From: Acidilobaceae archaeon | Lineage (GTDB): Archaea > Thermoproteota > Thermoprotei_A > Sulfolobales > Acidilobaceae | Direction: 5' to 3' | Length of the DNA stretch: 64,000 bases | Assembly (NCBI GenBank): GCA_025058835.1 | Contig: JANXEI010000002.1 | Location: 62,001-126,000 of the forward strand | Shown here: positions 1-64,000 of the stretch, one piece after another | How the letters are laid out: each line of letters begins with the position of its first letter | How positions within the stretch are numbered: the stretch's first letter is position 1 | Program-made: the position numbers and the translations under genes | Notes under the pieces: generated by a model | Databases searched by the model: none | Told to the model about the DNA's origin: nothing | What the model saw: the letters and a program-made list of their open reading frames with translations, nothing else

Positions 1-564
1 GTTTAGGAGGCCTACCCTCAGGTCGTATACCTCCACCTCTCCTATCCCCATGGAGGCTAGCACGGCTATGTCCCAGGGCATGAGCCTCGTGCCCTTCCTG
101 AGGACCACCTCCCCCTCCCTCACGTCCTCCCCTACCCGGGAAACGTTGCCGAGAGGGGGGACGGGCTCCAGCACTTCGAGGATGTCGCCGCTCCTCCTCG
201 TCCTCTCGTACATAACTACTGCATCAGCGCCAGGCGGTAGCTGCGCTCCCGTTGCCACCTCCACTGCCTCCCCCGGCGAGAGGCTCACCTTCGGCTCCTC
301 TCCTGCCCGAAGGAACCCCTTGACCCGGAGGATAGAGGGGTTAGAGGGGGAGGAGCCAAAAGTGTCCGCGCTCCTCACGGCATAGCCGTCTACCACTGCC
401 CTCTCCGAAGGCGGGATGTTCAGGGGAGCAACGACGTCGACGGCAAGGTACCTCCCTAGAGAGTCCTCCAGCCTTACCTTTCTCTTCCCTGGCCTATGCG
501 TCACCCTTGCCCTCAGCATCTCCACAGCCTTAGCCACGCTGGTGAGCTCCTTGAAACCGCTCAT
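1..564 (-). CDS. moeA: MoeA, molybdopterin molybdenumtransferase (3' part outside window)
   Basis: The minus strand reads open from an ATG at 564 to the left edge, giving about 188 residues of the N-terminal half of MoeA. The protein begins MSGFKELTSV and carries the family hallmarks: a LGRYLAVDVVAP stretch, PPSERAVVDGYAVRSAD, EVATGAQLPPGADAVVMYE and VSRVGEDVREGEVVLRKG. MoeA inserts molybdate or tungstate into adenylylated molybdopterin. Its ATG shares one base with the stop codon of moaC (TGATG), so the two are translationally coupled. The C-terminal part lies outside the window, so nothing can be said about a fused MoaB/MobB or PBP-like domain. Confidence 0.93.
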   Translation of the reverse strand, partial: MSGFKELTSVAKAVEMLRARVTHRPGKRKVRLEDSLGRYLAVDVVAPLNIPPSERAVVDGYAVRSADTFGSSPSNPSILRVKGFLRAGEEPKVSLSPGEAVEVATGAQLPPGADAVVMYERTRRSGDILEVLEPVPPLGNVSRVGEDVREGEVVLRKGTRLMPWDIAVLASMGIGEVEVYDLRVGLLN

Positions 565-992
565 CACGAGGCCTTCACCTTCTTCTCTACCATCACCTCT
601 CCTATCCTCGTGAAGGGATACTGGCCCTGCTCGTCCTTCTCGTAGGCCTTAACCATGTCCCATATGGTCAGGAGCGCGGCCGTAACGCCTGTCAAGGCCT
701 CCATCTCGACGCCCGTCTCAGCCTTGCTCTTTACCTCCACGCGCACCTTCACGTGGTCCTCCCCGTACTCGAAGCTCACCTTCACAGAGCTAATGGGGAT
801 AGGGTGGCAGAGGGGGAGGATCTGGGGGGTGTTCTTCACGGCAAGGATAGCTGCCGTCGACGCCACTGCCTCCACGTTGCCCTTCTCTACCCTCCCCTCC
901 CTTATCCTCCTCAGCGTCTCCTCCTTCAGGTATATTTTCCCTGAGGCTAGCGCCTCCCTCAGAACGGCCGGCTTGGAGCTTATGTCCACCAT
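564..992 (-). CDS. moaC: MoaC, cyclic pyranopterin monophosphate synthase
   Basis: MoaC makes cyclic pyranopterin monophosphate, the first stable intermediate of molybdopterin synthesis. Seen here are MVDISSKP at the N-terminus, LCHPIPI, GVEMEALTGVTAAL and LTIWDMVKAYEKD, all family signatures, in about 142 residues (normal length). I chose ATG 992, five bases after a GGGAG element; a TTG at 1004 would add four residues. A TATA box lies at 1036-1044, so moaC-moeA forms its own transcript downstream of hel308. It pairs functionally with moeA and, at a distance, with the E1-like gene at 44695. Confidence 0.95.
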   Translation of the reverse strand: MVDISSKPAVLREALASGKIYLKEETLRRIREGRVEKGNVEAVASTAAILAVKNTPQILPLCHPIPISSVKVSFEYGEDHVKVRVEVKSKAETGVEMEALTGVTAALLTIWDMVKAYEKDEQGQYPFTRIGEVMVEKKVKAS

Positions 993-1035
993 CCCTGCTC
1001 CCAAGGGCTCACCCGGCTGCGAGGGATAGAGCGCG

Positions 1036-1044
1036 TATATTAAA
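1036..1044 (-). promoter_or_regulatory. TATA box of moaC-moeA
   Basis: The plus strand reads tatattaaa (minus TTTAATATA) about 26 bases before the predicted transcript start near 1014, just upstream of moaC. It sits directly beside the hel308 stop codon at 1045-1047, separating the two transcription units. Confidence 0.5.
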
Positions 1045-3165
1045 TCACTCTATGTAACCCTCGAGGCCCCACCCTCCCCTCGGCCCCTCCTCCCTCCCCA
1101 AGAAGTCCAATATGGCCCTCACAGTCTGAGGGCCGATGCCCGGGATCTTGAGGAGGTCTTCTGGGTTTGCAGTGAGGAGATCGTGTATCCCACGGTAGCC
1201 GGCGCTGTACAACCTTCTTGCCCTGAACCTGCCCACTCGCGGTATAGCGACCAGGGGGAGGAGCTCTGGCTTCACTCCATGCTTTATCCTGCTCTCCATC
1301 AGCTTCAGCTTGTCCGCGAGCTCCGCAGGCAAGTCCATGAGCCTGACTATGCGGGAGAGCCCAGAGGCTATCCAGACAGCGTTGTCCACGAGCACTGCAA
1401 TGTCTCCCGGCCCCACGTTGAACTTCTCCGCGATCTCGTCCTCTGGCACCTCCTCCACCCACGACCTCAGGATGAGGGCGACCTTGACTGCCCTCACCTC
1501 TTCCGGCTCCTGCCAATCTATTACGTCGAAGAGTTGAGGAGAGAGGGAGAGGACCTCCTCCATTAGCACCTCCTCCTCTTTCTTGCTTACAGGGAGGGCC
1601 GTCATGTCGGGCATGAGAGACAGCAGGAGGGAGAGCTCCAGCTCCCCTGTCCCCTTGATCCTCTCTACTGCCTCCCTGAGCGTGGGGACCGTAAGGGGAT
1701 CAAGGTAGTTCCGCGAGACCTCGTGGCCGAGGGGCGTAGCTCTCAGCTCCTCTCCCCCCTCAACTAGCCCCCACGCCTTCAGGTCCTCCAGCGCTTTGCC
1801 CGCCCTCCTCTTCACCTCTGCGGGAGAGCTCTGGAAGGAGTAGAGGGTTTTCTCCAGCACGCCGTATATGGGCTTCTTGCCAGAGAGGCCTGACGTCACT
1901 AGGCCCAGCACCATGTGCCTCAGCCTTCTCGAGCTGGTCAGCCTGCTCTCCACCCTCTCTACCTCCCCCATCGCGTAGCTCTCGAGGAGCTCCTCCGGCT
2001 CATCGCTAGAGGTAGCCACTATGATCGCCTCCCCGTAAGGGTCTAGCCCAGGCCTCCCTGCCCTCCCAGCAAGCTGCTTGTACTCCGCCACGCTGAGGGG
2101 CTTCCTGTAGCCCTCCTCGAACCTGTAGTACTCCTCCACCACTACCCTTCTAGCTGGCAAGTTTACACCTGCAGCGAGGGTAGGGGTGGAGTATATCGCT
2201 GCGAGACCGCCCCTCCTGAAGGCCTCCTCGATGATCTTCCTCTGCTCGTTAGAAAGGCCGGCATGGTGGTAGGACACGCCGCTTAAGATCAATCGATAGA
2301 GCTCCTCCCTCAGCACCCTTGGGCCCTCGCTCCTTGCAATCTCTGCCGCGGCCTCCCTCGCTACCTTTCTGTCATAGCACAAAAGCTCCGAGAGCCTGGC
2401 TGCCCTCCCCGCAAGCTGTACTGCCCTCCTCCTCGACTGGGAGAAGACTATGCTCTGACCCCCTTCCCTACAGGAATCGATGACGAGGTCAAGATCTGCG
2501 TGACCAGACTCCCTCCTTACCTCCCTCTCCTTCCCATCTGCATAATATATCCTCCCCTCCTTGTAAACGCCCTCGTACAGCGGCACGGGCCTCCAGCTGT
2601 CCTCCACAAGCTTCGCCCCTATCCAGTCTGCAATTTCCTTTGCGTTAGGGACCGTGGCGCTTAGTCCCACCACCTGGGGCCTTCCGTGGGAGAGGACGCG
2701 CGCGAGGAGGGACTCAAGCACTGGACCCCTCTCCTCGTCCCCCACGTAGTGAACTTCGTCTACCACTAGAACCTTGATCTTGGGGAGGAGATTAGGATCG
2801 TTCCGGATCATGGAATCGAGTTTCTCGTAGGTAGTGACCACCACGTCACCCTTGCCCTGCCCCCCTGCATAGTCCCCAATGCTCAGGCCTACCTGGTAGC
2901 CCATCTCCTCTAACACTCTGAAGCCCTCCCTCTTCTCCATGGCTATGCTCCTGAGGGGGGCAGTGTAGAAGGCCTTCCCCTCCCCTGGCAGCAAGGAGTT
3001 AACTATCGCTATCAGCCCCACGAGCGTTTTGCCTGAGGCAGTGGGCGTGGAGACTATTACGCTCTCCCCCCTCTCTATGCCGGCTTCAAGGGCCTTGGCT
3101 TGGGGGGGATAGAAGGAGGAATAGCCTAGCCTCCGCATGAGCTCCTCTGTCCTCTGGGACGGCAT
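1045..3165 (-). CDS. hel308: Hel308 (Hjm) superfamily 2 DNA helicase
   Basis: Hel308 is a 3'-5' helicase that unwinds lagging strands at stalled forks and works in recombination. Visible motifs in order: a Q-motif region GYSSFYPPQ, Walker A STPTASGKT (about residues 39-47), DEVH in VVDEVHYVGDEERG (about 135), GLSATVPNAKEIADW, FSQSRR, TPTLAAGVNLPARR (motif V) and QLAGRAGRPGLD (motif VI). The C-terminus has helix-hairpin-helix motifs including KIPGIGPQTVRAI. At 706 residues it matches the family length. ATG 3165 lies two bases after the mcm stop; the frame is open further upstream but overlaps mcm with low-complexity sequence. Co-transcription with mcm and gins23 couples it to the replication fork. 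Confidence 0.95.
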   Translation of the reverse strand: MPSQRTEELMRRLGYSSFYPPQAKALEAGIERGESVIVSTPTASGKTLVGLIAIVNSLLPGEGKAFYTAPLRSIAMEKREGFRVLEEMGYQVGLSIGDYAGGQGKGDVVVTTYEKLDSMIRNDPNLLPKIKVLVVDEVHYVGDEERGPVLESLLARVLSHGRPQVVGLSATVPNAKEIADWIGAKLVEDSWRPVPLYEGVYKEGRIYYADGKEREVRRESGHADLDLVIDSCREGGQSIVFSQSRRRAVQLAGRAARLSELLCYDRKVAREAAAEIARSEGPRVLREELYRLILSGVSYHHAGLSNEQRKIIEEAFRRGGLAAIYSTPTLAAGVNLPARRVVVEEYYRFEEGYRKPLSVAEYKQLAGRAGRPGLDPYGEAIIVATSSDEPEELLESYAMGEVERVESRLTSSRRLRHMVLGLVTSGLSGKKPIYGVLEKTLYSFQSSPAEVKRRAGKALEDLKAWGLVEGGEELRATPLGHEVSRNYLDPLTVPTLREAVERIKGTGELELSLLLSLMPDMTALPVSKKEEEVLMEEVLSLSPQLFDVIDWQEPEEVRAVKVALILRSWVEEVPEDEIAEKFNVGPGDIAVLVDNAVWIASGLSRIVRLMDLPAELADKLKLMESRIKHGVKPELLPLVAIPRVGRFRARRLYSAGYRGIHDLLTANPEDLLKIPGIGPQTVRAILDFLGREEGPRGGWGLEGYIE

Positions 3166-3167
3166 GA

Positions 3168-5207
3168 CTAGCCGACCGCCGTATAGCAGTCCTTCCCCCT
3201 GTCGTATATGAGGCCTTCTCTGTTCAGCTTCTTCACGGCCTCCTCTACCTTCCGCCTCTCCACATTTTTCTTCCCCATCTCCTCCACTATCTCCTCCAAC
3301 TTTACGCACTTGTCCTCGCCCCTCTTCCTGATGAGGTCTAGGACCTCTCCCATGATTTTCCTCTCGCTGAAGCTAGCACCCGTCATGATGGTGCTCATGT
3401 CCACGACCCCGCTCTCCACGTCCAAGCCCACGCTCGAGAGGTACTCGGTCATGAGCCTTATGGCTGCGCTAGCGTCCTCTTCCGTCACCTCGTCCCTCAG
3501 GACCATCCTCGCATGAGCCTCAGCGAGCCTCACGAGAGACTCCAGCTGCCTTGCAGTGATAGGGATGGGCGACTGTCCGTCCTGCTGGTGCTGGAGCGCC
3601 GTGCTCCTCATCTCCACGAAGAACTCCTCGATCAGCTTGCTTGCTGCGGGCGTGAGGCGAGGCCTCACGTACCTCCTCGCGTAGATCACGTATTTCCTCA
3701 GTAGTTCCGTATCTATTTCTGGCTTCAGCTTCTCCGGCTCAGCATGAACCCCCAGGATGTGCCTGACCAGCTGCTGATCTCTCCTCACGCTGATGGTGTC
3801 CCTCACGACAAAGATCAGGTCAAACCTCGAGAGGATCGTGGGCGGGAGGTTCACGTTGTCCACAAAGCTCCTCTTAGGATCGTAAAGGCCGAGCTTGGGG
3901 TTACCCGCTGCGAGCACGGAGGTCCTCGCGCTGAGCCTAGCCACGATCCCTGCCTTGGAAATGCTCACCTGCTGCTGCTCCATTGCCTCATGTATAGCTA
4001 CCCTGTCCTTTGGGTCCATCTTGTCTATCTCATCTATGACCGCCACCCCCCCATCTGCCAGCACAAGAGCCCCGGCCTCGAGGAAGAACTCCCCTGTCTT
4101 GCTGTCCCTCACCACTGCCGCAGTTAGCCCTGCTGCAGTGGAGCCCTTGCCTGTGGTGAAGACTGCGCGCGGCGCTATCCTGGCAGCAGCCTGGAGGAGT
4201 TGGCTCTTCGCCACGCCCGGGTCTCCTAGGAACAGGACGTGGATGTCTCCCCTGATCCTGCTCTCGTCCCTCAGGACCTTCGGCACACCGCCGAAGAGGA
4301 GGAGGGCTATGGCCTCCTTCAGGTTCCAATGGCCGTATATGCCAGGCGCTATGCTAGCTATTATCTTCTCCTTCGCCCACGGATCCTTAGCCAACTCTAT
4401 GATCTTTTCCTCGTCCTCCCTCGTTATAACTACTTCCTCCAGCGCCCTCTCTGAGACGCGACTGCCCACAGCTTCAATGTAAAGGTCTTGGTAGGGGCTC
4501 TTCATGTCCTCGTCGTAGAGCCTTACTATGCCCGTGATCGACACCCTGTCGCCAGGCCTCACGGAGTCGACGAGGTCCTCGGTTAGGTGTACAGAGATGC
4601 TCCTGGGCATCTGCCCGCCTGGGATGTCCTCTGGCCTCTCCTGAACCGCTATCTTCTGCCAATCTATGAGCTGGGAGCGCTCCCTCAGGAGCGTGAACCT
4701 CCCGCCTGCTTCCCCGCAGAGGGGACACGTGGTGGGCCTTTCAACCCTCTCTCCTATCTCCTCCTCCTCTGGCGGCCACTCGAACTCTCCGCCGCACTTG
4801 TCGTGGCGAAAGAGAGCCCTGAGGATCTTGCTCTTGTGGGGATGCATCCTGGTGACTATGCCCTCTATCTCCACGAGCTTTCCCACATGCTCGCTCCTCA
4901 CGTTCCTGATCTTGGTGACCTCGTAGAGCCCTACTACCCTTACCTTGTATCTGCCCTTCTTCCCTACGAGCCTGTTCAGCTCCTCGCCGAACTCTCGTAA
5001 CACCAGAGCCGGCTTCTGCGTCAAGGCCTCGGCAAGGCCTACGTCGTACCTGTACAGATCTCCGAACTCCACCACGAGGCTCCTCATGCCAAAGTTTACC
5101 ATTCTCTGGAGCCTCGCCTTGTACTTCAGCTCCCCGCTCTCGTCCCTGAAGCTGTTGACGAACTCCCTGAAAGAGTCTCCATATGATAAAGCTGCCTCGC
5201 TAGCCAT
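3168..5207 (-). CDS. mcm: MCM replicative DNA helicase
   Basis: This is the hexameric 3'-5' replicative helicase, the M of the CMG complex. The N-terminal half has a zinc-binding set (HDKC near residue 138 and CPLC at 161-164). The AAA+ core has Walker A GDPGVAKSQ (328-336), Walker B VAVIDEIDKM (about 391) and the arginine finger SRFDLIF. The C-terminal 80 residues look like the usual winged helix. Length is 679 residues. I chose ATG 5207 because a GGTGAG element stands about seven bases upstream; a GTG at 5216 is possible. It overlaps the end of gins23 by eight bases. Confidence 0.97.
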   Translation of the reverse strand: MASEAALSYGDSFREFVNSFRDESGELKYKARLQRMVNFGMRSLVVEFGDLYRYDVGLAEALTQKPALVLREFGEELNRLVGKKGRYKVRVVGLYEVTKIRNVRSEHVGKLVEIEGIVTRMHPHKSKILRALFRHDKCGGEFEWPPEEEEIGERVERPTTCPLCGEAGGRFTLLRERSQLIDWQKIAVQERPEDIPGGQMPRSISVHLTEDLVDSVRPGDRVSITGIVRLYDEDMKSPYQDLYIEAVGSRVSERALEEVVITREDEEKIIELAKDPWAKEKIIASIAPGIYGHWNLKEAIALLLFGGVPKVLRDESRIRGDIHVLFLGDPGVAKSQLLQAAARIAPRAVFTTGKGSTAAGLTAAVVRDSKTGEFFLEAGALVLADGGVAVIDEIDKMDPKDRVAIHEAMEQQQVSISKAGIVARLSARTSVLAAGNPKLGLYDPKRSFVDNVNLPPTILSRFDLIFVVRDTISVRRDQQLVRHILGVHAEPEKLKPEIDTELLRKYVIYARRYVRPRLTPAASKLIEEFFVEMRSTALQHQQDGQSPIPITARQLESLVRLAEAHARMVLRDEVTEEDASAAIRLMTEYLSSVGLDVESGVVDMSTIMTGASFSERKIMGEVLDLIRKRGEDKCVKLEEIVEEMGKKNVERRKVEEAVKKLNREGLIYDRGKDCYTAVG

Positions 5208-5763
5208 CCCCCTCACCTCTCGAGATGCTCCTCACGTACCCTTTCCAAGCTTCAATGCCCTCTAGCATGTAGAGATAGAGGGCCACCTCCTCCGGCGTCA
5301 TCCTGTCCATGACTCCCCTCTCGCCTGCCTGCGCCAGCCTCAGCATCTTCCCCAGCCTTACCTCTGCCAGGTCCGCTATGTTCCTCTCAGCCCCCTCCCT
5401 GTCCTTGATTATGGCAGAGCTGGGGTTTTCCCTGATCATGCTGTTCAACAGCGCTACGAGCTCTCCCGCCTTCGAGTAAAAGTCTGACTGTAAAGGCACT
5501 AGCTGTCCCGCGCTCTCTCCCCTCCTCTCCCTGAAGTGCTGTTGATTTATGTGCCCTATGTCTAGGGGGGCCTCCCTCACGTCAGCGTAACCCATGGCTT
5601 TCAGCAGCTTTGCCTGCCACCGGGGCAGCTCCAGCTCGTCCCCTCTCCTGACGTTCATGAAGCCAGCGGGGGTAGGGAGAGCTGGGTAATCCTTTATGAA
5701 CATCACTTTGACCCTCTTTTGCTGGTAGAGGAGTTTAGCCAGCTCTAGCCTCTCTTTGATCAT
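5200..5763 (-). CDS. gins23: GINS23, GINS complex subunit (Psf2/Psf3 type)
   Basis: GINS binds MCM and the RecJ/Cdc45 partner in the archaeal CMG helicase. In this 187-residue protein the small beta-rich B domain comes first (the ELPRWQAKLLKAMGYA segment, residues 45-60, is the Psf hallmark) and the helical A domain follows, which is the order of GINS23 rather than GINS15. The gene precedes mcm and overlaps it, an arrangement also known for gins23-mcm in Sulfolobus. The gene for GINS15 is not in this window. Confidence 0.88.
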   Translation of the reverse strand: MIKERLELAKLLYQQKRVKVMFIKDYPALPTPAGFMNVRRGDELELPRWQAKLLKAMGYADVREAPLDIGHINQQHFRERRGESAGQLVPLQSDFYSKAGELVALLNSMIRENPSSAIIKDREGAERNIADLAEVRLGKMLRLAQAGERGVMDRMTPEEVALYLYMLEGIEAWKGYVRSISRGEGDG

Positions 5764-5790
5764 CTGCCCCCCTCACTATCCCTTGGCGAG

Positions 5791-5822
5791 TAAGGGTAAA
5801 TAATTCAGCCACCTCCTATATA
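5791..5822. promoter_or_regulatory. Divergent promoters of gins23-mcm-hel308 and rfcS-rfcL
   Basis: The 89-base gap between the two replication operons holds two A/T-rich elements. TATATA at 5817-5822 lies 31 to 36 bases before the rfcS ATG and fits a nearly leaderless plus-strand transcript. The stretch 5797-5805 (minus strand AATTATTTA) lies about 35-40 bases before the gins23 ATG. The minus-strand element is less canonical. Confidence 0.45.
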
Positions 5823-5852
5823 GCCCTGAGAGGAGTAACCTGGGGAGCAGCT

Positions 5853-6827
5853 ATGAGCGAGGCAGAGCTCTTGTGGGTAGAGAAGTACAGGCCTAGGACT
5901 CTCTCTGAGGTGGTGAACCAGAAAGAGGTGGTAGAGAGGCTCAAGCTTTTCGTTAAGGAGAGGAACATACCGCACCTTCTCTTCGCGGGGCCGCCGGGGA
6001 CGGGGAAGACCACCGTTGCTCATGCCCTCGCCCACGACCTCTATGGGGAGGACTACGCTATGCACATGCTGGAGCTAAACGCTTCTGACGAGAGAGGGAT
6101 AGACACCATAAGGAACAAGGTCAAGGAGTTCGCTAGGAGCCGGACGGCCCCCCATGTACCCTTCAAGATCGTTCTGCTGGACGAGTCGGATAACATGACG
6201 TCGGATGCCCAACAGGCCTTGAGGAGGCTCATGGAGCTATACACTGGCTCCACCCGCTTCATCCTCATTGCTAACTACCCGTCCAAGATCATAGACCCTC
6301 TCCAGAGCAGGTGCGCCTTCTTCAGGTTCGTCGCTCTTAGCAAAGAAGACGTAGTGGGGAGGCTCAGCTACATAGCAGAGAGGGAGGGGGTAAGGTACGA
6401 GGAGGAGGCCCTAGACGCAATCTACGAGATCTCTGAGGGAGACATGAGAAAGGCAATAAACGTGTTCCAGGCAGCCGCGAGCCTCGGCAGGGTGACGGTG
6501 GACTCCGTTTACAGGGTAGTGGGCCTCGCCAAGCCGAGGGAGGTCAGGGAAATGATTGAGTCTGCGCTCTCCGGCAACTTCGAGGAGGCGAGGAATGCTC
6601 TGAGGAAGTTGATGATAGAATACGGGCTGAGCGGAGAGGACGTGGTGAAACAGATCCACAGGGAGGTGTTCAGCTCCGACCTCAAGATACCGGAGGAGCA
6701 GAGGGTGCTCATTGCAGACTACATCGGCGAGATACACTTCAGGATGGTGGAGGGGAGCGATGAGGAGATACAGCTCTCTGCCCTCCTGGCGTGGCTCTCC
6801 CTGCTCGGCAAGAGGGCAAGGCGATGA
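5853..6827 (+). CDS. rfcS: RFC small subunit, clamp loader ATPase
   Basis: RfcS forms the clamp loader with RfcL and places PCNA on primed DNA. The protein of 324 residues shows WVEKYRPRTLSEVVNQ at the N-terminus, Walker A AGPPGTGKTT (about 45-54), DE-box VLLDESDNMTSDAQQALRR and the arginine-finger motif LQSRCAFFRF, followed by the RFC collar helices. Its stop overlaps the rfcL start (ATGA), so both subunits are made from one message. Confidence 0.97.
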   Translation: MSEAELLWVEKYRPRTLSEVVNQKEVVERLKLFVKERNIPHLLFAGPPGTGKTTVAHALAHDLYGEDYAMHMLELNASDERGIDTIRNKVKEFARSRTAPHVPFKIVLLDESDNMTSDAQQALRRLMELYTGSTRFILIANYPSKIIDPLQSRCAFFRFVALSKEDVVGRLSYIAEREGVRYEEEALDAIYEISEGDMRKAINVFQAAASLGRVTVDSVYRVVGLAKPREVREMIESALSGNFEEARNALRKLMIEYGLSGEDVVKQIHREVFSSDLKIPEEQRVLIADYIGEIHFRMVEGSDEEIQLSALLAWLSLLGKRARR

Positions 6828-8146
6828 GGCGACTCCCCTGGTTCATCAAACACAGGCCTAGGACGGTGGAGGAGGTCATAGACCAGGAGGAGGCGAAGAG
6901 AGAAATCAGGGCTTGGCTAGAGGGCTGGCTGAAGGGTAAGCCGCCGGCAGCTAGGGGACTCCTGCTCTACGGCCCCCCGGGGGTCGGGAAGACCAGCCTC
7001 GTCGAGGCCTTTGCCAGAGAGCTCGACCTGGAGCTCCTCGAGCTCAACGCCAGCGACAGGAGGAGAAGGGAGGATCTGGAGAGGGTGGTGGCAATTGCTG
7101 CTACGCGGAGGCCCCTCAGGAAAAGGCTCATGATAATACTGATGGACGAGGTGGACGGCATAGACCCCCGAACAGATGAGGGCGGGATAGAGGTGCTCTC
7201 GAGACTCCTGGAGAGCGCCCTAAACCCCATAATCATGACAGCCAACGACCCTTGGAAGGACTCTTTACGCTCTATTCGCAACAAGTGTAAGCTGGTGCCT
7301 TTCAAAGAGCTCACTGAGGCCCAGATAGCGGCGCTCTTGCAGAGGATATGCGAGAGAGAAGGGATCTCGTGCGACGAGAAGGCGCTCAGGCTCATAGCTT
7401 CGAGGAACAGGGGAGATGCGAGGGCTGCCGTTAACGATCTCCAGGCGCTGGCAGAGAACGGCAAGGTGAGTCCCGAGGCAGTGGAGAGGCTCTTGGACTG
7501 GAGGGAGAAGAGTATGAACATCTGGAGAACCCTGGGGGAGCTGTTCTATGCTGAGGAAGCCTGGAGGGCAAAGAGAGCTGTGACCCAGAGCGAGGAAGAC
7601 TACGAAACGCTCCTGGCATGGATTAACGACAACATACCGAAGAAGTACAAGGACCCGGAGGACCTGTATAGGGCGTACGATGCTCTGGCAAGGGCTACGC
7701 AGATGTTGAGGAGGGCAAAAGCCACTGGCGAGTGGGGTTTCCTGAGGTATATGTTCGACCTGATGGGGCCTGGCGTAGCGCTCGCCAAAAAGGGTGAGGT
7801 GAGCAAGGAAAAGTTCAGCTTTCCCGAGAGGATCAGGGCTATGACAGAGTCCAAATCCATGAGGGAGCAGCGAGAGGAGCTGGCTGCCCTCATTGCAAAG
7901 AGGATCAAGTCCTCTAGGGCAAGGGTAAAGGCGGAGGTCCTCCCCTACCTCTTCGTCATCTTCAGGGAGGGCAGCCTTGAGGCAGCAGCGGGGCTCTCGC
8001 TCGGCTATAGCCTCTCGGAGGAAATGATAACATACCTTGCGGGCAAGAGGGCTGAGCAGGTGGTGAGCACAGCACAAAAGCTAAGGGGAGGTAAGGGGGA
8101 GAGGAGGGCCGAGCGGGGGAAAGGGTTAGACGGGTTCCTTCGCTAG
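6824..8146 (+). CDS. rfcL: RFC large subunit
   Basis: This is the large subunit of the clamp loader: MRRLPWFIKHRPRT at the start, Walker A YGPPGVGKTS, the NASDRR segment, sensor/DE-box MDEVDGID and an RFC-type C-terminal collar. Length is 440 residues, as usual. The start ATG 6824 overlaps the rfcS stop (ATGA). The C-terminus, KGLDGFLR, resembles a short PCNA-interacting peptide, which crenarchaeal RfcL proteins usually carry. The 3' end meets the EndoIII-like gene tail to tail with a four-base overlap. Confidence 0.96.
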   Translation: MRRLPWFIKHRPRTVEEVIDQEEAKREIRAWLEGWLKGKPPAARGLLLYGPPGVGKTSLVEAFARELDLELLELNASDRRRREDLERVVAIAATRRPLRKRLMIILMDEVDGIDPRTDEGGIEVLSRLLESALNPIIMTANDPWKDSLRSIRNKCKLVPFKELTEAQIAALLQRICEREGISCDEKALRLIASRNRGDARAAVNDLQALAENGKVSPEAVERLLDWREKSMNIWRTLGELFYAEEAWRAKRAVTQSEEDYETLLAWINDNIPKKYKDPEDLYRAYDALARATQMLRRAKATGEWGFLRYMFDLMGPGVALAKKGEVSKEKFSFPERIRAMTESKSMREQREELAALIAKRIKSSRARVKAEVLPYLFVIFREGSLEAAAGLSLGYSLSEEMITYLAGKRAEQVVSTAQKLRGGKGERRAERGKGLDGFLR

Positions 8147-8760
8147 AGGAGCCTTGCGCAGCTCTGCGAGAGAGGACAGCCCCCGCACATAGGCCTCTTG
8201 GGCTTGCAATAGAGCCTTGCTATTACAGTCAGGGAGGCGTGCAGGAGCTTCAGCTTATACAGGTCTCTCCCCAGAGCCTCCTCTATCTCCCTCGCCTCCC
8301 TCCTCCCCACCCTTATGCCGTAACGGGAGAGCACCCTTTTGGCCTGTCTCGAGAGAGGGAAGAGGGGCTGGTTAAGGGCAAAGAGGAGTATCGCCTCCCT
8401 CGTCTCGCTCCCTATCGGGGCAACCCTTATCTTCTCCTCTATCGATCCTGGCGAGAGGAAGGCATTTGCCAAGACCTTCAGGTGCCTCGCCTTAGCCCTC
8501 CTGAAGATGACGCCCCTAATGGCCTCCTCGAGTTCCTCCTGCGACGCTCTCGCTATGGCCTCTGGGGAGCTCAGGCCCCTCCTGGAGAGCTCCTCAAAGA
8601 CCTTCTCTGCCTGCTCCCACCTGTTCATCCTGACCAAGACGGCAGTGACTGCGATGTGAAACGGGTCAGCGAAGCCAGCCCACCAGGAGAGGCTCTCGCC
8701 GGGAGAGGGGAGCCACTTGTGCTCCCGCAGCTGCTCCTTGAAGGCCTCGAGCGACTCCAT
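8143..8760 (-). CDS. EndoIII-related HhH protein with Fe-S cluster, catalytic residues altered
   Basis: The 205-residue protein has the layout of EndoIII/MagIII-type DNA glycosylases (COG2231-like): helical core, a helix-hairpin-helix segment around residues 111-130 and a perfect C-X6-C-X2-C-X5-C Fe-S motif (Cys 185, 192, 195, 201). At the hairpin (APIGSETREAILLFALN) the usual lysine is replaced, as in monofunctional relatives. After PLF, where these enzymes have the catalytic aspartate (FVVD), the sequence is FPLS (Ser 137). It may therefore bind DNA without the usual chemistry, or use another acid. The reading frame continues upstream through tRNA-Ala, but that extension is translated tRNA; ATG 8760 is the sensible start. 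Confidence 0.8.
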   Translation of the reverse strand: MESLEAFKEQLREHKWLPSPGESLSWWAGFADPFHIAVTAVLVRMNRWEQAEKVFEELSRRGLSSPEAIARASQEELEEAIRGVIFRRAKARHLKVLANAFLSPGSIEEKIRVAPIGSETREAILLFALNQPLFPLSRQAKRVLSRYGIRVGRREAREIEEALGRDLYKLKLLHASLTVIARLYCKPKRPMCGGCPLSQSCARLL

Positions 8761-8776
8761 GAGCTGAGAGATCAAG

Positions 8777-8850
<74 letters not shown>

Positions 8851-8877
8851 GTCCTTCAAGGCAAAAGAACCCTGGGC

Positions 8878-8884
8878 TAATTAA
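8878..8884 (-). promoter_or_regulatory. TATA box of tRNA-Ala, overlapping the L37Ae stop
   Basis: TTAATTA on the minus strand is centred about 30 bases before the tRNA 5' end, the right distance for a TATA box. It includes the TAA stop of the L37Ae gene (8881-8883), so the promoter of the tRNA lies inside the end of the preceding gene. Confidence 0.45.
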
Positions 8885-9132
8885 GCTTCTGTCCTCTTAG
8901 GCAAGGCTATCTCTGAGGAGGGAGTGTAGGCTCCTCCAGCCCAAATGTTCCCGCACTTCCTACATCTCCAGATACCCACTGAGACCCTCTCGACCGTGCC
9001 CTTTGCCCCGCAGAAGGGACACTCGTGCTCCGCGCTCATCTTCAACAGTATCTCCCTTACCCTCTTCCTCACGCTCACTCCGTACCTAGCGCCGTACTTG
9101 CCCACAGGCCCTACTACTTTGGTCCTCCCCAC
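8881..9132 (-). CDS. rpl37ae: Ribosomal protein L37Ae (eL43)
   Basis: A zinc-ribbon protein of the large ribosomal subunit, 83 residues. It shows GRTKVVGPVGKYGARYG at the start and a CPFC...CRKC pair in HECPFCGAKGTVERVSV and WRCRKCGNIWAGGAYTP. It is the last ribosomal gene of the exosome superoperon. The start is GTG, one base after the rrp42 stop. Confidence 0.97.
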   Translation of the reverse strand: MGRTKVVGPVGKYGARYGVSVRKRVREILLKMSAEHECPFCGAKGTVERVSVGIWRCRKCGNIWAGGAYTPSSEIALPKRTEA

Positions 9133-9133
9133 T

Positions 9134-9970
9134 CTATTTCCCTCCTCCCCTCACCTGCTCCAGTGCTTTAAAGTAGATCTGTGAGGCCTCCTTGGACACC
9201 TTTATGGCCTCTTGCAGCTCCTCCGCCCTCATGCCGCCGCTCCCCGTCTTCTGTGCCCCCACTATCCTCAGGTTCTCGTCGAAGGAGAGCACTAGCCTGT
9301 AGTCTGAGATCACTTCTTCCTCGAAGTTAGGGTCTACTATTATGTAGTTCCCCACCTTTGCAGTCGTGACAGTCACCACGCTGTGGTCCACCTTGAGCCT
9401 CCTCCCCTTCGTTCCCCTCTTCACTACCACCTCGCCGGTCTCCAGCTCCTCAAAGTCTGGAAGCTCGGTAGAGAGGAGGGCTGCCATGGTCGCTAACATG
9501 CTAGCGTCGAACAAGTTCCCGTCGTGATCGAGCACATAGACGTCCACCCACACGTTCCAGACCTTCTCCCCCGGCCTGAGGACGAGGGCCTCGAGGTCTA
9601 CGGCCCTCACCTCCCGCAGGCTCCTGTCGATCACCCTTGCAAGTTCTATTGCGTTCTCATCCGGCGGCCCAGGCTCGAACATGGGAGATGCGAGGGGCAC
9701 GTTCTCTGCATGAACGACGAGCACCCCCTGGTTAGGTGTGTCCTTGAAGGGACTCGTCGCCTCTACCTTGACCCCTGCAAGCACTTGCGTGTTGCCCAGC
9801 CTCACCAGCGCTGAGCCCTCTGCCTTCTCCAGGACCCCCACCTTGATCTCGAGCTGTCTAGGAGCCCTGATGCTCCTGCCGTCCTCCCTCACTCCCCTCT
9901 TGTATAGGTTGAGATATGATTGCCTCTTGAGGGCTGGCACTACGGGCAGCTTGAAAGGAGTTACGCTCAC
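9134..9970 (-). CDS. rrp42: Exosome subunit Rrp42
   Basis: Rrp42 is the structural RNase PH-like partner of Rrp41 in the archaeal exosome ring. The 278-residue protein begins with the extended [17 protein letters not shown] segment typical of Rrp42 and has [17 protein letters not shown] and a full PH fold. The acidic catalytic cluster found in Rrp41 is absent, as expected. GTG 9970 overlaps the rrp41 stop (GTGA). Confidence 0.96.
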
Positions 9971-10686
9971 TCCTCCACCACCTCGTAGCTCTGCCTGAGC
10001 ACGCTTTTCTGCATAGCCACCAGCTGCTCTATTGCCTTGAGCGCCATGGAGAGTCCCCTGTTCACCTCCTCTTCAGTGAGGACTCCGTTCAGCTGGAAGA
10101 GCGTTATCAGCCCTAGGTCTGGCGCTGCGGCTACCGGCATGTCTGCCTCTCCAGCCGAGTCCTCCGTCTCGTCCACATCGAGCACGAGGGTGCCCGATAT
10201 CTTCCCTACGGCAACGCTCCCCACGAGGGCCTTCATGGGCAGGCCTGCATCTGCAAGCGCCAGGGAGGCAGCAGTGATCCCTGCAGCCCTAGTGCCCCCG
10301 TCAGCCTGGAGTACCTCTACGAACACGTCTATGACAGTTCTCGGGTACTCGGAAGTTATGATCACGTCCTCCAGTGCCTCCCTTATCACTTTCGAGAGCT
10401 CCACCTCCCTCCTGGAGGGAGCAGGGTTCTTCCTCTCGGCAGTGGAGAAGGGAGCCATGTGGTACCTGACCCTCAATATGGCCTTCTCTGGCAGCACCAT
10501 GAACCGCTGGGTGGGCTCCCTAGGGCCGTAAACGGCAGCAAGCACCTTCGTCTTTCCGAACTCAACCATTGCCGAACCAGACGCGTTTGCTAGAACTCCT
10601 ACCCTCATGCTCACAGGCCTCATCTCATCAGGCCTTCTGCCGTCATGCCTCAGCCCCCTTTCGTCTATTCCCACCTTCGCCTTCAT
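9967..10686 (-). CDS. rrp41: Exosome catalytic subunit Rrp41
   Basis: Rrp41 is the phosphorolytic 3'-5' exonuclease subunit of the exosome. The 239-residue protein has [15 protein letters not shown] at the start, [34 protein letters not shown] and the acidic active-site stretch [18 protein letters not shown], in which the aspartates that bind metal are preserved. ATG 10686 overlaps the rrp4 stop (ATGA). Confidence 0.97.
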
Positions 10687-11372
10687 ATCCCCTTCCTCCT
10701 CCTCTCCTCCTCTATGAAGTTAGCTACCCTCTCCGTCAGGCCGGGGATGTGAGCTTCCCTCTCTATAAGCTTTATGGCCATGATGGCTACTGCTTCCAGC
10801 TCAGGGCTGGGACAGTCTACGTGAACTCTTCCGTTGGTTGCGGGGAAGAGGGAGCAGCCCGTCTTCTCCTCCACTAACGCCGTCATGCTCCTCTTCTTCC
10901 CTATTATCCTAGGGATCTTGGCAGGGGGGACGTCTATCACGGCTCCTTTGATTAGCTTCCCTAGGCCCTCTCCCTGGACAGTGAGGAGGGGGCTCCTCGT
11001 CTTGTCAAAAGCGAATATCCTTGCCTTTAGGTACTCGCCCGGCTTGAGGATCTGGTAGAGATCGTCCGTGGAGGGGTTGAAGGACCTCCCCAGGAAGTCT
11101 TGAGCATATAATAAGGCAGAGTAGGGGGAGTTTATGTCCACGTTCCAGCTTGTGGCTGCCACCGCCTCCACTAGCCCTATCACAATGTCCCCCGGCTTGG
11201 GTACGTAAATGCTCTTGAGCGGCACAAAGAACCCCTTCCCCTCGCGCTGCGAGATCATGCCCAAGACGGTAGCCACCTTCTCCTGGCCCACCTCTGTCAC
11301 GAAAGGCCTCTCCGCCTCGACCCTCGAGTCTAGCCTGTCGCCTGGCAGCACTATCTGTCCATAGGTCTTCAT
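10683..11372 (-). CDS. rrp4: Exosome RNA-binding cap subunit Rrp4
   Basis: Rrp4 forms the cap of the exosome and feeds RNA into the Rrp41/42 ring. The order is an N-terminal beta domain (IVLPGD), an S1 domain ([14 protein letters not shown]...WNVDINSP) and a KH domain ([21 protein letters not shown]). Length is 229 residues from ATG 11372, which shares a base with the SBDS stop (TGATG); a TTG one codon upstream is less likely. Confidence 0.96.
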
Positions 11373-12073
11373 CAAGACACCACCTTCACGTTAACGTTAG
11401 CCCTCCCCTTGGCTATCTCCTGCACCTTGTTCATAACGTCTACCTGCGCCCCTGCTGGCACCTCCAGCTCAACCTTTAGGCTCCCGTCCTTCAGCCACTC
11501 GCTCCTCTTCACCTCCCCCATCCTCTTCGCCTCCGACATCAGCCTCCCTGCCACGTCAGATGGAACGGTGACCTCGAGCAGTGCCCGAGCTATCTTTATG
11601 GGCATCAAGCGGGCTAGCTTGGACACGATCTCTATTGCTTGGCTCTCTGCATCTCTGTAGAGATCTACTGAGACCCCAGCCTGCTCCATGGCTGCCTCTA
11701 TCCTCTGCTCAGGGATGGGGAGCTTGGTCTTAGGGTCTATGGCGTTCCTCACTATGTAAGCAATAACCTTCCTCTTCTTTGCCTCCAGAAGCCTCCTCCT
11801 CTCCTCCTCCGTGAGCTGTATCTTGCCCTCCTTGAGTATCCTCTCTGCTATAACCTTCACGTCCTCTGTACCAAAGGCCTTCCTTAGGCTCTCAGGGCTC
11901 GCCTTGAGGGCCTTCCTGCTGTCCTTGAAGACTGTGTCCGACCAGAGCACCTCGTCCATCTCCACCTTCTCTCCCTCCTTGTACCTGAAGGCGCTCTCTG
12001 GCCTCACGAGCACCTCGAAACGCTCTCCCTTGATCTCTAACCAGGCTACAACGTAGCTCTGCTTTTTAGACAA
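11372..12073 (-). CDS. sbds: SBDS/Sdo1 ribosome maturation protein
   Basis: The archaeal SBDS homologue helps release the anti-association factor from the large subunit, and has been reported to contact the exosome through DnaG. The protein of 233 residues has the three usual domains: an N-terminal FYSH domain (RFEVLVRPESAFRYKEGE), a helical middle domain (RRRLLEAKKRKVIAYIVRNAIDP) and a ferredoxin-like C-terminal domain. The start is a TTG at 12073 preceded by a GGGGGG run. Confidence 0.95.
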   Translation of the reverse strand: MSKKQSYVVAWLEIKGERFEVLVRPESAFRYKEGEKVEMDEVLWSDTVFKDSRKALKASPESLRKAFGTEDVKVIAERILKEGKIQLTEEERRRLLEAKKRKVIAYIVRNAIDPKTKLPIPEQRIEAAMEQAGVSVDLYRDAESQAIEIVSKLARLMPIKIARALLEVTVPSDVAGRLMSEAKRMGEVKRSEWLKDGSLKVELEVPAGAQVDVMNKVQEIAKGRANVNVKVVS

Positions 12074-12093
12074 ACTTAACCCCCCAACAGGGG

Positions 12094-12870
12094 TCAGAGG
12101 TTCCTCTCCACTCTCTTGACGAATTCTGCAATCTCTGAGGGGGACAGCTTCGCATAGCTCCTCTCTTTAGCATCCACGTAGCCCACCTCCACCAGCTCGT
12201 GGAAGGCAGGCAGCAGCGTCTCCTTCTTCTCATCCCCTCCAGAGAGCCTGCTCCTCACGAGCGCCTCAATGGAGAGCTCTATCATGGCATCTACACTGAG
12301 GTCCTCCCTGTAGTTCTTCTCGAAGAAAGCGCTCACATAGCTGTCCCCTATGCCGATGGCTACTGCCTTGTAGCTAAGGTACTGCCCGCCTGGATCTGTC
12401 CTGTACAGCTTCACCTGTCCACCAGGGTTAACGCCGCCGAAGATCAGGGCAACTCCGAAAGGCCTTACGCCGCCGTGCTGCGTATAGGCTTGCTTTATGT
12501 CCGCCACTGCCTTTGAGAGGTACTCAACGGTGGCCTGCTCGCCGTAAACGAGCCTGTGCCTAACTGCGATCACCCTCACATAGTCTATGAGCACTCTCCC
12601 GTCGCTGCCCATACCTGCAAAGGCCACGCCCACGTGGTCGTCCACCTTGTAGATCTTCTCAATGTCAGCCACGTCGAGGAGGATAGAGAGTTTCCTCTTC
12701 TCCGCTGCCAAAACCACGCCGTGAAGGCTCTTCACCCCTAGGCTGGTCCAACCCTTCTTAACGGCCTCGAATGCATATCTCACCTGGTAGAGATCTCCCT
12801 CTGGCGAAAATATTGTGGCAGCCCTATCATATGCCATTACCTGGGGCGTCGCAAAGGCCAAACGCCTCAC
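12094..12870 (-). CDS. psmA: Proteasome alpha subunit
   Basis: Forms the outer gating rings of the 20S proteasome. The signature YDRAATIFSPEGDLYQVRYAFEAVKKGWTSLG is split here as AATIFSPEGDLYQVRYAF and the following AVKKGWT; the typical alpha fold follows for 258 residues. The GTG start at 12870 yields an 11-residue leader before the conserved MAYDRAATIF; the internal ATG at that point is an alternative start. A TATA-like ATTTAA on the minus strand at 12897-12902 fits a leaderless transcript. No beta subunit lies in the window. Confidence 0.95.
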   Translation of the reverse strand: MRRLAFATPQVMAYDRAATIFSPEGDLYQVRYAFEAVKKGWTSLGVKSLHGVVLAAEKRKLSILLDVADIEKIYKVDDHVGVAFAGMGSDGRVLIDYVRVIAVRHRLVYGEQATVEYLSKAVADIKQAYTQHGGVRPFGVALIFGGVNPGGQVKLYRTDPGGQYLSYKAVAIGIGDSYVSAFFEKNYREDLSVDAMIELSIEALVRSRLSGGDEKKETLLPAFHELVEVGYVDAKERSYAKLSPSEIAEFVKRVERNL

Positions 12871-12903
12871 CTGACTTTATCACTGCCCTCTAAGGCTTAA
12901 ATG
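12871..12903. promoter_or_regulatory. Overlapping back-to-back promoters of psmA and rnp2
   Basis: Only 30 bases separate the two start codons. The plus-strand TTAAATG (12897-12903), read on the minus strand as CATTTAA, lies about 28 bases before the psmA GTG. The plus-strand ACTTTATC (12874-12881) lies about 24 bases before the rnp2 ATG. Both messages would be leaderless, and each TATA region coincides with the start of the other. Confidence 0.45.
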
Positions 12904-13338
12904 TGGGATCTAGGAGTGGACCCTATATCTCTAGCCATCAGCGCCCTGCTAGGCTTCATAGGGGGAGTGGTAGGAGGATATGCTGTGAGGAGGGTAGGCC
13001 TCCCTCCTCTCCTCCTGCTCTCTGCTAGGAAGGAGAGGAAGAGGTACGTTGTCTTCGAAGCCGTGACGACAGAGAGGCTCACAAAGGAGGAGGTGGGCAA
13101 GGCCTTTGTCGGAGCGATGAAGGAACTCTACGGGGAGCTGGGACTCATGGCCAGCAGGGCAAGGCTAGTGGAGTACGATGAGGGGAGGAGGAGAGGGATC
13201 GTGAGGGTGAGGCGGGCCTTCAAAGATCACGTTCTCGGAGCGCTTGGCTACGTGAGGGAGGCGGGGGGCAAGAGGGCCCGGCTGGTACCGATAGCCACCA
13301 CGGGGAGCGTGAGGAGGGCGAGGAGGCTTATCTCCTAG
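12901..13338 (+). CDS. rnp2: RNase P protein subunit 2 (Pop5/Rnp2) with N-terminal membrane-like segment
   Basis: Residues about 45-145 are a Pop5/Rpp14 domain (RKRYVVFEAVTTERLTKEE, VGKAFVGAMKELYGELGL, GIVRVRRAFKDHVLGALG), a protein of the RNase P catalytic core. The first 35 residues instead hold an uncharged run, PISLAISALLGFIGGVVGGY, rich in GxxxG spacings and followed by arginines, which looks like a transmembrane helix. The ATG at 12901 sits at the expected start of a leaderless transcript. An internal GTG would remove the segment. The gene is in the usual place of the superoperon but on the opposite strand; it overlaps the GTPase tail to tail by 11 bases. Confidence 0.85.
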   Translation: MWDLGVDPISLAISALLGFIGGVVGGYAVRRVGLPPLLLLSARKERKRYVVFEAVTTERLTKEEVGKAFVGAMKELYGELGLMASRARLVEYDEGRRRGIVRVRRAFKDHVLGALGYVREAGGKRARLVPIATTGSVRRARRLIS

Positions 13339-14551
13339 CCCCGCTAGCCACTACCTTGATAACGTCGTTCTCCTTAACCTCGTAAGACTCCCCCACCCTC
13401 TGCTTCGTTTTAGCGTTAATCGCATATAGGAAGGTGTCCCCCAGCTCTGTGTGGATCCTGTAGGCTAGCTCCCTCACGCTGGAGCCCTTGGGGATGAGCA
13501 GTACATCTGGCAACACCCTCCCCTGCTTGTCAGTGTACTTGTTCTGGTCCTCTACGGGGTACACGGGGATCAGGGAGAGGCTGCTGAAGAGGGCGACGTT
13601 AATAGCCTCCTGCACTCCCGTAGAGCCCCACCTACGCATTAGCTCCGCAACTCTTTCCAACACTTTCCTAGCCTCTGGGGGGAGCTGGGAGATCACCTGG
13701 AACTCCCTGTCGCCAGGGAGGTAGTCTATCAGTCCCTTCGATGCTGCCCTCCTCAAGGCCAGCTCAGAGAGGGCGCTAGCCGGCACGACGGGGATGCCCT
13801 TGTACTCCTCCTTCAGCCTCTTCACGTTCTCCTCTGCAGGGCTAACGTCAACCTTGTTCGCTACTATGACGAGCGGCTTGGAGAGCTCCCTGAGGCGGGA
13901 GGCGAAGGCCCTCAGCTCCTCCCTGCTCCAGGAGGAGAACCTCTTGTTGTCCAGGCCGGAGAGCCTAATCGCATCGGCAACTTGCCTCTTCGTCACGCCG
14001 AGGCCGGAGAGCCTTTGGGATATGGTGCCGGCGGCATCTGCTGCAACGGCCGTGTCCAGCTGCCTCGCGATCCTCTCCCAGTCCTTGGCTATGATGGAGA
14101 AGAGCCACTCCTCGAACTCGAAGGTCATCTGCCTCACCTCCTCCACAGGGTCATAGCTCCCTGGCTTCACAGGCCTCCCCTCCTCGTCCGTAGAGCCGCT
14201 GGCATCCACCACCAGGAGGAGGACGTCAGCTCTCCTCACATGGTCGAGGAACCTGTTGCCCAGCCCCCTGCCCTGGTGAGCCCCAGGCACCAGCCCTGCC
14301 ACATCTATGATCTTCACGGGGATGAACCGTTGGCCTCTCCTACACAGGCTGTTAGCGGCATCGCAGCCTGGAAGGCCTAGCTCTGTGTGTACACAAGGTT
14401 TCCTAGCATACGTGACGCCCACGTTAGGATCTATGGTCACAAAGGGCCTGTTCTCTATGGGCACGGCTATCTCGGTGGCTGCGGAGAAGAAGGTAGACTT
14501 GCCGGTGTTGGTCTTCCCCACGATCCCCACGAGGACGCTCGTAGGCTCCAA
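13328..14551 (-). CDS. YchF/Ygr210-type P-loop GTPase with TGS domain
   Basis: A translation-factor-class GTPase of the OBG-HflX group (COG0012, archaeal-eukaryotic Ygr210 branch). The P-loop is GIVGKTNTGKST (about residues 9-20), switch II lies in IIDVAGLVPGAHQGRGLGN, the base-specificity motif is NKVD, and the last 65 residues form a TGS domain (VLPDVLLIPKGSSVRELAYRIH). It is thought to bind ribosomes, but the exact role is unknown. The start is TTG at 14551 after a GGGGGAGA element. Confidence 0.93.
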   Translation of the reverse strand: MEPTSVLVGIVGKTNTGKSTFFSAATEIAVPIENRPFVTIDPNVGVTYARKPCVHTELGLPGCDAANSLCRRGQRFIPVKIIDVAGLVPGAHQGRGLGNRFLDHVRRADVLLLVVDASGSTDEEGRPVKPGSYDPVEEVRQMTFEFEEWLFSIIAKDWERIARQLDTAVAADAAGTISQRLSGLGVTKRQVADAIRLSGLDNKRFSSWSREELRAFASRLRELSKPLVIVANKVDVSPAEENVKRLKEEYKGIPVVPASALSELALRRAASKGLIDYLPGDREFQVISQLPPEARKVLERVAELMRRWGSTGVQEAINVALFSSLSLIPVYPVEDQNKYTDKQGRVLPDVLLIPKGSSVRELAYRIHTELGDTFLYAINAKTKQRVGESYEVKENDVIKVVASGARR

Positions 14552-14574
14552 GGTCTCCCCCCTCTCTCATCTCC

Positions 14575-15201
14575 TCAGGCTAATATTCTGTCCATAACGT
14601 AAGAGGGAACGGAGGTGATCCACGACTTAGCCCTCCAGGAGGGGATGCCGAAGGAGGAGAGGAGGCCTATGACGGAGAGGGGGCTCCACAGCTCCTCTGC
14701 CGAGGAGGCATCGCTGGAGATCACGAGGTTCAGGTCGAGGGCGTGAGCCTTGTGGCTTACGTTATAGAGGAGGGAGAGTTGCCTCCCCCTCAGCTCGTTC
14801 AGGGAGAGCTCAAGGGCGCCCCACCCTCTGCTCTTGAAGAGCCTGGCCTCTGACTTGTCTATGAACTTCTCCACCTCCTGCTCTACTCTTATGATGTGAA
14901 CGCTCTTGCTTACGGAGGAGTAACGGAGGGCGTCGAGGCTCCTCGGCCTCACCGCCATAATAACTCCCCTCCTATGCGCCCTGTCGAGGGCCCTCCTCAC
15001 CTCTGCCCTCGTGGAGCCCTCTACGGTAACCCTAGCCACCACCTTCAGCCCCAGATCTTGGGCTGCCCTTGCCAGCTCCTCCCAGCTGAGCCCTTCTGAG
15101 AGCTCTAGCGAGAGGCGGGAGAACCTCAGCTCCCTTGCCCTCTTGAAGATCTCGAGGGCTGCATCGCGGTCCTTGGGCCTTACGGAGAGGTCTGCGTAGA
15201 T
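14575..15201 (-). CDS. rnp3: RNase P protein subunit 3 (Rpp30/Rnp3), start codon unclear (ATC?)
   Basis: This is the TIM-barrel RNase P subunit. The conserved N-terminus, YADLSVRPKDRDAALEIFKR, is encoded, but no ATG, GTG or TTG lies in frame before the GTG at 15042, which would remove 53 conserved residues. The family's first residue aligns with an ATC codon at 15201-15199, eight bases after GAGGTG. Initiation at ATC, or a sequence error there, would give 208 residues, a normal length. The frame stays open upstream through the overlapping COG1325 gene without any usual start codon nearby. Identity is firm; the 5' end is not. Confidence 0.87.
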   Translation of the reverse strand: MYADLSVRPKDRDAALEIFKRARELRFSRLSLELSEGLSWEELARAAQDLGLKVVARVTVEGSTRAEVRRALDRAHRRGVIMAVRPRSLDALRYSSVSKSVHIIRVEQEVEKFIDKSEARLFKSRGWGALELSLNELRGRQLSLLYNVSHKAHALDLNLVISSDASSAEELWSPLSVIGLLSSFGIPSWRAKSWITSVPSYVMDRILA

Positions 15202-15620
15202 TCCAGAGCCACCTCGTAGGCCCTCAGCGCCTCCTCCCTCCTGCCGGAGAAGGAGAAGCGCACCCGCACCACGTCGTCAGACTCGTCCAGCTGGAGCCTC
15301 CCCAGGAACGCCCCCTGCTTGCTCAACCTCAGGAACAGGTCCCCTCCCTTGTCGACCCTCGTGGCTAGAGTAGCTTTCAACTTTGCCCTGTCGAGGTCGT
15401 CGAGGCGAGAGATGAGGTACTTGAGGGCTACCTCTGCGCTTCCCCTAAGCGTCGCTGTGAAGATCTCTATTGGGTTGCCGTGGTGGCCCTCGAGGGTCTC
15501 CGCATTTATGATTACCTTCCCCCTCAGCTCCGGCGGGAAGACCTCGAGGAGCGCCCTCAGCACTCTCTCCCTGTTCTCAGTTGCATGAGCGTAAACCCTA
15601 GCCTCTACGGAGGAGATCAC
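15180..15620 (-). CDS. COG1325 predicted RNA-binding, exosome-associated protein
   Basis: A small protein of 146 residues from the family found between L15e and Rpp30 in archaeal exosome superoperons. It shows the AHATENRERVLRAL start, a GHHGNPIEIF motif and a KGGDLFLRLSKQGAFLG segment. The family is predicted to bind RNA; its role is unproven. It starts at GTG 15620 and overlaps the 5' end of rnp3 by 22 bases. Confidence 0.85.
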   Translation of the reverse strand: MISSVEARVYAHATENRERVLRALLEVFPPELRGKVIINAETLEGHHGNPIEIFTATLRGSAEVALKYLISRLDDLDRAKLKATLATRVDKGGDLFLRLSKQGAFLGRLQLDESDDVVRVRFSFSGRREEALRAYEVALESTQTSP

Positions 15621-15651
15621 GGCAGCCCCCAGGAGAAGAGAGGGTTGAAGT

Positions 15652-16296
15652 TTATTTCTCTGGCCTTATGAGCCTGGAACCTCTGCTCGCCTCGTGGCGC
15701 CTCCTCTCCTCCCTCTCCCTCTGCTTTATCCTCCACTTCTGCCTGTGGGTCCCCTTCAGCCCTCTTGACTTCCTGAGGCCCCTCATCTTCTTCCCAGCGC
15801 TCGTGAGGCCCCTCTGAGGCCTCCCCCTGTGCTTCCCGCTTGCAACCCAGTTCAGCTCAGGGTCGCTGATAATGGAGGGGTGATGAGGATCTACGAGGAT
15901 CACCTCGTACCAAGCGTACCTGCCGTCCTCCCCTACGTAATAGCTGCCGAGAACTACCATGTTCCTGTACTTCACTTGAGCCCTCTCCTCAGCTATGAGC
16001 CTGAGGCTCTTCGCAGGGGCAAAGCCGTAGACGCCCATCCTCTTCGGCCGCCTGCCCTTGTTAGGCCTCTGCTTCCTCATGCCCCCCTTCCTTACCCTTA
16101 CCCTTACCACGACTACTCCCTGCTTTGCCTTGTAGCCCAGCTCGCGGGCCCTCTCAGGCCTAGTGGGTCCCTCTAGCCCCACAACAGAGGGCTGTTTCCT
16201 CCACTCTGCCGTCCTCTCTCTCATCAGCAGGCCGTGCTCTCCATCGTAAGGCCTCTTCCAGAGCTGCCTCATGTAGTGGTATGCTGACCTTGCCAT
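15652..16296 (-). CDS. rpl15e: Ribosomal protein L15e (eL15)
   Basis: A large-subunit protein of 214 residues, strongly basic. Recognised by [37 protein letters not shown] and [13 protein letters not shown]. It heads the minus-strand exosome superoperon and is the usual neighbour of COG1325 and Rpp30. Confidence 0.97.
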
Positions 16297-16308
16297 CCCT
16301 TTTCCCCC

Positions 16309-17562
16309 CTAGCCTCCCTCTGGAGCCTTATAAGCTAGCCAACAGTTGTACCTCTCCCCCCTCTCCACGTCCCTGTTCACCACGCACCCAGGCCAGATCC
16401 AGGCATGAGATCCTATCTTCACTCCCGGCATTATGGAGACGTTTATGCCCGTCTTCGCGTAGCCTCCGATAAATGCGCCGAGCTTCCTGAGATCGCTGCT
16501 CACCCTTCCTCCCTTCACGTTCACCTTCACCGCCTCCCCGTCAAAGCGGAAGTTAGCCGTTATCGTCCCCGCTCCCAGGTTCACGTGCTCGCCCACCACG
16601 CTGTCCCCCACGTAGTTCAGGTGAGGAGCCTTCGAGCCCTCCATGATGAGGGAGGCCTTTACCTGAGAGAAGGCCCCTACGTGGGCCTCCTCGAGCATAA
16701 CGGTGTAAGGCCTGATGTGGGAGTGGGGGCCTACCTCAGCCCCTCTCCCTATGAAAGCAGGCCCCTCTACGACTGCAAAGGCCTTCACCTCAGCTCCCTC
16801 CTCCACGTAGACCTTCCCCTCTATCTCAGCCCTCGGGCTCACCTCCCCCTTCACCTCTCCCCTCAGCTCGTGCTCCAGGGCCATCCTGTTCACCAACAGC
16901 AGGTCCCAGGGCCTGCCCACGTCCCTCCACCCCTTCCCGAGGCTAGCCACTGCAACGCTCTCCCTCTGGGCCAGCAGGTTCAAGGCATCTGTCACCTCGT
17001 ACTCCCCTCGCGGTGAGGGCCTTAGCTCTCTCAGCAGCTCTAGGACCTCGTAGTCTAGCTTCAGTGCCCCGGCGAAGACCAGGTTGCCCGCCTCCTCCCC
17101 CTCCTTCGGTTTCTCCCTGACCCTCCTCAGCTCTCCCCTCTCCACCTCAACAGCGCCGTACTCCCAGGGCTTGTCGACTTCTGCAACGAGGAGGGACGGA
17201 GAGGGGAGGTTCGAGAGGATCCTGTAGCCCTCCTCCAGCATGAAGACGTCCGAGTAAACGATGGTATACTCCCCAGGCCCTCCGTGCTCCATTGACCTTG
17301 CTATGGCATGTCCTGTCCCCAGCTCCGCCCCCTGATCTACTACTTCCCCTCCCCCACAGCTCCTCACGGCCTTTTCCAGAGCCTCCTTCATGTAGCTGGC
17401 CACAACGATGATCCTGTCGAACTCCGCGTGCTGGCGCGCGAGCCTGAGATGTCTGCAGAGGAGAGGCTCCCCCAGAACGGGCATAAGGGGCTTAGGCCTC
17501 GTCTCTGAAAGAGGCCTAAGTCTCTCCCCCTTTCCTGCAGCTAGGAGGACTAGGAACCTCAA
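16309..17562 (-). CDS. Bifunctional sugar-1-phosphate nucleotidyltransferase / acetyltransferase (GlmU-like)
   Basis: The N-terminal half is a nucleotidyltransferase (LLAAGKGERLRPLSETRPKP at residue 7 on, a dNTP-binding GxG loop, plus VYSDVF). The C-terminal half is a left-handed beta-helix with hexapeptide repeats (GEHVNLGAGTITAN, YAKTGINVSIMPGVKIG). This matches archaeal enzymes such as ST0452 of Sulfolobus tokodaii, which make UDP-GlcNAc and related sugar nucleotides for protein glycosylation. Length is 417 residues; the start is TTG. It lies between L15e and S3Ae and probably shares their transcript. Confidence 0.9.
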   Translation of the reverse strand: MRFLVLLAAGKGERLRPLSETRPKPLMPVLGEPLLCRHLRLARQHAEFDRIIVVASYMKEALEKAVRSCGGGEVVDQGAELGTGHAIARSMEHGGPGEYTIVYSDVFMLEEGYRILSNLPSPSLLVAEVDKPWEYGAVEVERGELRRVREKPKEGEEAGNLVFAGALKLDYEVLELLRELRPSPRGEYEVTDALNLLAQRESVAVASLGKGWRDVGRPWDLLLVNRMALEHELRGEVKGEVSPRAEIEGKVYVEEGAEVKAFAVVEGPAFIGRGAEVGPHSHIRPYTVMLEEAHVGAFSQVKASLIMEGSKAPHLNYVGDSVVGEHVNLGAGTITANFRFDGEAVKVNVKGGRVSSDLRKLGAFIGGYAKTGINVSIMPGVKIGSHAWIWPGCVVNRDVERGERYNCWLAYKAPEGG

Positions 17563-17567
17563 GCCCC

Positions 17568-18209
17568 CTACGCTGCCCTCCTCTCCACAGGGGAAATGAC
17601 CACGGCCCTCTCAGGCCCGTTTGCACCGGGAACCCAGAGGAGCTTGGACTTCACTATCTCTATCTTCCTCATAGGATAGATTCTTCTCACCACCGGCTCT
17701 GCCTGATGAGGTAAGCTCCCCTCCTTGTCCCCGTATATCATGCCCACGATCAGCTCGTCCAGGCTCATCTCCTTAGCCCTCTCCACGAGGAGCTCCCTCA
17801 GGGCCCTCCTTATGGCCCTCTGCTGGCTCGTCTGACACTTGAAGCGGGTCCAGGCAACGGCGGTGAGCCTGAGGCCATAGCCGTCCTTAGTCCACAGATC
17901 TACTATTGCCGTCACCTTAGAGCTCCTCCTCCTAGTGAGGCTCCTCACGTAGTCCCTCAGAAGCTCATGGCCCTTGAACCTTGTCAGGGCAGTGGAGCCG
18001 TCCACCTTCACTATCTGGAAGTATAGTTTCACATGGCTGTAGGTGAGGTCGCCCGTTACGTCGAACAGGGTTGTCTCTATGACCCTCCCCACTAGCTTGT
18101 CCGGATCATCAGCAGGGGTCACTCCCAGCACTATGTTGCCGAAGAGGGGCGGTGCCTGTACTTGATACCATTTCTTTACCTTCCACTTGTCCCTTACGGC
18201 CTTGGACAC
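17568..18209 (-). CDS. rps3ae: Ribosomal protein S3Ae (eS1)
   Basis: A small-subunit protein of 213 residues: DKWKVKKWYQVQAPPLFG, VGRVIETTLFDVTGDLTYSHVK is seen as VIETTLFDVTGD, and RRSSKVTAIVDLWTKDG. The start is GTG. The order S15, DHH protein, Pcc1, S3Ae is a known crenarchaeal arrangement. Confidence 0.97.
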   Translation of the reverse strand: MSKAVRDKWKVKKWYQVQAPPLFGNIVLGVTPADDPDKLVGRVIETTLFDVTGDLTYSHVKLYFQIVKVDGSTALTRFKGHELLRDYVRSLTRRRSSKVTAIVDLWTKDGYGLRLTAVAWTRFKCQTSQQRAIRRALRELLVERAKEMSLDELIVGMIYGDKEGSLPHQAEPVVRRIYPMRKIEIVKSKLLWVPGANGPERAVVISPVERRAA

Positions 18210-18242
18210 TAAGACCCCTTCCCCCCCTTCCCTTGCTGAGCC

Positions 18243-18521
18243 TTATATAGCTCTTTCCTCCAGGGCGTCTAGGGCTGCCCTGAGGGAGAGGAGGAGGTCG
18301 TCAAGGGTGTTCCTGAGGCTCAAGATCCTTTGCGGATCTTCACAGCTCATCTCTACAGAGCACTCTAGGGCTCCATTGACGTGAGAGCAGCTTACGCGGA
18401 GCCAAGCCGGAGCTTGTGCGTTGTCAGGCTCTACTGCCTCCAGAAGGGCTAGCGCCTTCTCCGTTTCCACCCTGACCCTCCCTATGCACCTCTCCCCAAC
18501 CACACGAGGCCGTCCCTCCAC
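18243..18521 (-). CDS. pcc1: KEOPS complex subunit Pcc1
   Basis: Pcc1 dimerises within KEOPS, which makes t6A on tRNAs that read ANN codons. The 92-residue protein matches the family: an ALALLEAVEPDN segment, short beta strands with V and C, and SLRNTLDDLLLSLRAALDAL, the SLR...N helix typical of the family. GTG 18521 overlaps the preceding gene by 40 bases; a GTG at 18503 is a good alternative with a GGAGG element upstream. No Kae1 or Bud32 gene lies in the window. Confidence 0.82.
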   Translation of the reverse strand: MEGRPRVVGERCIGRVRVETEKALALLEAVEPDNAQAPAWLRVSCSHVNGALECSVEMSCEDPQRILSLRNTLDDLLLSLRAALDALEERAI

Positions 18522-19720
18522 TCCCCCACCCTCCTAGCTGCCCCGTAGCCCAGCGCCTCCTCCAGCTGAAGAGGGGAAGCAAAGAGGCCGTCCTCCCCTC
18601 TGAAAGCTATTATCGAGTCCTGCTCCACTGCTCTCATGGTCCTCAGAGCCCTCCACAGCAAGGTGGGGGAGTCGCCCTTCGAAAGGGGCGCCTCGTAAAC
18701 CTTCAGCCTTAAGTTAATCTTCCCCTTCGTGACGCCGCCTTTCACGAGCTCCGCTAGCCTCACCGCATAGTCCTCGAGCCTAGCCTCTGCCATGGGGTAC
18801 TCATACGGGAGATCTGCAACTGTCGCTGCAACCCTCCCCAGATCTCGTGAAGCTTCCGCAACGTAAAGTAAGGCATGAGATGCCTCACGCGGATCGGTAA
18901 AGGGGAGAGCCCTGTTCTCCGATATTAGGAGCCCCCCCACTATGTCTTCCGGGTTCAAGTCCAGCTTGAACTTGTTGGCAGTGAACTCCAGCACCGCTAC
19001 GGCAAGCTCTTGTAGGAGCTTCCCCTCCAACCTTATGAGCTCCCCTCTCAGCCCCTCCCCCGCGCCAAAGGAGGGGAGCTCCCTACACCCCTCCCCTGTG
19101 CCAGTTATGCCAGGGTAGTAAGGATCGAGAGTAAGCTTCATGGCCGTGCAGGCATCTCTCTCGTGAGGCTTGTATACCTTGAGCACTGTCTTCATGGAGA
19201 GGGCAAGGCTCGGGTTTGACTTGAGCCTCTCCAAAAGCACTTGATCTAGCCCCGAGAACTTGCCCGTCCTCCCTACGTACTTGCTCGCATAAGACCCCGC
19301 GAAGGTCAGGAGGAGGAGCTCTGGATCGAGGTCCTCCAGCATGAGGCCCAGCATGGCCGAACTGCTCCCCTCCCCCTCCACATAAGTGGCGCCGTGAACT
19401 GGGATGGACTTAAGCTCCCCCGAGGAGAGGGCCACGAGCTTGCTCCTCACTTCCTCTGTCTTGTAGTTCAGCTCCCTGTAGCCTATCAGAAAGCTCTCGC
19501 TCTCCACAAGCTTCGGCGGCTCAGGCGCTACCTTCAAAGCCGCCCTTACCCCGAGCCTAGAGGAGTGGTGAAAGAGGACAGCCGAAGCCACTAGGGCGTC
19601 AAGCGTAGGATACGAGTATATCCGGAGGAGCTCTGCCTCCTCGAGGAGGGACTCGAGGGACTTCTTGGCAGCTGCTAGATCTCTCTGGAGAGTGATGGGG
19701 GAGAGGGTCAGCTTTAGCAC
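18482..19720 (-). CDS. RecJ/Cdc45-like DHH-fold protein, catalytically degenerate
   Basis: In crenarchaea a RecJ-related protein encoded beside S15 is thought to fill the Cdc45 position of the CMG helicase. Here the first motif, normally SHxDxDGxxS, reads YSYPTLDALVASAVL, so most metal ligands are lost. A segment HGATYVEGEGSSSA and a C-terminal EGLFASPLQLEEALG region fit the fold, and the length (412) is typical. It probably has a structural role rather than nuclease activity. It starts at a GTG that overlaps the S15 stop (TAGTG). MCM and GINS23 are encoded at 3.2-5.8 kb. Confidence 0.75.
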   Translation of the reverse strand: MLKLTLSPITLQRDLAAAKKSLESLLEEAELLRIYSYPTLDALVASAVLFHHSSRLGVRAALKVAPEPPKLVESESFLIGYRELNYKTEEVRSKLVALSSGELKSIPVHGATYVEGEGSSSAMLGLMLEDLDPELLLLTFAGSYASKYVGRTGKFSGLDQVLLERLKSNPSLALSMKTVLKVYKPHERDACTAMKLTLDPYYPGITGTGEGCRELPSFGAGEGLRGELIRLEGKLLQELAVAVLEFTANKFKLDLNPEDIVGGLLISENRALPFTDPREASHALLYVAEASRDLGRVAATVADLPYEYPMAEARLEDYAVRLAELVKGGVTKGKINLRLKVYEAPLSKGDSPTLLWRALRTMRAVEQDSIIAFRGEDGLFASPLQLEEALGYGAARRVGEWRDGLVWLGRGA

Positions 19721-20178
19721 TAGCCCTCTCCTGCCACCAGGAGCTTTGCCCTCTCCGGGCTGTACTCCCAGTCCTTGGGGAGCTTGCCCACCCTCTTGTA
19801 GTACTTCACTAGCCTCCTGATCCTAGACTCTGTGTCCACGAGGCCTCTCTTGGCATGAGTGTCCTTTGGGTGCTCGTCCAGATGTCTTCTGACGTTAACT
19901 GCCTTCTTCATGAGGTTGAGGAGGTCTTCGGGTATCTTGGGCTCCATCCCCTTCTCTGCCAAGACCTGAGTCACGGTCTTGCCCAACACAGGCTTCACCA
20001 GCGGTATGCCGAACTGATCCCTTAGTATGACCCCTATCATGCTCGGCCTATAGCCCTTCCTTGCCAGCTCCTCTATTATCAGCTCTACCTCCTCTGGCGT
20101 GAAGCTCAGCCAGCTCGGCGGCTGAGGCCGCGCTGGCCTCGTAGAGCCTGATCTCCCCTTCTCCTTCTTCCTGTCCAT
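19720..20178 (-). CDS. rps15: Ribosomal protein S15 (uS15)
   Basis: The 152-residue archaeal-type S15 has the N-terminal extension ([20 protein letters not shown]) and the core [25 protein letters not shown]. It is the first gene of a minus-strand operon with the Cdc45-like protein, Pcc1, S3Ae and probably the GlmU-like enzyme. Confidence 0.97.
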
Positions 20179-20209
20179 CTCTCTTCCCTCTGCTCCCTCC
20201 TCCCAAGGG

Positions 20210-20215
20210 TTTAAA
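20210..20215. promoter_or_regulatory. Palindromic TATA box shared by rps15 and tyrS
   Basis: TTTAAA reads the same on both strands. It is the only A/T-rich element in the 70-base gap. It is 32 bases from the rps15 ATG and 34 bases from the tyrS GTG, so one box is correctly placed for both genes with leaders of about 7 to 11 bases. Confidence 0.55.
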
Positions 20216-20248
20216 GGTTATGGGCCTCTAGCTTCCCTAGGGTTAGAT

Positions 20249-21343
20249 GTGAAGCTAGAGTTAGTCAAGAGGAACGCCGTGGAGATCATTGCCGAGGAGG
20301 AACTCGTTGCAGCGCTCCAGGGGAAACCCAAGGGCTACATAGGTTACGAGCCGAGCGGCCTGGTGCACGTGGGCTGGCTCGTCTGGATGTTCAAGGTAGC
20401 AGATCTAGTGGAGGCGGGCGTGGACTTCACGGTGCTCGAGGCCAGCTGGCATGCTTACGTAAACGACAAGCTAGGCGGGGACATGGAGCTGATCAGGGAA
20501 GCATCGTGGCTGGTTAGGGAATACATGAGCTCCCTCTCCCTGCCTGTCGAGAAGATCAAGTTCGTAGATGCAGAGGAGATAGCCTCTGACAAGAACTACT
20601 GGGCGCTTGTGCTAGGCGTGGCAAAAGGCTCGAGCCTTGCCAGGATAAAGAGGGCCCTGACTATAATGGGGAGGAGGGCAGAGGAGGCAGATATAGATGC
20701 CTCCAAGCTGATCTACCCTGCTATGCAGGTGGCTGACATGTTCTACCTCGGCATAGACATAGCGCTGGGGGGAATGGATCAGAGGAAGGCCCACATGCTA
20801 GCGAGGGATATAGCAGAGAGGGCTGAAGTAAGGAGGCTGCACTCCAGGCTCCTGGGGAGGGAGCTGAAGAAGCCTGTAGCGATCCACACTCCCATAGTCT
20901 CTGGGCTGCAGGGAGCCCAGAGGATGGAGGGGGCTGAGGTGGACGAAATTTATGCAGAGGCGAAGATGAGCAAGTCCAGGCCTGAGACTGCCATATTCCT
21001 CCACGACCCGCCTGAGCTGATAGAGGAGAAGCTGAGGAAGGCCTACTGCCCCCCGAAGGTCCTGGAGGGGAATCCGGTAATAGAGATAAACAGGTACGTC
21101 CTTGCAGCGAGAGGGAGCTACAAGTTAGAGGTAGATAGGCCTGCAAAGTACGGTGGGCCGATCACGTTCACGGATGAGAGGGAAATGGAGGCTGCCTACG
21201 CCAGGGGAGAGCTACACCCCCTAGACCTCAAGGTCGCTACGGCAAGGGCCCTATCTGAGCTGCTGAAGCCTGTGAGGGCCGCGGCAGAGAGGGGGAGGGC
21301 TAGGGAAGTAATAGAGAGGATCTCGAGAAGGGTGACTAGGTAG
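20249..21343 (+). CDS. tyrS: Tyrosyl-tRNA synthetase
   Basis: A class I synthetase of 364 residues that charges tRNA-Tyr. The HIGH-type motif is HVGW in GYEPSGLVHVGWLVW (about residues 32-46), the tyrosine-binding YPAMQVADMFYL and GGMDQRKAH segments follow, and KMSKS is present in full. The start is a GTG; the ATG two bases earlier is in another frame and stops at once. Confidence 0.96.
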   Translation: MKLELVKRNAVEIIAEEELVAALQGKPKGYIGYEPSGLVHVGWLVWMFKVADLVEAGVDFTVLEASWHAYVNDKLGGDMELIREASWLVREYMSSLSLPVEKIKFVDAEEIASDKNYWALVLGVAKGSSLARIKRALTIMGRRAEEADIDASKLIYPAMQVADMFYLGIDIALGGMDQRKAHMLARDIAERAEVRRLHSRLLGRELKKPVAIHTPIVSGLQGAQRMEGAEVDEIYAEAKMSKSRPETAIFLHDPPELIEEKLRKAYCPPKVLEGNPVIEINRYVLAARGSYKLEVDRPAKYGGPITFTDEREMEAAYARGELHPLDLKVATARALSELLKPVRAAAERGRAREVIERISRRVTR

Positions 21344-21345
21344 AC

Positions 21346-21353
21346 TATATAAA
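21346..21353 (+). promoter_or_regulatory. TATA box of dnaG
   Basis: TATATAAA begins three bases after the tyrS stop and lies about 40 bases before the dnaG TTG, which suggests a separate transcript with a leader near 15 bases. Confidence 0.55.
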
Positions 21354-21391
21354 GATCAAAGCCCCCTAGCTCTCGGATAGGGTGCGCGGGC

Positions 21392-22651
21392 TTGAAGTAC
21401 CTGATCAAGGCCCGGATAGAGATAGACGGGAAAGTGGACAAGCACGACGTGATCGGGGCTATCTTCGGACAGACCGAGGGGTTGCTGGGACAAGAGTTCG
21501 ACCTGGAGGACCTGCAGGAGAAGGACAAGATAGGGAGGATGCAGGTGGACCTCAAGCAGGTGGGCAGCAAAACCGTGGGCTCCATTCAGCTGCCCAGCAA
21601 CCTAGACAGGGTGGAGACTGCTGTGCTCGCGGCGATGTTGGAGGTGATAGATAGAGTAGGCCCTTATGCTGCCCGGGTCGTGGTAGAGGACATAAAGGAC
21701 CTGAGGACGGAGAAGTTGAAAATAATTATAGAGAGGGCAAAGGAAATCATAAAGAAGATCAGGGAGAGCGAGCCCGACATAAAGGAGGTGCTCCGGCAGG
21801 TAGAGGGGGAGGTGGAGAGGGCTCCCAGAGTGATCGAGTACGGCCCCGAGAAGCTCCCCGCTGGCCCTGACGTGGAGGGAGCTGACACGGTCATAGTAGT
21901 GGAGGGGAGAGCAGACGTCATAAACCTCCTCAAGTACGGCTACACTAACGTAATAGCAGTTGAAGGCGCCAAGGAGTCCCTGCCAGAGAGCGTGAAGAGG
22001 TTAGCACAGAACAAGAAGGTCATCCTGTTCGTCGATGGCGACAGGGGCGGGGAACTCATCGCCACGAGCGCAATAGGTCAGATCAAGGTAGATTACGTGG
22101 CCAGGGCGCCGAAGGGGAGGGAGGTGGAGCAGCTCACGGGGAGGGAGATCGCGAAAGCCCTGAGCGAGATGGTGCCTGCTGAGGAGTTCCTGAAGGAGCT
22201 GAGGCCCCCGGAACAGAAGCCAGAGCAGGAAGTGAAGGAGCAAAAGGTGGAAGTAAAGGAGGAGCAGAAGGCGGAGGCGAAGCCTCTCACAGTCCCTGAG
22301 GCAGAGGTGCCGCAGGAGGAGGAGAAGCCAAAGCCAGCTGAGGTCACCCTGGCGCTGCCAAAGTCGGTGTTGGGGGAGGTAGAGAAGTTGAAGGGGACCC
22401 TAGAGGCAGTGCTCCTAGACAGTAAGTGGACCGAAATAGGGAGGGTGAAGGTGAAGGACCTCTTCAATGCCATCCAGTCGCTCGAGCAGGGGAAGGCCTT
22501 TGCCGTGATCTTCGACGGCATAATAACGCAGAGGCTGGTTGACCTGGCAGCGGAGAGGGGCGTCACCCTCCTCATAGGGGCGAGGATGGGCACTAAGCTG
22601 TCCTACAGGCCTCCAAACGTGCGCGTGCTCACCTTCAGCGACATAACCTAG
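21392..22651 (+). CDS. dnaG: DnaG-type primase, exosome-associated
   Basis: Archaeal DnaG is a Toprim-domain protein mainly found bound to the exosome cap; primase activity has been reported for some. The 419-residue protein has an N-terminal conserved domain (LIKARIEIDGKVDKHDVIGA), a Toprim core with VVEGRADV (about residue 170) and FVDGDRGG, then an E/K/P-rich linker (about 275-320) and a C-terminal domain of about 100 residues. The start is TTG 21392. It overlaps polB tail to tail by four bases. Confidence 0.95.
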   Translation: MKYLIKARIEIDGKVDKHDVIGAIFGQTEGLLGQEFDLEDLQEKDKIGRMQVDLKQVGSKTVGSIQLPSNLDRVETAVLAAMLEVIDRVGPYAARVVVEDIKDLRTEKLKIIIERAKEIIKKIRESEPDIKEVLRQVEGEVERAPRVIEYGPEKLPAGPDVEGADTVIVVEGRADVINLLKYGYTNVIAVEGAKESLPESVKRLAQNKKVILFVDGDRGGELIATSAIGQIKVDYVARAPKGREVEQLTGREIAKALSEMVPAEEFLKELRPPEQKPEQEVKEQKVEVKEEQKAEAKPLTVPEAEVPQEEEKPKPAEVTLALPKSVLGEVEKLKGTLEAVLLDSKWTEIGRVKVKDLFNAIQSLEQGKAFAVIFDGIITQRLVDLAAERGVTLLIGARMGTKLSYRPPNVRVLTFSDIT

Positions 22652-24969
22652 AAGAAGTCCTTGAGGGTCCTACGGGGGAGGAGCTGGGACTCCTTGACCC
22701 CGAAGTACCCCAATATCCTCATAGCCGCAGGGATGAGCTGTTTCTCAACATAGTACTCCCGGTCCACCTCCTCCCAGCTAGCCATGAAATAGGGCCTCGC
22801 CCGCGTGTAGAGAGGTCCTGAACCTTTAGCGATGACGTAACCTACCTTCGTCCCCGGCTCCACCTTTATGCCCTGCTTTACCATTATCTTAGCTGCAGTC
22901 ACATGGGCCTGCTCTGCCTTGTATTCGGAGAGCCTTCTCGTTATGGTCTTCCATATGACGAGCTTGTCAATGCTCACCTTTCCCTCCTTCACCTTCCTCC
23001 CCATCTCCTTCACGTACTCCACAGCCTCCTCCACTCTCCCCGTCTTGAGCACCAGCTCTGCAACTGCTGCCTGCGCCTCCTTGGCTAACTCGCTCCAGTC
23101 TCCCCTCACAGCCTCAAAGCCTGCTACATCTATCTTCCCGTCCTGAGTGAGCCCCACGTATCTCTTCTTTGCCTCTGTGAAGAACACCTTGCGGTAGACC
23201 TTGTCGACCTTTATGTCGAAGCCCAGCTCCTTCTCCACAAAAGCCACTAGCTGAGCCACCCTCTCGCTGTTCCTCACGAACAGGCTGTCCGTGTCCCCAT
23301 ATATCACCTCTATGCCCAGCTCTCTGGCCTTCGCTATGGCTGTCTTTATGAGGTTCCTCCCCCAGGCCGTGACCGCCTCAGCGCACTCCCTGCAGTACCA
23401 CCTGGCGCTAGGCCAGCCGAGGTAGCCGTAGCTCGCGTTGGCTAGTATCTTTATGGCCTTTTGCCTCTCGTCGAGGAGCCTGTACTCTGGGCTCCCCTTC
23501 TGGAGCCCCTCCATGGCTCTCCTGATCTCCCTCCTCCACCGGAGGAACCTCTCGAGCACCTCCTTGAAGAAGCCCGGGGGCTCCCTCCTGAAGGAGTGGC
23601 CTACCTCTGGCGCCGTATACCCCTCTCCTCTCGTGTCAGGACCCACGTTGTACTTGACCATTATGCTGGGGTACATGCTCGCAAAGTCTAGCACGGCCAC
23701 GTTCTCATGCACACCGGGCCTGGGCTCGAGCACTATGGCTCCCTCGTAACTCTCCTCCCCCCTTTCTACTCTGTTCGGCACAAGCTCCCCCCTCTTGAAG
23801 GCCTCCCTCATGAGCCTCCACTCCAGCCTGTAGCCTGTGCTGGCGCTCATGACCTGGTCGAGGGGGAGGCCGCTGATCTGGCTCATCTGGGCGCCGAAGG
23901 GGAGGAACTTCTGGGCTAGCCCCATGGTGGATATCACGTCATGCTCTAGGTACTTCCTCAGCACCTCCCTCTTGGCCTTGTCCTTCCAGTACTCCCCTAT
24001 CTGCCACCACTCGAGGAGGACCCTCTTCTCTTTCGGCATCACGCCCAAGTAATCGGCGACCTCGTCCAGGCTCTTCACCTTCACCTCCCCTATGCCGAAG
24101 GCGAAGTCCAGCAAGTCTACGTTTAGCCTCCCAGGCACAGAGTAGTGGCCGTAGGCGCCGCTCTGAGGCTCCTCTCCCCTCCTCCCCACCCCCAGCTCCA
24201 GCCCCAACACCTTCGCCCTCTCTATGAGGTAGGGCCAGTCGAACCTGTTCTGGTTGTAGCCCACTATTATGTCTGGGTTGAGCCTCCTCACCTCTTCCGC
24301 GAAGCCAGCTATGAGCTGCCTGTCGTCCTCTGACTCAAGGATCTTCAGCTCCCCCTCCGAGCTCATGAGTCCTATCATGATGACGGGGTCCCTCTTGGGG
24401 TCTGGCGTCCTCTGCTCGTTGAACACCTCTATGTCGAAGGCAAGCACCCTCAGGCCCTCGAGGGGGTCTAAGTTAGCCCTGCTGGCATCCTCCTCTATCT
24501 GACCTCTCACGAGGAAGGCTGCATCGGTACCATAGTGGTCTTGTATCTCCTCCACCTTCGCCGTATACCACCTCATGGGATAGAGGTTCATGTCTATGAG
24601 GAACCTCATGGAGAACCTTATGTCCGCCTCTAGGACCTCCTGCACTCCGGGTATCTCCTTCACCTCCTCCCTGTAGTCCCTGACGCTCCCTGGCACCAGG
24701 GTGGTGACCTTGAGGGGCCTCACGGGCCTCCCGAAGTACCTCCTCTCCACTTCCTCCACGGAGATGATAGGGCTAGAGGCCCTCGAGAGGGCGTATATCT
24801 CACTCGCGACCTTCTGGGGCTCCTCTGCTAGCACGTAAAAGTAGGGCTTGAAGCCGTCGTAGCAGATGGTAGCCCTCCTCCCGTCGGAGAGCCTAGAGAG
24901 CATGAGTATCCTTGGCTCCTTCCCCACCAGCTCATAGCTAACGTCCAATAACTGGAAAGTGACCTCCAC
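22648..24969 (-). CDS. Family B DNA polymerase (PolB3-like)
   Basis: A replicative-type polymerase with proofreading. Exonuclease motifs are LAFDIEVFNE (ExoI), IVGYNQNRFDWPYL (ExoII) and YLEHDVISTMGL (ExoIII). Polymerase motifs are DFASMYPSIM (A), KILANASYGYLG (B) and YGDTDSLF (C). Length (773) and motif A fit the PolB3 group better than the longer crenarchaeal PolB1; the group is inferred. The C-terminus RRTLKDFF resembles a PCNA-interacting peptide. A minus-strand AATAAAACC near 24997-25005 is a plausible TATA for the GTG start at 24969. Confidence 0.95.
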   Translation of the reverse strand: MEVTFQLLDVSYELVGKEPRILMLSRLSDGRRATICYDGFKPYFYVLAEEPQKVASEIYALSRASSPIISVEEVERRYFGRPVRPLKVTTLVPGSVRDYREEVKEIPGVQEVLEADIRFSMRFLIDMNLYPMRWYTAKVEEIQDHYGTDAAFLVRGQIEEDASRANLDPLEGLRVLAFDIEVFNEQRTPDPKRDPVIMIGLMSSEGELKILESEDDRQLIAGFAEEVRRLNPDIIVGYNQNRFDWPYLIERAKVLGLELGVGRRGEEPQSGAYGHYSVPGRLNVDLLDFAFGIGEVKVKSLDEVADYLGVMPKEKRVLLEWWQIGEYWKDKAKREVLRKYLEHDVISTMGLAQKFLPFGAQMSQISGLPLDQVMSASTGYRLEWRLMREAFKRGELVPNRVERGEESYEGAIVLEPRPGVHENVAVLDFASMYPSIMVKYNVGPDTRGEGYTAPEVGHSFRREPPGFFKEVLERFLRWRREIRRAMEGLQKGSPEYRLLDERQKAIKILANASYGYLGWPSARWYCRECAEAVTAWGRNLIKTAIAKARELGIEVIYGDTDSLFVRNSERVAQLVAFVEKELGFDIKVDKVYRKVFFTEAKKRYVGLTQDGKIDVAGFEAVRGDWSELAKEAQAAVAELVLKTGRVEEAVEYVKEMGRKVKEGKVSIDKLVIWKTITRRLSEYKAEQAHVTAAKIMVKQGIKVEPGTKVGYVIAKGSGPLYTRARPYFMASWEEVDREYYVEKQLIPAAMRILGYFGVKESQLLPRRTLKDFF

Positions 24970-25000
24970 TCTCTCCCCAGCTAGAAGAGGAGTAGGGGTT

Positions 25001-25321
25001 TTATTGGGATATCTCTTGCACCCTCCTCCTTGCCTCCTCTAGAGCCAGCTGCTCGTTGGGTTTCGCGCTGTGGGGGTCGAAGGGATATCTGCTCAAGATG
25101 AGCCTTACGCTCCCGTCCTCCAGCCTAGCGAAGAGCTGAGGGAGCCAAGCCATGCCGAGATCGTCCGTCTCCCCGTGCTCCATGGCGAAGACGTAGTCCT
25201 CCGAGATCACTTCCAGCTCCGCGCCCAGCTCCTGGCTCAGAGCCTTCGCAAGTTTCAGCCAGTCCTTGTGGAGGGGGTGATGTTCAGCAGTGTCAAGTAT
25301 GACCTTAGATATCTTGGGCAT
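25001..25321 (-). CDS. Unknown small protein downstream of endonuclease IV
   Basis: Not recognised. From ATG 25321, preceded by GGTGGT, it encodes 106 residues: MPKISKVILDTAEHHPLHKD at the start, an ELEVISEDYVFAMEHGE strand-rich middle, then RLILSRYPFDPHS and a charged helix at the end. It has alternating strands and helices with no membrane segment or cysteines. Eighteen bases after the endonuclease IV gene and in line with it, it probably belongs to the same operon. Confidence 0.6.
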   Translation of the reverse strand: MPKISKVILDTAEHHPLHKDWLKLAKALSQELGAELEVISEDYVFAMEHGETDDLGMAWLPQLFARLEDGSVRLILSRYPFDPHSAKPNEQLALEEARRRVQEISQ

Positions 25322-25338
25322 TTCGACCACCGCCCTGC

Positions 25339-26214
25339 CTACCCCTTGAACCCTTTTATCTTGATCTCCTCACATATGCCTTTCATGACCAAGGCGTCCT
25401 TGTCCAGGATGGGGCTCTCGCTTATGGTAACAGCACTGTAGCCGAGCTCGAGGTAGGTCTTGCAAACTATGGCCCACTCAGGCCCCCCCTGCTGGGAGAG
25501 GGTGAGGTGCTCCCGCTCCCCTCCCCTCCCATACTTGATCTTTGAGAAGTGGGAGTGTATGGGGCTCACTGCCTCCCTCCCCAGCTCCCTCTCCAAGTAC
25601 TCCAACACCTTGATCACGTCCTCCTGCGTTATCACGTACTTCCCCTCAGCCCTCGCGTATAGGTGGGCCCAGTCTATGCAGGGCTTGCACCTCCCCACGT
25701 TCCTGCATATCTCCACCGCCTCCTCCACAGTGCCCACCTGGCTGGCCTTGCCCATGATCTCAGGCGAGATCTTCGCCCTCCTCACATCTACCCTGGAGAG
25801 CGCCTCCCTGTAGCCATCTATGACCCTCTTGAGGGCGTCCTCCCTGCTCGCATGCCCCTTGTAGTAGCCAGAATGTATCACCACAGCCTCAGCGCCCATC
25901 CACTCCGCGGCCAGGAGGGACTCGACCACCCTCTGGATGCTCCTCTCGAAGACGTCCCTCTCCTTACTGGCCAGGTTGATGTAGTATGGGGCATGAAGGC
26001 TCATGACCACATCGTTCCTCTCTGCCTCCTCCCCCAGCCTTCTCGCCCTCGCCTCGCTTATCTTCACCCCGTGCACCGCCTCGTACTCCATCGCGTCCAG
26101 CCCGATGGAGCGGAGGTACTGCGGGACCCCCTCTATGGCTCCCTTGTAGTCTAGGGGTACTCCCGCTGGCCCGAACCTAAGCCTCAGTCCTCCCCACCTC
26201 CAGCTCCTCCGCAA
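25339..26214 (-). CDS. nfo: Endonuclease IV (AP endonuclease family 2)
   Basis: Cuts DNA at abasic sites. Metal ligands of the TIM barrel are seen in order: SLHAPYYIN, VIHSGYY, PEIMGK, CIDWAHLYAR, IHSHFS, REH and the final ESPIL glutamate. About 290 residues. The homology starts at RLRFGPAGVPLDYKG. The only usual start codon in frame is TTG 26214 without a good ribosome-binding site; a CTG at 26187 lies seven bases after GGAGGTG and may be the true start. It overlaps the preceding gene by 38 or 11 bases accordingly. It is the fourth gene of the PIN/VWA operon. Confidence 0.93.
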   Translation of the reverse strand: MRRSWRWGGLRLRFGPAGVPLDYKGAIEGVPQYLRSIGLDAMEYEAVHGVKISEARARRLGEEAERNDVVMSLHAPYYINLASKERDVFERSIQRVVESLLAAEWMGAEAVVIHSGYYKGHASREDALKRVIDGYREALSRVDVRRAKISPEIMGKASQVGTVEEAVEICRNVGRCKPCIDWAHLYARAEGKYVITQEDVIKVLEYLERELGREAVSPIHSHFSKIKYGRGGEREHLTLSQQGGPEWAIVCKTYLELGYSAVTISESPILDKDALVMKGICEEIKIKGFKG

Positions 26215-26695
26215 GCTTCAGGTAGAGCTTTTCCACGTTCATGTTGTTCCTGTACGTCACCGCCCCCGCCAGCTCTCCGTGGTACTTTATCCAACCTGGT
26301 AGGCTGGGCCTCAGGACGAGGAGCTTGTAGGCCACGCCCATCCTCTGCAGGAACCTGAAGGCCAGCTCCACCTTGAACCTAGGCCTGACGGCAGCCGACC
26401 AGAGTATGAGGGTGCCCCAGGGCTCCTCCTCCAGCTCCACCATCTCCCTCACCTCACGAAGGGCCTCCAGGAGGTCCGCAGACTTGCCCAAGAAAGGGAC
26501 CTGGTCGAAGGCTTCAGGCAACAGGTCCCATCTATCGGTGGGGTCGATGAGGGGCAACGCTCTCTCTCCGTAGACTACGAGCGATACCCTGTAGCCCTCC
26601 GGCTTCCGCAGGGCAGCGGCTGCCTTCAGGAACTCGGTTACCAGCACAGGGTCGATCTCCTTCGTCTTCTCCGCTGCGAGGACCAGCAGGGGCAA
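26177..26695 (-). CDS. VWA-like protein without MIDAS metal site
   Basis: No family is recognised by name. The 172 residues follow the same strand-helix order as the VWA protein encoded just before it: YRVSLVVYGERALPLIDP parallels ALALFHERPIPLLPL, KSADLLEALREV parallels the second loop, and TLILWSAAV parallels VIVFTDGG. The metal motif DxSxS is absent (LVLAAEKT at the N-terminus). I read it as a degenerate VWA domain that may pair with its neighbour. The start is TTG 26695, 27 bases after the VWA gene. Confidence 0.6.
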   Translation of the reverse strand: MPLLVLAAEKTKEIDPVLVTEFLKAAAALRKPEGYRVSLVVYGERALPLIDPTDRWDLLPEAFDQVPFLGKSADLLEALREVREMVELEEEPWGTLILWSAAVRPRFKVELAFRFLQRMGVAYKLLVLRPSLPGWIKYHGELAGAVTYRNNMNVEKLYLKLAEELEVGRTEA

Positions 26696-26721
26696 GACCC
26701 CTTCCCCTGAGAGGAGGAGAG

Positions 26722-27267
26722 CTATAAGCGTAGGGTCTCGAAGGCCAGGGAGAGGAGCCTCTGCTTCGAGTCTACCATGTGGATCTCTGCGCCCACCTGA
26801 GCAGCTGCCCTGAGGTCCTCCGCTACGTCCCCCCTAACCTCCCTGTTCAGGATCAGAAGGGAGAGCCTAGCGTTGCTGAACTTAGCATAGAGCGCAGCAG
26901 CCCTCAGGGGGACCCCCTCCGTGACGCCGCCGTCGGTAAACACTATCACCACCTTCTCCCTCTTGCTCGACCTCAACAGCTTCACCGCCTCCACTATGCC
27001 ATCGCCTAAGGCCGAGCCTTCCCTCACGAAGTTCACCTCGGCAAGAGCCTTCATGAGGGCCCTGTACTCTGCGGTGAGGGGGAGAAGGGGGATAGGCCTT
27101 TCGTGGAAGAGGGCAAGGGCTATCCTTGAGCCCGCCTGGAGGGCTCTGCTGCCCGATACGGCAATCACCTCCTTGCTCGCCTCGAGCCTGCTGGGCACTA
27201 GCTCGCTGTATCTGTCTCCCATGCTCAGCGATATGTCCAGGGCTATTGCAATGTCCTTAGCGCTCAA
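26722..27267 (-). CDS. VWA domain protein
   Basis: A stand-alone von Willebrand A domain of 181 residues. The metal-ion-dependent adhesion site is intact: ALDISLSMG (DxSxS, residues 9-17), the second-loop serine in REGSALGDG and VFTDGG. Archaeal VWA proteins often act with AAA+ partners, but none is adjacent here. The TTG start at 27267 overlaps the end of the RHH-PIN gene by 11 bases, so the two are likely made together. Confidence 0.85.
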   Translation of the reverse strand: MSAKDIAIALDISLSMGDRYSELVPSRLEASKEVIAVSGSRALQAGSRIALALFHERPIPLLPLTAEYRALMKALAEVNFVREGSALGDGIVEAVKLLRSSKREKVVIVFTDGGVTEGVPLRAAALYAKFSNARLSLLILNREVRGDVAEDLRAAAQVGAEIHMVDSKQRLLSLAFETLRL

Positions 27268-28015
27268 GCCTCGTCCACCTCTCCTCTAGCTCCGGCGGCA
27301 CAAGGGAGGGAACGGCCTTCAGTGACATGAGGAGCTCTCTCACGTCCTTGAGCTCTCCCCTCCTCTCTGCCGTGAGGGCGAGGGAGAGGCTAGCGTATGC
27401 CCTCAACCCCTCCCTCCTTGCCCTCTCCCTCACTCTCACGTCATCTGAGAGGACCACCAGTCCCAGCTCCTTTGCTCGCTCGAGAACGCTCCTCTCCAGA
27501 GGCGAGAAGTTGTCGTCTCCCTCCTCCTCCAGCTCCACCTCCAACTGCTCCCAGCGGCTCTTCACAGGGATCCCCAGCCTCACCATCTTGGCCTCCATCA
27601 CCTGTGCCGTTGGGACGAGCTGCTTCGGCAACACCAGCCTAGCTGGGACGGAGGGGAGAAGGCGGTGGAGAAAGCTCCTGTATGTGACGAACAGGGCAGA
27701 AGGATCTAGGAGAACCTTCCCCTCTAGGACGGTCAGGTCGTCCTCCCTCAATGCGCCAAGAAGGGGCAAGACGCCTTTGGAGAGCATGTAATCGATCATG
27801 CCCTCTATGCTTGTGCCAGCAAGCTCAGCCACATAGTGGAGGCTGGCCTCCCTGGAGAGGTAAGTCTGCAAGGCCAGCTCCCTGAGGTCGTACCTTTCGA
27901 GGAAGATCCTGACTGCCTCCCTCACAGCCTCTGCTGCGCTCGGATATGCGCCGAGCTCTACGAGCCTCCTCAGCCTCCTCTCCAGGGGACCGGAGATGTC
28001 AATGCTAATGACCAT
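27257..28015 (-). CDS. One-chain RHH-UPF0175-PIN protein (antitoxin-toxin fusion)
   Basis: The 252-residue protein has three parts. Residues 1-45 form a ribbon-helix-helix motif (ISIDISGPLERRLRRLVELG, then PSAAEAVREAVRIFLE). Residues 46-85 resemble UPF0175 antitoxins (QTYLSREASLHYVAELAGTS). Residues 98-230 resemble a DUF3368-type PIN nuclease: LLDPSAL at its first strand and SPLERSVLERAKELGLVVLS followed by DD in the last part. UPF0175 and DUF3368 proteins are normally separate partners of a toxin-antitoxin pair. Here it heads an operon with two VWA-type proteins and endonuclease IV. A minus-strand TTTTTTATG stretch near 28046-28054 is a probable TATA element. Confidence 0.7.
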   Translation of the reverse strand: MVISIDISGPLERRLRRLVELGAYPSAAEAVREAVRIFLERYDLRELALQTYLSREASLHYVAELAGTSIEGMIDYMLSKGVLPLLGALREDDLTVLEGKVLLDPSALFVTYRSFLHRLLPSVPARLVLPKQLVPTAQVMEAKMVRLGIPVKSRWEQLEVELEEEGDDNFSPLERSVLERAKELGLVVLSDDVRVRERARREGLRAYASLSLALTAERRGELKDVRELLMSLKAVPSLVPPELEERWTRLER

Positions 28016-28045
28016 AAATATCCTGAGAAGGAAGAGAAAAGAAAC

Positions 28046-28054
28046 ATAAAAAAG
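28046..28054 (-). promoter_or_regulatory. Probable promoter of the RHH-PIN operon
   Basis: The plus strand is ataaaaaag, so the minus strand carries a T-rich TATA-like element about 31-39 bases before the ATG at 28015. It also follows the S-layer gene, where the same T-run could help end upstream transcription. Confidence 0.35.
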
Positions 28055-28076
28055 TTGTGGTGAGCTGAGGGGGAAC

Positions 28077-31000
28077 CTAAGGCTTCCTGGCCACGAAGAT
28101 CGAGTAGGCCAGCAGCGCTATTGCTATGACTACGAGCACGGCGTTGATGATGCCCCAGTTCCTGGCGTTCACTGACAGAGAGTCCTGGCTGCTCTGGATC
28201 TGGCTCTCCAGAGCAGATCTGGCCTCCCTGACTGCGCTCTCCACCGCTGCAACCCTGCTGTTCAGAGAGCTCTCTGCTGCAGCCACCCTGCTGTTCACCG
28301 CATCCCTAGCTCCCGCGAGGTCTGACTTGGTGGCAACGCCTGCCATAGCTGCGTTCACGCTGTCCACAACACTCCTGATGCCCACTACCCTGTCGTTCAC
28401 CGTGGACAGGGTGGTCCTCACCTCTGCCAGCACGCTCTGTACAGTGGTGACCCCAGCGCCCACTGCTGCTATGTCAGTCCTAGCCCTGCCCACCTCAGAG
28501 AGTATGGAGTCCATCCTGCTTGTTGCCTCGCTCCTGAAGGCAGCAAGCGCATCAGAGAGGGACCTAGCAGAGCTCTCGACCCTGCTGTCCACAGCCCTGA
28601 TCAGGGCTGCGAGAGCGCTCGCGTTAGCCCTCACCACGCCGATTATTGCATCCCTGCCCGCTACTATGGCTGCCCTAACGGCGCCGCTCTCGCTCACCAC
28701 CAGGTCTCTCAGGCTGGCGTTCATAGCCCTCATGAGGGCGGCCAGGCCTGCTATGTCAGTCCTCACTGCAGCGAAGCCGCTGACGACTGTGGCGTTCATC
28801 CTGCTGAGGGAGCTCACGACAGCGCTGATCCTGTCGTTAGCAGTTATGAGGGCAGCTATCTGAGCGTCAGCCTTGTCGTTCACGGTCACCAGCAGGCCCC
28901 TTATGGCGGTCAAGTTAGCCCTCACGCCTGCGCTGAAGGCCGAGAGGTCTCCTCTGAGGGCTGACAGGTTTGCAGCTATCTGTGACCTCACGACGGAGAG
29001 CTGAGCAGATAGGCTGCTGATGAGGCTCTCAATAGCGCTCAGGTTAGCCCTCAGGGCCAGCCTGAGCTCCTCGCTGAGGCTCCTGGCTGGCACGAATATG
29101 CTCGCCACGTTAACAGCGGCGTCCTCTGGCGCTCCAGGCACGAACCTAGCTCTTGCCTCCACCATTACGACGACAGCCCTACCCTTCGCATCGGCTCCGA
29201 ACACGGCAATGGGATCGAAGGAGGCGAAATAGACTGCAGGAGATGAGGGAGCAGTGCCAAGCGCAGGGCTAACGATTAAGTTAGCTAGCTGAGTAACTGC
29301 ACCAACTCTCAGGTAGGCGCTGGCCGCAATGCTTGATATCTGACGGAGCTGCGCCAGCGAGCCTCCGTAGAAGCCTATGACCCATATGCTGGCAGGCACC
29401 TCAGCTATGGGGGAGCTCTCAGCCACTACATCTATCCTGAAGGACGGAACCGTTCCGATTCTTACAGTTATGTTAGCGGTAGAGGTGCCAGCCCTTAGCC
29501 TTATGATGTAGGTGCCTGGTGGTAGGTCAAGCACAGGCAGGTTTATCCATCCCTCGAAGACTCCTCTTGTGTCAGTCGACACCCCGACCGGGGCTGCGGA
29601 GGGGCCTCTCTGCAACTCCCTATCTGTAATTCCAACTGCAGGTATATCGTACTTCACCGCCTGGTTAGCAGCAAAAGCTACTCCCCTCACGGTTAAGTTC
29701 ATGGCTACTGGCAGGAAGACCTCCTTCCTTAAAGCGAGGTCCGCGGGGTCGCGAGCGGCTGCTGTCGGTCTCACCGTTAGCGGGCCAGTTGCATTGGAGA
29801 CGGCTGAGAGGACATTGGTTGAGTTCACCTGTATTCGATAGTTTCCAGAAGGCACGGTAGGTACTCTGATGTTGCGCAGCTCAAGGGAACCAGTTCCGTT
29901 CCTCGGAACGTTGGAGAGCAGTAAAATATTAGAGGGTAGCAGAGACACGTTGAACCTCAGCGCGCCTGGGCTGAAACCGTAAACCAGGAGGTTGAAGACC
30001 CTGGAACTCTCAACCTCCCATGCTGCCTCAAACGGGAACTTGATAGCTCCTAGCGACAGGTTCGCCACCGGTGCCTTACTCGTTAGGCTCAAATCTCCTG
30101 CGCGAGGTTCGATGAACACTCTAGCGGCACCATAGTTGGTTGTACCGGTCATGTTGTGGTTGTTGAAGCCAACGGGAGAGTCTACATAAACCCTCAGCCT
30201 TAGCACATTGTTCTGGTAGAGCCTCAGCGCAGAAGGAATCTGGTACACTCCTACAAAGGAGCCGTTGTCGAAGCTCCTGAAGGCTAGCCTAATTGGCACT
30301 ATCCTAATGGTCCCGTTCATGAGGTCAACGGTCACGTTAGCCGGCCTGTTATAGCCTACTCCCCTTACGACGAAGATCTCGCCGGGCACTAGCATGAGGC
30401 TGGTGAAGTTAGTGGGAACACGGGTGCCGTTGTTGTTGAAGGCGAAGAACTGGGCTGCCGGTAGCACGCGCTGAGCTAGCCGGAAGGCGGGGACGGCAAA
30501 GCGATCTCCAGCCACAGTCAAGTTGGCCGTTACCACAGCCTCTCTGCCTCCGAACGGGGCAGCAGGTATAGATACTGTGACGCTCGCTGAGCCATTATCC
30601 GTTGTCTTCGCATCTGTTCTCACAGATGTCAACGGAGCGAAGAGGGCGCCCTCTCTCACGTAGATCGACAGGACTAGCAGGCCTCCTCTCCTGAAGTTGC
30701 GAACGTCGACAATAAGGTTGTCGCCAGGCGTAATCCTCGCTGTTCCTAATTCAAATTCGTTTGGGTCTCTGTTAGCGAAGCTGAACCTCGTCGTGGGATA
30801 GATGCTCACCCTATTCGGCAGCTCTAAGCTGATCACCAGCTTTCTGAAACTTAGAGAGGTCCCTGGGGGCCTAACGACGACGTTGTTCCTCTTCACTTCT
30901 GCTATTGTCTCTCCAGATCCTGCGTTTATGGTAACGCTTCCGTTTGTTACCACGAGCCCAAGGTTGAACCTCTGGAACCCTACGGTTATGCCACCTATGT

Positions 31001-31823
31001 TCCCGGTGCTAGCTGGGCAAGCTAGAGAGAAGTTGCCTATCCTCCCAGTGAAGTTGGCTATCCTACCATCTGGGCTTACTCTGAAGCGTACAGCGTACAG
31101 GAAGTTGCTCGATAGCTGGGGACTGGCGGTAGTGACGTTAGAAACGACGAGCACAGGCTGAGCAGGGCATGGCAGGAAGCTCGAGAGGGTTATGTTGATG
31201 TTCATCTCACCTGCCGCCACGTTGAGCCTCCCGCTCCCGGGAACTCCGAGGGCCGTCATGTTGATTATGAACTTCGTCCTGTTGTAAGGCCTGAAGTCAC
31301 CAAATCCGTGAGAGGTTAAGTTGAAGAACGCGAGGTCTTCGATGTCTGCCGGGTTGACCGTCACGTTCTCTGTGAGCCTCAGGGCTCTGCTCAACCTAGC
31401 GGCATCCTTGACAAGGATAGTGAAGTTAGCGGAGACTACGGCAGAACTGCCGACCTGATTGGAGTTGGAGACCTTCAGGTAGACTGATCCTTCCGGGAGC
31501 GTTACAGTAGCGGGCACTAGGAGCGTCCCTACTACGTATCTGGCTCCCACTACGTTTATCGATGCTATTAGCTCGTCAGCGGGCTCTACTTGCGGAGTAG
31601 CATTGCGGGATAGGAAAAAGTGCAGCACCGGTGAAGCAAATAGTTGACCTAGTTGCCTGTCGACATAGAAGGCCAGCTCGGAACCAGGAGATATTGCTCT
31701 GTTGTACACAACTACGGGCACTCCTTGGGACTGAGCTATGTATGCATCTAGCAGCGGGACTGCGAGCGGGAACAGCATGAGAGCCAATACGAGAGCTGAC
31801 GCTACCTTTCTCAACCCATTCAC
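28077..31823 (-). CDS. Giant S-layer-like surface protein with coiled-coil stalk and C-terminal anchor
   Basis: 1,248 residues from GTG 31823. A signal peptide (VASALVLALMLFPLAVPLL) comes first, ending near YIAQSQ. Then follows about 850 residues of beta-rich sequence with many N-x-S/T glycosylation sites and Ig-like repeats. From about residue 930 the sequence is alanine-rich helix with regular hydrophobic spacing for 290 residues (for example SALRGDLSAFSAGVRANLTA), and a final membrane helix (INAVLVVIAIALLAYSIFV) ends in ARKP. This layout, with globular head, long stalk and anchor, recalls tetrabrachion of Staphylothermus. The start was chosen by the TATA box at 31853-31860; the frame is open further up but outside the likely transcript. 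S-layer function is inferred. Confidence 0.8.
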   Translation of the reverse strand: MNGLRKVASALVLALMLFPLAVPLLDAYIAQSQGVPVVVYNRAISPGSELAFYVDRQLGQLFASPVLHFFLSRNATPQVEPADELIASINVVGARYVVGTLLVPATVTLPEGSVYLKVSNSNQVGSSAVVSANFTILVKDAARLSRALRLTENVTVNPADIEDLAFFNLTSHGFGDFRPYNRTKFIINMTALGVPGSGRLNVAAGEMNINITLSSFLPCPAQPVLVVSNVTTASPQLSSNFLYAVRFRVSPDGRIANFTGRIGNFSLACPASTGNIGGITVGFQRFNLGLVVTNGSVTINAGSGETIAEVKRNNVVVRPPGTSLSFRKLVISLELPNRVSIYPTTRFSFANRDPNEFELGTARITPGDNLIVDVRNFRRGGLLVLSIYVREGALFAPLTSVRTDAKTTDNGSASVTVSIPAAPFGGREAVVTANLTVAGDRFAVPAFRLAQRVLPAAQFFAFNNNGTRVPTNFTSLMLVPGEIFVVRGVGYNRPANVTVDLMNGTIRIVPIRLAFRSFDNGSFVGVYQIPSALRLYQNNVLRLRVYVDSPVGFNNHNMTGTTNYGAARVFIEPRAGDLSLTSKAPVANLSLGAIKFPFEAAWEVESSRVFNLLVYGFSPGALRFNVSLLPSNILLLSNVPRNGTGSLELRNIRVPTVPSGNYRIQVNSTNVLSAVSNATGPLTVRPTAAARDPADLALRKEVFLPVAMNLTVRGVAFAANQAVKYDIPAVGITDRELQRGPSAAPVGVSTDTRGVFEGWINLPVLDLPPGTYIIRLRAGTSTANITVRIGTVPSFRIDVVAESSPIAEVPASIWVIGFYGGSLAQLRQISSIAASAYLRVGAVTQLANLIVSPALGTAPSSPAVYFASFDPIAVFGADAKGRAVVVMVEARARFVPGAPEDAAVNVASIFVPARSLSEELRLALRANLSAIESLISSLSAQLSVVRSQIAANLSALRGDLSAFSAGVRANLTAIRGLLVTVNDKADAQIAALITANDRISAVVSSLSRMNATVVSGFAAVRTDIAGLAALMRAMNASLRDLVVSESGAVRAAIVAGRDAIIGVVRANASALAALIRAVDSRVESSARSLSDALAAFRSEATSRMDSILSEVGRARTDIAAVGAGVTTVQSVLAEVRTTLSTVNDRVVGIRSVVDSVNAAMAGVATKSDLAGARDAVNSRVAAAESSLNSRVAAVESAVREARSALESQIQSSQDSLSVNARNWGIINAVLVVIAIALLAYSIFVARKP

Positions 31824-31852
31824 CTTAGTCGAGAAGAGGTGGGAGAAAAGGG

Positions 31853-31860
31853 TATTTAAG
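31853..31860 (-). promoter_or_regulatory. TATA box of the S-layer-like gene
   Basis: CTTAAATA on the minus strand, centred about 33 bases before GTG 31823, gives a predicted leader of some seven bases. It lies downstream of the end of the 548-residue gene, so the giant protein has its own promoter. Confidence 0.55.
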
Positions 31861-31905
31861 GGAATAGGCACATGGATCCCTTGAACGGAACCCCCTCCTT
31901 CCGGG

Positions 31906-33552
31906 TCAGTCAAGCCTAACCAGCATCTGACGGCCCTGCCTGTCCACCGCGAGGGCTAACCCCCTCCACCCCCTCTCCGCAGGCATGAGCTCGACTACGC
32001 CCCCCTTCTCCTCCCACTTCAACGGATAGAAGACAACGGGCTGGGAGAAGGAGTAGCCGGCCTCGGGGAGGAGCCTCGCATAGCCTATGCTCGAGCTCCC
32101 CCTACTCTCAACCCTCAGCTCCTGATGAGCACCTAGCAATATAGTGAGGTTACCTGCTCTCACTATGGCAGGCCCGCCCCAGGGCGCAGGAAGGGCGCCC
32201 TCCCTCGCGGAACCATAGACCCAAAAGGTGCAAATTCTGTTTTGGTTGAAACCCAAGTTCATCTGCGGCAGCGCTGGAGGGGAGAGCTCTGTAGGATAGT
32301 ATCTAAGCGTTACCCTCGTCTCCTTGTCGAAGTAGATGGGGAAGCTGAGGTCCCTCACGTAGCTGGGTTCATCGTGAACTACGGCCTCAACGTGAGGTCT
32401 CCCGCGTAGGGCGAAGGAAAGGGCCTCTGTGAGCGGTTCTGCGCCAGAGGGACGGAGGGGCAGGAGCTCCAGTCTCGAGCCGGGAGGCATTGTTATGTTG
32501 AGCTCTGCTGCGGGCTCGAAAGCCCTCACCGCACGGAGGCGTACGTGGAATGTCATATATATTTCAAGGCGCTCTCTTGGGGGGAAGTGCGCGTGGCTTA
32601 CCCAGGCTAGTCCTACAACTCTTCGCGAGTCCACGAAATCTACAGTTCCCCTTCCCTCTATGCGACGATCCCAAAACTTGTAATGGAAGCTGTCCTCATA
32701 GCAGATGCTGAACTCGTAGGAGCCGCCGGGCGAATATGCGAGGGGTATCACTCCTGCCACTATGTCTCTCGTCTCGTGAGGACCTAGCAGCCGGTACTCG
32801 GAGAGCGTCCAAGCCGCGACGAGTACAGTAGCTGTTCCAGAGAAGGACGTCTTGGGGGGCCCTTCTATGGTTAGGTACGTCACCAGAGGTAGCCCGAACG
32901 GGGAACCAGGAGACCTTTCGCAGCGAGCCCATAGCTCCACCCTCCCTATCGAGGTGTTCCAAGAGCGGAGGAGCGCCCTTCCTTGGTAGTAATAACCAGA
33001 ATGTATTATGGTACAGTCGTGGCGAACTGAAAGGTCCTCACGCGTTTCGATGTTGAGGCTAACGGTCCTCGAGCGGACGTCTCCCATGGGCACGACCAGA
33101 ACGTTGCCTATCTCAGGATCTCGGGAGCTCAGCAATCTCCCAGAGTTATCCAAGAGGCCACAAGAGTGCCACCTGCTCCCCACCACGAGGCCGGAGGAGA
33201 GCACTGCGTGGAGCCTCACAGGGGCACAGGAGTAATTCTCGAGGAGCCTTATTCTAGCGTTCTCGAAGGTGCCCCCCTCTAGCCGGAGCAGCGTTCCGTT
33301 CTTGAACTCTAGCAGGAAGTACTTTATGCTGACGGGCCTGGCAGAGACTACTAGCGCCGAAAGGCCCTGAGAGTGGTCGAGCCTGATCTCGAGGGAGCTG
33401 GAGGAATCTGCGATAATCTGGCTTATCTTAGCAGCGCTGTCCTCGCTGCTCCTCCTTATGCTGGAGCTGAGGGTAAGGGCAGTGGAAAGGGCACTGAGCA
33501 TTACCAGCGATATTATGAGCACAGCGACCAGCGAGCTCACGGCCTTGCGCAT
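31906..33552 (-). CDS. Large secreted protein with pilin-type signal sequence
   Basis: Not a named family. From ATG 33552 (GGAG six bases upstream) it encodes 548 residues starting MRKAVSSLVAVLIISLVMLS, which matches an archaeal class III (type IV pilin-like) signal: basic residues, a cut site before VSS, then a hydrophobic helix. The rest is beta-rich with cysteines and some N-x-S/T sites and no second membrane helix. Such signals are processed by PibD-type peptidases. An AGCTTTTACG element at 33597-33606 is a likely TATA. It lies directly upstream of the S-layer-like gene on the same strand, so it may be a surface partner. Confidence 0.65.
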   Translation of the reverse strand: MRKAVSSLVAVLIISLVMLSALSTALTLSSSIRRSSEDSAAKISQIIADSSSSLEIRLDHSQGLSALVVSARPVSIKYFLLEFKNGTLLRLEGGTFENARIRLLENYSCAPVRLHAVLSSGLVVGSRWHSCGLLDNSGRLLSSRDPEIGNVLVVPMGDVRSRTVSLNIETREDLSVRHDCTIIHSGYYYQGRALLRSWNTSIGRVELWARCERSPGSPFGLPLVTYLTIEGPPKTSFSGTATVLVAAWTLSEYRLLGPHETRDIVAGVIPLAYSPGGSYEFSICYEDSFHYKFWDRRIEGRGTVDFVDSRRVVGLAWVSHAHFPPRERLEIYMTFHVRLRAVRAFEPAAELNITMPPGSRLELLPLRPSGAEPLTEALSFALRGRPHVEAVVHDEPSYVRDLSFPIYFDKETRVTLRYYPTELSPPALPQMNLGFNQNRICTFWVYGSAREGALPAPWGGPAIVRAGNLTILLGAHQELRVESRGSSSIGYARLLPEAGYSFSQPVVFYPLKWEEKGGVVELMPAERGWRGLALAVDRQGRQMLVRLD

Positions 33553-33635
33553 AAGCATCTCCAGTAGCCAGGAGGGGAAGGGGAGGGGGGAGAGGTAAGC
33601 GTAAAAGCTCAAGGCTAAGAGTGATTAAGGGGACC

Positions 33636-34103
33636 ATGAGGCTCAGGCTGCCTGAGAGGGCGAGGAGGGACTTCTCTGTAGCGCTCGGTCCTGTGAGGAG
33701 GGAGCTGGAAGGGGATCAGCTCGTGTGCGTCGGAGACTACGTTTCCCTCCTGTGCTCAAGGAGAGGGGGGAAGGCGATACTGGTTGTGGACGGGATCACT
33801 AGAAGGAGCGAGTCCCTCCCCTCCCCAAACGTCCATAACTTGCCCCAGTATGAGATAGCGAACGAGAGGGGCACGCTCTCCCTGCAGGCCGTTGAGCTGA
33901 TCTGTAAGCTCCTCTCTGCAGGGGAGGGAGCCTTAGTCAAGGTGGAGGGGGAGGAGGACATGATAGCCCTGGCTGCCATTGCTTGCCTGAGGCCAGGCTG
34001 GAAGGTGGTCTATGGCATCCCGGGAAAGGGCTCCTGCATAGTTCCGTATAGCCCCCTAACTGCAAGGATAGCCCAGACTAGGGTGCTCCAGCTAGAGCCC
34101 TGA
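33636..34103 (+). CDS. GTP-dependent dephospho-CoA kinase
   Basis: The last step of archaeal coenzyme A synthesis (DUF359 family, known from Thermococcus). The 155-residue protein has VCVGDYVSLLC, LVVDGITRR, ANERGTLSLQA, VKVEGEEDMIALAA and VVYGIPGKGSC, the conserved family blocks. ATG 33636 follows AAGGGGACC; a GTG five codons upstream is possible. It overlaps the ASCH gene tail to tail by 26 bases. Confidence 0.88.
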   Translation: MRLRLPERARRDFSVALGPVRRELEGDQLVCVGDYVSLLCSRRGGKAILVVDGITRRSESLPSPNVHNLPQYEIANERGTLSLQAVELICKLLSAGEGALVKVEGEEDMIALAAIACLRPGWKVVYGIPGKGSCIVPYSPLTARIAQTRVLQLEP

Positions 34104-34518
34104 GAGGCCTGATGACAAGCTCCCTCACCGGATCTCCCTCAGCCAGTAGGGCGAAGCGCGGCGGGCTCCAGTAGGGTATCAGCTCCCTTATCTCCTCTAG
34201 CGTTACCCTCTCATACCTTACTGGCATCAACACCTCTATCGCCATAGCCCTCCTGGAGCCTGCTATGTACGCTTTTGCATCCCTTCCAATGCCTCTCCTC
34301 TCTGCCAGCCGCCACACCTCCTCAGGGCTCCCCACGAAGACCCTCCCCGCAGTGAACTCCCCCACTATGCTCCTCACGTTCTCTGCGGCATACATTATCA
34401 TTAAGGAGCGGGGCGGGGGCGGTCTAACGCTGTCAGCCCTCCTCAGCTCCAGCCTCTTCTCTCCCCTCAGGATAGCCTCAGCATATCTCGGTTTGATGCT
34501 GATCATGTACCATCGCAT
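34078..34518 (-). CDS. ASCH-domain protein
   Basis: Residues 5-30 read ISIKPRYAEAILRGEKRLE followed by LRR, the signature of the PUA-like ASCH fold (the G-x-K-x-x-E-x-R motif). Length is 146 residues. ASCH proteins are predicted to bind RNA, and one bacterial member is an amidohydrolase of modified nucleosides; the target here is unknown. It ends two bases from... the V/A-ATPase subunit C gene begins upstream of it (stop at 34521), so it may share that operon. Confidence 0.75.
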   Translation of the reverse strand: MRWYMISIKPRYAEAILRGEKRLELRRADSVRPPPPRSLMIMYAAENVRSIVGEFTAGRVFVGSPEEVWRLAERRGIGRDAKAYIAGSRRAMAIEVLMPVRYERVTLEEIRELIPYWSPPRFALLAEGDPVRELVIRPLRALAGAP

Positions 34519-34520
34519 GG

Positions 34521-35552
34521 CTAGACCTCGAAGCCTAGCTCTGGAAGCACGACGCTGGGAGGTAGCTTGTACTCCTTAGAGGAGAGCAGCAGGGTCAGGT
34601 CTTCGGCCTCGAGCCTCAAGAGAAGGAGGGGGGAGAGGAGGAAGGAGGCCCTGAAGGGGTAGCCTGCCATGGCCGCCAACGACCTCTCCCTCAAGGCGGA
34701 ACGGGCGCTCCTCTGTGCACTAGTGAGCACCTCCTCCACGCTTTTGCCCTCTGCCTTTATCGAGATCTTCTGCCTGAGCTCCCCTGCGATCCCTAGGGGG
34801 TCAGGCTCAGCAGAGTAGAGTTCTAGGGCCTCCTTTGCCTTCAGCCCACAGAGCTCGCCCCAGGAGAAGTCCTCTAGGAGCTTCTGGGGCACTTCCAGAG
34901 CCTTTGCAAGTAGAAGAGAGGAGAGGACCTTTTCCTGCAGCTGTGGGCAGAGGAGCCTTTCCGCTTCTTCCCTCTCTCCCCCCGCGGCGCCCAGAACCTC
35001 GCTGTAGAGCTTCAGGACGGAGAGGGGAACTGCCCAGAGGGCCACGGGTCCCCCTTTCAGCTCCCTGAAGGACCTTCCGACCCTCTCCACATAGGAGTAA
35101 GCCCAGCTCCTCGAGAGAGACTCGATGAACCGCTGAGGGGAGAGAAGGGCTTCCGGGTCCTCGAGCACCTGTTTCGTCAGGGTTCCCTCCACGAGGGAGG
35201 AGGGGAGCCTAGACTCTATCCTCTTCTCGAGGAGAGTGGACTGGTACAGGATAAGGAGGTCCCTCAACACCTCCTCCTTCTCCAGCGTCAGGAGGAGCTC
35301 CGAAGCGGGGCTGGGGGAGCGAAGGGCAAGACGCCTCACCTGGCGGATATAAGTAGGCCATATAGAGCTGAAGGCTTGCGAGAGGCTCCTCGCCTCCCCG
35401 AGCCCAGCATATATCGAGTCCCTCAGGGGCCCCAAGGCCTCTCCGAACTCAGCAGCGAGGGCTGCCTCCCTTATGACCTCCGGCCTCAGAAGCCTCGCCT
35501 TTATGGCCCTTGCAATGACAACTGCCTCAGCGTAGTCCCCTGGCTCGGGCAA
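34521..35552 (-). CDS. atpC: A/V-type ATP synthase subunit C
   Basis: Subunit C links the central rotor stalk to the membrane ring of the archaeal ATP synthase. The 343-residue, mainly helical protein shows the repeated AC39-type pattern (YAEAVVIARAIKARLLRPE, LVEGTLTKQVLEDPEALL, RLEAEDLTLLLSSKEYKLP). It lies one base from the putative subunit H gene. The other subunits are not here, so these two are separated from the main operon. Confidence 0.8.
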   Translation of the reverse strand: MPEPGDYAEAVVIARAIKARLLRPEVIREAALAAEFGEALGPLRDSIYAGLGEARSLSQAFSSIWPTYIRQVRRLALRSPSPASELLLTLEKEEVLRDLLILYQSTLLEKRIESRLPSSLVEGTLTKQVLEDPEALLSPQRFIESLSRSWAYSYVERVGRSFRELKGGPVALWAVPLSVLKLYSEVLGAAGGEREEAERLLCPQLQEKVLSSLLLAKALEVPQKLLEDFSWGELCGLKAKEALELYSAEPDPLGIAGELRQKISIKAEGKSVEEVLTSAQRSARSALRERSLAAMAGYPFRASFLLSPLLLLRLEAEDLTLLLSSKEYKLPPSVVLPELGFEV

Positions 35553-35553
35553 G

Positions 35554-35916
35554 CTAGAACTCCCCCAGAAGTCTCTTTAGCTCCTCTGCCACTCTTACCG
35601 CAGCTCTCTCGAAGTTAGCGCTCGCCTTCTCCTCAAGCCTCCTGAGCTCCTCCTCTGTCCTCCTCTTGTACTCCTCAGAGAGGGCCTTGGACGCCCTGGC
35701 TACCTCCTCCCTAGCCTTCGAGACTATGCCCTCTACGGTCCCCTCCATCTCCCTCCTAAGGTCCTCGATTATCTTCTCATTCTCCTTCAGCAGTTCGTTC
35801 GAAAGGTATACGGCCTCCTCATGTGCCCTCTTCAACTCCTCTTCGAACTTGCTCACCGCCTCTGCGAGCCTCGCCACAGCGCTCAAGGTGTGCCCCTGCT
35901 GATGGGCCCTTTTCAT
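35554..35916 (-). CDS. Putative A/V-type ATP synthase peripheral stalk subunit H
   Basis: A 120-residue coiled-coil protein made almost wholly of E, K, R and A with spaced hydrophobic residues (KFEEELKRAHEEAVYLSNEL, KAREEVARASKALSEEYKRR). This fits subunit H (AhaH/VatH) of the peripheral stalk. Sequence alone is weak evidence for a coiled coil; the tight link to subunit C supports the call. Confidence 0.6.
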   Translation of the reverse strand: MKRAHQQGHTLSAVARLAEAVSKFEEELKRAHEEAVYLSNELLKENEKIIEDLRREMEGTVEGIVSKAREEVARASKALSEEYKRRTEEELRRLEEKASANFERAAVRVAEELKRLLGEF

Positions 35917-35926
35917 AGCCTATAAG

Positions 35927-36706
35927 CTATATTGCCGAGTCCAGGATGAGCATTATGACGAAGCCCAGGAAGAAGCCTACAGTTGCCTGTTTTTCCCTCC
36001 CACTCCTGTGGCTTTCTGGAAGCGCTTCGTGGCTGACCACGTAGATCATGGCTCCAGCCGCAGAGGACAAGCCCAGGGAGAGGGCCCAGGAAACGTCGGA
36101 AAGCACTGCCGCTGCGAGGACAGAGGTTAGCAGCTCGCTCAAGCCGCTCAGGAAGGCAATTCCAACGGCCTTGACGCCGCTGCCAGTTATGGCAAGGAGC
36201 GGCAGCGCTACGGCAAAGCCCTCGGGCATGTCCTGAAGGGTTATTGCCAGTGCTACCTTAATACCGTCGTAGACGTCGTAGGCAGAGGCAACGCCAATGG
36301 AGTAGCCCTCGGGAACGTTGTGGATGATTATGGCGAGCGCCACTAGCCAGGCAGCCTTCACCTTCCTCTTCATCTCTGCAGGCCCCTCGAAGCCCTTCAC
36401 GAGGTGTTCATGAGGCACCACCTCGTTCGCCATAGCTACCGCAGCGGCGCCCAGAATTAGCCCTATGAGGGAGAGCAGAAGGCCCCCCTTCTCGACAGAG
36501 GGGAGGAGGAGGCTGACGAAGCTGGCCACTATCATGACGCCGCTCCCGAAGGCGAGGCCCACGTCTATTAGCACCTCCCTCTGCTCCCCTCTTGACAGCC
36601 AGGGGATCAGCACCAGCAGGGCTCCGAGAGTGGTACCCAGAGTTGCCAGAAGGCCGCCGGCTAGCGCAGCGAGGAGCTGCTCCACCTGCCCTCCCCCTTC
36701 CGCCAA
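35927..36706 (-). CDS. ZIP-family divalent metal transporter
   Basis: An inner-membrane transporter for zinc or iron with about eight hydrophobic segments. The metal-binding motifs in helices IV and V are clear: IIIHNVPEGYSIG and TLQDMPEGFAVALP; a histidine-bearing loop SHEALPESH follows. Length is about 250-259 residues. The start may be TTG 36706 or, better supported by an upstream GGGAGGG, GTG 36685. The 5' end overlaps cbf5. Confidence 0.9.
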   Translation of the reverse strand: MAEGGGQVEQLLAALAGGLLATLGTTLGALLVLIPWLSRGEQREVLIDVGLAFGSGVMIVASFVSLLLPSVEKGGLLLSLIGLILGAAAVAMANEVVPHEHLVKGFEGPAEMKRKVKAAWLVALAIIIHNVPEGYSIGVASAYDVYDGIKVALAITLQDMPEGFAVALPLLAITGSGVKAVGIAFLSGLSELLTSVLAAAVLSDVSWALSLGLSSAAGAMIYVVSHEALPESHRSGREKQATVGFFLGFVIMLILDSAI

Positions 36707-37716
36707 GCCCTAGGGTACAGATGGGGCTCCATCACGACCCTCAGGGGCTCTGCCACAATGCCTCTCTCTGCCTCCAAGATCTCTTCTGCTCCCATCAGTG
36801 CCCTAGCTATGGCTACTAGCTCTCCCTTCTGGGTGAACAGAGCGACCTTCTCGCCCCCCCTCACCCTGTTGCTCACTAGGGCCACGCCTGGCGCCGCCAG
36901 CTTTGCCCCGTTCACAACGCTCTCCACCGCGGTGTCTCTCAGCGCTATCTTCGGGAGAGAGCAGCAGAGCCTCTCTCCTGGCAGCACAGCCTTTCGCAGG
37001 AGGTCCTCCCTCCCCTCTGATCTATATGCATAGACTGCCTCCGAGAGCTCGTGCATCCTCACCAGGTCCCTCTCGTCAAAGGGCCCGCTCCTCGTCCTCC
37101 TCAGCTCCCTCATGTGAGCACCAGCGCCGAGGAGAAGGCCTATGTCCCAGCACAGCTTCCTCATGTAGGTGCCCGCATCGGAGACTACCCTCATGAGGAC
37201 CAGCCGCTCTTCCTGTTCTATGATCTCTATTTCGTGGATCCTTCTCCTCCTCACCGCCCTCTTCACGTTGCTTCTCAGAGGGGGCCTCTGATATATCTCT
37301 CCGACAAACTCCCCGACCGCTCTTTTCAGCTCCTCGAACGCTATAGGCTTGTGGAGCTGCATGAGACACACGTATTCTTTCTCAGAGTGCATCACCAACC
37401 CCACTACTTTGGTCATCCTCTCCAGCGCGACGGGAAGGACGCCCGTCACGCGGGGGTCCAGGGTGCCCCCATGGCCTGCCTTGCTCACCCCGAGGAGCCT
37501 CTTCGCCCAGGCCACAACCTCATGGCTCGTTGGTCCTGCCGGCTTGTCGATGACGACGACGCCGTATTTCAAGTGCTCTTCAAGAGACCTCTGAGAGGGT
37601 AGCTTCCCATACTTCTCGCTCGTAGGCTCATCGAACTTCACAAGCATCTTCTCCTCATAGCCGCAGCGTTTTCCCAGCTCCTGGAGGAACTTCCTCCCCT
37701 CTGCCGTTACGTCCAA
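36661..37716 (-). CDS. cbf5: Cbf5, H/ACA RNP pseudouridine synthase
   Basis: Makes pseudouridine in rRNA guided by H/ACA RNAs. The catalytic aspartate is in GHGGTLDPRVTGVLPVAL (about residue 87), the KPAGPTSHEVV motif precedes it, SDAGTYMRKLCWDIG follows, and a C-terminal PUA domain ends the protein (GELVAIARALMGAEEI). 351 residues; TTG start. The partner genes Gar1, Nop10 and L7Ae are not in the window. Confidence 0.95.
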   Translation of the reverse strand: MDVTAEGRKFLQELGKRCGYEEKMLVKFDEPTSEKYGKLPSQRSLEEHLKYGVVVIDKPAGPTSHEVVAWAKRLLGVSKAGHGGTLDPRVTGVLPVALERMTKVVGLVMHSEKEYVCLMQLHKPIAFEELKRAVGEFVGEIYQRPPLRSNVKRAVRRRRIHEIEIIEQEERLVLMRVVSDAGTYMRKLCWDIGLLLGAGAHMRELRRTRSGPFDERDLVRMHELSEAVYAYRSEGREDLLRKAVLPGERLCCSLPKIALRDTAVESVVNGAKLAAPGVALVSNRVRGGEKVALFTQKGELVAIARALMGAEEILEAERGIVAEPLRVVMEPHLYPRAWRKGEGRWSSSSLR

Positions 37717-37767
37717 GAGGGCCCTCCGTTATAGGCATAGAAGGAGCCTAAAAGGAGGAGGGCAAAA

Positions 37768-37971
37768 ATGAGGGAGGAGGTAGTCGAGGTAAAGGGAATG
37801 AGGATCCTGGCACGGAGGACCGAAGAGGGACTCCTGGCTTGCTCCCTCTGCGGCTCCCTCTTCTACTCGCAGGAGGACTTGGCGAGGCACCTGCTCGCTC
37901 ATGCAAGGGGTTACGAGAGGAAACTTGTCGGGCCGAGGGGGGAGGAAGAGGAGGAGGAAGAGCTAGAGTGA
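37768..37971 (+). CDS. Small C2H2 zinc-finger protein
   Basis: A 67-residue protein with one C2H2 finger: CSLCGSLFYSQEDLARHLLAH gives C-x2-C-x12-H-x4-H. An acidic tail (EEEEEEELE) ends it. A strong GGAGGAGGG ribosome site precedes the ATG. Similar archaeal finger proteins are thought to bind DNA or partner proteins; no target is known. It overlaps the next gene tail to tail by nine bases. Confidence 0.8.
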   Translation: MREEVVEVKGMRILARRTEEGLLACSLCGSLFYSQEDLARHLLAHARGYERKLVGPRGEEEEEEELE

Positions 37972-38274
37972 CTCCAGCGCCCTCGCCACCTCCTCAGCCA
38001 ACTTCTCCTCTAGCCTGACGGAACAGTCCTGCAGGCATCTCTCCCTCTCCAGCTCTTCCTTCCCAGCGCACTCTCCGTAGAGGCAGCTCCTCCTAACCCT
38101 GTTGCCATCTACATGGTAAACGACAAAGTGGCCCAGCTCGCTCCTTGCCAGAAGTTGCATCACCCCCGCAGAGCGCAGCAACTCCTCTACCTCCTCTACG
38201 CTGCTCACCCTCTTGTCCACGAGGTAAAACCTCATAGACTTGAAGGCCAGCACTAGCCTGTCCTTCAGGCTCAC
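37963..38274 (-). CDS. Unknown cysteine-containing protein
   Basis: Not recognised. From GTG 38274 (GGGGG upstream, TATATC on the minus strand about 30 bases further) it has 103 residues: MRFYLVDKRVSSVEEVEELL near the start, an ARSELGHFVVYHVDGNRV middle and a C-terminal set C-x4-C and C-x3-C (SCLYGEC, RCLQDC). The four cysteines could bind metal. The open frame upstream of 38274 overlaps the ZPR1 gene and is serine/proline rubbish. Confidence 0.6.
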   Translation of the reverse strand: MSLKDRLVLAFKSMRFYLVDKRVSSVEEVEELLRSAGVMQLLARSELGHFVVYHVDGNRVRRSCLYGECAGKEELERERCLQDCSVRLEEKLAEEVARALESL

Positions 38275-38298
38275 TGTTCCCCCGCTACAGATAAGACT

Positions 38299-38304
38299 GA
38301 TATA
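38299..38304. promoter_or_regulatory. TATA element between the unknown gene and the ZPR1-type gene
   Basis: GATATA in tgatatagcc reads TATATC on the other strand. It is 25-30 bases from the minus-strand GTG at 38274 and about 30-35 bases from the plus-strand TTG at 38334, so it may serve both genes. Confidence 0.4.
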
Positions 38305-38333
38305 GCCTTTAGCTCGTATAGGTGGGGGAGAGC

Positions 38334-38861
38334 TTGAGCTTACAGAAACTGAGGGAGTTCCCCCTTGCCTGCCCCTACTGTGGAGGACAGATGGGGGTCT
38401 CTGTGTACCTCTACGAGGTGCCTTACGTGGGGCCAATCTTGATCACTGTCATGTCCTGTCTCAGCTGCGGCTTCAGGCGGAGGGAGGTCAGCATAGCAGA
38501 GGCGGGGGAGCCTGTGAAGACAAAAGTGAGAGTCAAAGGGGAGGAGGAGCTGAGGTACTTAGTTGTCAAATCCTCCACTGCTTCTGTCCTCATCCCTGAA
38601 ATGGGTCTAGAGTACGTTCCAGGCCCCCATGCTCAAGGGGTCATAACGACCGTGGAGGGCATTCTCCACGAGTTCCTAGGGGCCCTAGACGTGATATGTC
38701 AAGAGGGGGAGAGATGCGAGAGGGCTAGGAGATGGCTAGAGGAGGCAATAGAGGGTAAGGTCGGCTTCACGCTAATAATGTGTGATCCAGAGGGGAAAAG
38801 CGGGGTTTTCGGGCAAGCGGAGAGAGGTCCGATGGACAGCGAATGTCCCTCACTCGACTGA
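38334..38861 (+). CDS. ZPR1-type zinc-finger protein
   Basis: The CPYC...CLSC finger embedded in CPYCGGQMGVSVYLYEVPYV and ITVMSCLSCGFRRREV is the hallmark of the ZPR1 family; the rest (VEGILHEFLGALD) fits archaeal members with a single finger-and-beta-domain unit. 175 residues from TTG 38334, which follows GGTGGGGGAG by a suitable distance; GTG 38322 is another option. Eukaryotic ZPR1 is a chaperone for eEF1A; the archaeal role is not established. Confidence 0.82.
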   Translation: MSLQKLREFPLACPYCGGQMGVSVYLYEVPYVGPILITVMSCLSCGFRRREVSIAEAGEPVKTKVRVKGEEELRYLVVKSSTASVLIPEMGLEYVPGPHAQGVITTVEGILHEFLGALDVICQEGERCERARRWLEEAIEGKVGFTLIMCDPEGKSGVFGQAERGPMDSECPSLD

Positions 38862-39371
38862 TACCTTGTGGCCTCCCTCGCCCTCCTTCTTCTTCATCTT
38901 GATCTCCAACACTCCGTTTCTGTAAGCGGCCTTTGCGCTCTTCGGGTCCACCTCGACCGGCAGGTCTACCCTTCTGTAGTACTTCCTCTCTTCGGCATCT
39001 GCTTTGATCAAGACCTCCCTCTCCTTCACCTCCACATGTATGTTCTCCTTAGAGACTCCTGGCACGTCAGCTAGCACTACCACCTCGTCCCCTCTCTCCA
39101 TAACCTCCACAAGGGGCTCTATCTCCTCCCTAATTAGGGGCCTCCCCTCCCTCACGTCAAAGTTACCGAACCTCTCCACCCTTGGCACTCCGTCCGGCCC
39201 AATTGTGATCTTCATGCCATAGAAGTAAGGACCTCTCTTAAACCTCCTCTCCCCCGTCCCACGCTCCAGCTCTCTCATCATCTCCCTCATCATTTCCTCC
39301 ATCATCTGGTCTATCTCGTCGAATATGTCGAAGATTCTCCTCCTCCTGAACGGCCTGGACAAGACGCTCAC
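38850..39371 (-). CDS. Small heat shock protein (Hsp20/alpha-crystallin)
   Basis: A holdase chaperone. The N-terminal arm is charged and methionine-rich (QMMEEMMREMMRELE), and the alpha-crystallin domain follows: ADVPGVSKENIHVEVKE, YYRRVDLPVEVDP and AYRNGVLEIKM, the last being the A-x-x-x-G-V-L signature. 173 residues. The start is GTG with GGGGGAG upstream. It shares a divergent promoter with the lipid reductase gene. Confidence 0.93.
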   Translation of the reverse strand: MSVLSRPFRRRRIFDIFDEIDQMMEEMMREMMRELERGTGERRFKRGPYFYGMKITIGPDGVPRVERFGNFDVREGRPLIREEIEPLVEVMERGDEVVVLADVPGVSKENIHVEVKEREVLIKADAEERKYYRRVDLPVEVDPKSAKAAYRNGVLEIKMKKKEGEGGHKVSVE

Positions 39372-39419
39372 CTCCCCCTAACAGAAAGAGAGAGAGCCTA
39401 ATGTCTTTTGTGAGGAAAT

Positions 39420-39437
39420 CTATATAAAATTTATATC
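39420..39437. promoter_or_regulatory. Near-palindromic double TATA between hsp20 and the lipid reductase
   Basis: The sequence tatataaaatttatatc is almost its own reverse complement and contains a TATATAAA on each strand. It is about 35-48 bases from the reductase ATG at 39469 and about 50-65 bases from the hsp20 GTG at 39371. It is the most A/T-rich spot in the area. Confidence 0.6.
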
Positions 39438-39468
39438 CCAAGCTATTACGTGGGCACAGGCGAGCCGA

Positions 39469-40833
39469 ATGAGAGCCAACTACGACGTAGTGGTCGTAGG
39501 ACTGGGGCCTGCAGGTGCTTCTCTCGTATACATGCTCAGGAACTCCGGATTGAGGGTCGCTGGGATAGATATGGGCGACGAGTCAAAGATCTGGGGCAAG
39601 CCGTGTGGAGATGCCATAGGATCGGGCAACTTCGACAAGAACGGTCTGCCCCACCCCTCGGGCGAGGCCCTTAAACAGATAGTGAGGGGAGCTCTCATCT
39701 ATAGCCCGAGCGAGCAAGGAGTGCTGAGGCTTACCGGAGGACACGGTTACATGATAGACAGGAACAAGTACGGCCTCTCCCTGTTGAGGGAAGCCTCCGG
39801 GAAAGTCGACATCTACCTGGAGACAAAAGTGAGCAACCCAATCCTCGAGTCCGGTAAGCTGGCTGGCGTAATGGCTCGCGGAGAGAAAGGAGAAATGGAG
39901 CTCCGAGCGAAGGTGGTGGTAGATGCTAGTGGCAGCGTAGGCTCCGTTCGGCGGAAGCTGCCAGCAGAGTGGCCAGTGGCAGTCGAAGCTCCTGAGACCG
40001 ACTTTTCCGTTGCTTACAGGAAGATAGTGGAGCTAGACTACGACATAGAGGAACCGGACTTCATAAGAATATACTTCAGCACAAAGATCGCGCCCGGAGG
40101 CTACTGGTGGTTCTTCCCGAAGGGAAAGAACGTAGCAAACATAGGCCTCGGGGTGCAGCTGGGGAGGGGTTACGAGCACCCTGCGAAGACCTACAGAGAG
40201 GTGCTCATGAAGAGGCCTGATATAGGCAGGGAGGTGAGGGTGCTGAGCGAGGCGGGAGCTAGGCTCCCGACGAGGAGGCCTATTGCGACAATGGTCTGGC
40301 ACAACTTCATTGCCATAGGCGACAGCGCCTTCACCGTGGACCCCGTTCACGGAGGGGGCATGGGTTATGCTATGACTGCTGCAAGGGCCGCTGCCAACGC
40401 CATAGTTGCCGCGGCCGAGACAGGGGACTTCAGCGCTAAGGGGTTGTGGGGAGCTAACCTTGAATACATGAGGGCCCTGGGGGCCAAGCAGGCGGCTCTG
40501 GACGTGCTGAGGATGTTCCTCCAGACCCTCAGTGACGAGGAGATAGAGTGGGCCATAAGCAAGGGCCTCGTGGGCAAGGAGGAAGTAATAGCTGTCTTCG
40601 AGGCAGGTGAGTTCAGCCTCACAAGACATTTCCTCGACACTCTGGACATGGTGGTGAGGCTCATGGGGAAGCCGACCCTCTTCGGGAAGATTCTCAAGGT
40701 TAACGATTACATGAAGAAGATCAAGGGGCTGTACATGGATTATCCGGAGAGCCCAGAAGGCCTGCTCAGGTGGAACGCAGAAGTGGAGGAGTTGGTCGCT
40801 GAATACAAGAGGGTCATGAATATACCCTTCTGA
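39469..40833 (+). CDS. Digeranylgeranylglycerophospholipid reductase (GGR family)
   Basis: A flavoenzyme that saturates the isoprenoid chains of archaeal lipids. FAD-binding motifs: VVVGLGPAGASLV at the N-terminus, a KPCGDAIGSG loop, and AIGDSAFTVDPVHGGGMGYA. The substrate motif PxxYxWxFP appears as APGGYWWFFPKG. 454 residues, as usual. It overlaps the next minus-strand gene tail to tail by 20 bases. Confidence 0.93.
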   Translation: MRANYDVVVVGLGPAGASLVYMLRNSGLRVAGIDMGDESKIWGKPCGDAIGSGNFDKNGLPHPSGEALKQIVRGALIYSPSEQGVLRLTGGHGYMIDRNKYGLSLLREASGKVDIYLETKVSNPILESGKLAGVMARGEKGEMELRAKVVVDASGSVGSVRRKLPAEWPVAVEAPETDFSVAYRKIVELDYDIEEPDFIRIYFSTKIAPGGYWWFFPKGKNVANIGLGVQLGRGYEHPAKTYREVLMKRPDIGREVRVLSEAGARLPTRRPIATMVWHNFIAIGDSAFTVDPVHGGGMGYAMTAARAAANAIVAAAETGDFSAKGLWGANLEYMRALGAKQAALDVLRMFLQTLSDEEIEWAISKGLVGKEEVIAVFEAGEFSLTRHFLDTLDMVVRLMGKPTLFGKILKVNDYMKKIKGLYMDYPESPEGLLRWNAEVEELVAEYKRVMNIPF

Positions 40834-41728
40834 GCTCGCCGCCTAGCTCCCGCAACCCTAGGTACAAAACCTCTCTGTCCCAGCTCTCCAGCGCTACAGC
40901 CACGAACTTCCCTCCCTCAAGCAGGGCCTTGCCGAGCAGGAACTCGAAAGAGATCACGTACCTTTCGTCCTCCGTCCTCACGCAAGGAGGGTACAAGAGG
41001 GCTCCCTCCTGCCCTCCCGCAATCTCGAAGGCGGTCCTCACAGGCCTATGTGGAGTGGGAACGTGGAAGTAGCTGCGAAGGGGAGGACAGAGCTCCCCCT
41101 CCAGGGGAACCCCTACCCAAGAGACGTAGACTTTTCCCAGCCTGTTCCTCCTCCATCCGCTGTCCATGCGAGGGTAGAGGACTGCGCCTCCCCCGTCCTC
41201 GGGGCTCCCCGCTCCCAGAGAGGAGAAGGCCTCAAAAGCCCTCAGGGCAGCTCTCGAGCCATAGACCACGAGGTCCACATCTGACAGGGCTGGGTTCTCT
41301 ATGCGAAGGGCCAAGGAGCCCGTCAGGCCGAGCTCCCCCAGCGATATGCCCCAAGAGCGGAGCTCTACTAAAACGCTGTAGAGCTCTTCTCCGAGCCACC
41401 TCGGCGGGGAGGAGAGAGCTTCATGCAAGGCCTCTGGGGGGCGGAGGAGGAACTCCACCTCTTCGAGAGAGAAGTAAGGCATAGGAGCGCCGTAGAGGCC
41501 GTCTAGCCTTGCCTTAGCGAAGGGGATAACGGCGGCGACCCCTTCTGGTCCATAGCTCCATATCAGCCGGCAAAACGGAACGCTCCTCCCCAGCGGGCTC
41601 TCTGCGCATAGAGCGTACTTGGGGAGCGCAGTCGTCATGCCGGGAGGGGAGGGGACACCTATAACCTGTGCTACCATGCCTTTTGAGAACAGCAGCGTGC
41701 CATGCTCTGGGTATACTGCAGGCCTCAT
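40814..41728 (-). CDS. Predicted nucleotidyltransferase, paralogue 2
   Basis: A 304-residue protein with a nucleotidyltransferase motif near residue 140: LGLTGSLALRIENPALSDVD, i.e. GS followed by DVD, then LVVYG. It resembles archaeal predicted nucleotidyltransferases (COG1665-like). The N- and C-terminal parts are of unknown nature. It overlaps the upstream paralogue by four bases (ATGA). Substrate unknown. Confidence 0.65.
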   Translation of the reverse strand: MRPAVYPEHGTLLFSKGMVAQVIGVPSPPGMTTALPKYALCAESPLGRSVPFCRLIWSYGPEGVAAVIPFAKARLDGLYGAPMPYFSLEEVEFLLRPPEALHEALSSPPRWLGEELYSVLVELRSWGISLGELGLTGSLALRIENPALSDVDLVVYGSRAALRAFEAFSSLGAGSPEDGGGAVLYPRMDSGWRRNRLGKVYVSWVGVPLEGELCPPLRSYFHVPTPHRPVRTAFEIAGGQEGALLYPPCVRTEDERYVISFEFLLGKALLEGGKFVAVALESWDREVLYLGLRELGGELRRVYS

Positions 41729-42564
41729 CTCAGCGGCCTCAAATAGCCGTTTATGTCAGGGGAGGCCTTCACCTGCCCTCCCTCCAGGCTGAGCCTTAAG
41801 GACGCCCTGTACCTTCCCGGCGGGAGCTCTGCATATCTAGAGTGCCAGCTCTCTAGGATCACCTCCTGCGTTCCAAGTCTAGCCACATAGCGGGCAGGGA
41901 GGAAGAAGGAGTCACTAGCGTCTACTAGCTCTACCTCCCCCTCGTATTCTTGCAAATACTCTACTCTCACGCTGCACGGCTCCGGCTCGAGGGTCCTCAG
42001 AGCCCTGATAGTGTATGGCTTCCCCTTGTAGCAGGAGTCGAGCAGCCTGTGTCTAGAGAGGTCTGCGTGGTCCTCGGGGGAGAACTTGTCTTTTACCTTC
42101 TTGTACCTCTCTTCCACCTGACATGGAGCTATCAGTCCCTCCTCCCTCAGCTCCCGCAGCGCTTCCCTGAAGCGGCCATAGAGGAGCAAATCTACGTCGC
42201 TCCCTCCCCTCTCCGAAAACAAGGCCCAGGAGCCCGTAAGGCCTGCCCACTCAGGGCTCAGAACGTCTAGGAGCTCCAGAACCTCAGCCGGTAGCTCCCC
42301 CCTCCTCACCTTCAAGGCCCTCTCAGGGTCTAGGAGCTCCGCATCTCTCCAGTCAAGCAGGGGCACGGTCCTCCCTATGCAGTCTACCCACCTCAATGTC
42401 CAGGGCGGGGCTAGGGAGAGGTCGTAGGGCGTGAGCCTCCTCGCGCCCCTCAGGTAAGGAGTTGCAACGAGATATCCCTCTGGGTGGCGATAGCCCCTCA
42501 CCACCCAGACCTCCTCTGTCCCTGCCACCCTCGTCCTGAGAGCCCAGCCCTCTATGGGCATCAT
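41725..42564 (-). CDS. Predicted nucleotidyltransferase, paralogue 1
   Basis: A 279-residue relative of the downstream gene: WAGLTGSWALFSERGGSDVD followed by LLLYGR shows the same GS...DVD core, and the segment after it (KVKDKFSPEDHADLSRHRLL) is its own. Both proteins end in a beta-rich domain of similar layout (ARYVARLGTQEVILES against KFVAVALESWDREVLY). The ATG overlaps the hxlB stop (ATGA), so hxlB and both paralogues form one operon. Confidence 0.65.
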   Translation of the reverse strand: MMPIEGWALRTRVAGTEEVWVVRGYRHPEGYLVATPYLRGARRLTPYDLSLAPPWTLRWVDCIGRTVPLLDWRDAELLDPERALKVRRGELPAEVLELLDVLSPEWAGLTGSWALFSERGGSDVDLLLYGRFREALRELREEGLIAPCQVEERYKKVKDKFSPEDHADLSRHRLLDSCYKGKPYTIRALRTLEPEPCSVRVEYLQEYEGEVELVDASDSFFLPARYVARLGTQEVILESWHSRYAELPPGRYRASLRLSLEGGQVKASPDINGYLRPLR

Positions 42565-43181
42565 AGCTCTATGTTAGCGTGCCTCATTCTCATTTCCTCC
42601 TCGTTTATCCCTAGCCTCATCATGAGGGAGTAAACGATGCCGTCGAAGAATATGACCGCCGTGTCCTCGAACAGCGTCCCGAGAGGCGCCAGGGGCTCGT
42701 GAATGCCGAGTATCTGCCTGGCGAAGTAGTCGGTCATAGAGCTCATCTTGGTTCGCCCGGGCAGCCTGATCACTAGGTCGGAGATTTTGCCCAGGGGGCT
42801 GTCAGGATAGCTCGTCACACTTACCATGTATGCCCCCACCTTTTTCGCTGCTTCTGCCGCCGTCATTATGAGCTGAGTCCTTCCAGAGCCAGAGATTGCC
42901 ACGACCACGTCCCCTTCTCTTATGCTCGGCACGATCGTGTCGCCCAGCACAAAGGCATTGAAGCCGAGGTGGAGGAGTCGCATAGCAAATGCCCTACCCA
43001 CCAGGCCGCTCCTGCCGGCTCCCATGACCAGGACCTTGTTCCTCTTATGGTACGCGTTGAGCAAGACGTCCAGAAAAGAGTCTATGGCCATCGTGTCGAG
43101 CTCCTCCGAGGCCTTGAGGACGAAGCTAGCTATCTCCCTCATCGCCACCAAAGTAGGGTGGTTCTTACCGCTCCCTTCCAT
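42561..43181 (-). CDS. hxlB: 6-phospho-3-hexuloisomerase
   Basis: A SIS-domain enzyme of the ribulose monophosphate pathway that archaea run backward to make ribulose 5-phosphate. Visible are VLVMGAGRSGLVGRAFAMRL, VVVAISGSGRTQLIM and SVTSYPDSPLGKISDLVIRL, and an EDTAVIFFDGIVYSLM segment. 206 residues. The partner hexulose-phosphate synthase is not in the window. Confidence 0.92.
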   Translation of the reverse strand: MEGSGKNHPTLVAMREIASFVLKASEELDTMAIDSFLDVLLNAYHKRNKVLVMGAGRSGLVGRAFAMRLLHLGFNAFVLGDTIVPSIREGDVVVAISGSGRTQLIMTAAEAAKKVGAYMVSVTSYPDSPLGKISDLVIRLPGRTKMSSMTDYFARQILGIHEPLAPLGTLFEDTAVIFFDGIVYSLMMRLGINEEEMRMRHANIEL

Positions 43182-43212
43182 TATCTTTCCCTTGGTATTG
43201 CCTTATTGCTAT

Positions 43213-43222
43213 GCTTATAAGC
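43213..43222 (-). promoter_or_regulatory. TATA box of hxlB (palindromic)
   Basis: GCTTATAAGC is a perfect palindrome. It is 32-41 bases from the hxlB ATG on the minus strand, the right place for a TATA box. For the divergent cysS gene it is too far; AAATATAAGG at 43239-43248 fits cysS better. Confidence 0.5.
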
Positions 43223-43238
43223 GGGACTACTGGCTCAG

Positions 43239-43248
43239 GAAATATAAG
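43239..43248 (+). promoter_or_regulatory. TATA box of cysS
   Basis: AAATATAAGG lies about 40-47 bases before the cysS GTG, giving a leader near 15-20 bases that includes a GAGGTG ribosome site at 43270-43275. Confidence 0.45.
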
Positions 43249-43285
43249 GAGCGGAAGAGGTTTACGTTGAGGTGTATGGATCATT

Positions 43286-44698
43286 GTGTACGTGCACAAC
43301 ACTCTTGGGAGAAGGCTAGAGCCCTTCTCCCCAGCTAGACCTCCCTTCGTGAGCATGTATACCTGCGGTCCAACTCCTTACGACTACACGCACATAGGCC
43401 ATGCCAGGACCTTTGCCTCCTTCGATGCCATAAAGAGGTACCTGAACCTCAGAGGGTACTCGGTGTACCATGTTCAGAACATAACGGACATAGACGACAA
43501 GATCATAAACAGGGCGCGTGACGAGGGGAGAGGGTGGCAGGAGGTAGTAGAGGAGTACAGCAAGGATTACTTGGAGATGCTGAGCTCTCTGAGCATTAGG
43601 ATAGACGTGCATCCGAAGGTGACGGATCATATTCAAGAGATCATAGAGTTCGTGAAGGGGCTCATAGAGAAGGGCCATGCTTACGTAGCTGAGAGCGGCA
43701 GCGTCTACTTCGACGTCGACTCCTTCCCAGACTACGGGAGACTCAGCGGCGCCCTCAACAAGGAGGCCTGGAGGCAAGAGGAGCATGTGAAGGAGAAGAA
43801 GAACCCATACGACTTCGCCCTCTGGAAGGCGGCTAAGCCGGGAGAGCCCAGCTGGGACAGTCCGTGGGGGAAGGGTAGGCCGGGCTGGCACATAGAGTGC
43901 AGCGTTATGAGCAGCAAGTACCTGGGATCTAGCATTGACATTCACGGCGGGGGCATAGACCTAGTTTTCCCCCATCACGAGAACGAGAGGGCCCAAAGTG
44001 AGGCGCTCTTCGGCAAGAGGCCTTGGGTGAGGTACTGGATGCACGTCTCCTACCTCACTATCTCCGGGGAGAAGATGAGCAAGAGCCTAGGCAACATAGT
44101 GCCCTTCAGGGAAGCAGCAAAGAAGTGGGGGCCAAAAGTGATCAGGCTCTGGCTGCTGAGCTCCCACTACAGGAGCAGCCTGGACTACAGCGAGGGCGGG
44201 CTGGAGCAGGCCTCGAGGCTCTACCAGAGGCTGAGAGAGGTGGCCCAGAGGCTCCAGAAAAGGATCTCGGCCCTAGAACCATCTCATTACTTGAGGGAGA
44301 GGGAGGCGAGGGTGCTGGAGGAGCTGAAGAGGATCCACGGCTCATGGCATGAGAGCATGAGCAGCGACTTCAACTTCGGCGCAGCCATGAGCAGCGTATG
44401 GGAGCTCACGAACCTCTATTACAAAGAGCTGGAGAGCTCGGAGAGCCAGGCAGTTTTGCTCTATGCGTACCGCATGCTAGAGGAGTTTAACAAGGTGTAC
44501 GCTGTGTTAGACGACATAATGGCAGGAGAGGGGAGCTCCAGGCTCGAGGCAGAGCTCATAGATCTCTTAGTGCAGGTGAGGGCAGAGTTGAGGGCAAGGA
44601 AGATGTATGACCTGTCAGATACCATAAGGCAGAGGCTGCAGGAGAGAGGAATAAGGATCTTGGACTACAAGGATAGGACGGAGTGGGTAAGGGAGTGA
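43286..44698 (+). CDS. cysS: Cysteinyl-tRNA synthetase
   Basis: A class I synthetase of 470 residues. The zinc cysteine is in MYTCGPTPYDY (Cys 27), HIGH is intact (THIGHART, residues 35-42), further zinc ligands are in HIECSVMS and HHENERAQSE, and the second signature is KMSKSLGN. The GTG at 43286 gives the usual start (YVHNTLGRRLEPF). It overlaps the next gene by four bases (GTGA). Confidence 0.96.
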   Translation: MYVHNTLGRRLEPFSPARPPFVSMYTCGPTPYDYTHIGHARTFASFDAIKRYLNLRGYSVYHVQNITDIDDKIINRARDEGRGWQEVVEEYSKDYLEMLSSLSIRIDVHPKVTDHIQEIIEFVKGLIEKGHAYVAESGSVYFDVDSFPDYGRLSGALNKEAWRQEEHVKEKKNPYDFALWKAAKPGEPSWDSPWGKGRPGWHIECSVMSSKYLGSSIDIHGGGIDLVFPHHENERAQSEALFGKRPWVRYWMHVSYLTISGEKMSKSLGNIVPFREAAKKWGPKVIRLWLLSSHYRSSLDYSEGGLEQASRLYQRLREVAQRLQKRISALEPSHYLREREARVLEELKRIHGSWHESMSSDFNFGAAMSSVWELTNLYYKELESSESQAVLLYAYRMLEEFNKVYAVLDDIMAGEGSSRLEAELIDLLVQVRAELRARKMYDLSDTIRQRLQERGIRILDYKDRTEWVRE

Positions 44699-45429
44699 GT
44701 CTAGACAAGATAGACATAGTAAGGTACTCCCGCCAGATGCCCCTTCTCGGCGCAATAGGTCAGATAAAGCTCCTGGAGTCAAGGGTGGCCGTGGTAGGCT
44801 TGGGGGGTCTGGGGAGCCTCGTCTCCCTCTACCTCGCATCCCTCGGCGTGGGAAAGCTCTTGCTTATAGATCCAGACAAGGTAGGCGTCGAGAACCTCAA
44901 CAGGCAAATACTCTACAGCACCGAAGACGTGGGGAGGCCGAAGGCAAAGGCTGCCGCACAGAGGATCTCTGCCCTGAACCCCCTCGTGGACGTGGAGAGC
45001 TATGAGGAGAGGATCACGGCAGAGAACGCGGATGACTTGCTATCAGGCACTGAACTGATAGTCGACGGGCTAGACGAGTGGGGAGCCAGGCTGGTGCTGG
45101 ACAGGCACGCGTGGGAGAGGGGGAAGACTCTGGTCCACGGCGCAGCAGAGAGTTACTACGGTCAGGTCACCACGGTTAGGAGGGGTAAGAGCAGCTGCCT
45201 GGCTTGCATTGCTCCGAGGCCTCTGCCGGAAAGGGGCTGTAGGGGCATAGTTGCGCCCACGGTAGGAGTTGTTGCTTCCCTGGAGGTCATGGAGGCCCTC
45301 AAGGTAATCACCGGGATAGGGGAGCCCTCCTACAACAAGCTCCTCGTCATAGATTCCCGGCGTCCCTCCATAGATGAGATACCCCTGAAGCTCATGAAGT
45401 GTGAGGACTGTCTTGCCAGGCTGAGCTAG
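44695..45429 (+). CDS. E1-like adenylyltransferase (ThiF/MoeB/UbaA family)
   Basis: Activates ubiquitin-like proteins by adenylation for sulfur transfer or protein modification. Seen: RYSRQMPLLGAIGQIKL, VAVVGLGGLGSLVSLYLASLG (ATP-binding), DPDKVGVENLNRQILYS, and DGLDEWGARLVL. Two CxxC pairs bind zinc (CLAC and CEDC), and a GCRGIVAPTVGVVAS segment follows the first. 244 residues from GTG 44695 (GTGA overlap with cysS). Its partner could be a MoaD/SAMP protein; the MoaD-like domain at 63276 is a candidate, by inference only. Confidence 0.9.
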   Translation: MSLDKIDIVRYSRQMPLLGAIGQIKLLESRVAVVGLGGLGSLVSLYLASLGVGKLLLIDPDKVGVENLNRQILYSTEDVGRPKAKAAAQRISALNPLVDVESYEERITAENADDLLSGTELIVDGLDEWGARLVLDRHAWERGKTLVHGAAESYYGQVTTVRRGKSSCLACIAPRPLPERGCRGIVAPTVGVVASLEVMEALKVITGIGEPSYNKLLVIDSRRPSIDEIPLKLMKCEDCLARLS

Positions 45430-47057
45430 AGGCGTATCTTCTTCTTTATCCTGTCGATCACGAAGCCCGATATGCTGATCCTCCTCTGCTTTACTGCCCC
45501 CAGGTCCTCGAGCACCGCTCTAGCTGCTAGGTAGCCAGGCATGCCTGTCACGCCGCCTCCTGGATGGGAGCTCGAACCGCCGAGGTACAGACCCTTGATG
45601 GGCGTCCTGTAGCGGGAGAGCTCTGGGAGCGGCCTGCTGACCCACAGCTGATCTGGCGTCATGCTGAGGTGGAATATGTGGCCCCCCGGAGCGCCGAACA
45701 TAGCCTCATAGTCCGCGGGCGTTAGCAGCATGAGCCTCTCTGCCCTAAGGTCAGAGAAGTAGCGAGAGAGCGTCTCGAGCACCCTCTCCTTTAGCTCCTC
45801 CCTCCTCTCCTGAGTCCAGCCGCCGGGGAGATCTCGCCTGGTGTACTGCACAAATACGGAGAGGAGGTGCCAGCCCTCAGGAGAGACGCTCCTGTCGAGA
45901 TAGCTCTGGGTGTTTATGGACATCCAAGGCTCAGAGCTGAGCCCCGTGTAGAGAGCGTCCCTGTAAGCCCTCTCAGCGTACTCTATGCTCTCGAGAACGA
46001 GGGCTGAGGACGAGAAGATCCTCTCAGCAGCGCCAGCGTACTCTTCCCTTAATTTGGGGAGGCCCCTTGTGGCTATGAGGAGCTTTGAAGAGGCCCCCGT
46101 GGACCTGAGGGCCCTTAGCCTCCTTTGCATGCCTTTCTCCACACCCTCCTTTACCAGGCGGAGTAGGGTCGTCCTCACATCTACCGTGCTCACCACCCTC
46201 TGCGTCTCCACGACCTTCCCGTCGACCTTGAGTCCTGCAACCCTCCCGTCCTTCACTATGATCTCCTCTACGGATGCGTTCAGGTGTATCTCCGCTCCTA
46301 GCTCCTTACATCTCTGGGCTAGCAGCTCTGAGAGGGCTCCCATGCCGCCTGCCACGTATGCCCACTGGCCCCTCTTGCCCGTAACGTTGCCCATGTAGTG
46401 GTGGGCCAGTACGAGGGAAGAGGTCGGGGAGCTGGGGGAGACCAGCTCCCCCACAAGTGCATCTTCAACCAATAAGGCCTTCACTTCCTCGCTCTCGAAG
46501 AACTCGTCCAGCAGCTTCGAGGCGGGGGAGAGGAGGAGGCGGGGGAGGTCGTCGACAAGGCCCCCTAGCCCAAAGCTGGACGCAAACCTAGCAGCTTTGC
46601 TCGCTAGTTCTAGCGCCTCTGGCAAGCTGGAGGGGGGGCTGGAGTATATATAATCCAACACCTCCGTCACCAGCTCCCACTCCCTGCTCCACCTGACGTA
46701 GCTCTCCGCGTCCCTCTGAGAGAAGGCGGAGATCTCCTTCCTCATCTTGTCCTGATCGGACCAGGAAGAGATGGTCCTCCCCCCCGGCAGGAAAACCGTC
46801 ATACCAGGCTCCTTTGGAATGAGCCTTAGCCCCCTCTCGAAGAGCCCGAGCTCGTCTGCTATGCTCTTGCTGAACAGGCTAAGGGTGTAGGCTCCTAGGG
46901 GCACCTTGAAGCCCTCCCAGATCTCTGGGCTAGAGGCCATACCTCCCACGAAGTTGTTCTTCTCGAAGAGGCCAACCCTTAGGCCATGCTTTGCTAGGTA
47001 GCAAGCTGCCACAAGGCCGTTGTGGCCGCCGCCGATCACTGCGACATCGTACTTCAC
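45426..47057 (-). CDS. FAD-dependent oxidoreductase, phytoene desaturase-like
   Basis: A COG1233-type flavoprotein of 543 residues. The dinucleotide-binding motif is VAVIGGGHNGLVAACYLAKHG and LFEKNNFVGG follows. The C-terminal FAD motif is GLYLGGSSSHPGGGVTGMPG. The family includes carotenoid desaturases and proteins of unknown substrate (PYROXD2-like); the substrate here cannot be told. GTG 47057 is supported by GGAGGGG six bases upstream; a TTG eight codons further up is weaker. Confidence 0.85.
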   Translation of the reverse strand: MKYDVAVIGGGHNGLVAACYLAKHGLRVGLFEKNNFVGGMASSPEIWEGFKVPLGAYTLSLFSKSIADELGLFERGLRLIPKEPGMTVFLPGGRTISSWSDQDKMRKEISAFSQRDAESYVRWSREWELVTEVLDYIYSSPPSSLPEALELASKAARFASSFGLGGLVDDLPRLLLSPASKLLDEFFESEEVKALLVEDALVGELVSPSSPTSSLVLAHHYMGNVTGKRGQWAYVAGGMGALSELLAQRCKELGAEIHLNASVEEIIVKDGRVAGLKVDGKVVETQRVVSTVDVRTTLLRLVKEGVEKGMQRRLRALRSTGASSKLLIATRGLPKLREEYAGAAERIFSSSALVLESIEYAERAYRDALYTGLSSEPWMSINTQSYLDRSVSPEGWHLLSVFVQYTRRDLPGGWTQERREELKERVLETLSRYFSDLRAERLMLLTPADYEAMFGAPGGHIFHLSMTPDQLWVSRPLPELSRYRTPIKGLYLGGSSSHPGGGVTGMPGYLAARAVLEDLGAVKQRRISISGFVIDRIKKKIRL

Positions 47058-47113
47058 GCTGTCCCCTCCTATAACTTTCAAAGCCTTTAGTACTCGCCTC
47101 TCGGATAGGAGGT

Positions 47114-47857
47114 ATGGTGAGGACGAGGCTCCTCTTCCAGGAGGATAGCTATCTCAAGACCTTTGAGGCAAGAGTTGTCAGGGTAGAGGGAAATCAGGTG
47201 TTCCTCGACGCTACTGCCTTCCACCCCGCTCCGCATGGCGGTCTAGACAGCGATGTGGGCTTCTTGGAGGCAGAGGGGAGAGCCTTCAGAGTGGTGAGGG
47301 CGGAGCTCGTGGGGGACGAGGTGGCTCACATAGTGGAGGACCCTTCTGGCCTGAGGGAGGGCGTTACCGCGATCGGGCGCATAGACTGGGAGAGGAGGTA
47401 CAACATGATGAGACTGCACACTGCAGCCCACGTGCTTGCTGCGGTGCTATACGAGAAGTACGGCGCTTTGATAACCGGGGGCCACATAACGCCAGAGTAT
47501 TCTAGGGACGACTTCGACCTAGGGACGGAAGAGTGGAGGACGGCTCTCGAGATAGGGGTGAGGAAGACCAACGAGATAATTGCTAGATGTGCAGAAGTGA
47601 AGGTGTACTGGCTGGAGAGGGAGAGGGCGTTCTCGATGCCGGGCATGGTAAAGCTAGCAGAGAGGGCACCTCCAGATCAAGAGAGGCTGAGAGTTGTGGA
47701 GATAACGGGCGTGGACGTTCAACTAGACGGAGGTCCCCACGTAAAGAACACCTGCGAAATAGGCGAAATAGTTCTGCTCAAGGTGGAAAACAGAGGGAAG
47801 AGGAAGAAGAGAGTTTACTATACTCTCAAGGAGCTGGTGGGCAGCGTTAAGTTATGA
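47114..47857 (+). CDS. alaX: AlaX, alanyl-tRNA editing protein
   Basis: Hydrolyses mischarged Ser-tRNA(Ala) or Gly-tRNA(Ala). The zinc ligands are visible: HTAAHVL (about residue 100) and the DGGPHVKNTCEIG motif (about 205-217). An N-terminal beta barrel (TAFHPAPHGGLDSDVGFL) precedes the editing core. 247 residues fits the AlaX-M type. Confidence 0.93.
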   Translation: MVRTRLLFQEDSYLKTFEARVVRVEGNQVFLDATAFHPAPHGGLDSDVGFLEAEGRAFRVVRAELVGDEVAHIVEDPSGLREGVTAIGRIDWERRYNMMRLHTAAHVLAAVLYEKYGALITGGHITPEYSRDDFDLGTEEWRTALEIGVRKTNEIIARCAEVKVYWLERERAFSMPGMVKLAERAPPDQERLRVVEITGVDVQLDGGPHVKNTCEIGEIVLLKVENRGKRKKRVYYTLKELVGSVKL

Positions 47858-47927
47858 TCAGCGATCAAAGGCCTCCTCATTGCAGAGCTCGGGGCAGGCT
47901 ACACTCTTCACCAATCTATCTGCTCCA
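47858..47927. other. Short intergenic space, no signal seen
   Basis: Seventy bases lie between the ends of two converging genes (alaX and the AMMECR1 gene). It holds no clear promoter, T-run or hairpin. Confidence 0.4.
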
Positions 47928-48575
47928 TCAGGCCTTAAAGCACTTTTCGTAGAGCTCTTTCAGGTTCACCTCTATGACCTCCCCTCCCGGTGAGAGCTCC
48001 CTGAAGGTTCTAGAGCGGATCTTGTAGAGGACAGTGCCCTCTGCCTCCCAGCACCTCTCTTCTAGACCTGCCTTCATGCATGTCATGCTCGCGAAGACCT
48101 CCCTGCTCCAGCAGTGGTCGACGGGTACCTCTGGGAGGAGGATGCCGGAGAGGAGCCTCCTACCGTAGAGCCTCTCCACGTACAGGGCGTGCTCCCCGAT
48201 CACGATCTCCTCCAGGCTCCTCACAGGCTCTTTCCTGCCTAGCACTGTGAGAGTTATGATCACCTCTCCTAGCTCCCTCCTCCTGAGGGGCGGGAACCTG
48301 GGGTCCTCAAAGGCAGAGGAGAGGGCAGACTCTACAGTAGCAATCCATATTGGCATGTAGGCCTCCAGCACCCCTACACAGCCCCTGAGCTCCCTACGTC
48401 CCTCCCTTTCCTTCTCCAGCGTGACGAAGACTGCTCCGTACCTCTCCATCTCTCTCCCCCTTGGCTCTATCCTCAGCCTCTCCGGGGAGAAGTGGCGCTC
48501 TATCGCGATCCTGGCCAGTCTTACCAGATCTCTTGCTAGCTCTAGACTCACCTCTTCTGGCTCTATCCTCTCCAA
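47928..48575 (-). CDS. AMMECR1-domain protein
   Basis: A conserved protein found in archaea and eukaryotes whose biochemical role is unknown. The hallmark LRGCVGV motif is in GRRELRGCVGVLEAYMPI, with SALSSAFEDPRFPPLRRREL and an IGEHALYVERLYGRRLLSG segment after it. 215 residues, TTG start. Confidence 0.92.
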   Translation of the reverse strand: MERIEPEEVSLELARDLVRLARIAIERHFSPERLRIEPRGREMERYGAVFVTLEKEREGRRELRGCVGVLEAYMPIWIATVESALSSAFEDPRFPPLRRRELGEVIITLTVLGRKEPVRSLEEIVIGEHALYVERLYGRRLLSGILLPEVPVDHCWSREVFASMTCMKAGLEERCWEAEGTVLYKIRSRTFRELSPGGEVIEVNLKELYEKCFKA

Positions 48576-48589
48576 GCCCTCACTCCCTC

Positions 48590-49072
48590 TTACGGACCGG
48601 CGGGGAGGTATTTGAGATAGTTGAGGAGAGAGAACAGGAAGAGGGCAAGGCCGAGCAGGGAGAAGAACCCGTTCAGCTCCGGGCTGTCGTACCTAAAGCT
48701 CGCAAGGCTCACGTTCCTCCCCCCGAAGTAGACGCCGGCCGGAGTGAGGGAGTCAAGGAGGAGGTGGCTGAGGAGGGAGGCCCAAGTGGAGAAGAAGACC
48801 ACAACCCAGGAGAGGAGGGAGAGGGGTATTGGTAGGACTGCGAGGAGGGCTGTGAGGAGCAGAGAGAGGGCCAGCGAGCCCTCTACGCTGTGGAGGAGGG
48901 GACCTCTCCTGATAGTCCCGCCTCTCCACTCGTGGGAGAGCTGATCCACTATTCCGTGCACGGCTCCCCCGAGCACTATGGACAGAGCGAAGCAGAGCAT
49001 CTCGCAGCCCACAAGGGAGGGGAGGAGGGAGGCTACTCCTACCCCTACGGATATGTGCGTGTTCAGTTTCAC
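48590..49072 (-). CDS. Membrane-bound DUF1286/YdjM-type protein
   Basis: A 160-residue protein with four hydrophobic segments and polar histidine/aspartate sites typical of YdjM-like predicted metal-dependent hydrolases: NTHISVGVGVAS, GIVDQLSHEWRGG, LLHSVEGSLAL and SLLSHLLLDSLTPAGVYF. Function unknown. It lies 14 bases upstream of the AMMECR1 gene, on the same strand, and shares a palindromic TATA region with the RecQ-like gene. Confidence 0.75.
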   Translation of the reverse strand: MKLNTHISVGVGVASLLPSLVGCEMLCFALSIVLGGAVHGIVDQLSHEWRGGTIRRGPLLHSVEGSLALSLLLTALLAVLPIPLSLLSWVVVFFSTWASLLSHLLLDSLTPAGVYFGGRNVSLASFRYDSPELNGFFSLLGLALFLFSLLNYLKYLPAGP

Positions 49073-49104
49073 CCTTCTCCCCTCCGGAGAGGGGTCTCCC
49101 CCAC

Positions 49105-49112
49105 TATTTAAA
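49105..49112. promoter_or_regulatory. TATA box between the DUF1286 gene and the RecQ-like gene
   Basis: TATTTAAA contains the palindrome TTTAAA. It is 33-40 bases from the minus-strand ATG at 49072 and 48-55 bases before the plus-strand GTG at 49160. Confidence 0.5.
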
Positions 49113-49159
49113 CGTAGTCACTTGCAGGAGCGAAGTCGCTGCTGCAGGAGACGCAAGAG

Positions 49160-51610
49160 GTGAAGCTCTACTCTGTTCCCTGCAGAGAGGGAGAGATAAG
49201 GGTAGCAGAGCCTCCGGAGGGAATAGGGCCTCTCTTTGAGTTCCTGAAGCAGTTCCCTGCAGTCATCCCTCCCCCTTCTATGGAAAGAGCTCTGGCAAGG
49301 GCAGGAGTCACGATCTCCAAAGAGGCAGTAAAGGGAGGCGCTATTCTGTTCCCCGAGATTCACGCTAGGGAAGGCTCTAGGCTGGAGGACCTCTTACAGC
49401 TCGCTTGCACGCATCAACTCCTTGTGATCTCCAGAGAGCTGAAAGGTGAGGGGAGGGGGAGGCTGAGGATGAGCTCCCCTGCCAGCGAGGAGACGCTCTC
49501 AGCCCTCGAGGACGCCCTCGTGGAGACCTTCTCAAAGATGTACGGACTGGTGCCGAACGCAGGGCAGAGGGCCGCCTTCAAGATAGTGCCCTACCTGCTC
49601 GAAGGAGGGGGCACGCTTGTCGTGATAATGTCCACCGGCTCTGGTAAGTCAGCAATATTCCAGTCCTCCTCCAAGTTAGCGTCGAGGTTCTTGGGGTCGT
49701 ACACTCTCGTCATATCTCCCCTCAGAGCCCTCATGAGGGACCAGGTCTACAGGTCCTCTCGCCTAGGGCTGAGGGCCGCCTTCCTCGACTCCTCTGTACC
49801 GCAGGAAGAGAGGGAGAGAATCCTAAGGGAGGCGAGGAGGGGAGAGCTGGACCTGTTGTACTCCTCCCCGGAGAGGCTACAGGAGGAGAGGATGAGGAGG
49901 ACCATCGCGGAAGGCCCTCCCTCCATGATAGTGCTCGACGAGGTGCATACAGTAGTAGAGTGGGGCTACACTTTTAGGCCCTCTTATGCTTATGCAGCAA
50001 AGCTCATAGCGTCGTTGAGAAATAACTTCAAGCCCCCCGTGATTGCCCTTACGGCTACCATCTCCAAGAGGTCTCTCGCAGAGGTCCTACGGTTATTGGG
50101 ACATAGGGAGGAGCCGGGAGAGGATTACGAAGATCCCTCCAAGCCTATAGTGATCAGGACCAGGACCGTAAGGGAGGACATAAGCTTCGAGGTAGTTCCT
50201 GCGCCACAAGGTTACGAGAGGTTAGAGGTCCTAGAGAAGGTCGTAAGGAGGAACGTACAGCTGTCTAGAGGGAAATGGGACAGGTGGCTCGGGGTAATCT
50301 TCACCAGCTACGTCTCCAGCTCCATTGCTAGATGGGCTAACGTGGACACGATAGCCTCGTTCCTGAAGCGCAGGCTAGACGTGGAGGTGATGAGATACCA
50401 TGGCGCTATGAGAGATAGGGAGAGGCAGAGGGTAGAGGAAAAGGTTAGGGAGGTACAGGAAGGCGTGCTCGTATCCACGAAGGCCTTCGGTATGGGCATA
50501 GACGTCAAGAGCATAAGGTGGGTGATCCATTACATAATGAGCGACTCGGTGGAGGAGTACTACCAGGAAGTAGGGAGAGCCGGGAGGGATGGGGAAGGGG
50601 CTATAGCTACTCTACTCTACAGCCCCTTGGACGCGGACCTGAAGTTGGCCCTCTCCTCTGCTCCCAGGCTGAGCTTCGTCATGAGGCTATACAACACCCT
50701 TGCCTCCCTTTACGGGCTGCTCAGAGACCCAGGCTACCTTATCTTGCCCGACGACGTCCTCGATGCGCCGAGGCAGACCATGAGGGCTCTGGAAGCCCTC
50801 AGGACGGCAGGCATCCTAGACTACCACATGATATCCAGGGCAAAGTTGGGGCTCTCTGAGGAGAAGGGGGACTACTACATGAGGATAGGGGACGGGCTCT
50901 ACGTTACTGTCTCAGGAGAAGGACAGCTGGAGATCTCGTCCTGTCCCTCCTCTCCCCTGTATTCTTCCCTGAAGATCTCGGGCGTCCCCTCTGTGCTCGT
51001 AAAGACGGGCAGGTGTCTCGGCAAGTGGAAGCCCCTAAGTAGCAGTAGGCTCCTGGTCGTGGAGCCCCTCAGAAACATGGAGCTTACCCCCTCTCCTCCA
51101 TGGGAGCTCTTCCTTTCGCAGACAAGGGAGAGAGCGTTAGAGGAGATGAGAGTAGAAAGACTAAGGGAGCTAGTGGAAAGGGCGATGATAAGTACAGGAG
51201 AACAGATAACGCGGGAGATAGAGGGCTATCTGGAGAGGGACCAGGCGTTCTCTACCGCAAGGTTAGAGGAGCTGGTCCGCGGCACGGTTAGGTGCTCCCG
51301 CTGTTACGAGGAAGTAGCCAGGCTAGTGGAGGGGGCAGAGAGAGCCCTCGGGAGGAGGGGGGTATCGCTCTACTGCGACAGGAGGGAGACGTGGGAGGAA
51401 ATATACAAGAGTTACGTAGAGCTCTTCGGTCGCCCCATGAAGGTAAGGGCTAGAAGCCTCTCCAGCCTCTCTGCCCTTGTGGGCGCGTACGGTATAGAAA
51501 AGCTGGGGGACAGAGGGCTCATAGTCGTGGCCTCCAGGTCCACCCCCTCTGCAGTAAGGCTGGCAGAGGAGTTGGAGGAGTACGGCTATTTCTCTGCCTT
51601 CCTCTGGTGA
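49160..51610 (+). CDS. RecQ-like DNA helicase with unknown N- and C-terminal domains
   Basis: 816 residues. The middle (about 125-490) is a RecQ-type helicase: Walker A MSTGSGKSAIFQ, SPLRALMRDQVY, YSSPERLQ, VLDEVHTVVEWGYTFRPSY, ALTATISK, MRYHGAMRDRERQ, STKAFGMGIDVKS and YYQEVGRAGRDGEG. The N-terminal 120 residues are unlike known RecQ parts. The C-terminal 200 residues hold a CSRC pair and end with GLIVVASRSTPSAVRLAEEL, which could be a Rossmann-like or phosphoribosyltransferase-like fold. No typical HRDC domain is seen. GTG start with GAG upstream. RecQ proteins are uncommon in crenarchaea, so this may be a lineage-specific repair gene. Confidence 0.85.
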   Translation: MKLYSVPCREGEIRVAEPPEGIGPLFEFLKQFPAVIPPPSMERALARAGVTISKEAVKGGAILFPEIHAREGSRLEDLLQLACTHQLLVISRELKGEGRGRLRMSSPASEETLSALEDALVETFSKMYGLVPNAGQRAAFKIVPYLLEGGGTLVVIMSTGSGKSAIFQSSSKLASRFLGSYTLVISPLRALMRDQVYRSSRLGLRAAFLDSSVPQEERERILREARRGELDLLYSSPERLQEERMRRTIAEGPPSMIVLDEVHTVVEWGYTFRPSYAYAAKLIASLRNNFKPPVIALTATISKRSLAEVLRLLGHREEPGEDYEDPSKPIVIRTRTVREDISFEVVPAPQGYERLEVLEKVVRRNVQLSRGKWDRWLGVIFTSYVSSSIARWANVDTIASFLKRRLDVEVMRYHGAMRDRERQRVEEKVREVQEGVLVSTKAFGMGIDVKSIRWVIHYIMSDSVEEYYQEVGRAGRDGEGAIATLLYSPLDADLKLALSSAPRLSFVMRLYNTLASLYGLLRDPGYLILPDDVLDAPRQTMRALEALRTAGILDYHMISRAKLGLSEEKGDYYMRIGDGLYVTVSGEGQLEISSCPSSPLYSSLKISGVPSVLVKTGRCLGKWKPLSSSRLLVVEPLRNMELTPSPPWELFLSQTRERALEEMRVERLRELVERAMISTGEQITREIEGYLERDQAFSTARLEELVRGTVRCSRCYEEVARLVEGAERALGRRGVSLYCDRRETWEEIYKSYVELFGRPMKVRARSLSSLSALVGAYGIEKLGDRGLIVVASRSTPSAVRLAEELEEYGYFSAFLW

Positions 51611-52086
51611 GACGCTGCTATGCTCCTCGCCAAATCTATGGTCTTCCTTATGTTCTCCCAATGGCTCCCCTCCCAGTAGACGTTGCCACACCTCGTGCAG
51701 ACATAGAAGGTCTTGTAAGCTCGGAGGGCCTGAGGAGGCACCTTGTCCCTCACCTTCTCCTTTTCCTCCGTCACAGAGAGCTCCCCGTTACACTCGGGAC
51801 ATCTGCTCAGGAAGGGATCGGCCCTCAGCTCGAGCCTCGCCTTGACTGCTACCTCCGCTAGCCTCTCCGCAGTGCCTATGGACTCTACGAGTATCGCCTC
51901 TAGCGAGCGTTTCTTCGCTTTCCCGTACAGCCTCCTGTCCCTTGTTATTATGATCCTGTTGCCGAGAGATGCAGACTCGAGGATCTCCTGGTCTCCGTAG
52001 CCTTTAGAGTATGCCACATCGTAGCCCATGATCCTCAACCACCTAGCTAGGTCGCCGAGCATGGTGTCAACTATGAACTTCTTCAA
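51586..52086 (-). CDS. Mut7-C PIN-like nuclease with zinc ribbon
   Basis: The N-terminal 85 residues are a Mut7-C RNase-like domain (FIVDTMLGDLARWLRIMGYD, IIITRDRRLYGKAKK) with aspartates at the usual places. A zinc ribbon follows (RCPECNGEL ... CTRCGNVYWEGSHW). 166 residues is normal for COG1656. RNase activity is predicted from the PIN-like fold. It overlaps the end of the RecQ-like gene tail to tail by 25 bases. Confidence 0.88.
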   Translation of the reverse strand: MKKFIVDTMLGDLARWLRIMGYDVAYSKGYGDQEILESASLGNRIIITRDRRLYGKAKKRSLEAILVESIGTAERLAEVAVKARLELRADPFLSRCPECNGELSVTEEKEKVRDKVPPQALRAYKTFYVCTRCGNVYWEGSHWENIRKTIDLARSIAASHQRKAEK

Positions 52087-52138
52087 GACTATCCCTTAAG
52101 AGAGGCGAAAAGCAGGCTATAAGCTAGAGGAGAGCCTT

Positions 52139-53134
52139 GTGAGAGTAGAGGTGGACGAGGAGGCAGCCAAGAGGTTTGCGCTGATCGTATCGTCAATGGC
52201 AAGAGCCGTGAAGCCTAACCCCTTCCTGGAGCCAGAGTTCTATCCGCCAAAAGATGCTAGTAAGAGAGAAGTAACGGCATACTTCCTAGTCATGACGGCC
52301 ATGGATCACAGGGCCAGCAGGCCGGGGAAGCCTTACGAGGGAGTCATAGAGGGCAGGACGTATCGCGGCGCAGAGCTGTTGTACAGGCTAGGGAGCATGA
52401 AGTTCGGAGAGGACAGAGGTTTCTTCGAGGCAGAGAGGTTGGCAAAGGTGAGGATGAACGATATCGAGGAGTGGCTCACATGGAACGGAAGGCTCAGGAA
52501 GCCCCCTGACGTAGAGGTGAGGACGGAGCTGTTGAGGGACATCGGCGAGAAGCTGCTCAGGCTATACGATGGAGATCCTTTCAGGCTGGTCCTAGAGGCA
52601 AGGGGCAAGCTGAAGGAAGGAGCGAGGGGCTTCATTGTCGATCTGAAAGCCTTCAAGGCCTTTCGAGACCCCGTGGAGAAAAAGGCCTTCCTCCTTGCTA
52701 AGTTCCTCGAGAGGAGAGGGGTGCTGCAGATTCTCGACCAGCACAACAAAGAAGTTCCCGTGGACAACCACCTGGTCCGGATCGCCCTGAGGGTGGGGCT
52801 GGTGAGGGTCGATGATGAGAGCCTAGAGAAGATCGCTGGAGGGGTGGAGCTCAGCGAGGAGGAGGACGTGATGATAAGATATGCAGTGAGGACTGCCTAC
52901 AAGGAGGTAGCCGTGAGAGGCTCCATAGACCCTTTCCTTCTTGACGACGTGATCTGGAACTTCGGTAGGAACTGCTGCTCTAGGGAAAGGCCCACCTGCA
53001 GGGGGTCCTGCTCGCCTGAGTGTGCGGCAATGGCAGGTTGTAACGGCGGCTGCTCCCTCTCCCCCATATGTGCGGCCTTCAGGGAGCCGAAGTTCATGGT
53101 GCCAGAGCACAGGTTCTACTCCTACTGGTACTGA
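52139..53134 (+). CDS. HhH-GPD-like protein with cysteine-rich Fe-S region
   Basis: 331 residues. The segment PVDNHLVRIALRVGLVRV (about residue 201 on) has the form of the DNA glycosylase motif in which the aspartate is catalytic (VDxHVxRxxxRLG). The last 60 residues have ten cysteines (CCSRERPTCRGSCSPECA, CNGGCSLSPIC), which suggests one or more Fe-S clusters or zinc. The N-terminal half (AMDHRASRPGKPYEGVIEG, AELLYRLGSMKF) is conserved-looking but not assigned. I judge it an uncharacterised relative of EndoIII-type glycosylases; a different base-excision or RNA-glycosylase role is possible. GTG start. Confidence 0.6.
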   Translation: MRVEVDEEAAKRFALIVSSMARAVKPNPFLEPEFYPPKDASKREVTAYFLVMTAMDHRASRPGKPYEGVIEGRTYRGAELLYRLGSMKFGEDRGFFEAERLAKVRMNDIEEWLTWNGRLRKPPDVEVRTELLRDIGEKLLRLYDGDPFRLVLEARGKLKEGARGFIVDLKAFKAFRDPVEKKAFLLAKFLERRGVLQILDQHNKEVPVDNHLVRIALRVGLVRVDDESLEKIAGGVELSEEEDVMIRYAVRTAYKEVAVRGSIDPFLLDDVIWNFGRNCCSRERPTCRGSCSPECAAMAGCNGGCSLSPICAAFREPKFMVPEHRFYSYWY

Positions 53135-53161
53135 GCTGGGAAGGTCAGCAAACCTTAACCG

Positions 53162-53297
53162 TAAATATTTTATGAGCCGTCCCCCGCGATTCCACGTTCA
53201 AGCAGGCTGTGCAGCTAGCAGAGTAGAAGCGATAGCTGAATCCCTCGAGCTTTAAGCTACAGCCCTTGAGTGCTGGTCTTGAGGCTCCGCGTGGGTC
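53162..53297 (+). other. Intergenic region with strong TATA and a long imperfect hairpin
   Basis: An A/T-rich TATA-like stretch (taaatatttta, 53162-53172) is followed by structured DNA rather than a gene. GGCTGT (53205-53210) and AGCT (53213-53216) pair with AGCT (53255-53258) and ACAGCC (53259-53264): ten base pairs with a two-base bulge. An alternative stem AGCTA/TAGCT (53213-53217 / 53233-53237) is inside it. A second TATA-like GCTTTAAGC (53249-53257) fits the small gene at 53298. This may be a noncoding RNA gene or a leader; no family is recognised. Confidence 0.3.
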
Positions 53298-53459
53298 ATG
53301 ACAAGGACAATAATAAGGGCAGAGATAGTAGGAGTCGAGCTGGGCGAGAGGCAGGTAGGGACATGTGGGAGGAGCACGGCCGCTCTAAGCACGAGCAAGA
53401 GAGCTTTCTGGGGGGAGCGCGAAAAGTTGTCCATGATCCCTCTCCCAGAGCCGCCATGA
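53298..53459 (+). CDS. Small unknown protein, 53 residues
   Basis: Not recognised. An ATG at 53298 opens a 53-residue frame beginning MTRTIIRAEIVGVELGERQV and ending LSMIPLPEPP. Its stop overlaps the ATG of the next gene in the form ATGA, as in other operons here. The competing longer frame from 53270 encodes only charged, serine-rich filler over the same bases. A TATA-like GCTTTAAGC at 53249-53257 lies about 45 bases upstream of the ATG. Confidence 0.45.
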   Translation: MTRTIIRAEIVGVELGERQVGTCGRSTAALSTSKRAFWGEREKLSMIPLPEPP

Positions 53460-53905
53460 GCGGCGCTGAATCCGGAGGTAGAGGTAGCCCGGCAAGAGTC
53501 CTGCTCACATGGGGCGCCGGATCAGTGGGGGTAAGCTTCACGAAGCAACTTCTTCTAGAGTTCCGGAACCTCGTGGTTTCGATAGGTGCCTCCTCTCTCA
53601 CGATCTCCAGAGCCCGAGAGATAAGGGAATATGTTATTGGCGGGAGGAGATACGTGTACTTGGAGCTCCCTCCCCTCGAGCCTCTCGAAAGAAAAGGTTC
53701 GCAGAGGAAGGTAGAGATGGGCGCTTTCGAGGTAACGAGCGTCAAGGTAGGCCCGCTTGATTTCCTAGTCGCGAAGCCCCTCCGCAGCACCTCCATTGGG
53801 CTCGTAGTAATAGGGCGGGACAGGCTTATGCTAGAAACGTTTCGGGAGAGAGAGGTGAGCCCAACCATAGAGGGGGGAGGGGAGGTCAGGCTCGTAGTCC
53901 TATAA
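53456..53905 (+). CDS. Unknown protein upstream of the PINA operon genes
   Basis: Not recognised. From ATG 53456 it encodes 149 residues: MSGAESGGRGSPARVLLTWG at the start, then FRNLVVSIGASSLTISRARE, VYLELPPLEP and a beta-rich end (FEVTSVKVGPLDFLVAKPL, GLVVIGRDRLMLETF). No membrane helix or cysteine pattern. It overlaps the small gene before it (ATGA) and ends at the TATA box of the next. Confidence 0.55.
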   Translation: MSGAESGGRGSPARVLLTWGAGSVGVSFTKQLLLEFRNLVVSIGASSLTISRAREIREYVIGGRRYVYLELPPLEPLERKGSQRKVEMGAFEVTSVKVGPLDFLVAKPLRSTSIGLVVIGRDRLMLETFREREVSPTIEGGGEVRLVVL

Positions 53906-53907
53906 AA
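53901..53907 (+). promoter_or_regulatory. TATA box inside the stop of the 149-residue gene
   Basis: TATAAAA at 53901-53907 includes the TAA stop of the preceding gene and lies 33-39 bases before ATG 53940, suggesting a leader of about ten bases and a separate promoter for the amidohydrolase-like, PINA and Hjc genes. Confidence 0.55.
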
Positions 53908-53939
53908 GTGCTTCGTACACCACTACAATAGGTCCTGCA

Positions 53940-54821
53940 ATGGGAGTTGACATATTGCTGACAGGCTCTGTTATCTTCACCGGCGAGAGGGTCCTGAGAA
54001 GAGGTTACGTGTACGTCAAGGACGGGAAGATCGAGGGAGTAGGGGAGGGGGTGGTGCCGGAGGAGTACACATATGCAACTTTGGTGCTCGGGGGGGAGGG
54101 GAGGATCATAGCACCGGGCCTCGCGGCCCTGGCGAGCATAGCAACGTACCCTATCAGGCTAAGGAAGCCCAGCATGGCTGAGAGGGTTCGTTTCTACAAG
54201 AGCTCTGGCCTGAAGACCTTGATGACTGCCTCCCTCCCTGCGGTGTACGAGCTCCACATGAGTGGGGTTACCGTAGTTATTGTAGAAGGCCTGGACGTAA
54301 GCCTTCCCCTGGAGCTTTCCAAGACAGTGGGAGGCTTCTATGGGCTTGCCGTGCCTGTCTGTAGCGGTGTTCAGCCGGACTACGTGCCTGGCCTCGTAGC
54401 AGTGGCGACCCTCTCGGGAGAGGGCTGTGAGGGAGAGGGAGAGATCAGGGAAGTGGAGGGGAAGGGCATGACAAAGTTGGGCTCCGTGCTCAGCTTCTTC
54501 AACTCTATATCGTTCTCCCTGGGTTCCTCACCCGATCCCTGGGAGGAGAACGTAGCGCTGAGAAAAGCCCTCTCCCTCCCGCCCCCAGTCATAAAGCCAG
54601 GGAGAATTGCTGAGATAGCCGTGTTCGACGCCAGCAGGCCGCCTGCAATGCTCCTCGACCTCGCAGATGACAGAGACATAGTAAAGGTCTATTCTAGCGG
54701 CGCAAGGCTGGAGAGCCTTATAGCAGGGGAGGATATCCTGGTGGACACTGGAGAGCACCTATACATAACGGAGAAACAGTTCCGCGAGACGAGGAACCTT
54801 GCAGAGAGGTTGAAGAAATAA
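53940..54821 (+). CDS. Amidohydrolase-like protein without metal ligands
   Basis: 293 residues. The N-terminus (ILLTGSVIFTGERVLRRGYV and DGKIEGVGEG) and C-terminus (KPGRIAEIAVFDASRP) match the composite beta domain of amidohydrolases such as dihydroorotase or imidazolonepropionase. Where the family has its H-x-H metal site after PG, this protein reads IIAPGLAALASIATYPIR, with no histidine, and the barrel is about 100 residues short. It is probably not an enzyme of the usual kind. It is followed by PINA after 31 bases, so a structural or regulatory link to recombination is possible but unproven. Confidence 0.65.
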   Translation: MGVDILLTGSVIFTGERVLRRGYVYVKDGKIEGVGEGVVPEEYTYATLVLGGEGRIIAPGLAALASIATYPIRLRKPSMAERVRFYKSSGLKTLMTASLPAVYELHMSGVTVVIVEGLDVSLPLELSKTVGGFYGLAVPVCSGVQPDYVPGLVAVATLSGEGCEGEGEIREVEGKGMTKLGSVLSFFNSISFSLGSSPDPWEENVALRKALSLPPPVIKPGRIAEIAVFDASRPPAMLLDLADDRDIVKVYSSGARLESLIAGEDILVDTGEHLYITEKQFRETRNLAERLKK

Positions 54822-54852
54822 GCCTTCTCCCCGTCTCTCACCAGGGGCACAT

Positions 54853-56373
54853 GTGTCAGGCACGCTTTACGTTGCAGATCATGACGTAGTGCTGGACGGC
54901 AGCCTGATAAGCATGGCCGAGAGGGGGGAAATAAGGGGGAGGCTGTTCATACTAAAGGCGCTGGTCGACTATTTCAGCTCCGAGGCGTGGGCGGGCAGGG
55001 GCATAGGCTTCGCGGGGCTGGAGGAGCTAAAGAAGCTGCAGGAGCTCCGCCTTGACTCACTCGAGATAGCTATAGTCGATGAGGAGAGGAAAATCAAGGA
55101 GCTAGACGCGAACTCTGTCAGATGGCTGGTGAGGGACTACGCGTGGAAAGTGGGAGCAATTCTGATCACCTCTGACCGCGCGCAGGCTGCAGCCGCCCAA
55201 GCAATGGGAGTGAGAGTCATGCTCTCCTCGAGGGGCAGCTCTGGAAGGCTTAAGATCGAGACCTTCTTCGATGCCAAGACAATGAGCGTTCACCTGAAGG
55301 AGGGCGCGCCCCCCCTCGCAAAGGTCGGGAGTCCAGGGAGGTGGCTCTTCGTCAGGCTAAGGGAGGAGCCAATGGGAAGAGGGGAACTAGAGGAGATGTC
55401 TAGGGAGATAGTGGAGGAGGCGAGCAGAGGAGGGGGATACGTTGAGATAGACAGGCTCGGCTCTACCATAGTGCAGTTAGGGGACTACAGGATCATCATA
55501 GCTAGGCCCCCCTTCAGCAACGGCTGGGAGATCACGGCCGTGAAGCCTCTAGTAAAGCTCAAGCTTGAGGACTACGGATTACCGGAGAAGCTGTTGAAAA
55601 GGTTGATGGAGAGGGCAGAGGGCATCCTGATAGCGGGAGCTCCGGGCATGGGTAAAACCACCTTTGCCCAGGCCCTTGCAGAGTTCTACTCTAGGCAGGG
55701 AAAGATAGTGAAGACCGTTGAGTCTCCGAGGGACATGAAGTTGCCCCCCGTCATAACTCAATACTCAAAGACCTATGCAGATGCGGGAGAGCTCCACGAC
55801 ATCCTGCTGCTCTCGAGGCCCGACTACACCGTGTTCGACGAGCTCAGGAGCGATGAGGACTTCAAGCTCTATATGGACCTGAGGCTGGCAGGCATAGGTA
55901 TGGTCGGCGTCCTCCACGCCACTACTCCTATCGACGGGGTGCAGAGGTTCATCAGGAGGGTAGAGTTAGGCATGATACCCAGCATCATAGACACAGTGAT
56001 CTTCATAAACGAGGGGAGAGTGGAGAAAGTTTATGAGGTATCTATGACCGTAAAGCTCCCCTCGGGACTGAGGGAAGCAGAGCTTACTAGGCCGGTCGTG
56101 GAGGTAAGGGACTACCTCACGGGAGAGCTGGAGTTCGAGATCTACACGTTTGGAGAACAAACCATGGTGGTCCCGGTAAAGAGCGCAAGGAGGGCTCCAG
56201 GAGTGGAAGAGAGCGTGAGGAGGGTCTTGCCGGAGGCTAGAGCAGAGGTGAGGGAGGGCACCCTGATAGTGAGGATTCCAAGGTTGGCGAGCAAAGTAAC
56301 CGCAAGGAAGATAAAGAGGTTGAAGAGCATAGCAGAGGACCACGGGCTGGAGCTGAGGATACTCCCGGAGTGA
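54853..56373 (+). CDS. PINA, PIN-domain ATPase (Holliday junction branch migration)
   Basis: A hexameric ATPase known from Sulfolobus that drives branch migration and interacts with Hjc and Hel308/Hjm. Here residues 1-130 form a PIN domain (VADHDVVLDGSLI, GAILITSDRAQAAAAQAMG), and residues about 240-420 form a PilT-like ATPase: Walker A AGAPGMGKTT, Walker B region TVFDELRSDEDF and VGVLHATTPIDGVQRF. A KH-like C-terminal domain follows. 506 residues. The start is GTG 54853. It is four bases from hjc, which supports the identification. Confidence 0.85.
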   Translation: MSGTLYVADHDVVLDGSLISMAERGEIRGRLFILKALVDYFSSEAWAGRGIGFAGLEELKKLQELRLDSLEIAIVDEERKIKELDANSVRWLVRDYAWKVGAILITSDRAQAAAAQAMGVRVMLSSRGSSGRLKIETFFDAKTMSVHLKEGAPPLAKVGSPGRWLFVRLREEPMGRGELEEMSREIVEEASRGGGYVEIDRLGSTIVQLGDYRIIIARPPFSNGWEITAVKPLVKLKLEDYGLPEKLLKRLMERAEGILIAGAPGMGKTTFAQALAEFYSRQGKIVKTVESPRDMKLPPVITQYSKTYADAGELHDILLLSRPDYTVFDELRSDEDFKLYMDLRLAGIGMVGVLHATTPIDGVQRFIRRVELGMIPSIIDTVIFINEGRVEKVYEVSMTVKLPSGLREAELTRPVVEVRDYLTGELEFEIYTFGEQTMVVPVKSARRAPGVEESVRRVLPEARAEVREGTLIVRIPRLASKVTARKIKRLKSIAEDHGLELRILPE

Positions 56374-56377
56374 TAAA

Positions 56378-56800
56378 ATGCCGAGCCGGAACTCTGCGAA
56401 GGCGGAGAACGAGCTTGCCAACGTGCTCTGGAGGAAGGGGTATCTCGTCGTAAGGGCTGCGGCTAGCGGTAGGGGAGTGAGGGAGAGGTTTCAGCCAGAC
56501 CTAGTAGCAGCTAAGAACGGAGTGATCTTAATAATAGAGGTGAAGAGCACGAACAGCGAAACCATCTATCTAAGAGCTGAGCAGGTGAATGGCTTGAGGG
56601 AGTTGAGGGATAGATCGAGAGGACATGTTTTCATCGCCGTGAGGCTGAGAGGAGGGGAGTGGAGGTTCCATTCACTGGATGACCTGAAAGAGGTTTCAGA
56701 GAAAAGTTACAGGCTCGACAACGTTGAGGAAGGGCTTAGATTGAGGGATGTGGAAGAACTCCTCTTCAAGAGGAGCAAAAAGATTCCGGAGTTCTTCTAA
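56378..56800 (+). CDS. hjc: Hjc, Holliday junction resolvase
   Basis: Cuts four-way DNA junctions. The nuclease core has the conserved E in KAENELAN (residue 9-16), SGRG, QPDLVAAKNGVILIIEVKS (the PD-ExK motif), and a dimer surface after it. 140 residues, normal. The C-terminus KKIPEFF resembles a PCNA-interacting peptide. It is co-transcribed with PINA. Confidence 0.95.
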   Translation: MPSRNSAKAENELANVLWRKGYLVVRAAASGRGVRERFQPDLVAAKNGVILIIEVKSTNSETIYLRAEQVNGLRELRDRSRGHVFIAVRLRGGEWRFHSLDDLKEVSEKSYRLDNVEEGLRLRDVEELLFKRSKKIPEFF

Positions 56801-56847
56801 ATTATTAAGGTCTAGTAAGTCAAACTTATCGGGGGTAAGGCTCAGTA

Positions 56848-57678
56848 ATGGAAAGGTTCCTCCATAGCGAGCTGTTCTTGTTCCAAGCTGTAGGAGATCT
56901 CTTGTCCCTGCTAGTCCTCCTGGTCCTTCTTGCGATATTCCTTATCGCCCTTTCAGTTAGAGTAGTGAAAGAGTACGAGAGGGCCGTCATATTCAGGCTC
57001 GGGAGGCTCCTGGGGGTCAAGGGGCCAGGCTTGTTCCTCCTCATTCCCTTCGTAGACTCAATGATAAAGGTTGATCTGAGGATAGTGACCATAGATGTGC
57101 CGGAGCAGAAGGTCATTACGAAGGATAACGTAACGGTAGGAGTGGACGCTGTTGTCTATTACAAGGTCTTCGATGCAGAGAAGGCTATAACAAAGATCGA
57201 GAACTACGCATATGCTGTACTCATGCTAGCGCAGACCACGTTGAGAGATATAATAGGACAGCTGGAGTTAGATGAGCTCCTCACGAGGAGGGATGAGATA
57301 AACAAGAGGCTGCAAGAGATATTGGACCAGCTCACAGATCCTTGGGGCATCAAGGTCACTGCAGTGACGCTGAAAGAGGTGAAGTTGCCCGAGACCATGC
57401 TTAGGGCGATGGCAAAACAGGCTGAGGCAGAGAGGCAGAGGAGGTCCAGGGTAATCGAGGCGGAAGGAGAGAGGCAGGCAGCGGCCATAATGGCAGAGGC
57501 AGCCACCATGTACGAGAAGCATCCCGTGGCGGTCAGATTGAGGGAATTGCAGACCCTCATAGAGATAGCAAGGGAGAAGAACATGGTCATCGTCACTCCT
57601 ACCTCTGTGGGCGGGGACACTGTAGCTCTCACTACTGCCGTTCTCAGGCAGCAGATGCAGCCAAGGGACGAGAGGTAG
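56848..57678 (+). CDS. Stomatin-like SPFH protein
   Basis: A membrane protein of 276 residues with one N-terminal hydrophobic stretch (LLVLLVLLAIFLIALSV) and the SPFH domain: EYERAVIFRLGRLLGVKGPG, LRIVTIDVPEQKVITKDNV, VDAVVYYKVFDAEKA, and a coiled-coil (AEAERQRRSRVIEAEGERQA). Archaeal stomatins occur in an operon with NfeD proteases, as here (gap of four bases). It probably marks membrane areas handled by the protease. Confidence 0.93.
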   Translation: MERFLHSELFLFQAVGDLLSLLVLLVLLAIFLIALSVRVVKEYERAVIFRLGRLLGVKGPGLFLLIPFVDSMIKVDLRIVTIDVPEQKVITKDNVTVGVDAVVYYKVFDAEKAITKIENYAYAVLMLAQTTLRDIIGQLELDELLTRRDEINKRLQEILDQLTDPWGIKVTAVTLKEVKLPETMLRAMAKQAEAERQRRSRVIEAEGERQAAAIMAEAATMYEKHPVAVRLRELQTLIEIAREKNMVIVTPTSVGGDTVALTTAVLRQQMQPRDER

Positions 57679-57682
57679 GGGC

Positions 57683-59053
57683 ATGAGGATCTTCCTTCTT
57701 TTCCTCCTTCTTCTCACCCTATCCTTTGGAGCTAATGGAGGGGACCTCGGCAAGCAGTACTGCGGTGAAGTAAACAAAACAGTTGGCATTGTAGAGGGCG
57801 AGGGCTTCGACAGGAAGGCAGGCCCTTCAGTCCTAGTGATAAAGGTAGAGGGGGTCATAAATGAGTGGACAAAGCAATACGTCACAAGGGCCATAGGGGA
57901 AGCGGAGAAGAGGAACGTGCCGCTTATCATAGAGCTGAACACTCCAGGCGGTCTGGCAGACGCTGCGACCGATATTGTAGTAGCGATAAGCAGGAGCAGA
58001 GTTCCCGTGATAGGCTTCGTGGTGGATAAGTGGGCAGAGAGCGCAGGCACTCTTATCCTCATGTCTACTCATGTGGCTGCGATGCAACCGGGCACCATCA
58101 TAGGCTCCCTGCAGCCTGTCAGCTATGACCCTGCGACGGGCAGATACTCCCCTGTGAACGAGAGCAAAATACTTAACCCCATAATAAAGAGTCTATGCGA
58201 GCACGGAGGCACGAAAGGGAGAAACCTCACTGCCATGGTTAGGTTTGTTCTCTTCAACGATAACTATGGCGCCAACGAGGCTCTCCAGAAAGGCGTAATA
58301 GACGTAGTTGCCACGACCAGGGAGGAGCTCATCAGAAAGCTCAACGGCCTCACGATAGCTGTTTTCACCGGAGAGAGGGTTAGGCTAGAGCTCGAGGGCT
58401 CTTATGAATTTTTGGACCTCACCCTTTCAGAGCGAACTCTGAGCATCCTCTCAGACCCCTTGATATCTGGCTTGCTGCTCTCGGTAGGCATTCTTGCGCT
58501 GGTTTTCAGTATAGCCTCGGTGAACATACCCGGAATGGCCCTGGGGGCTCTCCTCATAATAGTTGGTCTCCTGGGTAGCGGTCTCAACCCAAACGTGGCA
58601 TCGCTTGCCCTCATAGGACTGGGAGCCATCCTAATCTTTATAGAGCTGAACACTCCTGGCTTCGGCATTATAGGCGGGCTGGGCATAATCATGATAGCCC
58701 TCGGCATCGTGATCTTGCCAGCGGTCCCCGGCGTGGAAGGCTTCACCGCTTCTGCTGAGTACTTGAACAGATTGCTCCTTTACTTGTACGCTATTGGCCT
58801 TGCTGCAGGAGTCTTCACGGCCTTCGTCTCCTACAAGATACTGAAGGCAAGGAGCGCTAAGCCCTACTTGTGGAGACTCGAAGGGGCAAGGGGGGACGCT
58901 ATAGATGACATTTCCCCAGGCAAGCCTGGCTTTGTGATAGTAGAGGGAGAGTATTGGAAAGCGATCAGCGATGAAGAGATAAAGAAGGGGGAGGAGGTAG
59001 AGGTCGTGCAGAAGGTTGGAGCTAGCCTTAAGGTAAGGAAGGTCAGAAAATAG
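57683..59053 (+). CDS. NfeD/STOPP membrane serine protease
   Basis: A ClpP-like protease, 456 residues, known to cut stomatin in Pyrococcus. There is a signal peptide (IFLLFLLLLTLSFGANG), a protease domain with ELNTPGGLADAATDIV, the active serine in WAESAGTLILMS and a lysine expected near residue 155. About five membrane helices follow (from VGILALVFSIA on), and an OB-fold NfeD C-terminus (IVEGEYWKAISDEEIKKGEE). It is transcribed with the stomatin gene. Confidence 0.92.
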   Translation: MRIFLLFLLLLTLSFGANGGDLGKQYCGEVNKTVGIVEGEGFDRKAGPSVLVIKVEGVINEWTKQYVTRAIGEAEKRNVPLIIELNTPGGLADAATDIVVAISRSRVPVIGFVVDKWAESAGTLILMSTHVAAMQPGTIIGSLQPVSYDPATGRYSPVNESKILNPIIKSLCEHGGTKGRNLTAMVRFVLFNDNYGANEALQKGVIDVVATTREELIRKLNGLTIAVFTGERVRLELEGSYEFLDLTLSERTLSILSDPLISGLLLSVGILALVFSIASVNIPGMALGALLIIVGLLGSGLNPNVASLALIGLGAILIFIELNTPGFGIIGGLGIIMIALGIVILPAVPGVEGFTASAEYLNRLLLYLYAIGLAAGVFTAFVSYKILKARSAKPYLWRLEGARGDAIDDISPGKPGFVIVEGEYWKAISDEEIKKGEEVEVVQKVGASLKVRKVRK

Positions 59054-59123
59054 TTCCTCCCGTCTACGTCTTCCCACGGAGAGGTCCCTCCCTTGCTAAT
59101 CCTAAGTATTGGGAGGGCTCTTG

Positions 59124-60803
59124 ATGATAGAGTCAGTGCCTTGGCCGCTGAGGCTTCTGCCAGGGCTCCTGGGCGTGCTCATCGCCCTATATGCACTCGG
59201 ACTTCTGGAGCTCTGGACCCTTCTCGTCGTTCTCGGCGTCGCCGCGATGCCCTTTGCCTTTCTCCTCCTGAAGGACAAGATCAAGATCCCGAGAAGAGTA
59301 GGGAAAGACGTAGAGAACAACTACAGGGTGATGGAAATAGAGGTGAGAGGAGCGAAGAGTGAGGAGACAGGCAGAGAGCTGGCAAAGGTGATAATCGATA
59401 GAGCCCAGAAGAGTAATGTGAGGTTTGCCCTCCTCTCAGTTGCAGAGGGAGACATGAAGAGATCTTTTCTGATTCTCGTTTCAAGGGAGAGAGAGGCTCT
59501 CCAAATAGAAGGAGAGGTCTTGAGGACCCTTCTCTCGAGCCTTGTGGAGGGCGTTAGGGTGAGTGAGGTAAAGGAAGAGCAGTTCTGGTCCATTGCGTCA
59601 GCCCTTTCCCGCCTTAGCCTTCACTCGCGGGGAGCACTCCTCCTCTCCAGCAACTCGCTTGGGGAGAGGTCCTTTCGCCGCGAGGGCGGAGAGGGGTTCT
59701 CCATAGGCGAAATAGTGGACTCTCCTGAGCCTAAAAAGTTAGAGCTAACGCACAGAGATCTGGAAGGACACATAGGCATTTTTGGATCTACTGGCTCGGG
59801 CAAGTCGACAACCCTCTCGCTGATAGCGGAGGGAACCTGGCGGGTCCTAGGCATCCCCGTGATCTTGCTGGATTGGACAGGAGAACACTCCGCCCTCCTA
59901 CGAGAGAGAGGAGTACAGTTCGTCGAGAAAGATCCCTCAAGGGGGGAAATAGCCATAAACCCCCTCGACGTGAGGAAAGATCTCGACTTTTTGGTAAGCG
60001 TGATGATGAAGGCCCTTTCCCTTACGCCCCCTCAGGCATATATGTTGATGAAGGCACTGGAGTGGAGGAACCCAAGCGCTCTAAGGGAGTTGGAGAAGGC
60101 AATAGAGGAGCTGGCAGAGGAGTCCAAGTGGGACAGGGAGGTCAAGAGAGCCCTCCTGAGGAAGATATCCATGCTGACTCGCGGCTCCTACGGAGCCTTT
60201 AGGGAGACGAGGCCGCTCGATATGAGAGGAATAGTCGTCATAAGGCTAGACAGGATAAGCAACGTTATAGCCAGAAAGTCCTTTGCCCTCTTCCTCCTGT
60301 CGAAGTTGTTCATGGAGAGGTCATCTCAAGGAGTCGAAGAGCCAAAGGTTCTCGTTGCGCTCGACGAGGCTCACAACGTCTTCGGCGGCGAGGAGTCGCC
60401 CTTCGTAGAGCAGCTCTTCTCGGAATGTAGGAAGTACGGGATCATGCTAGCGATATCGACCCAGTCTCCGGCTCAAGTGCCCAACGGGGTTCTGCTGAAC
60501 ACCAACAACAAAATAGTCCATGCCCTCAGAAGCTCAAGGGACAAGGAGATCATTGCAGAGACTATGAGCCTGAAGGGGGACCTCATCGAGGCGCTGGACA
60601 AGCTTAGCCCAGGGGAGGCCGTAGTGCAGACTGTCTCAAGCCCAGAGCCCACCCTCGTCCTCGTCCAGCTCTCTCACAAGGCGAGAGGTGAACTCCAAGA
60701 TCTCGGGCACGGAGAGCCAATCCACCCTCACTCCTACTTCCCAGAGGGAGAGCTTGAGGAAGACTTCAGAGAGGTCGGGAGAACTCCAACTCGTACTGTC
60801 TAG
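59124..60803 (+). CDS. Membrane-anchored HerA/VirB4-type ATPase (CedB-like)
   Basis: 559 residues from ATG 59124 (GGGAGGG upstream; TTG codons three bases and 15 bases earlier are possible). Two N-terminal hydrophobic segments (LRLLPGLLGVLIALYALG, TLLVVLGVAAMPFAFLLL) precede a HerA-like ATPase: HIGIFGSTGSGKSTTLSLIA (Walker A), DWTGEHSALL, VLVALDEAHNVFGGEESP (Walker B) and AISTQSPAQVPNGV. Membrane-bound HerA/VirB4 relatives include CedB, which powers DNA import in Sulfolobus. CedA-type genes are not nearby, so the link is by homology alone. It overlaps the AK6 gene by 168 bases. Confidence 0.8.
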   Translation: MIESVPWPLRLLPGLLGVLIALYALGLLELWTLLVVLGVAAMPFAFLLLKDKIKIPRRVGKDVENNYRVMEIEVRGAKSEETGRELAKVIIDRAQKSNVRFALLSVAEGDMKRSFLILVSREREALQIEGEVLRTLLSSLVEGVRVSEVKEEQFWSIASALSRLSLHSRGALLLSSNSLGERSFRREGGEGFSIGEIVDSPEPKKLELTHRDLEGHIGIFGSTGSGKSTTLSLIAEGTWRVLGIPVILLDWTGEHSALLRERGVQFVEKDPSRGEIAINPLDVRKDLDFLVSVMMKALSLTPPQAYMLMKALEWRNPSALRELEKAIEELAEESKWDREVKRALLRKISMLTRGSYGAFRETRPLDMRGIVVIRLDRISNVIARKSFALFLLSKLFMERSSQGVEEPKVLVALDEAHNVFGGEESPFVEQLFSECRKYGIMLAISTQSPAQVPNGVLLNTNNKIVHALRSSRDKEIIAETMSLKGDLIEALDKLSPGEAVVQTVSSPEPTLVLVQLSHKARGELQDLGHGEPIHPHSYFPEGELEEDFREVGRTPTRTV

Positions 60804-61244
60804 CTCTACAGTATATTCATTTAGCCCAGCCCTTACTACCTCCTCAGCTATGACGTTAAACGCTTCGGCCAAGACGTTCTCTATCACTTTCCTCCTTGCC
60901 CACCCCCTTTCCTGAAGCCTCCTCTCGAGCACCCTCGGATCTGTGCGAAGCAGAAGCACTACTGCAATGTCTTCTGAACATACCCCCGCCCAAAGATCTG
61001 GATGTATTGTGCTGACGACGGCGCAGCCATCCAGGTTGCTTGCGAAAGATCTGATAAGCTCATAGGCCCTCCCTTCTATAATGACTTTACTGTTCCTCCC
61101 CGTCTCGTCCTCTTCGAGGGCTCCAGCAATAATGTCCTTCTCCTCTACTGCCCTACAGCCCAACTCCTCAGCGAGCAGAGGAGCTAGGCTACTCTTGCCG
61201 GTACCTGGGGTCCCCGCAAGTAGCACAATGTATTTTCTGCTCAT
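60636..61244 (-). CDS. AK6/Fap7-type putative adenylate kinase
   Basis: An AK6-type NTPase (COG1936) with P-loop LLAGTPGTGKSSLAPLL at residues 6-22, a VEEKDIIAG loop, LLRTDPRVLERRLQERGW and KVIENVLAEAFNVI, plus the VDWLSV ending typical of the family. In yeast Fap7 acts in 20S rRNA processing. About 202 residues from ATG 61244 (61253 and 61262 also possible). Its last 168 bases are antisense to the end of the HerA-like gene, which is also conserved there. Confidence 0.82.
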   Translation of the reverse strand: MSRKYIVLLAGTPGTGKSSLAPLLAEELGCRAVEEKDIIAGALEEDETGRNSKVIIEGRAYELIRSFASNLDGCAVVSTIHPDLWAGVCSEDIAVVLLLRTDPRVLERRLQERGWARRKVIENVLAEAFNVIAEEVVRAGLNEYTVELDSTSWSSPDLSEVFLKLSLWEVGVRVDWLSVPEILEFTSRLVRELDEDEGGLWA

Positions 61245-61274
61245 GCGTCTCATCGCTAACATGAAACGTAAAGC

Positions 61275-61281
61275 TTATATA
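61275..61281. promoter_or_regulatory. TATA box between the AK6 gene and thermosome gene
   Basis: TATATAG in gcttatatag (minus strand CTATATAAGC). On the minus strand it is about 26 bases before the predicted AK6 start region (61252). On the plus strand it would give a leader of about 25 bases for the thermosome gene that includes its GGAGGAGAGGTG ribosome site. A second A/T stretch, GATAAATA at 61295-61302, may act for the thermosome gene instead. Confidence 0.45.
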
Positions 61282-61329
61282 GAAGCGGGATCACGATAAA
61301 TATGTGGTGCGCTAAGGAGGAGAGGTGAT

Positions 61330-62979
61330 ATGGCTTCCAGGCTCCCCACTACAGAGTCTGTGGGCATCCCGGTCATAGTGTTGAAGGAGGGTACCAGCAG
61401 GACTTACGGAAGGGAAGCATTCAGAGCCAACGCAATGGCAGTGAGGGCAATATCTGAGATCCTCAAGACTACTTATGGGCCAAAGGGAATGGACAAGATG
61501 CTCGTCGACAGCCTAGGCGACATTACGACCACGAACGATGGAGCAACTATCTTGGACAAAATGGACCTTCAGCACCCCGCTGGCAAAATGTTGGTGCAGA
61601 TAGCAAAAGGGCAAGATGAGGAGGCTGGAGATGGAACTAAAACTGCCGTCATATTTGCAGGAGAACTCGTGAAAGAGGCAGAGAAGCTCCTCGAGAAGAA
61701 CATTCACCCCACCATAATCATAGAGGGATACAAGCTAGCTCTAGAGAGAGCCGTCAGCCAGATCGAGAGGATAGCCAAGAGGATCTCCATAGACGATGTG
61801 GACGTGTTGAGAAAAGTAGCCAACACTAGTCTTAACAGCAAGGCGGTAAAGGAGGCAAAGGAACACTTCGCTAACCTGGCAGTAGAGGCAGTGAGAGCGG
61901 TAGCAGAGCAGAGAGGTGACAAATGGTATGTCGACTTGGGCAACGTGCAGATAATCAAGAAGCATGGCGGTAGCCTCCTCGACACTCAGCTCATCAAGGG
62001 CATCGTGCTGGACAAGGAGGTTGTACACCCTGATATGCCGAAGAGGGTGGAGAGCGCAAAGATCGCCCTTCTCGATGCGCCTCTAGAGATAGAGAAGCCG
62101 GAAATAGATCTAGAGATTAGTATCTCCAGCCCCGATCTCATGAGGAAGCTAATGGAGAAGCAGGAGAAGATCCTAGCGTCCAAGGTAGAGAAGATAGCTG
62201 CAACTGGTGCCAACGTAGTCATAACCCAGAAGGGGATCGACGATGTGGCCCAGCACTTCCTAGCGAAGAAGGGCATACTTGCAGTGAGGAGGGTAAAGAG
62301 GAGCGACATAGAGAAGCTGGCAAGGGCTACGGGAGCAAAGATAGTCACCGACATAGAGGACCTGAGTGCCGACGACCTTGGCTTCGCAGAACTAGTCGAG
62401 GAGAGGAGAGTCGGAGAGGACAAGATGGTGTTCGTGGAGGGCGCAAAGAACCTTAGGAGCGTGACCATTGTGGTGAGAGGAGGATTTGAGAGGCTGGTAG
62501 ATGAAGCTGACAGGGCACTCCACGACGCCCTGAGCGCGGTAGCAGATGCGGTTATGGACGGCATGGTGGTAGGGGGAGCTGGTGCCACTGAGGCGGAGTT
62601 GGCAAAGAACATATACGAGTTCGCTAGGACGCAGCCTGGCAAGACTCAGCTGGCCGTAGAGGCCTTCGCTAGAGCCCTGGAAGCGATACCTCAGATACTC
62701 GCCTTCAACGCGGGCCATGACCCAATAAACGTGCTGGTGAAGCTCAGGAGTGCTCATGAGAGGCCCGACGGGACTTTCCTAGGGATAGATGTGGAGACAG
62801 GGGAGCTGCTGAACACCTGGGAGGCTGGCATAGTGGACCCAGCCAGAGTAAAGGCTAACGCGCTGAAGGCTGGTACCGAAGCGGCTTCCCTCATACTCAG
62901 GATAGATGACATGATAGCAGCAAAGAGGTCAGAGGAGAAGGAGAAGAAGGAAAAGGGCGGAGCTGAGAAGGAAGACTAG
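61330..62979 (+). CDS. ths: Thermosome (group II chaperonin) subunit
   Basis: A double-ring ATP-dependent folding machine. Family motifs: [63 protein letters not shown] and the Asp/Gly-rich region [17 protein letters not shown] near the C-terminus. 549 residues, ending in a charged [10 protein letters not shown] tail. The ribosome site GGAGGAGAGGTG is strong. Confidence 0.97.
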
Positions 62980-63005
62980 ACGAGATCGTCTTTTTAGGGC
63001 TTTTT
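62979..63005 (+). terminator. Hairpin and oligo-T terminator after the thermosome gene
   Basis: GACG-AGAT-CGTC (62979-62990), a four-base-pair stem, is followed by TTTTT at 62991-62995 and a second T-run at 63001-63005. Oligo-T tracts end transcription in archaea. It lies just after the thermosome stop codon and before S17e. Confidence 0.45.
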
Positions 63006-63031
63006 CCCTCTCCACCTTCCTGGGTTCAGAA

Positions 63032-63262
63032 GTGGGAAGAGTCAGGAGCTCCCTCGTCAAGAGGACTGCTAGGAAGCTCTTGGAGAGCTATCCGGATATA
63101 TTCACGGGCGGCTTCGAGCACAACAAGGTGGTGGTAGGGCAGCTGTTGGAGCTGAAGAGCAAGAAGCTGAGGAACCAGATAGCCGGCTACATAACGCATA
63201 AAGTGAACGCTGCCCTCAAGAGGAAGGGCAGCACGCAGAAGGAGGAGCCGGAGGAGCTATAG
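63032..63262 (+). CDS. rps17e: Ribosomal protein S17e (eS17)
   Basis: A small-subunit protein of 76 residues: GRVRSSLVKRTARKLLESYP, DIFTGGFEHNKVVVGQLLEL and SKKLRNQIAGYITHKVNA. GTG start. Fourteen bases before the MoaD-phosphoribosyltransferase gene, so they are probably co-transcribed. Confidence 0.96.
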   Translation: MGRVRSSLVKRTARKLLESYPDIFTGGFEHNKVVVGQLLELKSKKLRNQIAGYITHKVNAALKRKGSTQKEEPEEL

Positions 63263-63275
63263 CGGTGTCCTCGCT

Positions 63276-64000
63276 TTGTCGAAAATAACTATCAGGTTCC
63301 TCGGTCACCTCTCAGAAGTCCTAGGGAAGGAGAGCATAGAGATAGAAGCAGAGGGGTGGAAGGAGGCATTACTGAAGCTGAGGGGTATGAGTGAGCGGCT
63401 GGCAGATGTGATAGAGCCCTCCGGAGAGCCCTCTCCTGCATATATGGTCTTCGTCGATGGGGTTGACTATAGGATAGCCGAGAGCTCCCAGGCAAGGGAA
63501 ATCGTGCTGTTCCCAGTGGTCCATGGAGGCAGCGTGAGGCTACTCTCCTGGGAAGAGATAGCAACGACGTCACAGGCAGTAGCAGACAAGATCTTGAAGT
63601 CAGGCTTCATGCCAGACGTTGTAGTGGGTATACTCAGAGGGGGCATTGTGCCGGCCCTCCTTGTTGCTGACCTGTTGGGCGTTGACGACGTGGGGACCAT
63701 AGAGGTCAAGCTATATCAAGCTCCTAGGGAGAGGAGGGAGAGGCCTTTCCTCAGACAGCCCCTCCTGCTTGACGTGAGGGAGAAAAAAGTCCTCCTCGTA
63801 GACGATGTGAGCGACAGTGGCCTCACGCTAGAGCTCGCCATAGATTACTTAAAGCATCACTCGCCTGCTATGGTGAAGACTGCGACCCTCTACGTGAAAC
63901 CTTGGACTCGATTCGTGCCCGACTACTATGCAGAGACTACAGAGAGCTGGCTCGTCTTCCCTTGGGGGAGAGGGGAATTCCGCAGGGCCTCCAACGCTTG
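63276..64000 (+). CDS. MoaD-like ubiquitin-fold domain fused to phosphoribosyltransferase (3' end outside window)
   Basis: From TTG 63276 the frame is open to the right edge (241 codons). Residues 1-85 match MoaD/ThiS beta-grasp proteins: ITIRFLGHLSEVLGKESIEI at the start and MVFVDGVDYRI ... REIVLFPVVHGG at the end, including the Gly-Gly (84-85). Residues from about 95 on form a type I phosphoribosyltransferase: VVVGILRGGIVPALLVADLL, the PRPP loop KKVLLVDDVSDSGLTLE (171-187) and VPDYYAETTESWLVFPWGRG, which resembles archaeal xanthine/hypoxanthine-guanine enzymes. The stop codon is not seen. In MoaD the Gly-Gly is the C-terminus; here the chain continues, so the domain may be fixed in place or released by cleavage. 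Confidence 0.85.
   Translation, partial: MSKITIRFLGHLSEVLGKESIEIEAEGWKEALLKLRGMSERLADVIEPSGEPSPAYMVFVDGVDYRIAESSQAREIVLFPVVHGGSVRLLSWEEIATTSQAVADKILKSGFMPDVVVGILRGGIVPALLVADLLGVDDVGTIEVKLYQAPRERRERPFLRQPLLLDVREKKVLLVDDVSDSGLTLELAIDYLKHHSPAMVKTATLYVKPWTRFVPDYYAETTESWLVFPWGRGEFRRASNA

Follow-up and report, generated by a model that had tools for sequence, protein, structure and literature searches.

A probable AUC start codon in rnp3 of an Acidilobaceae archaeon, and recurrent absence of canonical start codons from this gene within the family

Introduction

Prokaryotic gene finders generally accept ATG, GTG and TTG as start codons. Escherichia coli infC and pcnB have AUU starts, and IF3, the product of infC, autoregulates its own gene. 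For Staphylococcus aureus, one report describes AUU or AUA starts with an extended Shine-Dalgarno (SD) sequence in infC, ccpN and cvfC1, and a reporter output of about 10% of that of AUG (PMC13009471). In a survey of start-codon switches covering over 68,000 ancestral starts, CUG or AUU is reported in only a handful of cases (PMC5622118). For archaea, 52% TTG, 28% ATG and 20% GTG starts are reported for Aeropyrum pernix (PMC5911459), and in Sulfolobus, aIF1 reportedly selects against non-canonical starts (PMC6237735, PMC8211752). Termination-reinitiation at overlapping genes has been described by Huber et al. (2019; PMC6728339). Among the titles and abstract openings searched, a scope outside which most subscription papers lie, none reports natural initiation at AUC, ACG or UUA in archaea.

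Here we describe rnp3 in a stretch of 64,000 nucleotides from an Acidilobaceae archaeon (the window; contig JANXEI010000002.1, positions 62,001 to 126,000). Like E. coli infC and pcnB, it would be kept low by an inefficient codon; unlike the product of infC, Rnp3 is not known to take part in choosing start codons. With the S. aureus genes, as that report presents them, rnp3 shares a conserved non-canonical start, an unusually strong SD and an otherwise ordinary gene; it differs in its archaeal host, with aIF1/aIF2 instead of bacterial IF3 proofreading, in being an internal overlapping cistron, and in the occurrence of ATC, ATT, TTA, ACG and TTC in one gene (PMC13009471). An overlap of cistrons in which the upstream gene contains the SD is also found in the termination-reinitiation pairs reported in PMC6728339, but in contrast to the stop/start overlaps, such as AUGA, reported there, the stop of the upstream gene lies here 19 nt downstream of the proposed rnp3 start. 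Start choice is relaxed in A. pernix as well, presumably a member of the same archaeal family, whereas the three canonical codons only are reported for that organism (PMC5911459).

Methods

The gene was searched in 98 related genomes, then in 48 members of the family (45 matched) and 214 genomes of the order (174 matched). A first scan of the genome contigs with a single protein as query gave no match. The start region was read in 44 of the 45 matched Acidilobaceae genomes, with G043 left out as a C-terminal fragment, and at 40 loci outside the family, selected for matches reaching near the N-terminus. The yardstick was the invariant Asp at position 4: any ATG, GTG or TTG located before it and after the closest in-frame stop was counted as a canonical start. 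The genome of the window is denoted G000.

Substitution rates (dN, dS) were estimated for codons 8-53, which lie where the overlap with the upstream gene ends or beyond that point. The tree of COG1325 and Rnp3 comprised 53 rows, with the Rnp3 part used from the Asp onward. For other genes, stop-to-stop frames were compared with one relative in a strict survey; this replaced a crude survey, which had flagged many overlaps and rRNA-antisense frames.

Results

The rnp3 frame is open on the minus strand from 15276 to its stop at 14575 (Table 1). Reading of this frame confirmed the preliminary description, which had stated that rnp3 lacks ATG, GTG and TTG at its conserved start and that GTG 15042 is the first usual start codon in frame; GTG 15039 is the next, and the closest relative, G003, shows the same absence. 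Equally correct were the coordinates given for ATC 15201, eight bases past GAGGTG (spacer GCTCTGGA, 8 nt) and within the overlap with the COG1325 gene. This overlap is 22 nt long and in different frames, the two genes are co-directional with the SD of rnp3 situated inside the COG1325 gene, and COG1325 is present at 96 of 97 rnp3 loci. Within the last 16 codons before Asp-4, ATC 15201 is the sole in-frame codon one base off ATG.

Table 1. Features of the rnp3 locus (window coordinates)
Feature	Position	Strand	Remark
TGA, nearest upstream stop in rnp3 frame	15277..15279	-	frame reading
rnp3, RNase P subunit p30, Rpp30 family, read from ATC	14575..15201	-	208 residues + stop
ATC, proposed non-canonical start codon of rnp3	15199..15201	-	8 nt past GAGGTG; also in G003
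Shine-Dalgarno (SD) GAGGTG	15210..15215	-	complementary to 16S 3' end ATCACCTCC of same genome
COG1325-type RNA-binding protein gene, upstream cistron	15180..15620	-	PF01877 114 bits, cut-off 26.9
GTG, first canonical start in rnp3 frame	15040..15042	-	start there deletes beta1-alpha1-beta2-alpha2

The protein read from 15201 matches the RNase P p30 profile (PF01876, 44.5 bits, cut-off 35), with the match beginning only at residue 42. A sequence search against the PDB gave no relative, and structural relatives came from the fold search alone: with the AlphaFold model (mean pLDDT 93; beta1 at residues 2-7), Foldseek placed chains of archaeal Rpp30 or of archaeal RNase P at ranks 1-7 (TMq 0.65-0.80), which supports a TIM-like barrel as in PH1877 and the archaeal RNase P structures. 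According to this model, the fold needs residues 1-53. That these residues are encoded, as had been proposed, is borne out by the invariance of D4, L5, S6 and P9 across 11 aligned sequences, with the Asp (in beta-strand 1) invariant in 29, and by purifying selection on codons 8-53 (G000/G003: dN 0.40, dS 1.12; G012/G031: dN 0.155, dS 0.56; G016/G025: dN 0.19, dS 0.82; control pair with ATG starts: dN 0.25, dS 1.11). Between G000 and G003, this N-terminal stretch shows lower conservation than the remainder of the gene, for which dN is 0.22 and dS 0.94. To judge from these substitution patterns, the N-terminus of Rnp3 is translated.

Initiation at GTG 15042 would yield a short Rnp3 from residue 54 and leave the upstream stretch untranslated or a relic. 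In its favor are the rank of this codon as the first canonical one in the frame and the absence of a profile match before residue 42, but purifying selection acts on codons 8-53 also where rnp3 has no canonical start, and the confidently predicted barrel would be stripped of beta1, alpha1, beta2 and alpha2. The codon moreover lacks conservation in G003 and G004, and its SD window reaches merely -4.7 kcal/mol. Being very unlikely on these grounds (lack of conservation, weak SD, selected N-terminus, loss of fold), this start was rejected.

Nine of the 44 family loci, that of the window included, have no canonical rnp3 start, in three genera, compared to 0 of 40 outside the family (Fisher p 0.003, for rows that are not independent). 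The check proposed in the preliminary description, comparison of the codon in close relatives, found ATC kept in G003 (67% identical), at the same place and with no canonical start until codon 38, which shows that the pattern did not arise by chance. Other non-canonical codons stand in further relatives. Their start regions read TAG AGG ATT AAA TTC ATA GAT in G004, TAA GCC TTA AGA ATA GGC TTT GCA GAC in G005, TGA GCG GCT TTC TAC ATA GAC in G012 and G031, and TGA TAC ACA ACG TTC xxx GAC in G016, G025 and G040. The stretch that is missing amounts to 3-6 codons inside or adjoining the COG1325 overlap. The tree requires three changes of start-codon state, and a single clade of all nine rows, a group defined by start codons and not by the tree, is rejected (AU p 1.5e-48). 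The G012-type pair falls within a genus that has two further members, both with TTG, and the genus of the window has two members with ATG at rnp3. By this reckoning, the canonical start was lost about three times independently in rnp3 of one family.

A sequencing or assembly error that conceals ATG or GTG would have to be considered, given that the non-canonical genomes with record titles are metagenome assemblies and that one has a stated coverage of just 2.2. Against it, the state is found in nine genomes with the rnp3 frame intact in all of them, ATC is common to two species, ACG to three and TTC to two while the codon differs between clades, and the stated coverage of the ATT contig (G004) is 294. 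A read correction at 15201, named earlier as the outcome that would overturn the ATC, is unlikely because relatives from other assemblies also have no canonical start. Error in a single assembly was rejected for the shared codons and the coverage of the ATT contig, and we give only a slight chance to error of any kind; the ATC is taken as real.

The 16S 3' end in the genome of the window is GGATCACCTCC. The SD duplex at ATC 15201 was calculated at -11.8 kcal/mol; no position among the 335 scanned upstream was as strong. At eight of the nine loci without canonical start, exact matching places a codon 7-8 nt from the SD register: ATC in G000, ATT in G004, TTA in G005, TTC in G012 and G031, and ACG in G016, G025 and G040. 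In G003, GGGGGG replaces GAGGTG; the same ATC register follows by alignment, with a weaker SD (-8.6; 14.9% of local positions equally strong). At eight of the nine loci, the SD ranks by strength in the top 3.5% of the 335 local positions, and 9 of 35 canonical family loci have an SD at 5% or less of local positions. The median duplex is -9.9 kcal/mol for the nine non-canonical loci vs -6.6 kcal/mol for the 35 canonical family members, with the best of the canonical starts taken per locus and related genomes pooled. In the two genera that have both states, the SD is stronger at the non-canonical loci (-10.2 vs -4.1 and -13.3 vs -6.2).

The assignment of codons in the nine loci leans on this spacing, and we infer the exact codon from it. 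The TTC of G012 and G031 is two bases off ATG, and an ATA further downstream is an alternative. In G005, the motif TTAA is one base off the TTGA start/stop overlap of relatives and may have arisen from it by a single G-to-A substitution, which would convert the rnp3 start from UUG to UUA and preserve termination of the upstream gene (TAA for TGA). The SD in relatives points to differing codons and positions (-3, -4 or -6 from the Asp), as would be expected if another codon than ATC 15201, or several, were used. For the window, we regard this as improbable, given the standard spacing of ATC 15201 and its uniqueness as a codon one base from ATG.

Translation by -1 ribosomal frameshifting from COG1325 would produce a COG1325-Rnp3 fusion, and the COG1325 frame is in the right phase for such a shift at nine of nine loci. 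The same phase is common at canonical loci, however, because NTGA overlaps produce it (4-nt overlap in 13 of 35 loci in the family and 18 of 39 outside). In G005, three sense codons only are open to a -1 shift, and in relatives with canonical starts COG1325 and rnp3 are separate genes. As the slippery X XXY YYZ heptamer occurs in none of the nine shift windows, frameshifting was rejected and is considered highly improbable.

The start-codon checkpoint factor aIF1 (PF01253) was found in 41 of 48 family genomes. It is present as usual in G000, so that its loss was rejected as the cause of non-canonical starts and no loosened factor was found. An unusual initiator tRNA was sought in 480 kb of G000, a minor part of the genome, where one tRNA with a CAT anticodon was seen and none was odd.

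The strict survey gave matches for 8 of 338 genes in G000, 2 of 96 in G003, 1 of 91 in G012 and 8 of 409 in G024, and for 0 of 186 in the outgroup segment G063. Gene names in this survey other than rnp3 were given from the protein sequences and are presumptive. Judged by eye, four matches in G000 are convincing (rnp3, radA, HAD-like, kinase-like), two are unclear (pheS-like, ksgA-like) and two are not convincing. Both matches in G003 hold (rnp3 and a nucleotidyltransferase with CTG), as does the one in G012, an SDR-like gene with CTG; rnp3 of G012 missed the length filter. Of those in G024, the uppS-like and mevalonate-kinase-like genes seem genuine, and for at least two of the remaining matches there is another explanation (a broken frame in a cbf5-like gene, and a gene fragment). 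Curated counts of G000, G003 and G012 taken together do not differ significantly from G063 (Fisher p 0.12). The survey is suggestive of non-canonical starts in other genes of these genomes.

The individual loci are as follows. The radA-like recombinase of G000 (G000:C22:215530-216489 (+), L108) has no ATG, GTG or TTG before the conserved LTDLPGVG motif, and CTG or ATC after GGTGA are candidate starts. The HAD-like gene (G000:C22:354685-355362 (-), L115) opens with TAG CTG AAG after GGAGGTG, and its first canonical start would cut off the DxD motif. In the pantoate/GHMP-kinase-like gene (G000:C22:279476-280342 (+)), GGGGTG is followed after 7 nt by ATA ATC, and the earliest canonical codon is a GTG situated 43 codons into the frame. 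The ksgA-like frame (G000:C22:390072-390878 (+), L117) lacks a canonical start over 75 codons; here, a GTGA overlap present in a different frame points rather to an indel. The nucleotidyltransferase gene of the window (16309-17562) has a TTG start at 17562, where its G003 ortholog (G003:C11:54898-56205 (+), L124) has CTG and no canonical start for the next 47 aligned residues. The uppS-like (G024:C1:1248286-1248945 (-)) and mevalonate-kinase-like (G024:C1:1427909-1428931 (-)) frames have a conserved N-terminus upstream of any canonical start.

Archaeal cbf5 genes carry a spliced mRNA intron. The frame of the cbf5-like gene of G024 (G024:C1:186141-186971 (-)) is lost near the N-terminus, presumably as expected for this intron. 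A spliced intron could likewise supply an upstream start codon to rnp3, mRNA introns presumably occurring in this archaeal group and the cbf5-like gene behaving as expected, but the few codons lacking at rnp3, in or beside the COG1325 overlap, speak against it and make it extremely unlikely.

Discussion

We consider it likely that translation of rnp3 begins at a non-canonical, near-cognate codon, most probably AUC 15201; initiation there would be directed by the SD and probably coupled to COG1325 translation. The earlier choice of ATC 15201 as the best candidate stands, because its SD spacing is right, it is one base from ATG and it is kept in G003. In the proposed mechanism, the SD GAGGUG, 8 nt upstream, would set the initiator tRNA on AUC 15201, where two of the three bases of the codon should pair with Met-tRNAi, and ribosomes already translating the overlapping COG1325 gene would probably supply the 30S subunit; such coupling fits the layout of the genes. 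Rnp3 would begin with Met, and initiation would proceed at a low rate, which would suit an enzyme subunit needed in few copies.

Several features of the infC/ccpN kind are found in rnp3: no canonical start, a strong and well-spaced SD (weaker in G003), and conservation of the odd codon. This kind is known from bacteria and is unusual in archaea and in its recurrence within one gene. About three independent losses of the canonical start, all in a single gene within one family, far exceed the frequency given in the start-codon survey (PMC5622118). Since three genera show this state, and with different codons, AUC appears as one outcome of a wider relaxation.

Tentatively, and as a possibility that we rate well below the initiation at AUC itself, the start of rnp3 and some other genes in Acidilobaceae may be set by the SD register together with ribosomes that come from the gene upstream, with the codon nearly irrelevant, such that AUC, AUU, UUA, UUC and ACG all serve. 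Start checking would then be loose enough for the codon to drift at a strong SD, and about 1-2% of genes in these genomes might be mis-annotated at their 5' end. Since gene finders take ATG, GTG and TTG, proteins like Rnp3 would be truncated or missed. As aIF1 is reported to select against non-canonical starts in Sulfolobus (PMC6237735, PMC8211752), rnp3 would be a natural substrate for testing the strictness of archaeal start selection. Together, these observations suggest that archaeal ribosomes are less strict on start codons than textbooks say.

Follow-up and report, generated by a model that had tools for sequence, protein, structure and literature searches.

The window, a stretch of 64,000 nucleotides from an Acidilobaceae archaeon, carries on its reverse strand a gene (27257..28015; ATG at 28015, stop at 27257) that joins a ribbon-helix-helix (RHH) segment, a UPF0175-type HTH and a PIN domain of the DUF3368 type in a single chain of 252 residues. 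The reading that we favor, at a probability of roughly 55%, is that a single fusion of a toxin-antitoxin pair was followed by domestication, which yielded an RNase or regulator that is restrained in cis and has a VWA protein as its partner. A move away from classic toxin-antitoxin behavior is indicated by the single grouping of the fused forms, one copy per genome, a conserved chromosomal position and purifying selection.

Domain architecture of the fused protein

The RHH occupies residues 1-43 (27887..28015; all domain and codon coordinates in this section refer to the reverse strand), with model helices at residues 10-20 and 27-41. It is followed by a UPF0175-type three-helix HTH (residues 44-90, 27746..27886; model helices 45-54, 59-66 and 70-79), assigned through a family profile match, whose last part, the former antitoxin tail, would now serve as a linker into the PIN domain. 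The PIN core spans residues 98-210 (27386..27724) and is identified by a PDB profile, Pfam, a fold search and profile-profile comparison. The remaining residues 211-252 (27260..27385) form a DUF3368-type extension with conserved P236 and P240; the profile alignment spans this region, and in separate PIN proteins the corresponding C-terminal part is covered by the Pfam model for DUF3368.

Taken alone, the window protein is nearly dark in Pfam. UPF0175 is hit below the cut-off (E 0.11; 12.6 bits against a Pfam cut-off of 27.9) and VapB at E 0.15, no Pfam PIN family appears at E ≤ 10, and PF11848 gives no match; a ParD-type RHH is detected with NCBIfam at E 1.6e-4. Searched member by member, 28 of the 29 family members match TIGR02606, the ParD family RHH (best 9e-8), and with Pfam models RHH_1 is matched by 18/29, UPF0175 by 8/29 (best 0.0017) and the PIN family PF20698 by 20/29 (best 6e-13). 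A profile built from the 29 members finds, in the PDB, the ParD-type antitoxin chains 6x0a and 5ceg with residues 13-46 (4e-5 to 8e-5) and the PIN protein 1o4w with residues 102-210 (2e-4). In profile-profile comparisons, the family aligns with separate DUF3368 proteins along 144 columns that extend across the C-terminal DUF3368 region (98.1%, E 9e-14), and its HTH part gives 96.5% (E 1e-9) with UPF0175 antitoxins encoded by separate genes; the UPF0175 comparison set included a few mis-picked ORFs, which can only have weakened this match. Cross-comparisons and unrelated controls all stay below 1%. On sequence grounds, the fused protein is a divergent relative of UPF0175 rather than a Pfam-grade member of that family.

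An AlphaFold2 model of the chain (mean pLDDT 94.5) displays the RHH helices, an HTH of three helices and, at the C-terminus, an alpha/beta domain; the best fold matches of the latter in the PDB are mainly PIN proteins, at a modest E of about 1e-3 to 1e-2. A fold search with the full chain gives no match with E under 1e-3 and includes some Rossmann-like proteins that are unrelated, and these searches serve as supporting evidence only. Collectively, the real ORF, its homologues and the family profiles agree with the original prediction of RHH, UPF0175-like and PIN-like parts in one 252-residue chain. That prediction had offered the profile placement of residues 95-240 as its own refutation test, and the region falls inside the PIN superfamily; the UPF0175 assignment of the HTH, likewise put forward for a profile check, holds at the family level. 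The concern that the PIN call is a wishful reading is countered by the family profile, the PDB profile, the fold search and the controlled profile-profile comparison, which all favor PIN.

Eleven columns are invariant in the 29-homologue alignment: L18, G22, Y24, E29 and R32 in the RHH, P84 and G87 in residues 44-90, and D104, E174, D192 and P236 further on. In a larger set of 37 homologues, P84 is kept in 37/37 and G87 in 35/37. The three PIN acids, i.e., the first acid D104 (codon 27704..27706), E174 (27494..27496), which aligns with the GE-motif of DUF3368, and D192 (27440..27442), the second D of a DD, are retained in 37/37, the very divergent homologue at locus L092 included. This invariance makes it less likely that the protein is solely a repressor whose PIN domain has lost its activity. 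E141, at the position of a further acid in many PIN domains, is a glutamate in only 19/37, so catalysis may be weak or altered.

Separate pairs and the descent of the fused form

UPF0175 and DUF3368 are normally separate partners, as the original prediction had assumed: across 121 genomes of the phylum, 31 of 35 DUF3368 hits have a UPF0175 match as a neighboring gene on the same strand, about 500 nt and at most about 600 nt upstream. Separate pairs keep the order of the fused chain, and two cases come nearest to its layout. At L076/L102, a 106-aa RHH-UPF0175 protein precedes a 160-aa PIN protein, and at L074 a 75-aa UPF0175 gene overlaps a 156-aa DUF3368 PIN gene by 4 nt. Some genomes hold such a pair together with the fused gene. 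The separate DUF3368-like PIN genes at L100, L103 and L104 are preceded by genes for 205-226-aa proteins with UPF0175 similarity; the one scanned, at L104, also weakly matches Panacea (SocA-like), a possible Panacea-UPF0175 antitoxin fusion. UPF0175 (COG2886)-PIN (COG2405/DUF3368) type II pairs, such as the COG2886-COG2405/DUF3368 pair in Geobacillus (Makarova et al., PMC6929052), have the antitoxin and toxin domains of the fused chain in the same order, yet they consist of two separate, patchily distributed genes, whereas the fused form is one vertically kept, single-copy chain accompanied by a VWA gene.

The window protein is present once in its own genome. A single-sequence search gives matches in 33/60 related genomes, most of which span the full chain as a single open frame, and the homologues share 25-65% identity with it; the fused form is found in 32/61 genomes compared, with one full-length copy in each. 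A single-sequence scan of GTDB contigs returned no match; an alignment-based GTDB scan returned 26 loci, of which four (L053-L056) match the RHH only and are not fused homologues. GTDB relatives with a homologue include Acidilobaceae, Caldisphaera, Thermodiscus, Pyrodictiaceae and other Desulfurococcales archaea. Searches of viral contigs and plasmids returned no homologue. In place of the separate genes of type II toxin-antitoxin systems, the homologues have one open frame, and in place of a mobile, patchy, multi-copy distribution they have a single copy with conserved neighbors.

When PIN domains from 37 fused and 28 separate proteins are placed in one tree, a single branch (support 100/99) divides the two forms; because the root is not fixed, the tree is consistent with one fusion without dating or directing it. 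The ancestor would have been a two-gene pair of the VapBC type, with an RHH-UPF0175 antitoxin upstream and a DUF3368 PIN toxin downstream. A single fusion may have occurred in an ancestor of Acidilobaceae-type and Pyrodictiaceae-type archaea and their relatives, and the product would have been retained as a single-copy chromosomal gene. The dN/dS ratio is 0.04-0.10 in close pairs and 0.22 in the more distant pair formed by the window and L002, and it is low in both halves of the chain. Judged by these ratios, the fused gene is under purifying selection. A chance ORF or a frameshift artefact is ruled out by the low dN/dS and by the single open frame in homologues down to about 25% identity.

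VWA partner genes and genomic neighborhood

Downstream of the fused gene lies VWA1 (181 aa; 26722..27267, reverse strand), which matches Pfam VWA_2 at 2.7e-11, has an intact MIDAS (D11-x-S13-x-S15, D112) and overlaps the stop end of the fused gene by 11 nt. In 45 loci, and in 35/35 distinct genomes with downstream sequence, the gene that comes next on the strand of the fused gene, at -64 to +156 nt, encodes a VWA protein; the two fused loci without one both end at a contig edge. The original prediction of "no partner gene" thus stands for a separate toxin or antitoxin gene and has to be given up for the VWA gene. Both the fused gene and VWA1 are present in 32/61 genomes, and G001, where the contig ends inside VWA1, is alone in having VWA1 only. 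The DNA surrounding the sampled separate pairs, mostly 1.5 kb on either side, yielded no VWA1-like gene; as far as sampled, the VWA gene is tied to the fused form. Divergence of the fused protein and of the VWA protein is correlated (r 0.87), as expected from shared descent alone. VWA1 is probably co-transcribed and translationally coupled with the fused gene.

Within the VWA1 alignment, S13, S15 and D112 of the MIDAS are invariant and D11 is kept in at least 90%; the divergent copy at L092, left out of that alignment, is degenerate in its MIDAS. The fused homologue of that locus (L092/L167, genome G051), 240 aa long, has kept the three PIN acids and has degenerate VWA genes on both sides. VWA1 is usually followed by VWA2, in the window a 172-aa protein (26177..26695, reverse strand) with a VWA fold and a degenerate MIDAS. 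VWA2 is distantly related to VWA1 (98.8% in profile comparison), and most of its members have lost the DxSxS and TDG motifs. At L006, L034, L035 and L052, the second VWA gene is convergent, having been kept despite inversion.

Upstream, a large secreted S-layer-like protein of 1278 aa (28077..31913, reverse strand), with a coiled coil and a C-terminal TM segment by eye, is encoded by a gene that ends 62 nt before the fused gene. Next to it lies the gene for a 568-aa protein with an N-terminal hydrophobic segment (31906..33612, reverse strand), which has no Pfam match and stays beside the S-layer-like gene in close relatives; look-alikes recur by S-layer-like genes in relatives, e.g., at L032, L034, L052 and L094. 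Among 29 loci, the upstream neighbor, on the same strand or divergent, is a protein of at least 1000 aa with a secreted-looking N-terminus in 20. In eight of the 29 (Caldisphaera, Acidilobus, Hestiella and one other) a large secreted neighbor is missing, and in one further locus it lies 1.2 kb downstream, so the S-layer link is frequent and not obligate. Subtilases of 1313-1345 aa account for three of the seven neighborhood surface proteins scanned (L036, L085 and L087). Each of these sits between the S-layer-like gene and the module and is probably of the STABLE type. A subtilase is what one would expect for STABLE, the protease attached to the S-layer stalk of Staphylothermus (PMC5744192).

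A TATA-like element, CTTTTTTATG (28045..28054, reverse strand), was recognized by eye 30-39 nt before the ATG, and the nearest relative carries a similar one, CCTTTTTATG; it is possibly the module's own promoter. Inspection of the upstream regions by eye gave no convincing shared operator. On the other side of the module lie genes for an Endonuclease-IV-like TIM barrel (window 25339-26214), for a conserved 109-aa protein of unknown function (25001-25330) and, at 22648-24969, for a family B DNA polymerase (773 aa). Many relatives keep the barrel gene and the 109-aa gene adjacent to their VWA genes. At L165 (G001), four extra genes (1322-3487), which by eye comprise an ATPase-like ORF, two small ORFs and a paREP1/HEPN-like ORF, separate VWA2 from the endonuclease-IV-like gene.

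Proposed function and competing explanations

Most likely, the chain works as a metal-dependent RNase, which would dimerize through its RHH, and the covalently attached antitoxin part may restrain the PIN domain in cis. Because such an enzyme cannot be freed by antitoxin decay, the likeliest means of control is the VWA protein from the downstream gene, which has an intact MIDAS and may bind the chain; VWA1, often together with the degenerate second VWA, would switch or localize the nuclease. vWA domains are known to bind peptides via the MIDAS (PMC7159879). Since the module usually neighbors S-layer and subtilase genes, the expression of envelope genes is a candidate target.

Several described systems resemble parts of this arrangement. 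EzeT of E. coli is a single-chain zeta toxin with a cis-acting antitoxin (PMC4826407); as in the fused protein, antitoxin and toxin are covalently linked, and EzeT is auto-regulated and thought to derive from the fusion of a bicistronic operon. However, its toxin is a kinase and not a PIN domain, its antitoxin is another one, and a VWA partner is not mentioned there. By analogy, the architecture of the fused protein fits cis quenching of the PIN domain as in EzeT, for which chaperone binding was listed among the possible routes of activation (PMC4826407). MoxR-vWA conflict systems, some of which carry PIN effectors (PMC7159879), likewise combine a vWA co-chaperone with PIN RNase domains. In those systems a MoxR AAA+ ATPase is present and PIN is joined to the vWA component, whereas here PIN is joined to RHH-UPF0175, and no MoxR AAA+ ATPase was apparent when the neighboring ORFs were inspected. 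ArnB, a vWA protein of Sulfolobus acidocaldarius involved in repressing a surface-structure operon (PMC5898192), is a crenarchaeal regulator of surface-structure genes and a precedent for the kind of role proposed for the VWA protein here; it is not described with an RHH-PIN protein.

The original prediction had suggested a regulated RNase or repressor instead of a toxin. The grouping, copy number, conserved position and selection support the departure from a classic toxin-antitoxin system, and the protein may act as an RNase, a repressor or both. One reading that we regard as unlikely is that the protein is mainly a DNA-binding transcription regulator of local surface-protein genes, acting through RHH and HTH with PIN as a ligand or dimer domain: the chain does contain two DNA-binding-type domains, S-layer-type genes adjoin it in most loci and ArnB provides a parallel for the VWA partner, but a non-catalytic PIN would not need the three catalytic acids that are invariant in 37/37. 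All 37 homologues also carry an acid at residue 6 of the RHH strand, a position that usually faces DNA in proteins of this kind, and an acid there is unusual for DNA contact. It reportedly also occurs in RK2 ParD, which binds DNA, and the notion that the RHH cannot bind DNA owing to this residue was dropped.

The gene might also still be a defense or abortive-infection system, in which a toxin held in cis is freed upon virus infection or damage with the VWA protein as sensor or release factor; in agreement with this, the PIN part weakly matches the PADLOC candidate defense family PDC-S70 (E 9e-7), and separate UPF0175-DUF3368 pairs occur in some of the same genomes. Yet defense genes usually turn over fast, and one copy per genome in a conserved position, the one fused grouping, the low dN/dS and the failure to find copies in viral contigs or plasmids make this reading rather improbable. 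Hardly credible at all is a decaying relic without function, whose one point of support is that some bacterial fused toxin-antitoxin genes are thought inactive (the Phd-RelE fusion, PMC4826407). Reading frames that stay open over deep divergence (25-65% identity), the invariant active site and the strict VWA linkage contradict it, and the dN/dS of 0.04-0.10 already largely refutes it.

Returning to the domesticated fusion, a more specific version can be put forward tentatively: an undescribed module of thermophilic archaea, in which a single-chain RNase would be gated by a MIDAS-containing VWA protein, together with a MIDAS-dead second VWA, rather than by antitoxin proteolysis, and would tune how strongly the S-layer and the protease associated with it are expressed. 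A search of open papers yielded no description of a fused UPF0175-DUF3368 protein or of a PIN, VWA and S-layer cluster.

The fused gene represents a clear natural case in which a toxin-antitoxin pair turned into a gene that is inherited vertically, seems to be domesticated and keeps a constant partner. It makes the fate of toxin-antitoxin modules that are no longer selfish directly testable, as both the fused and the separate version can be studied, in some cases within a single genome. Should the VWA protein prove to be the switch, PIN RNase control would be independent of antitoxin decay, and the module may offer a handle on the control of S-layer synthesis in Desulfurococcales-type archaea.
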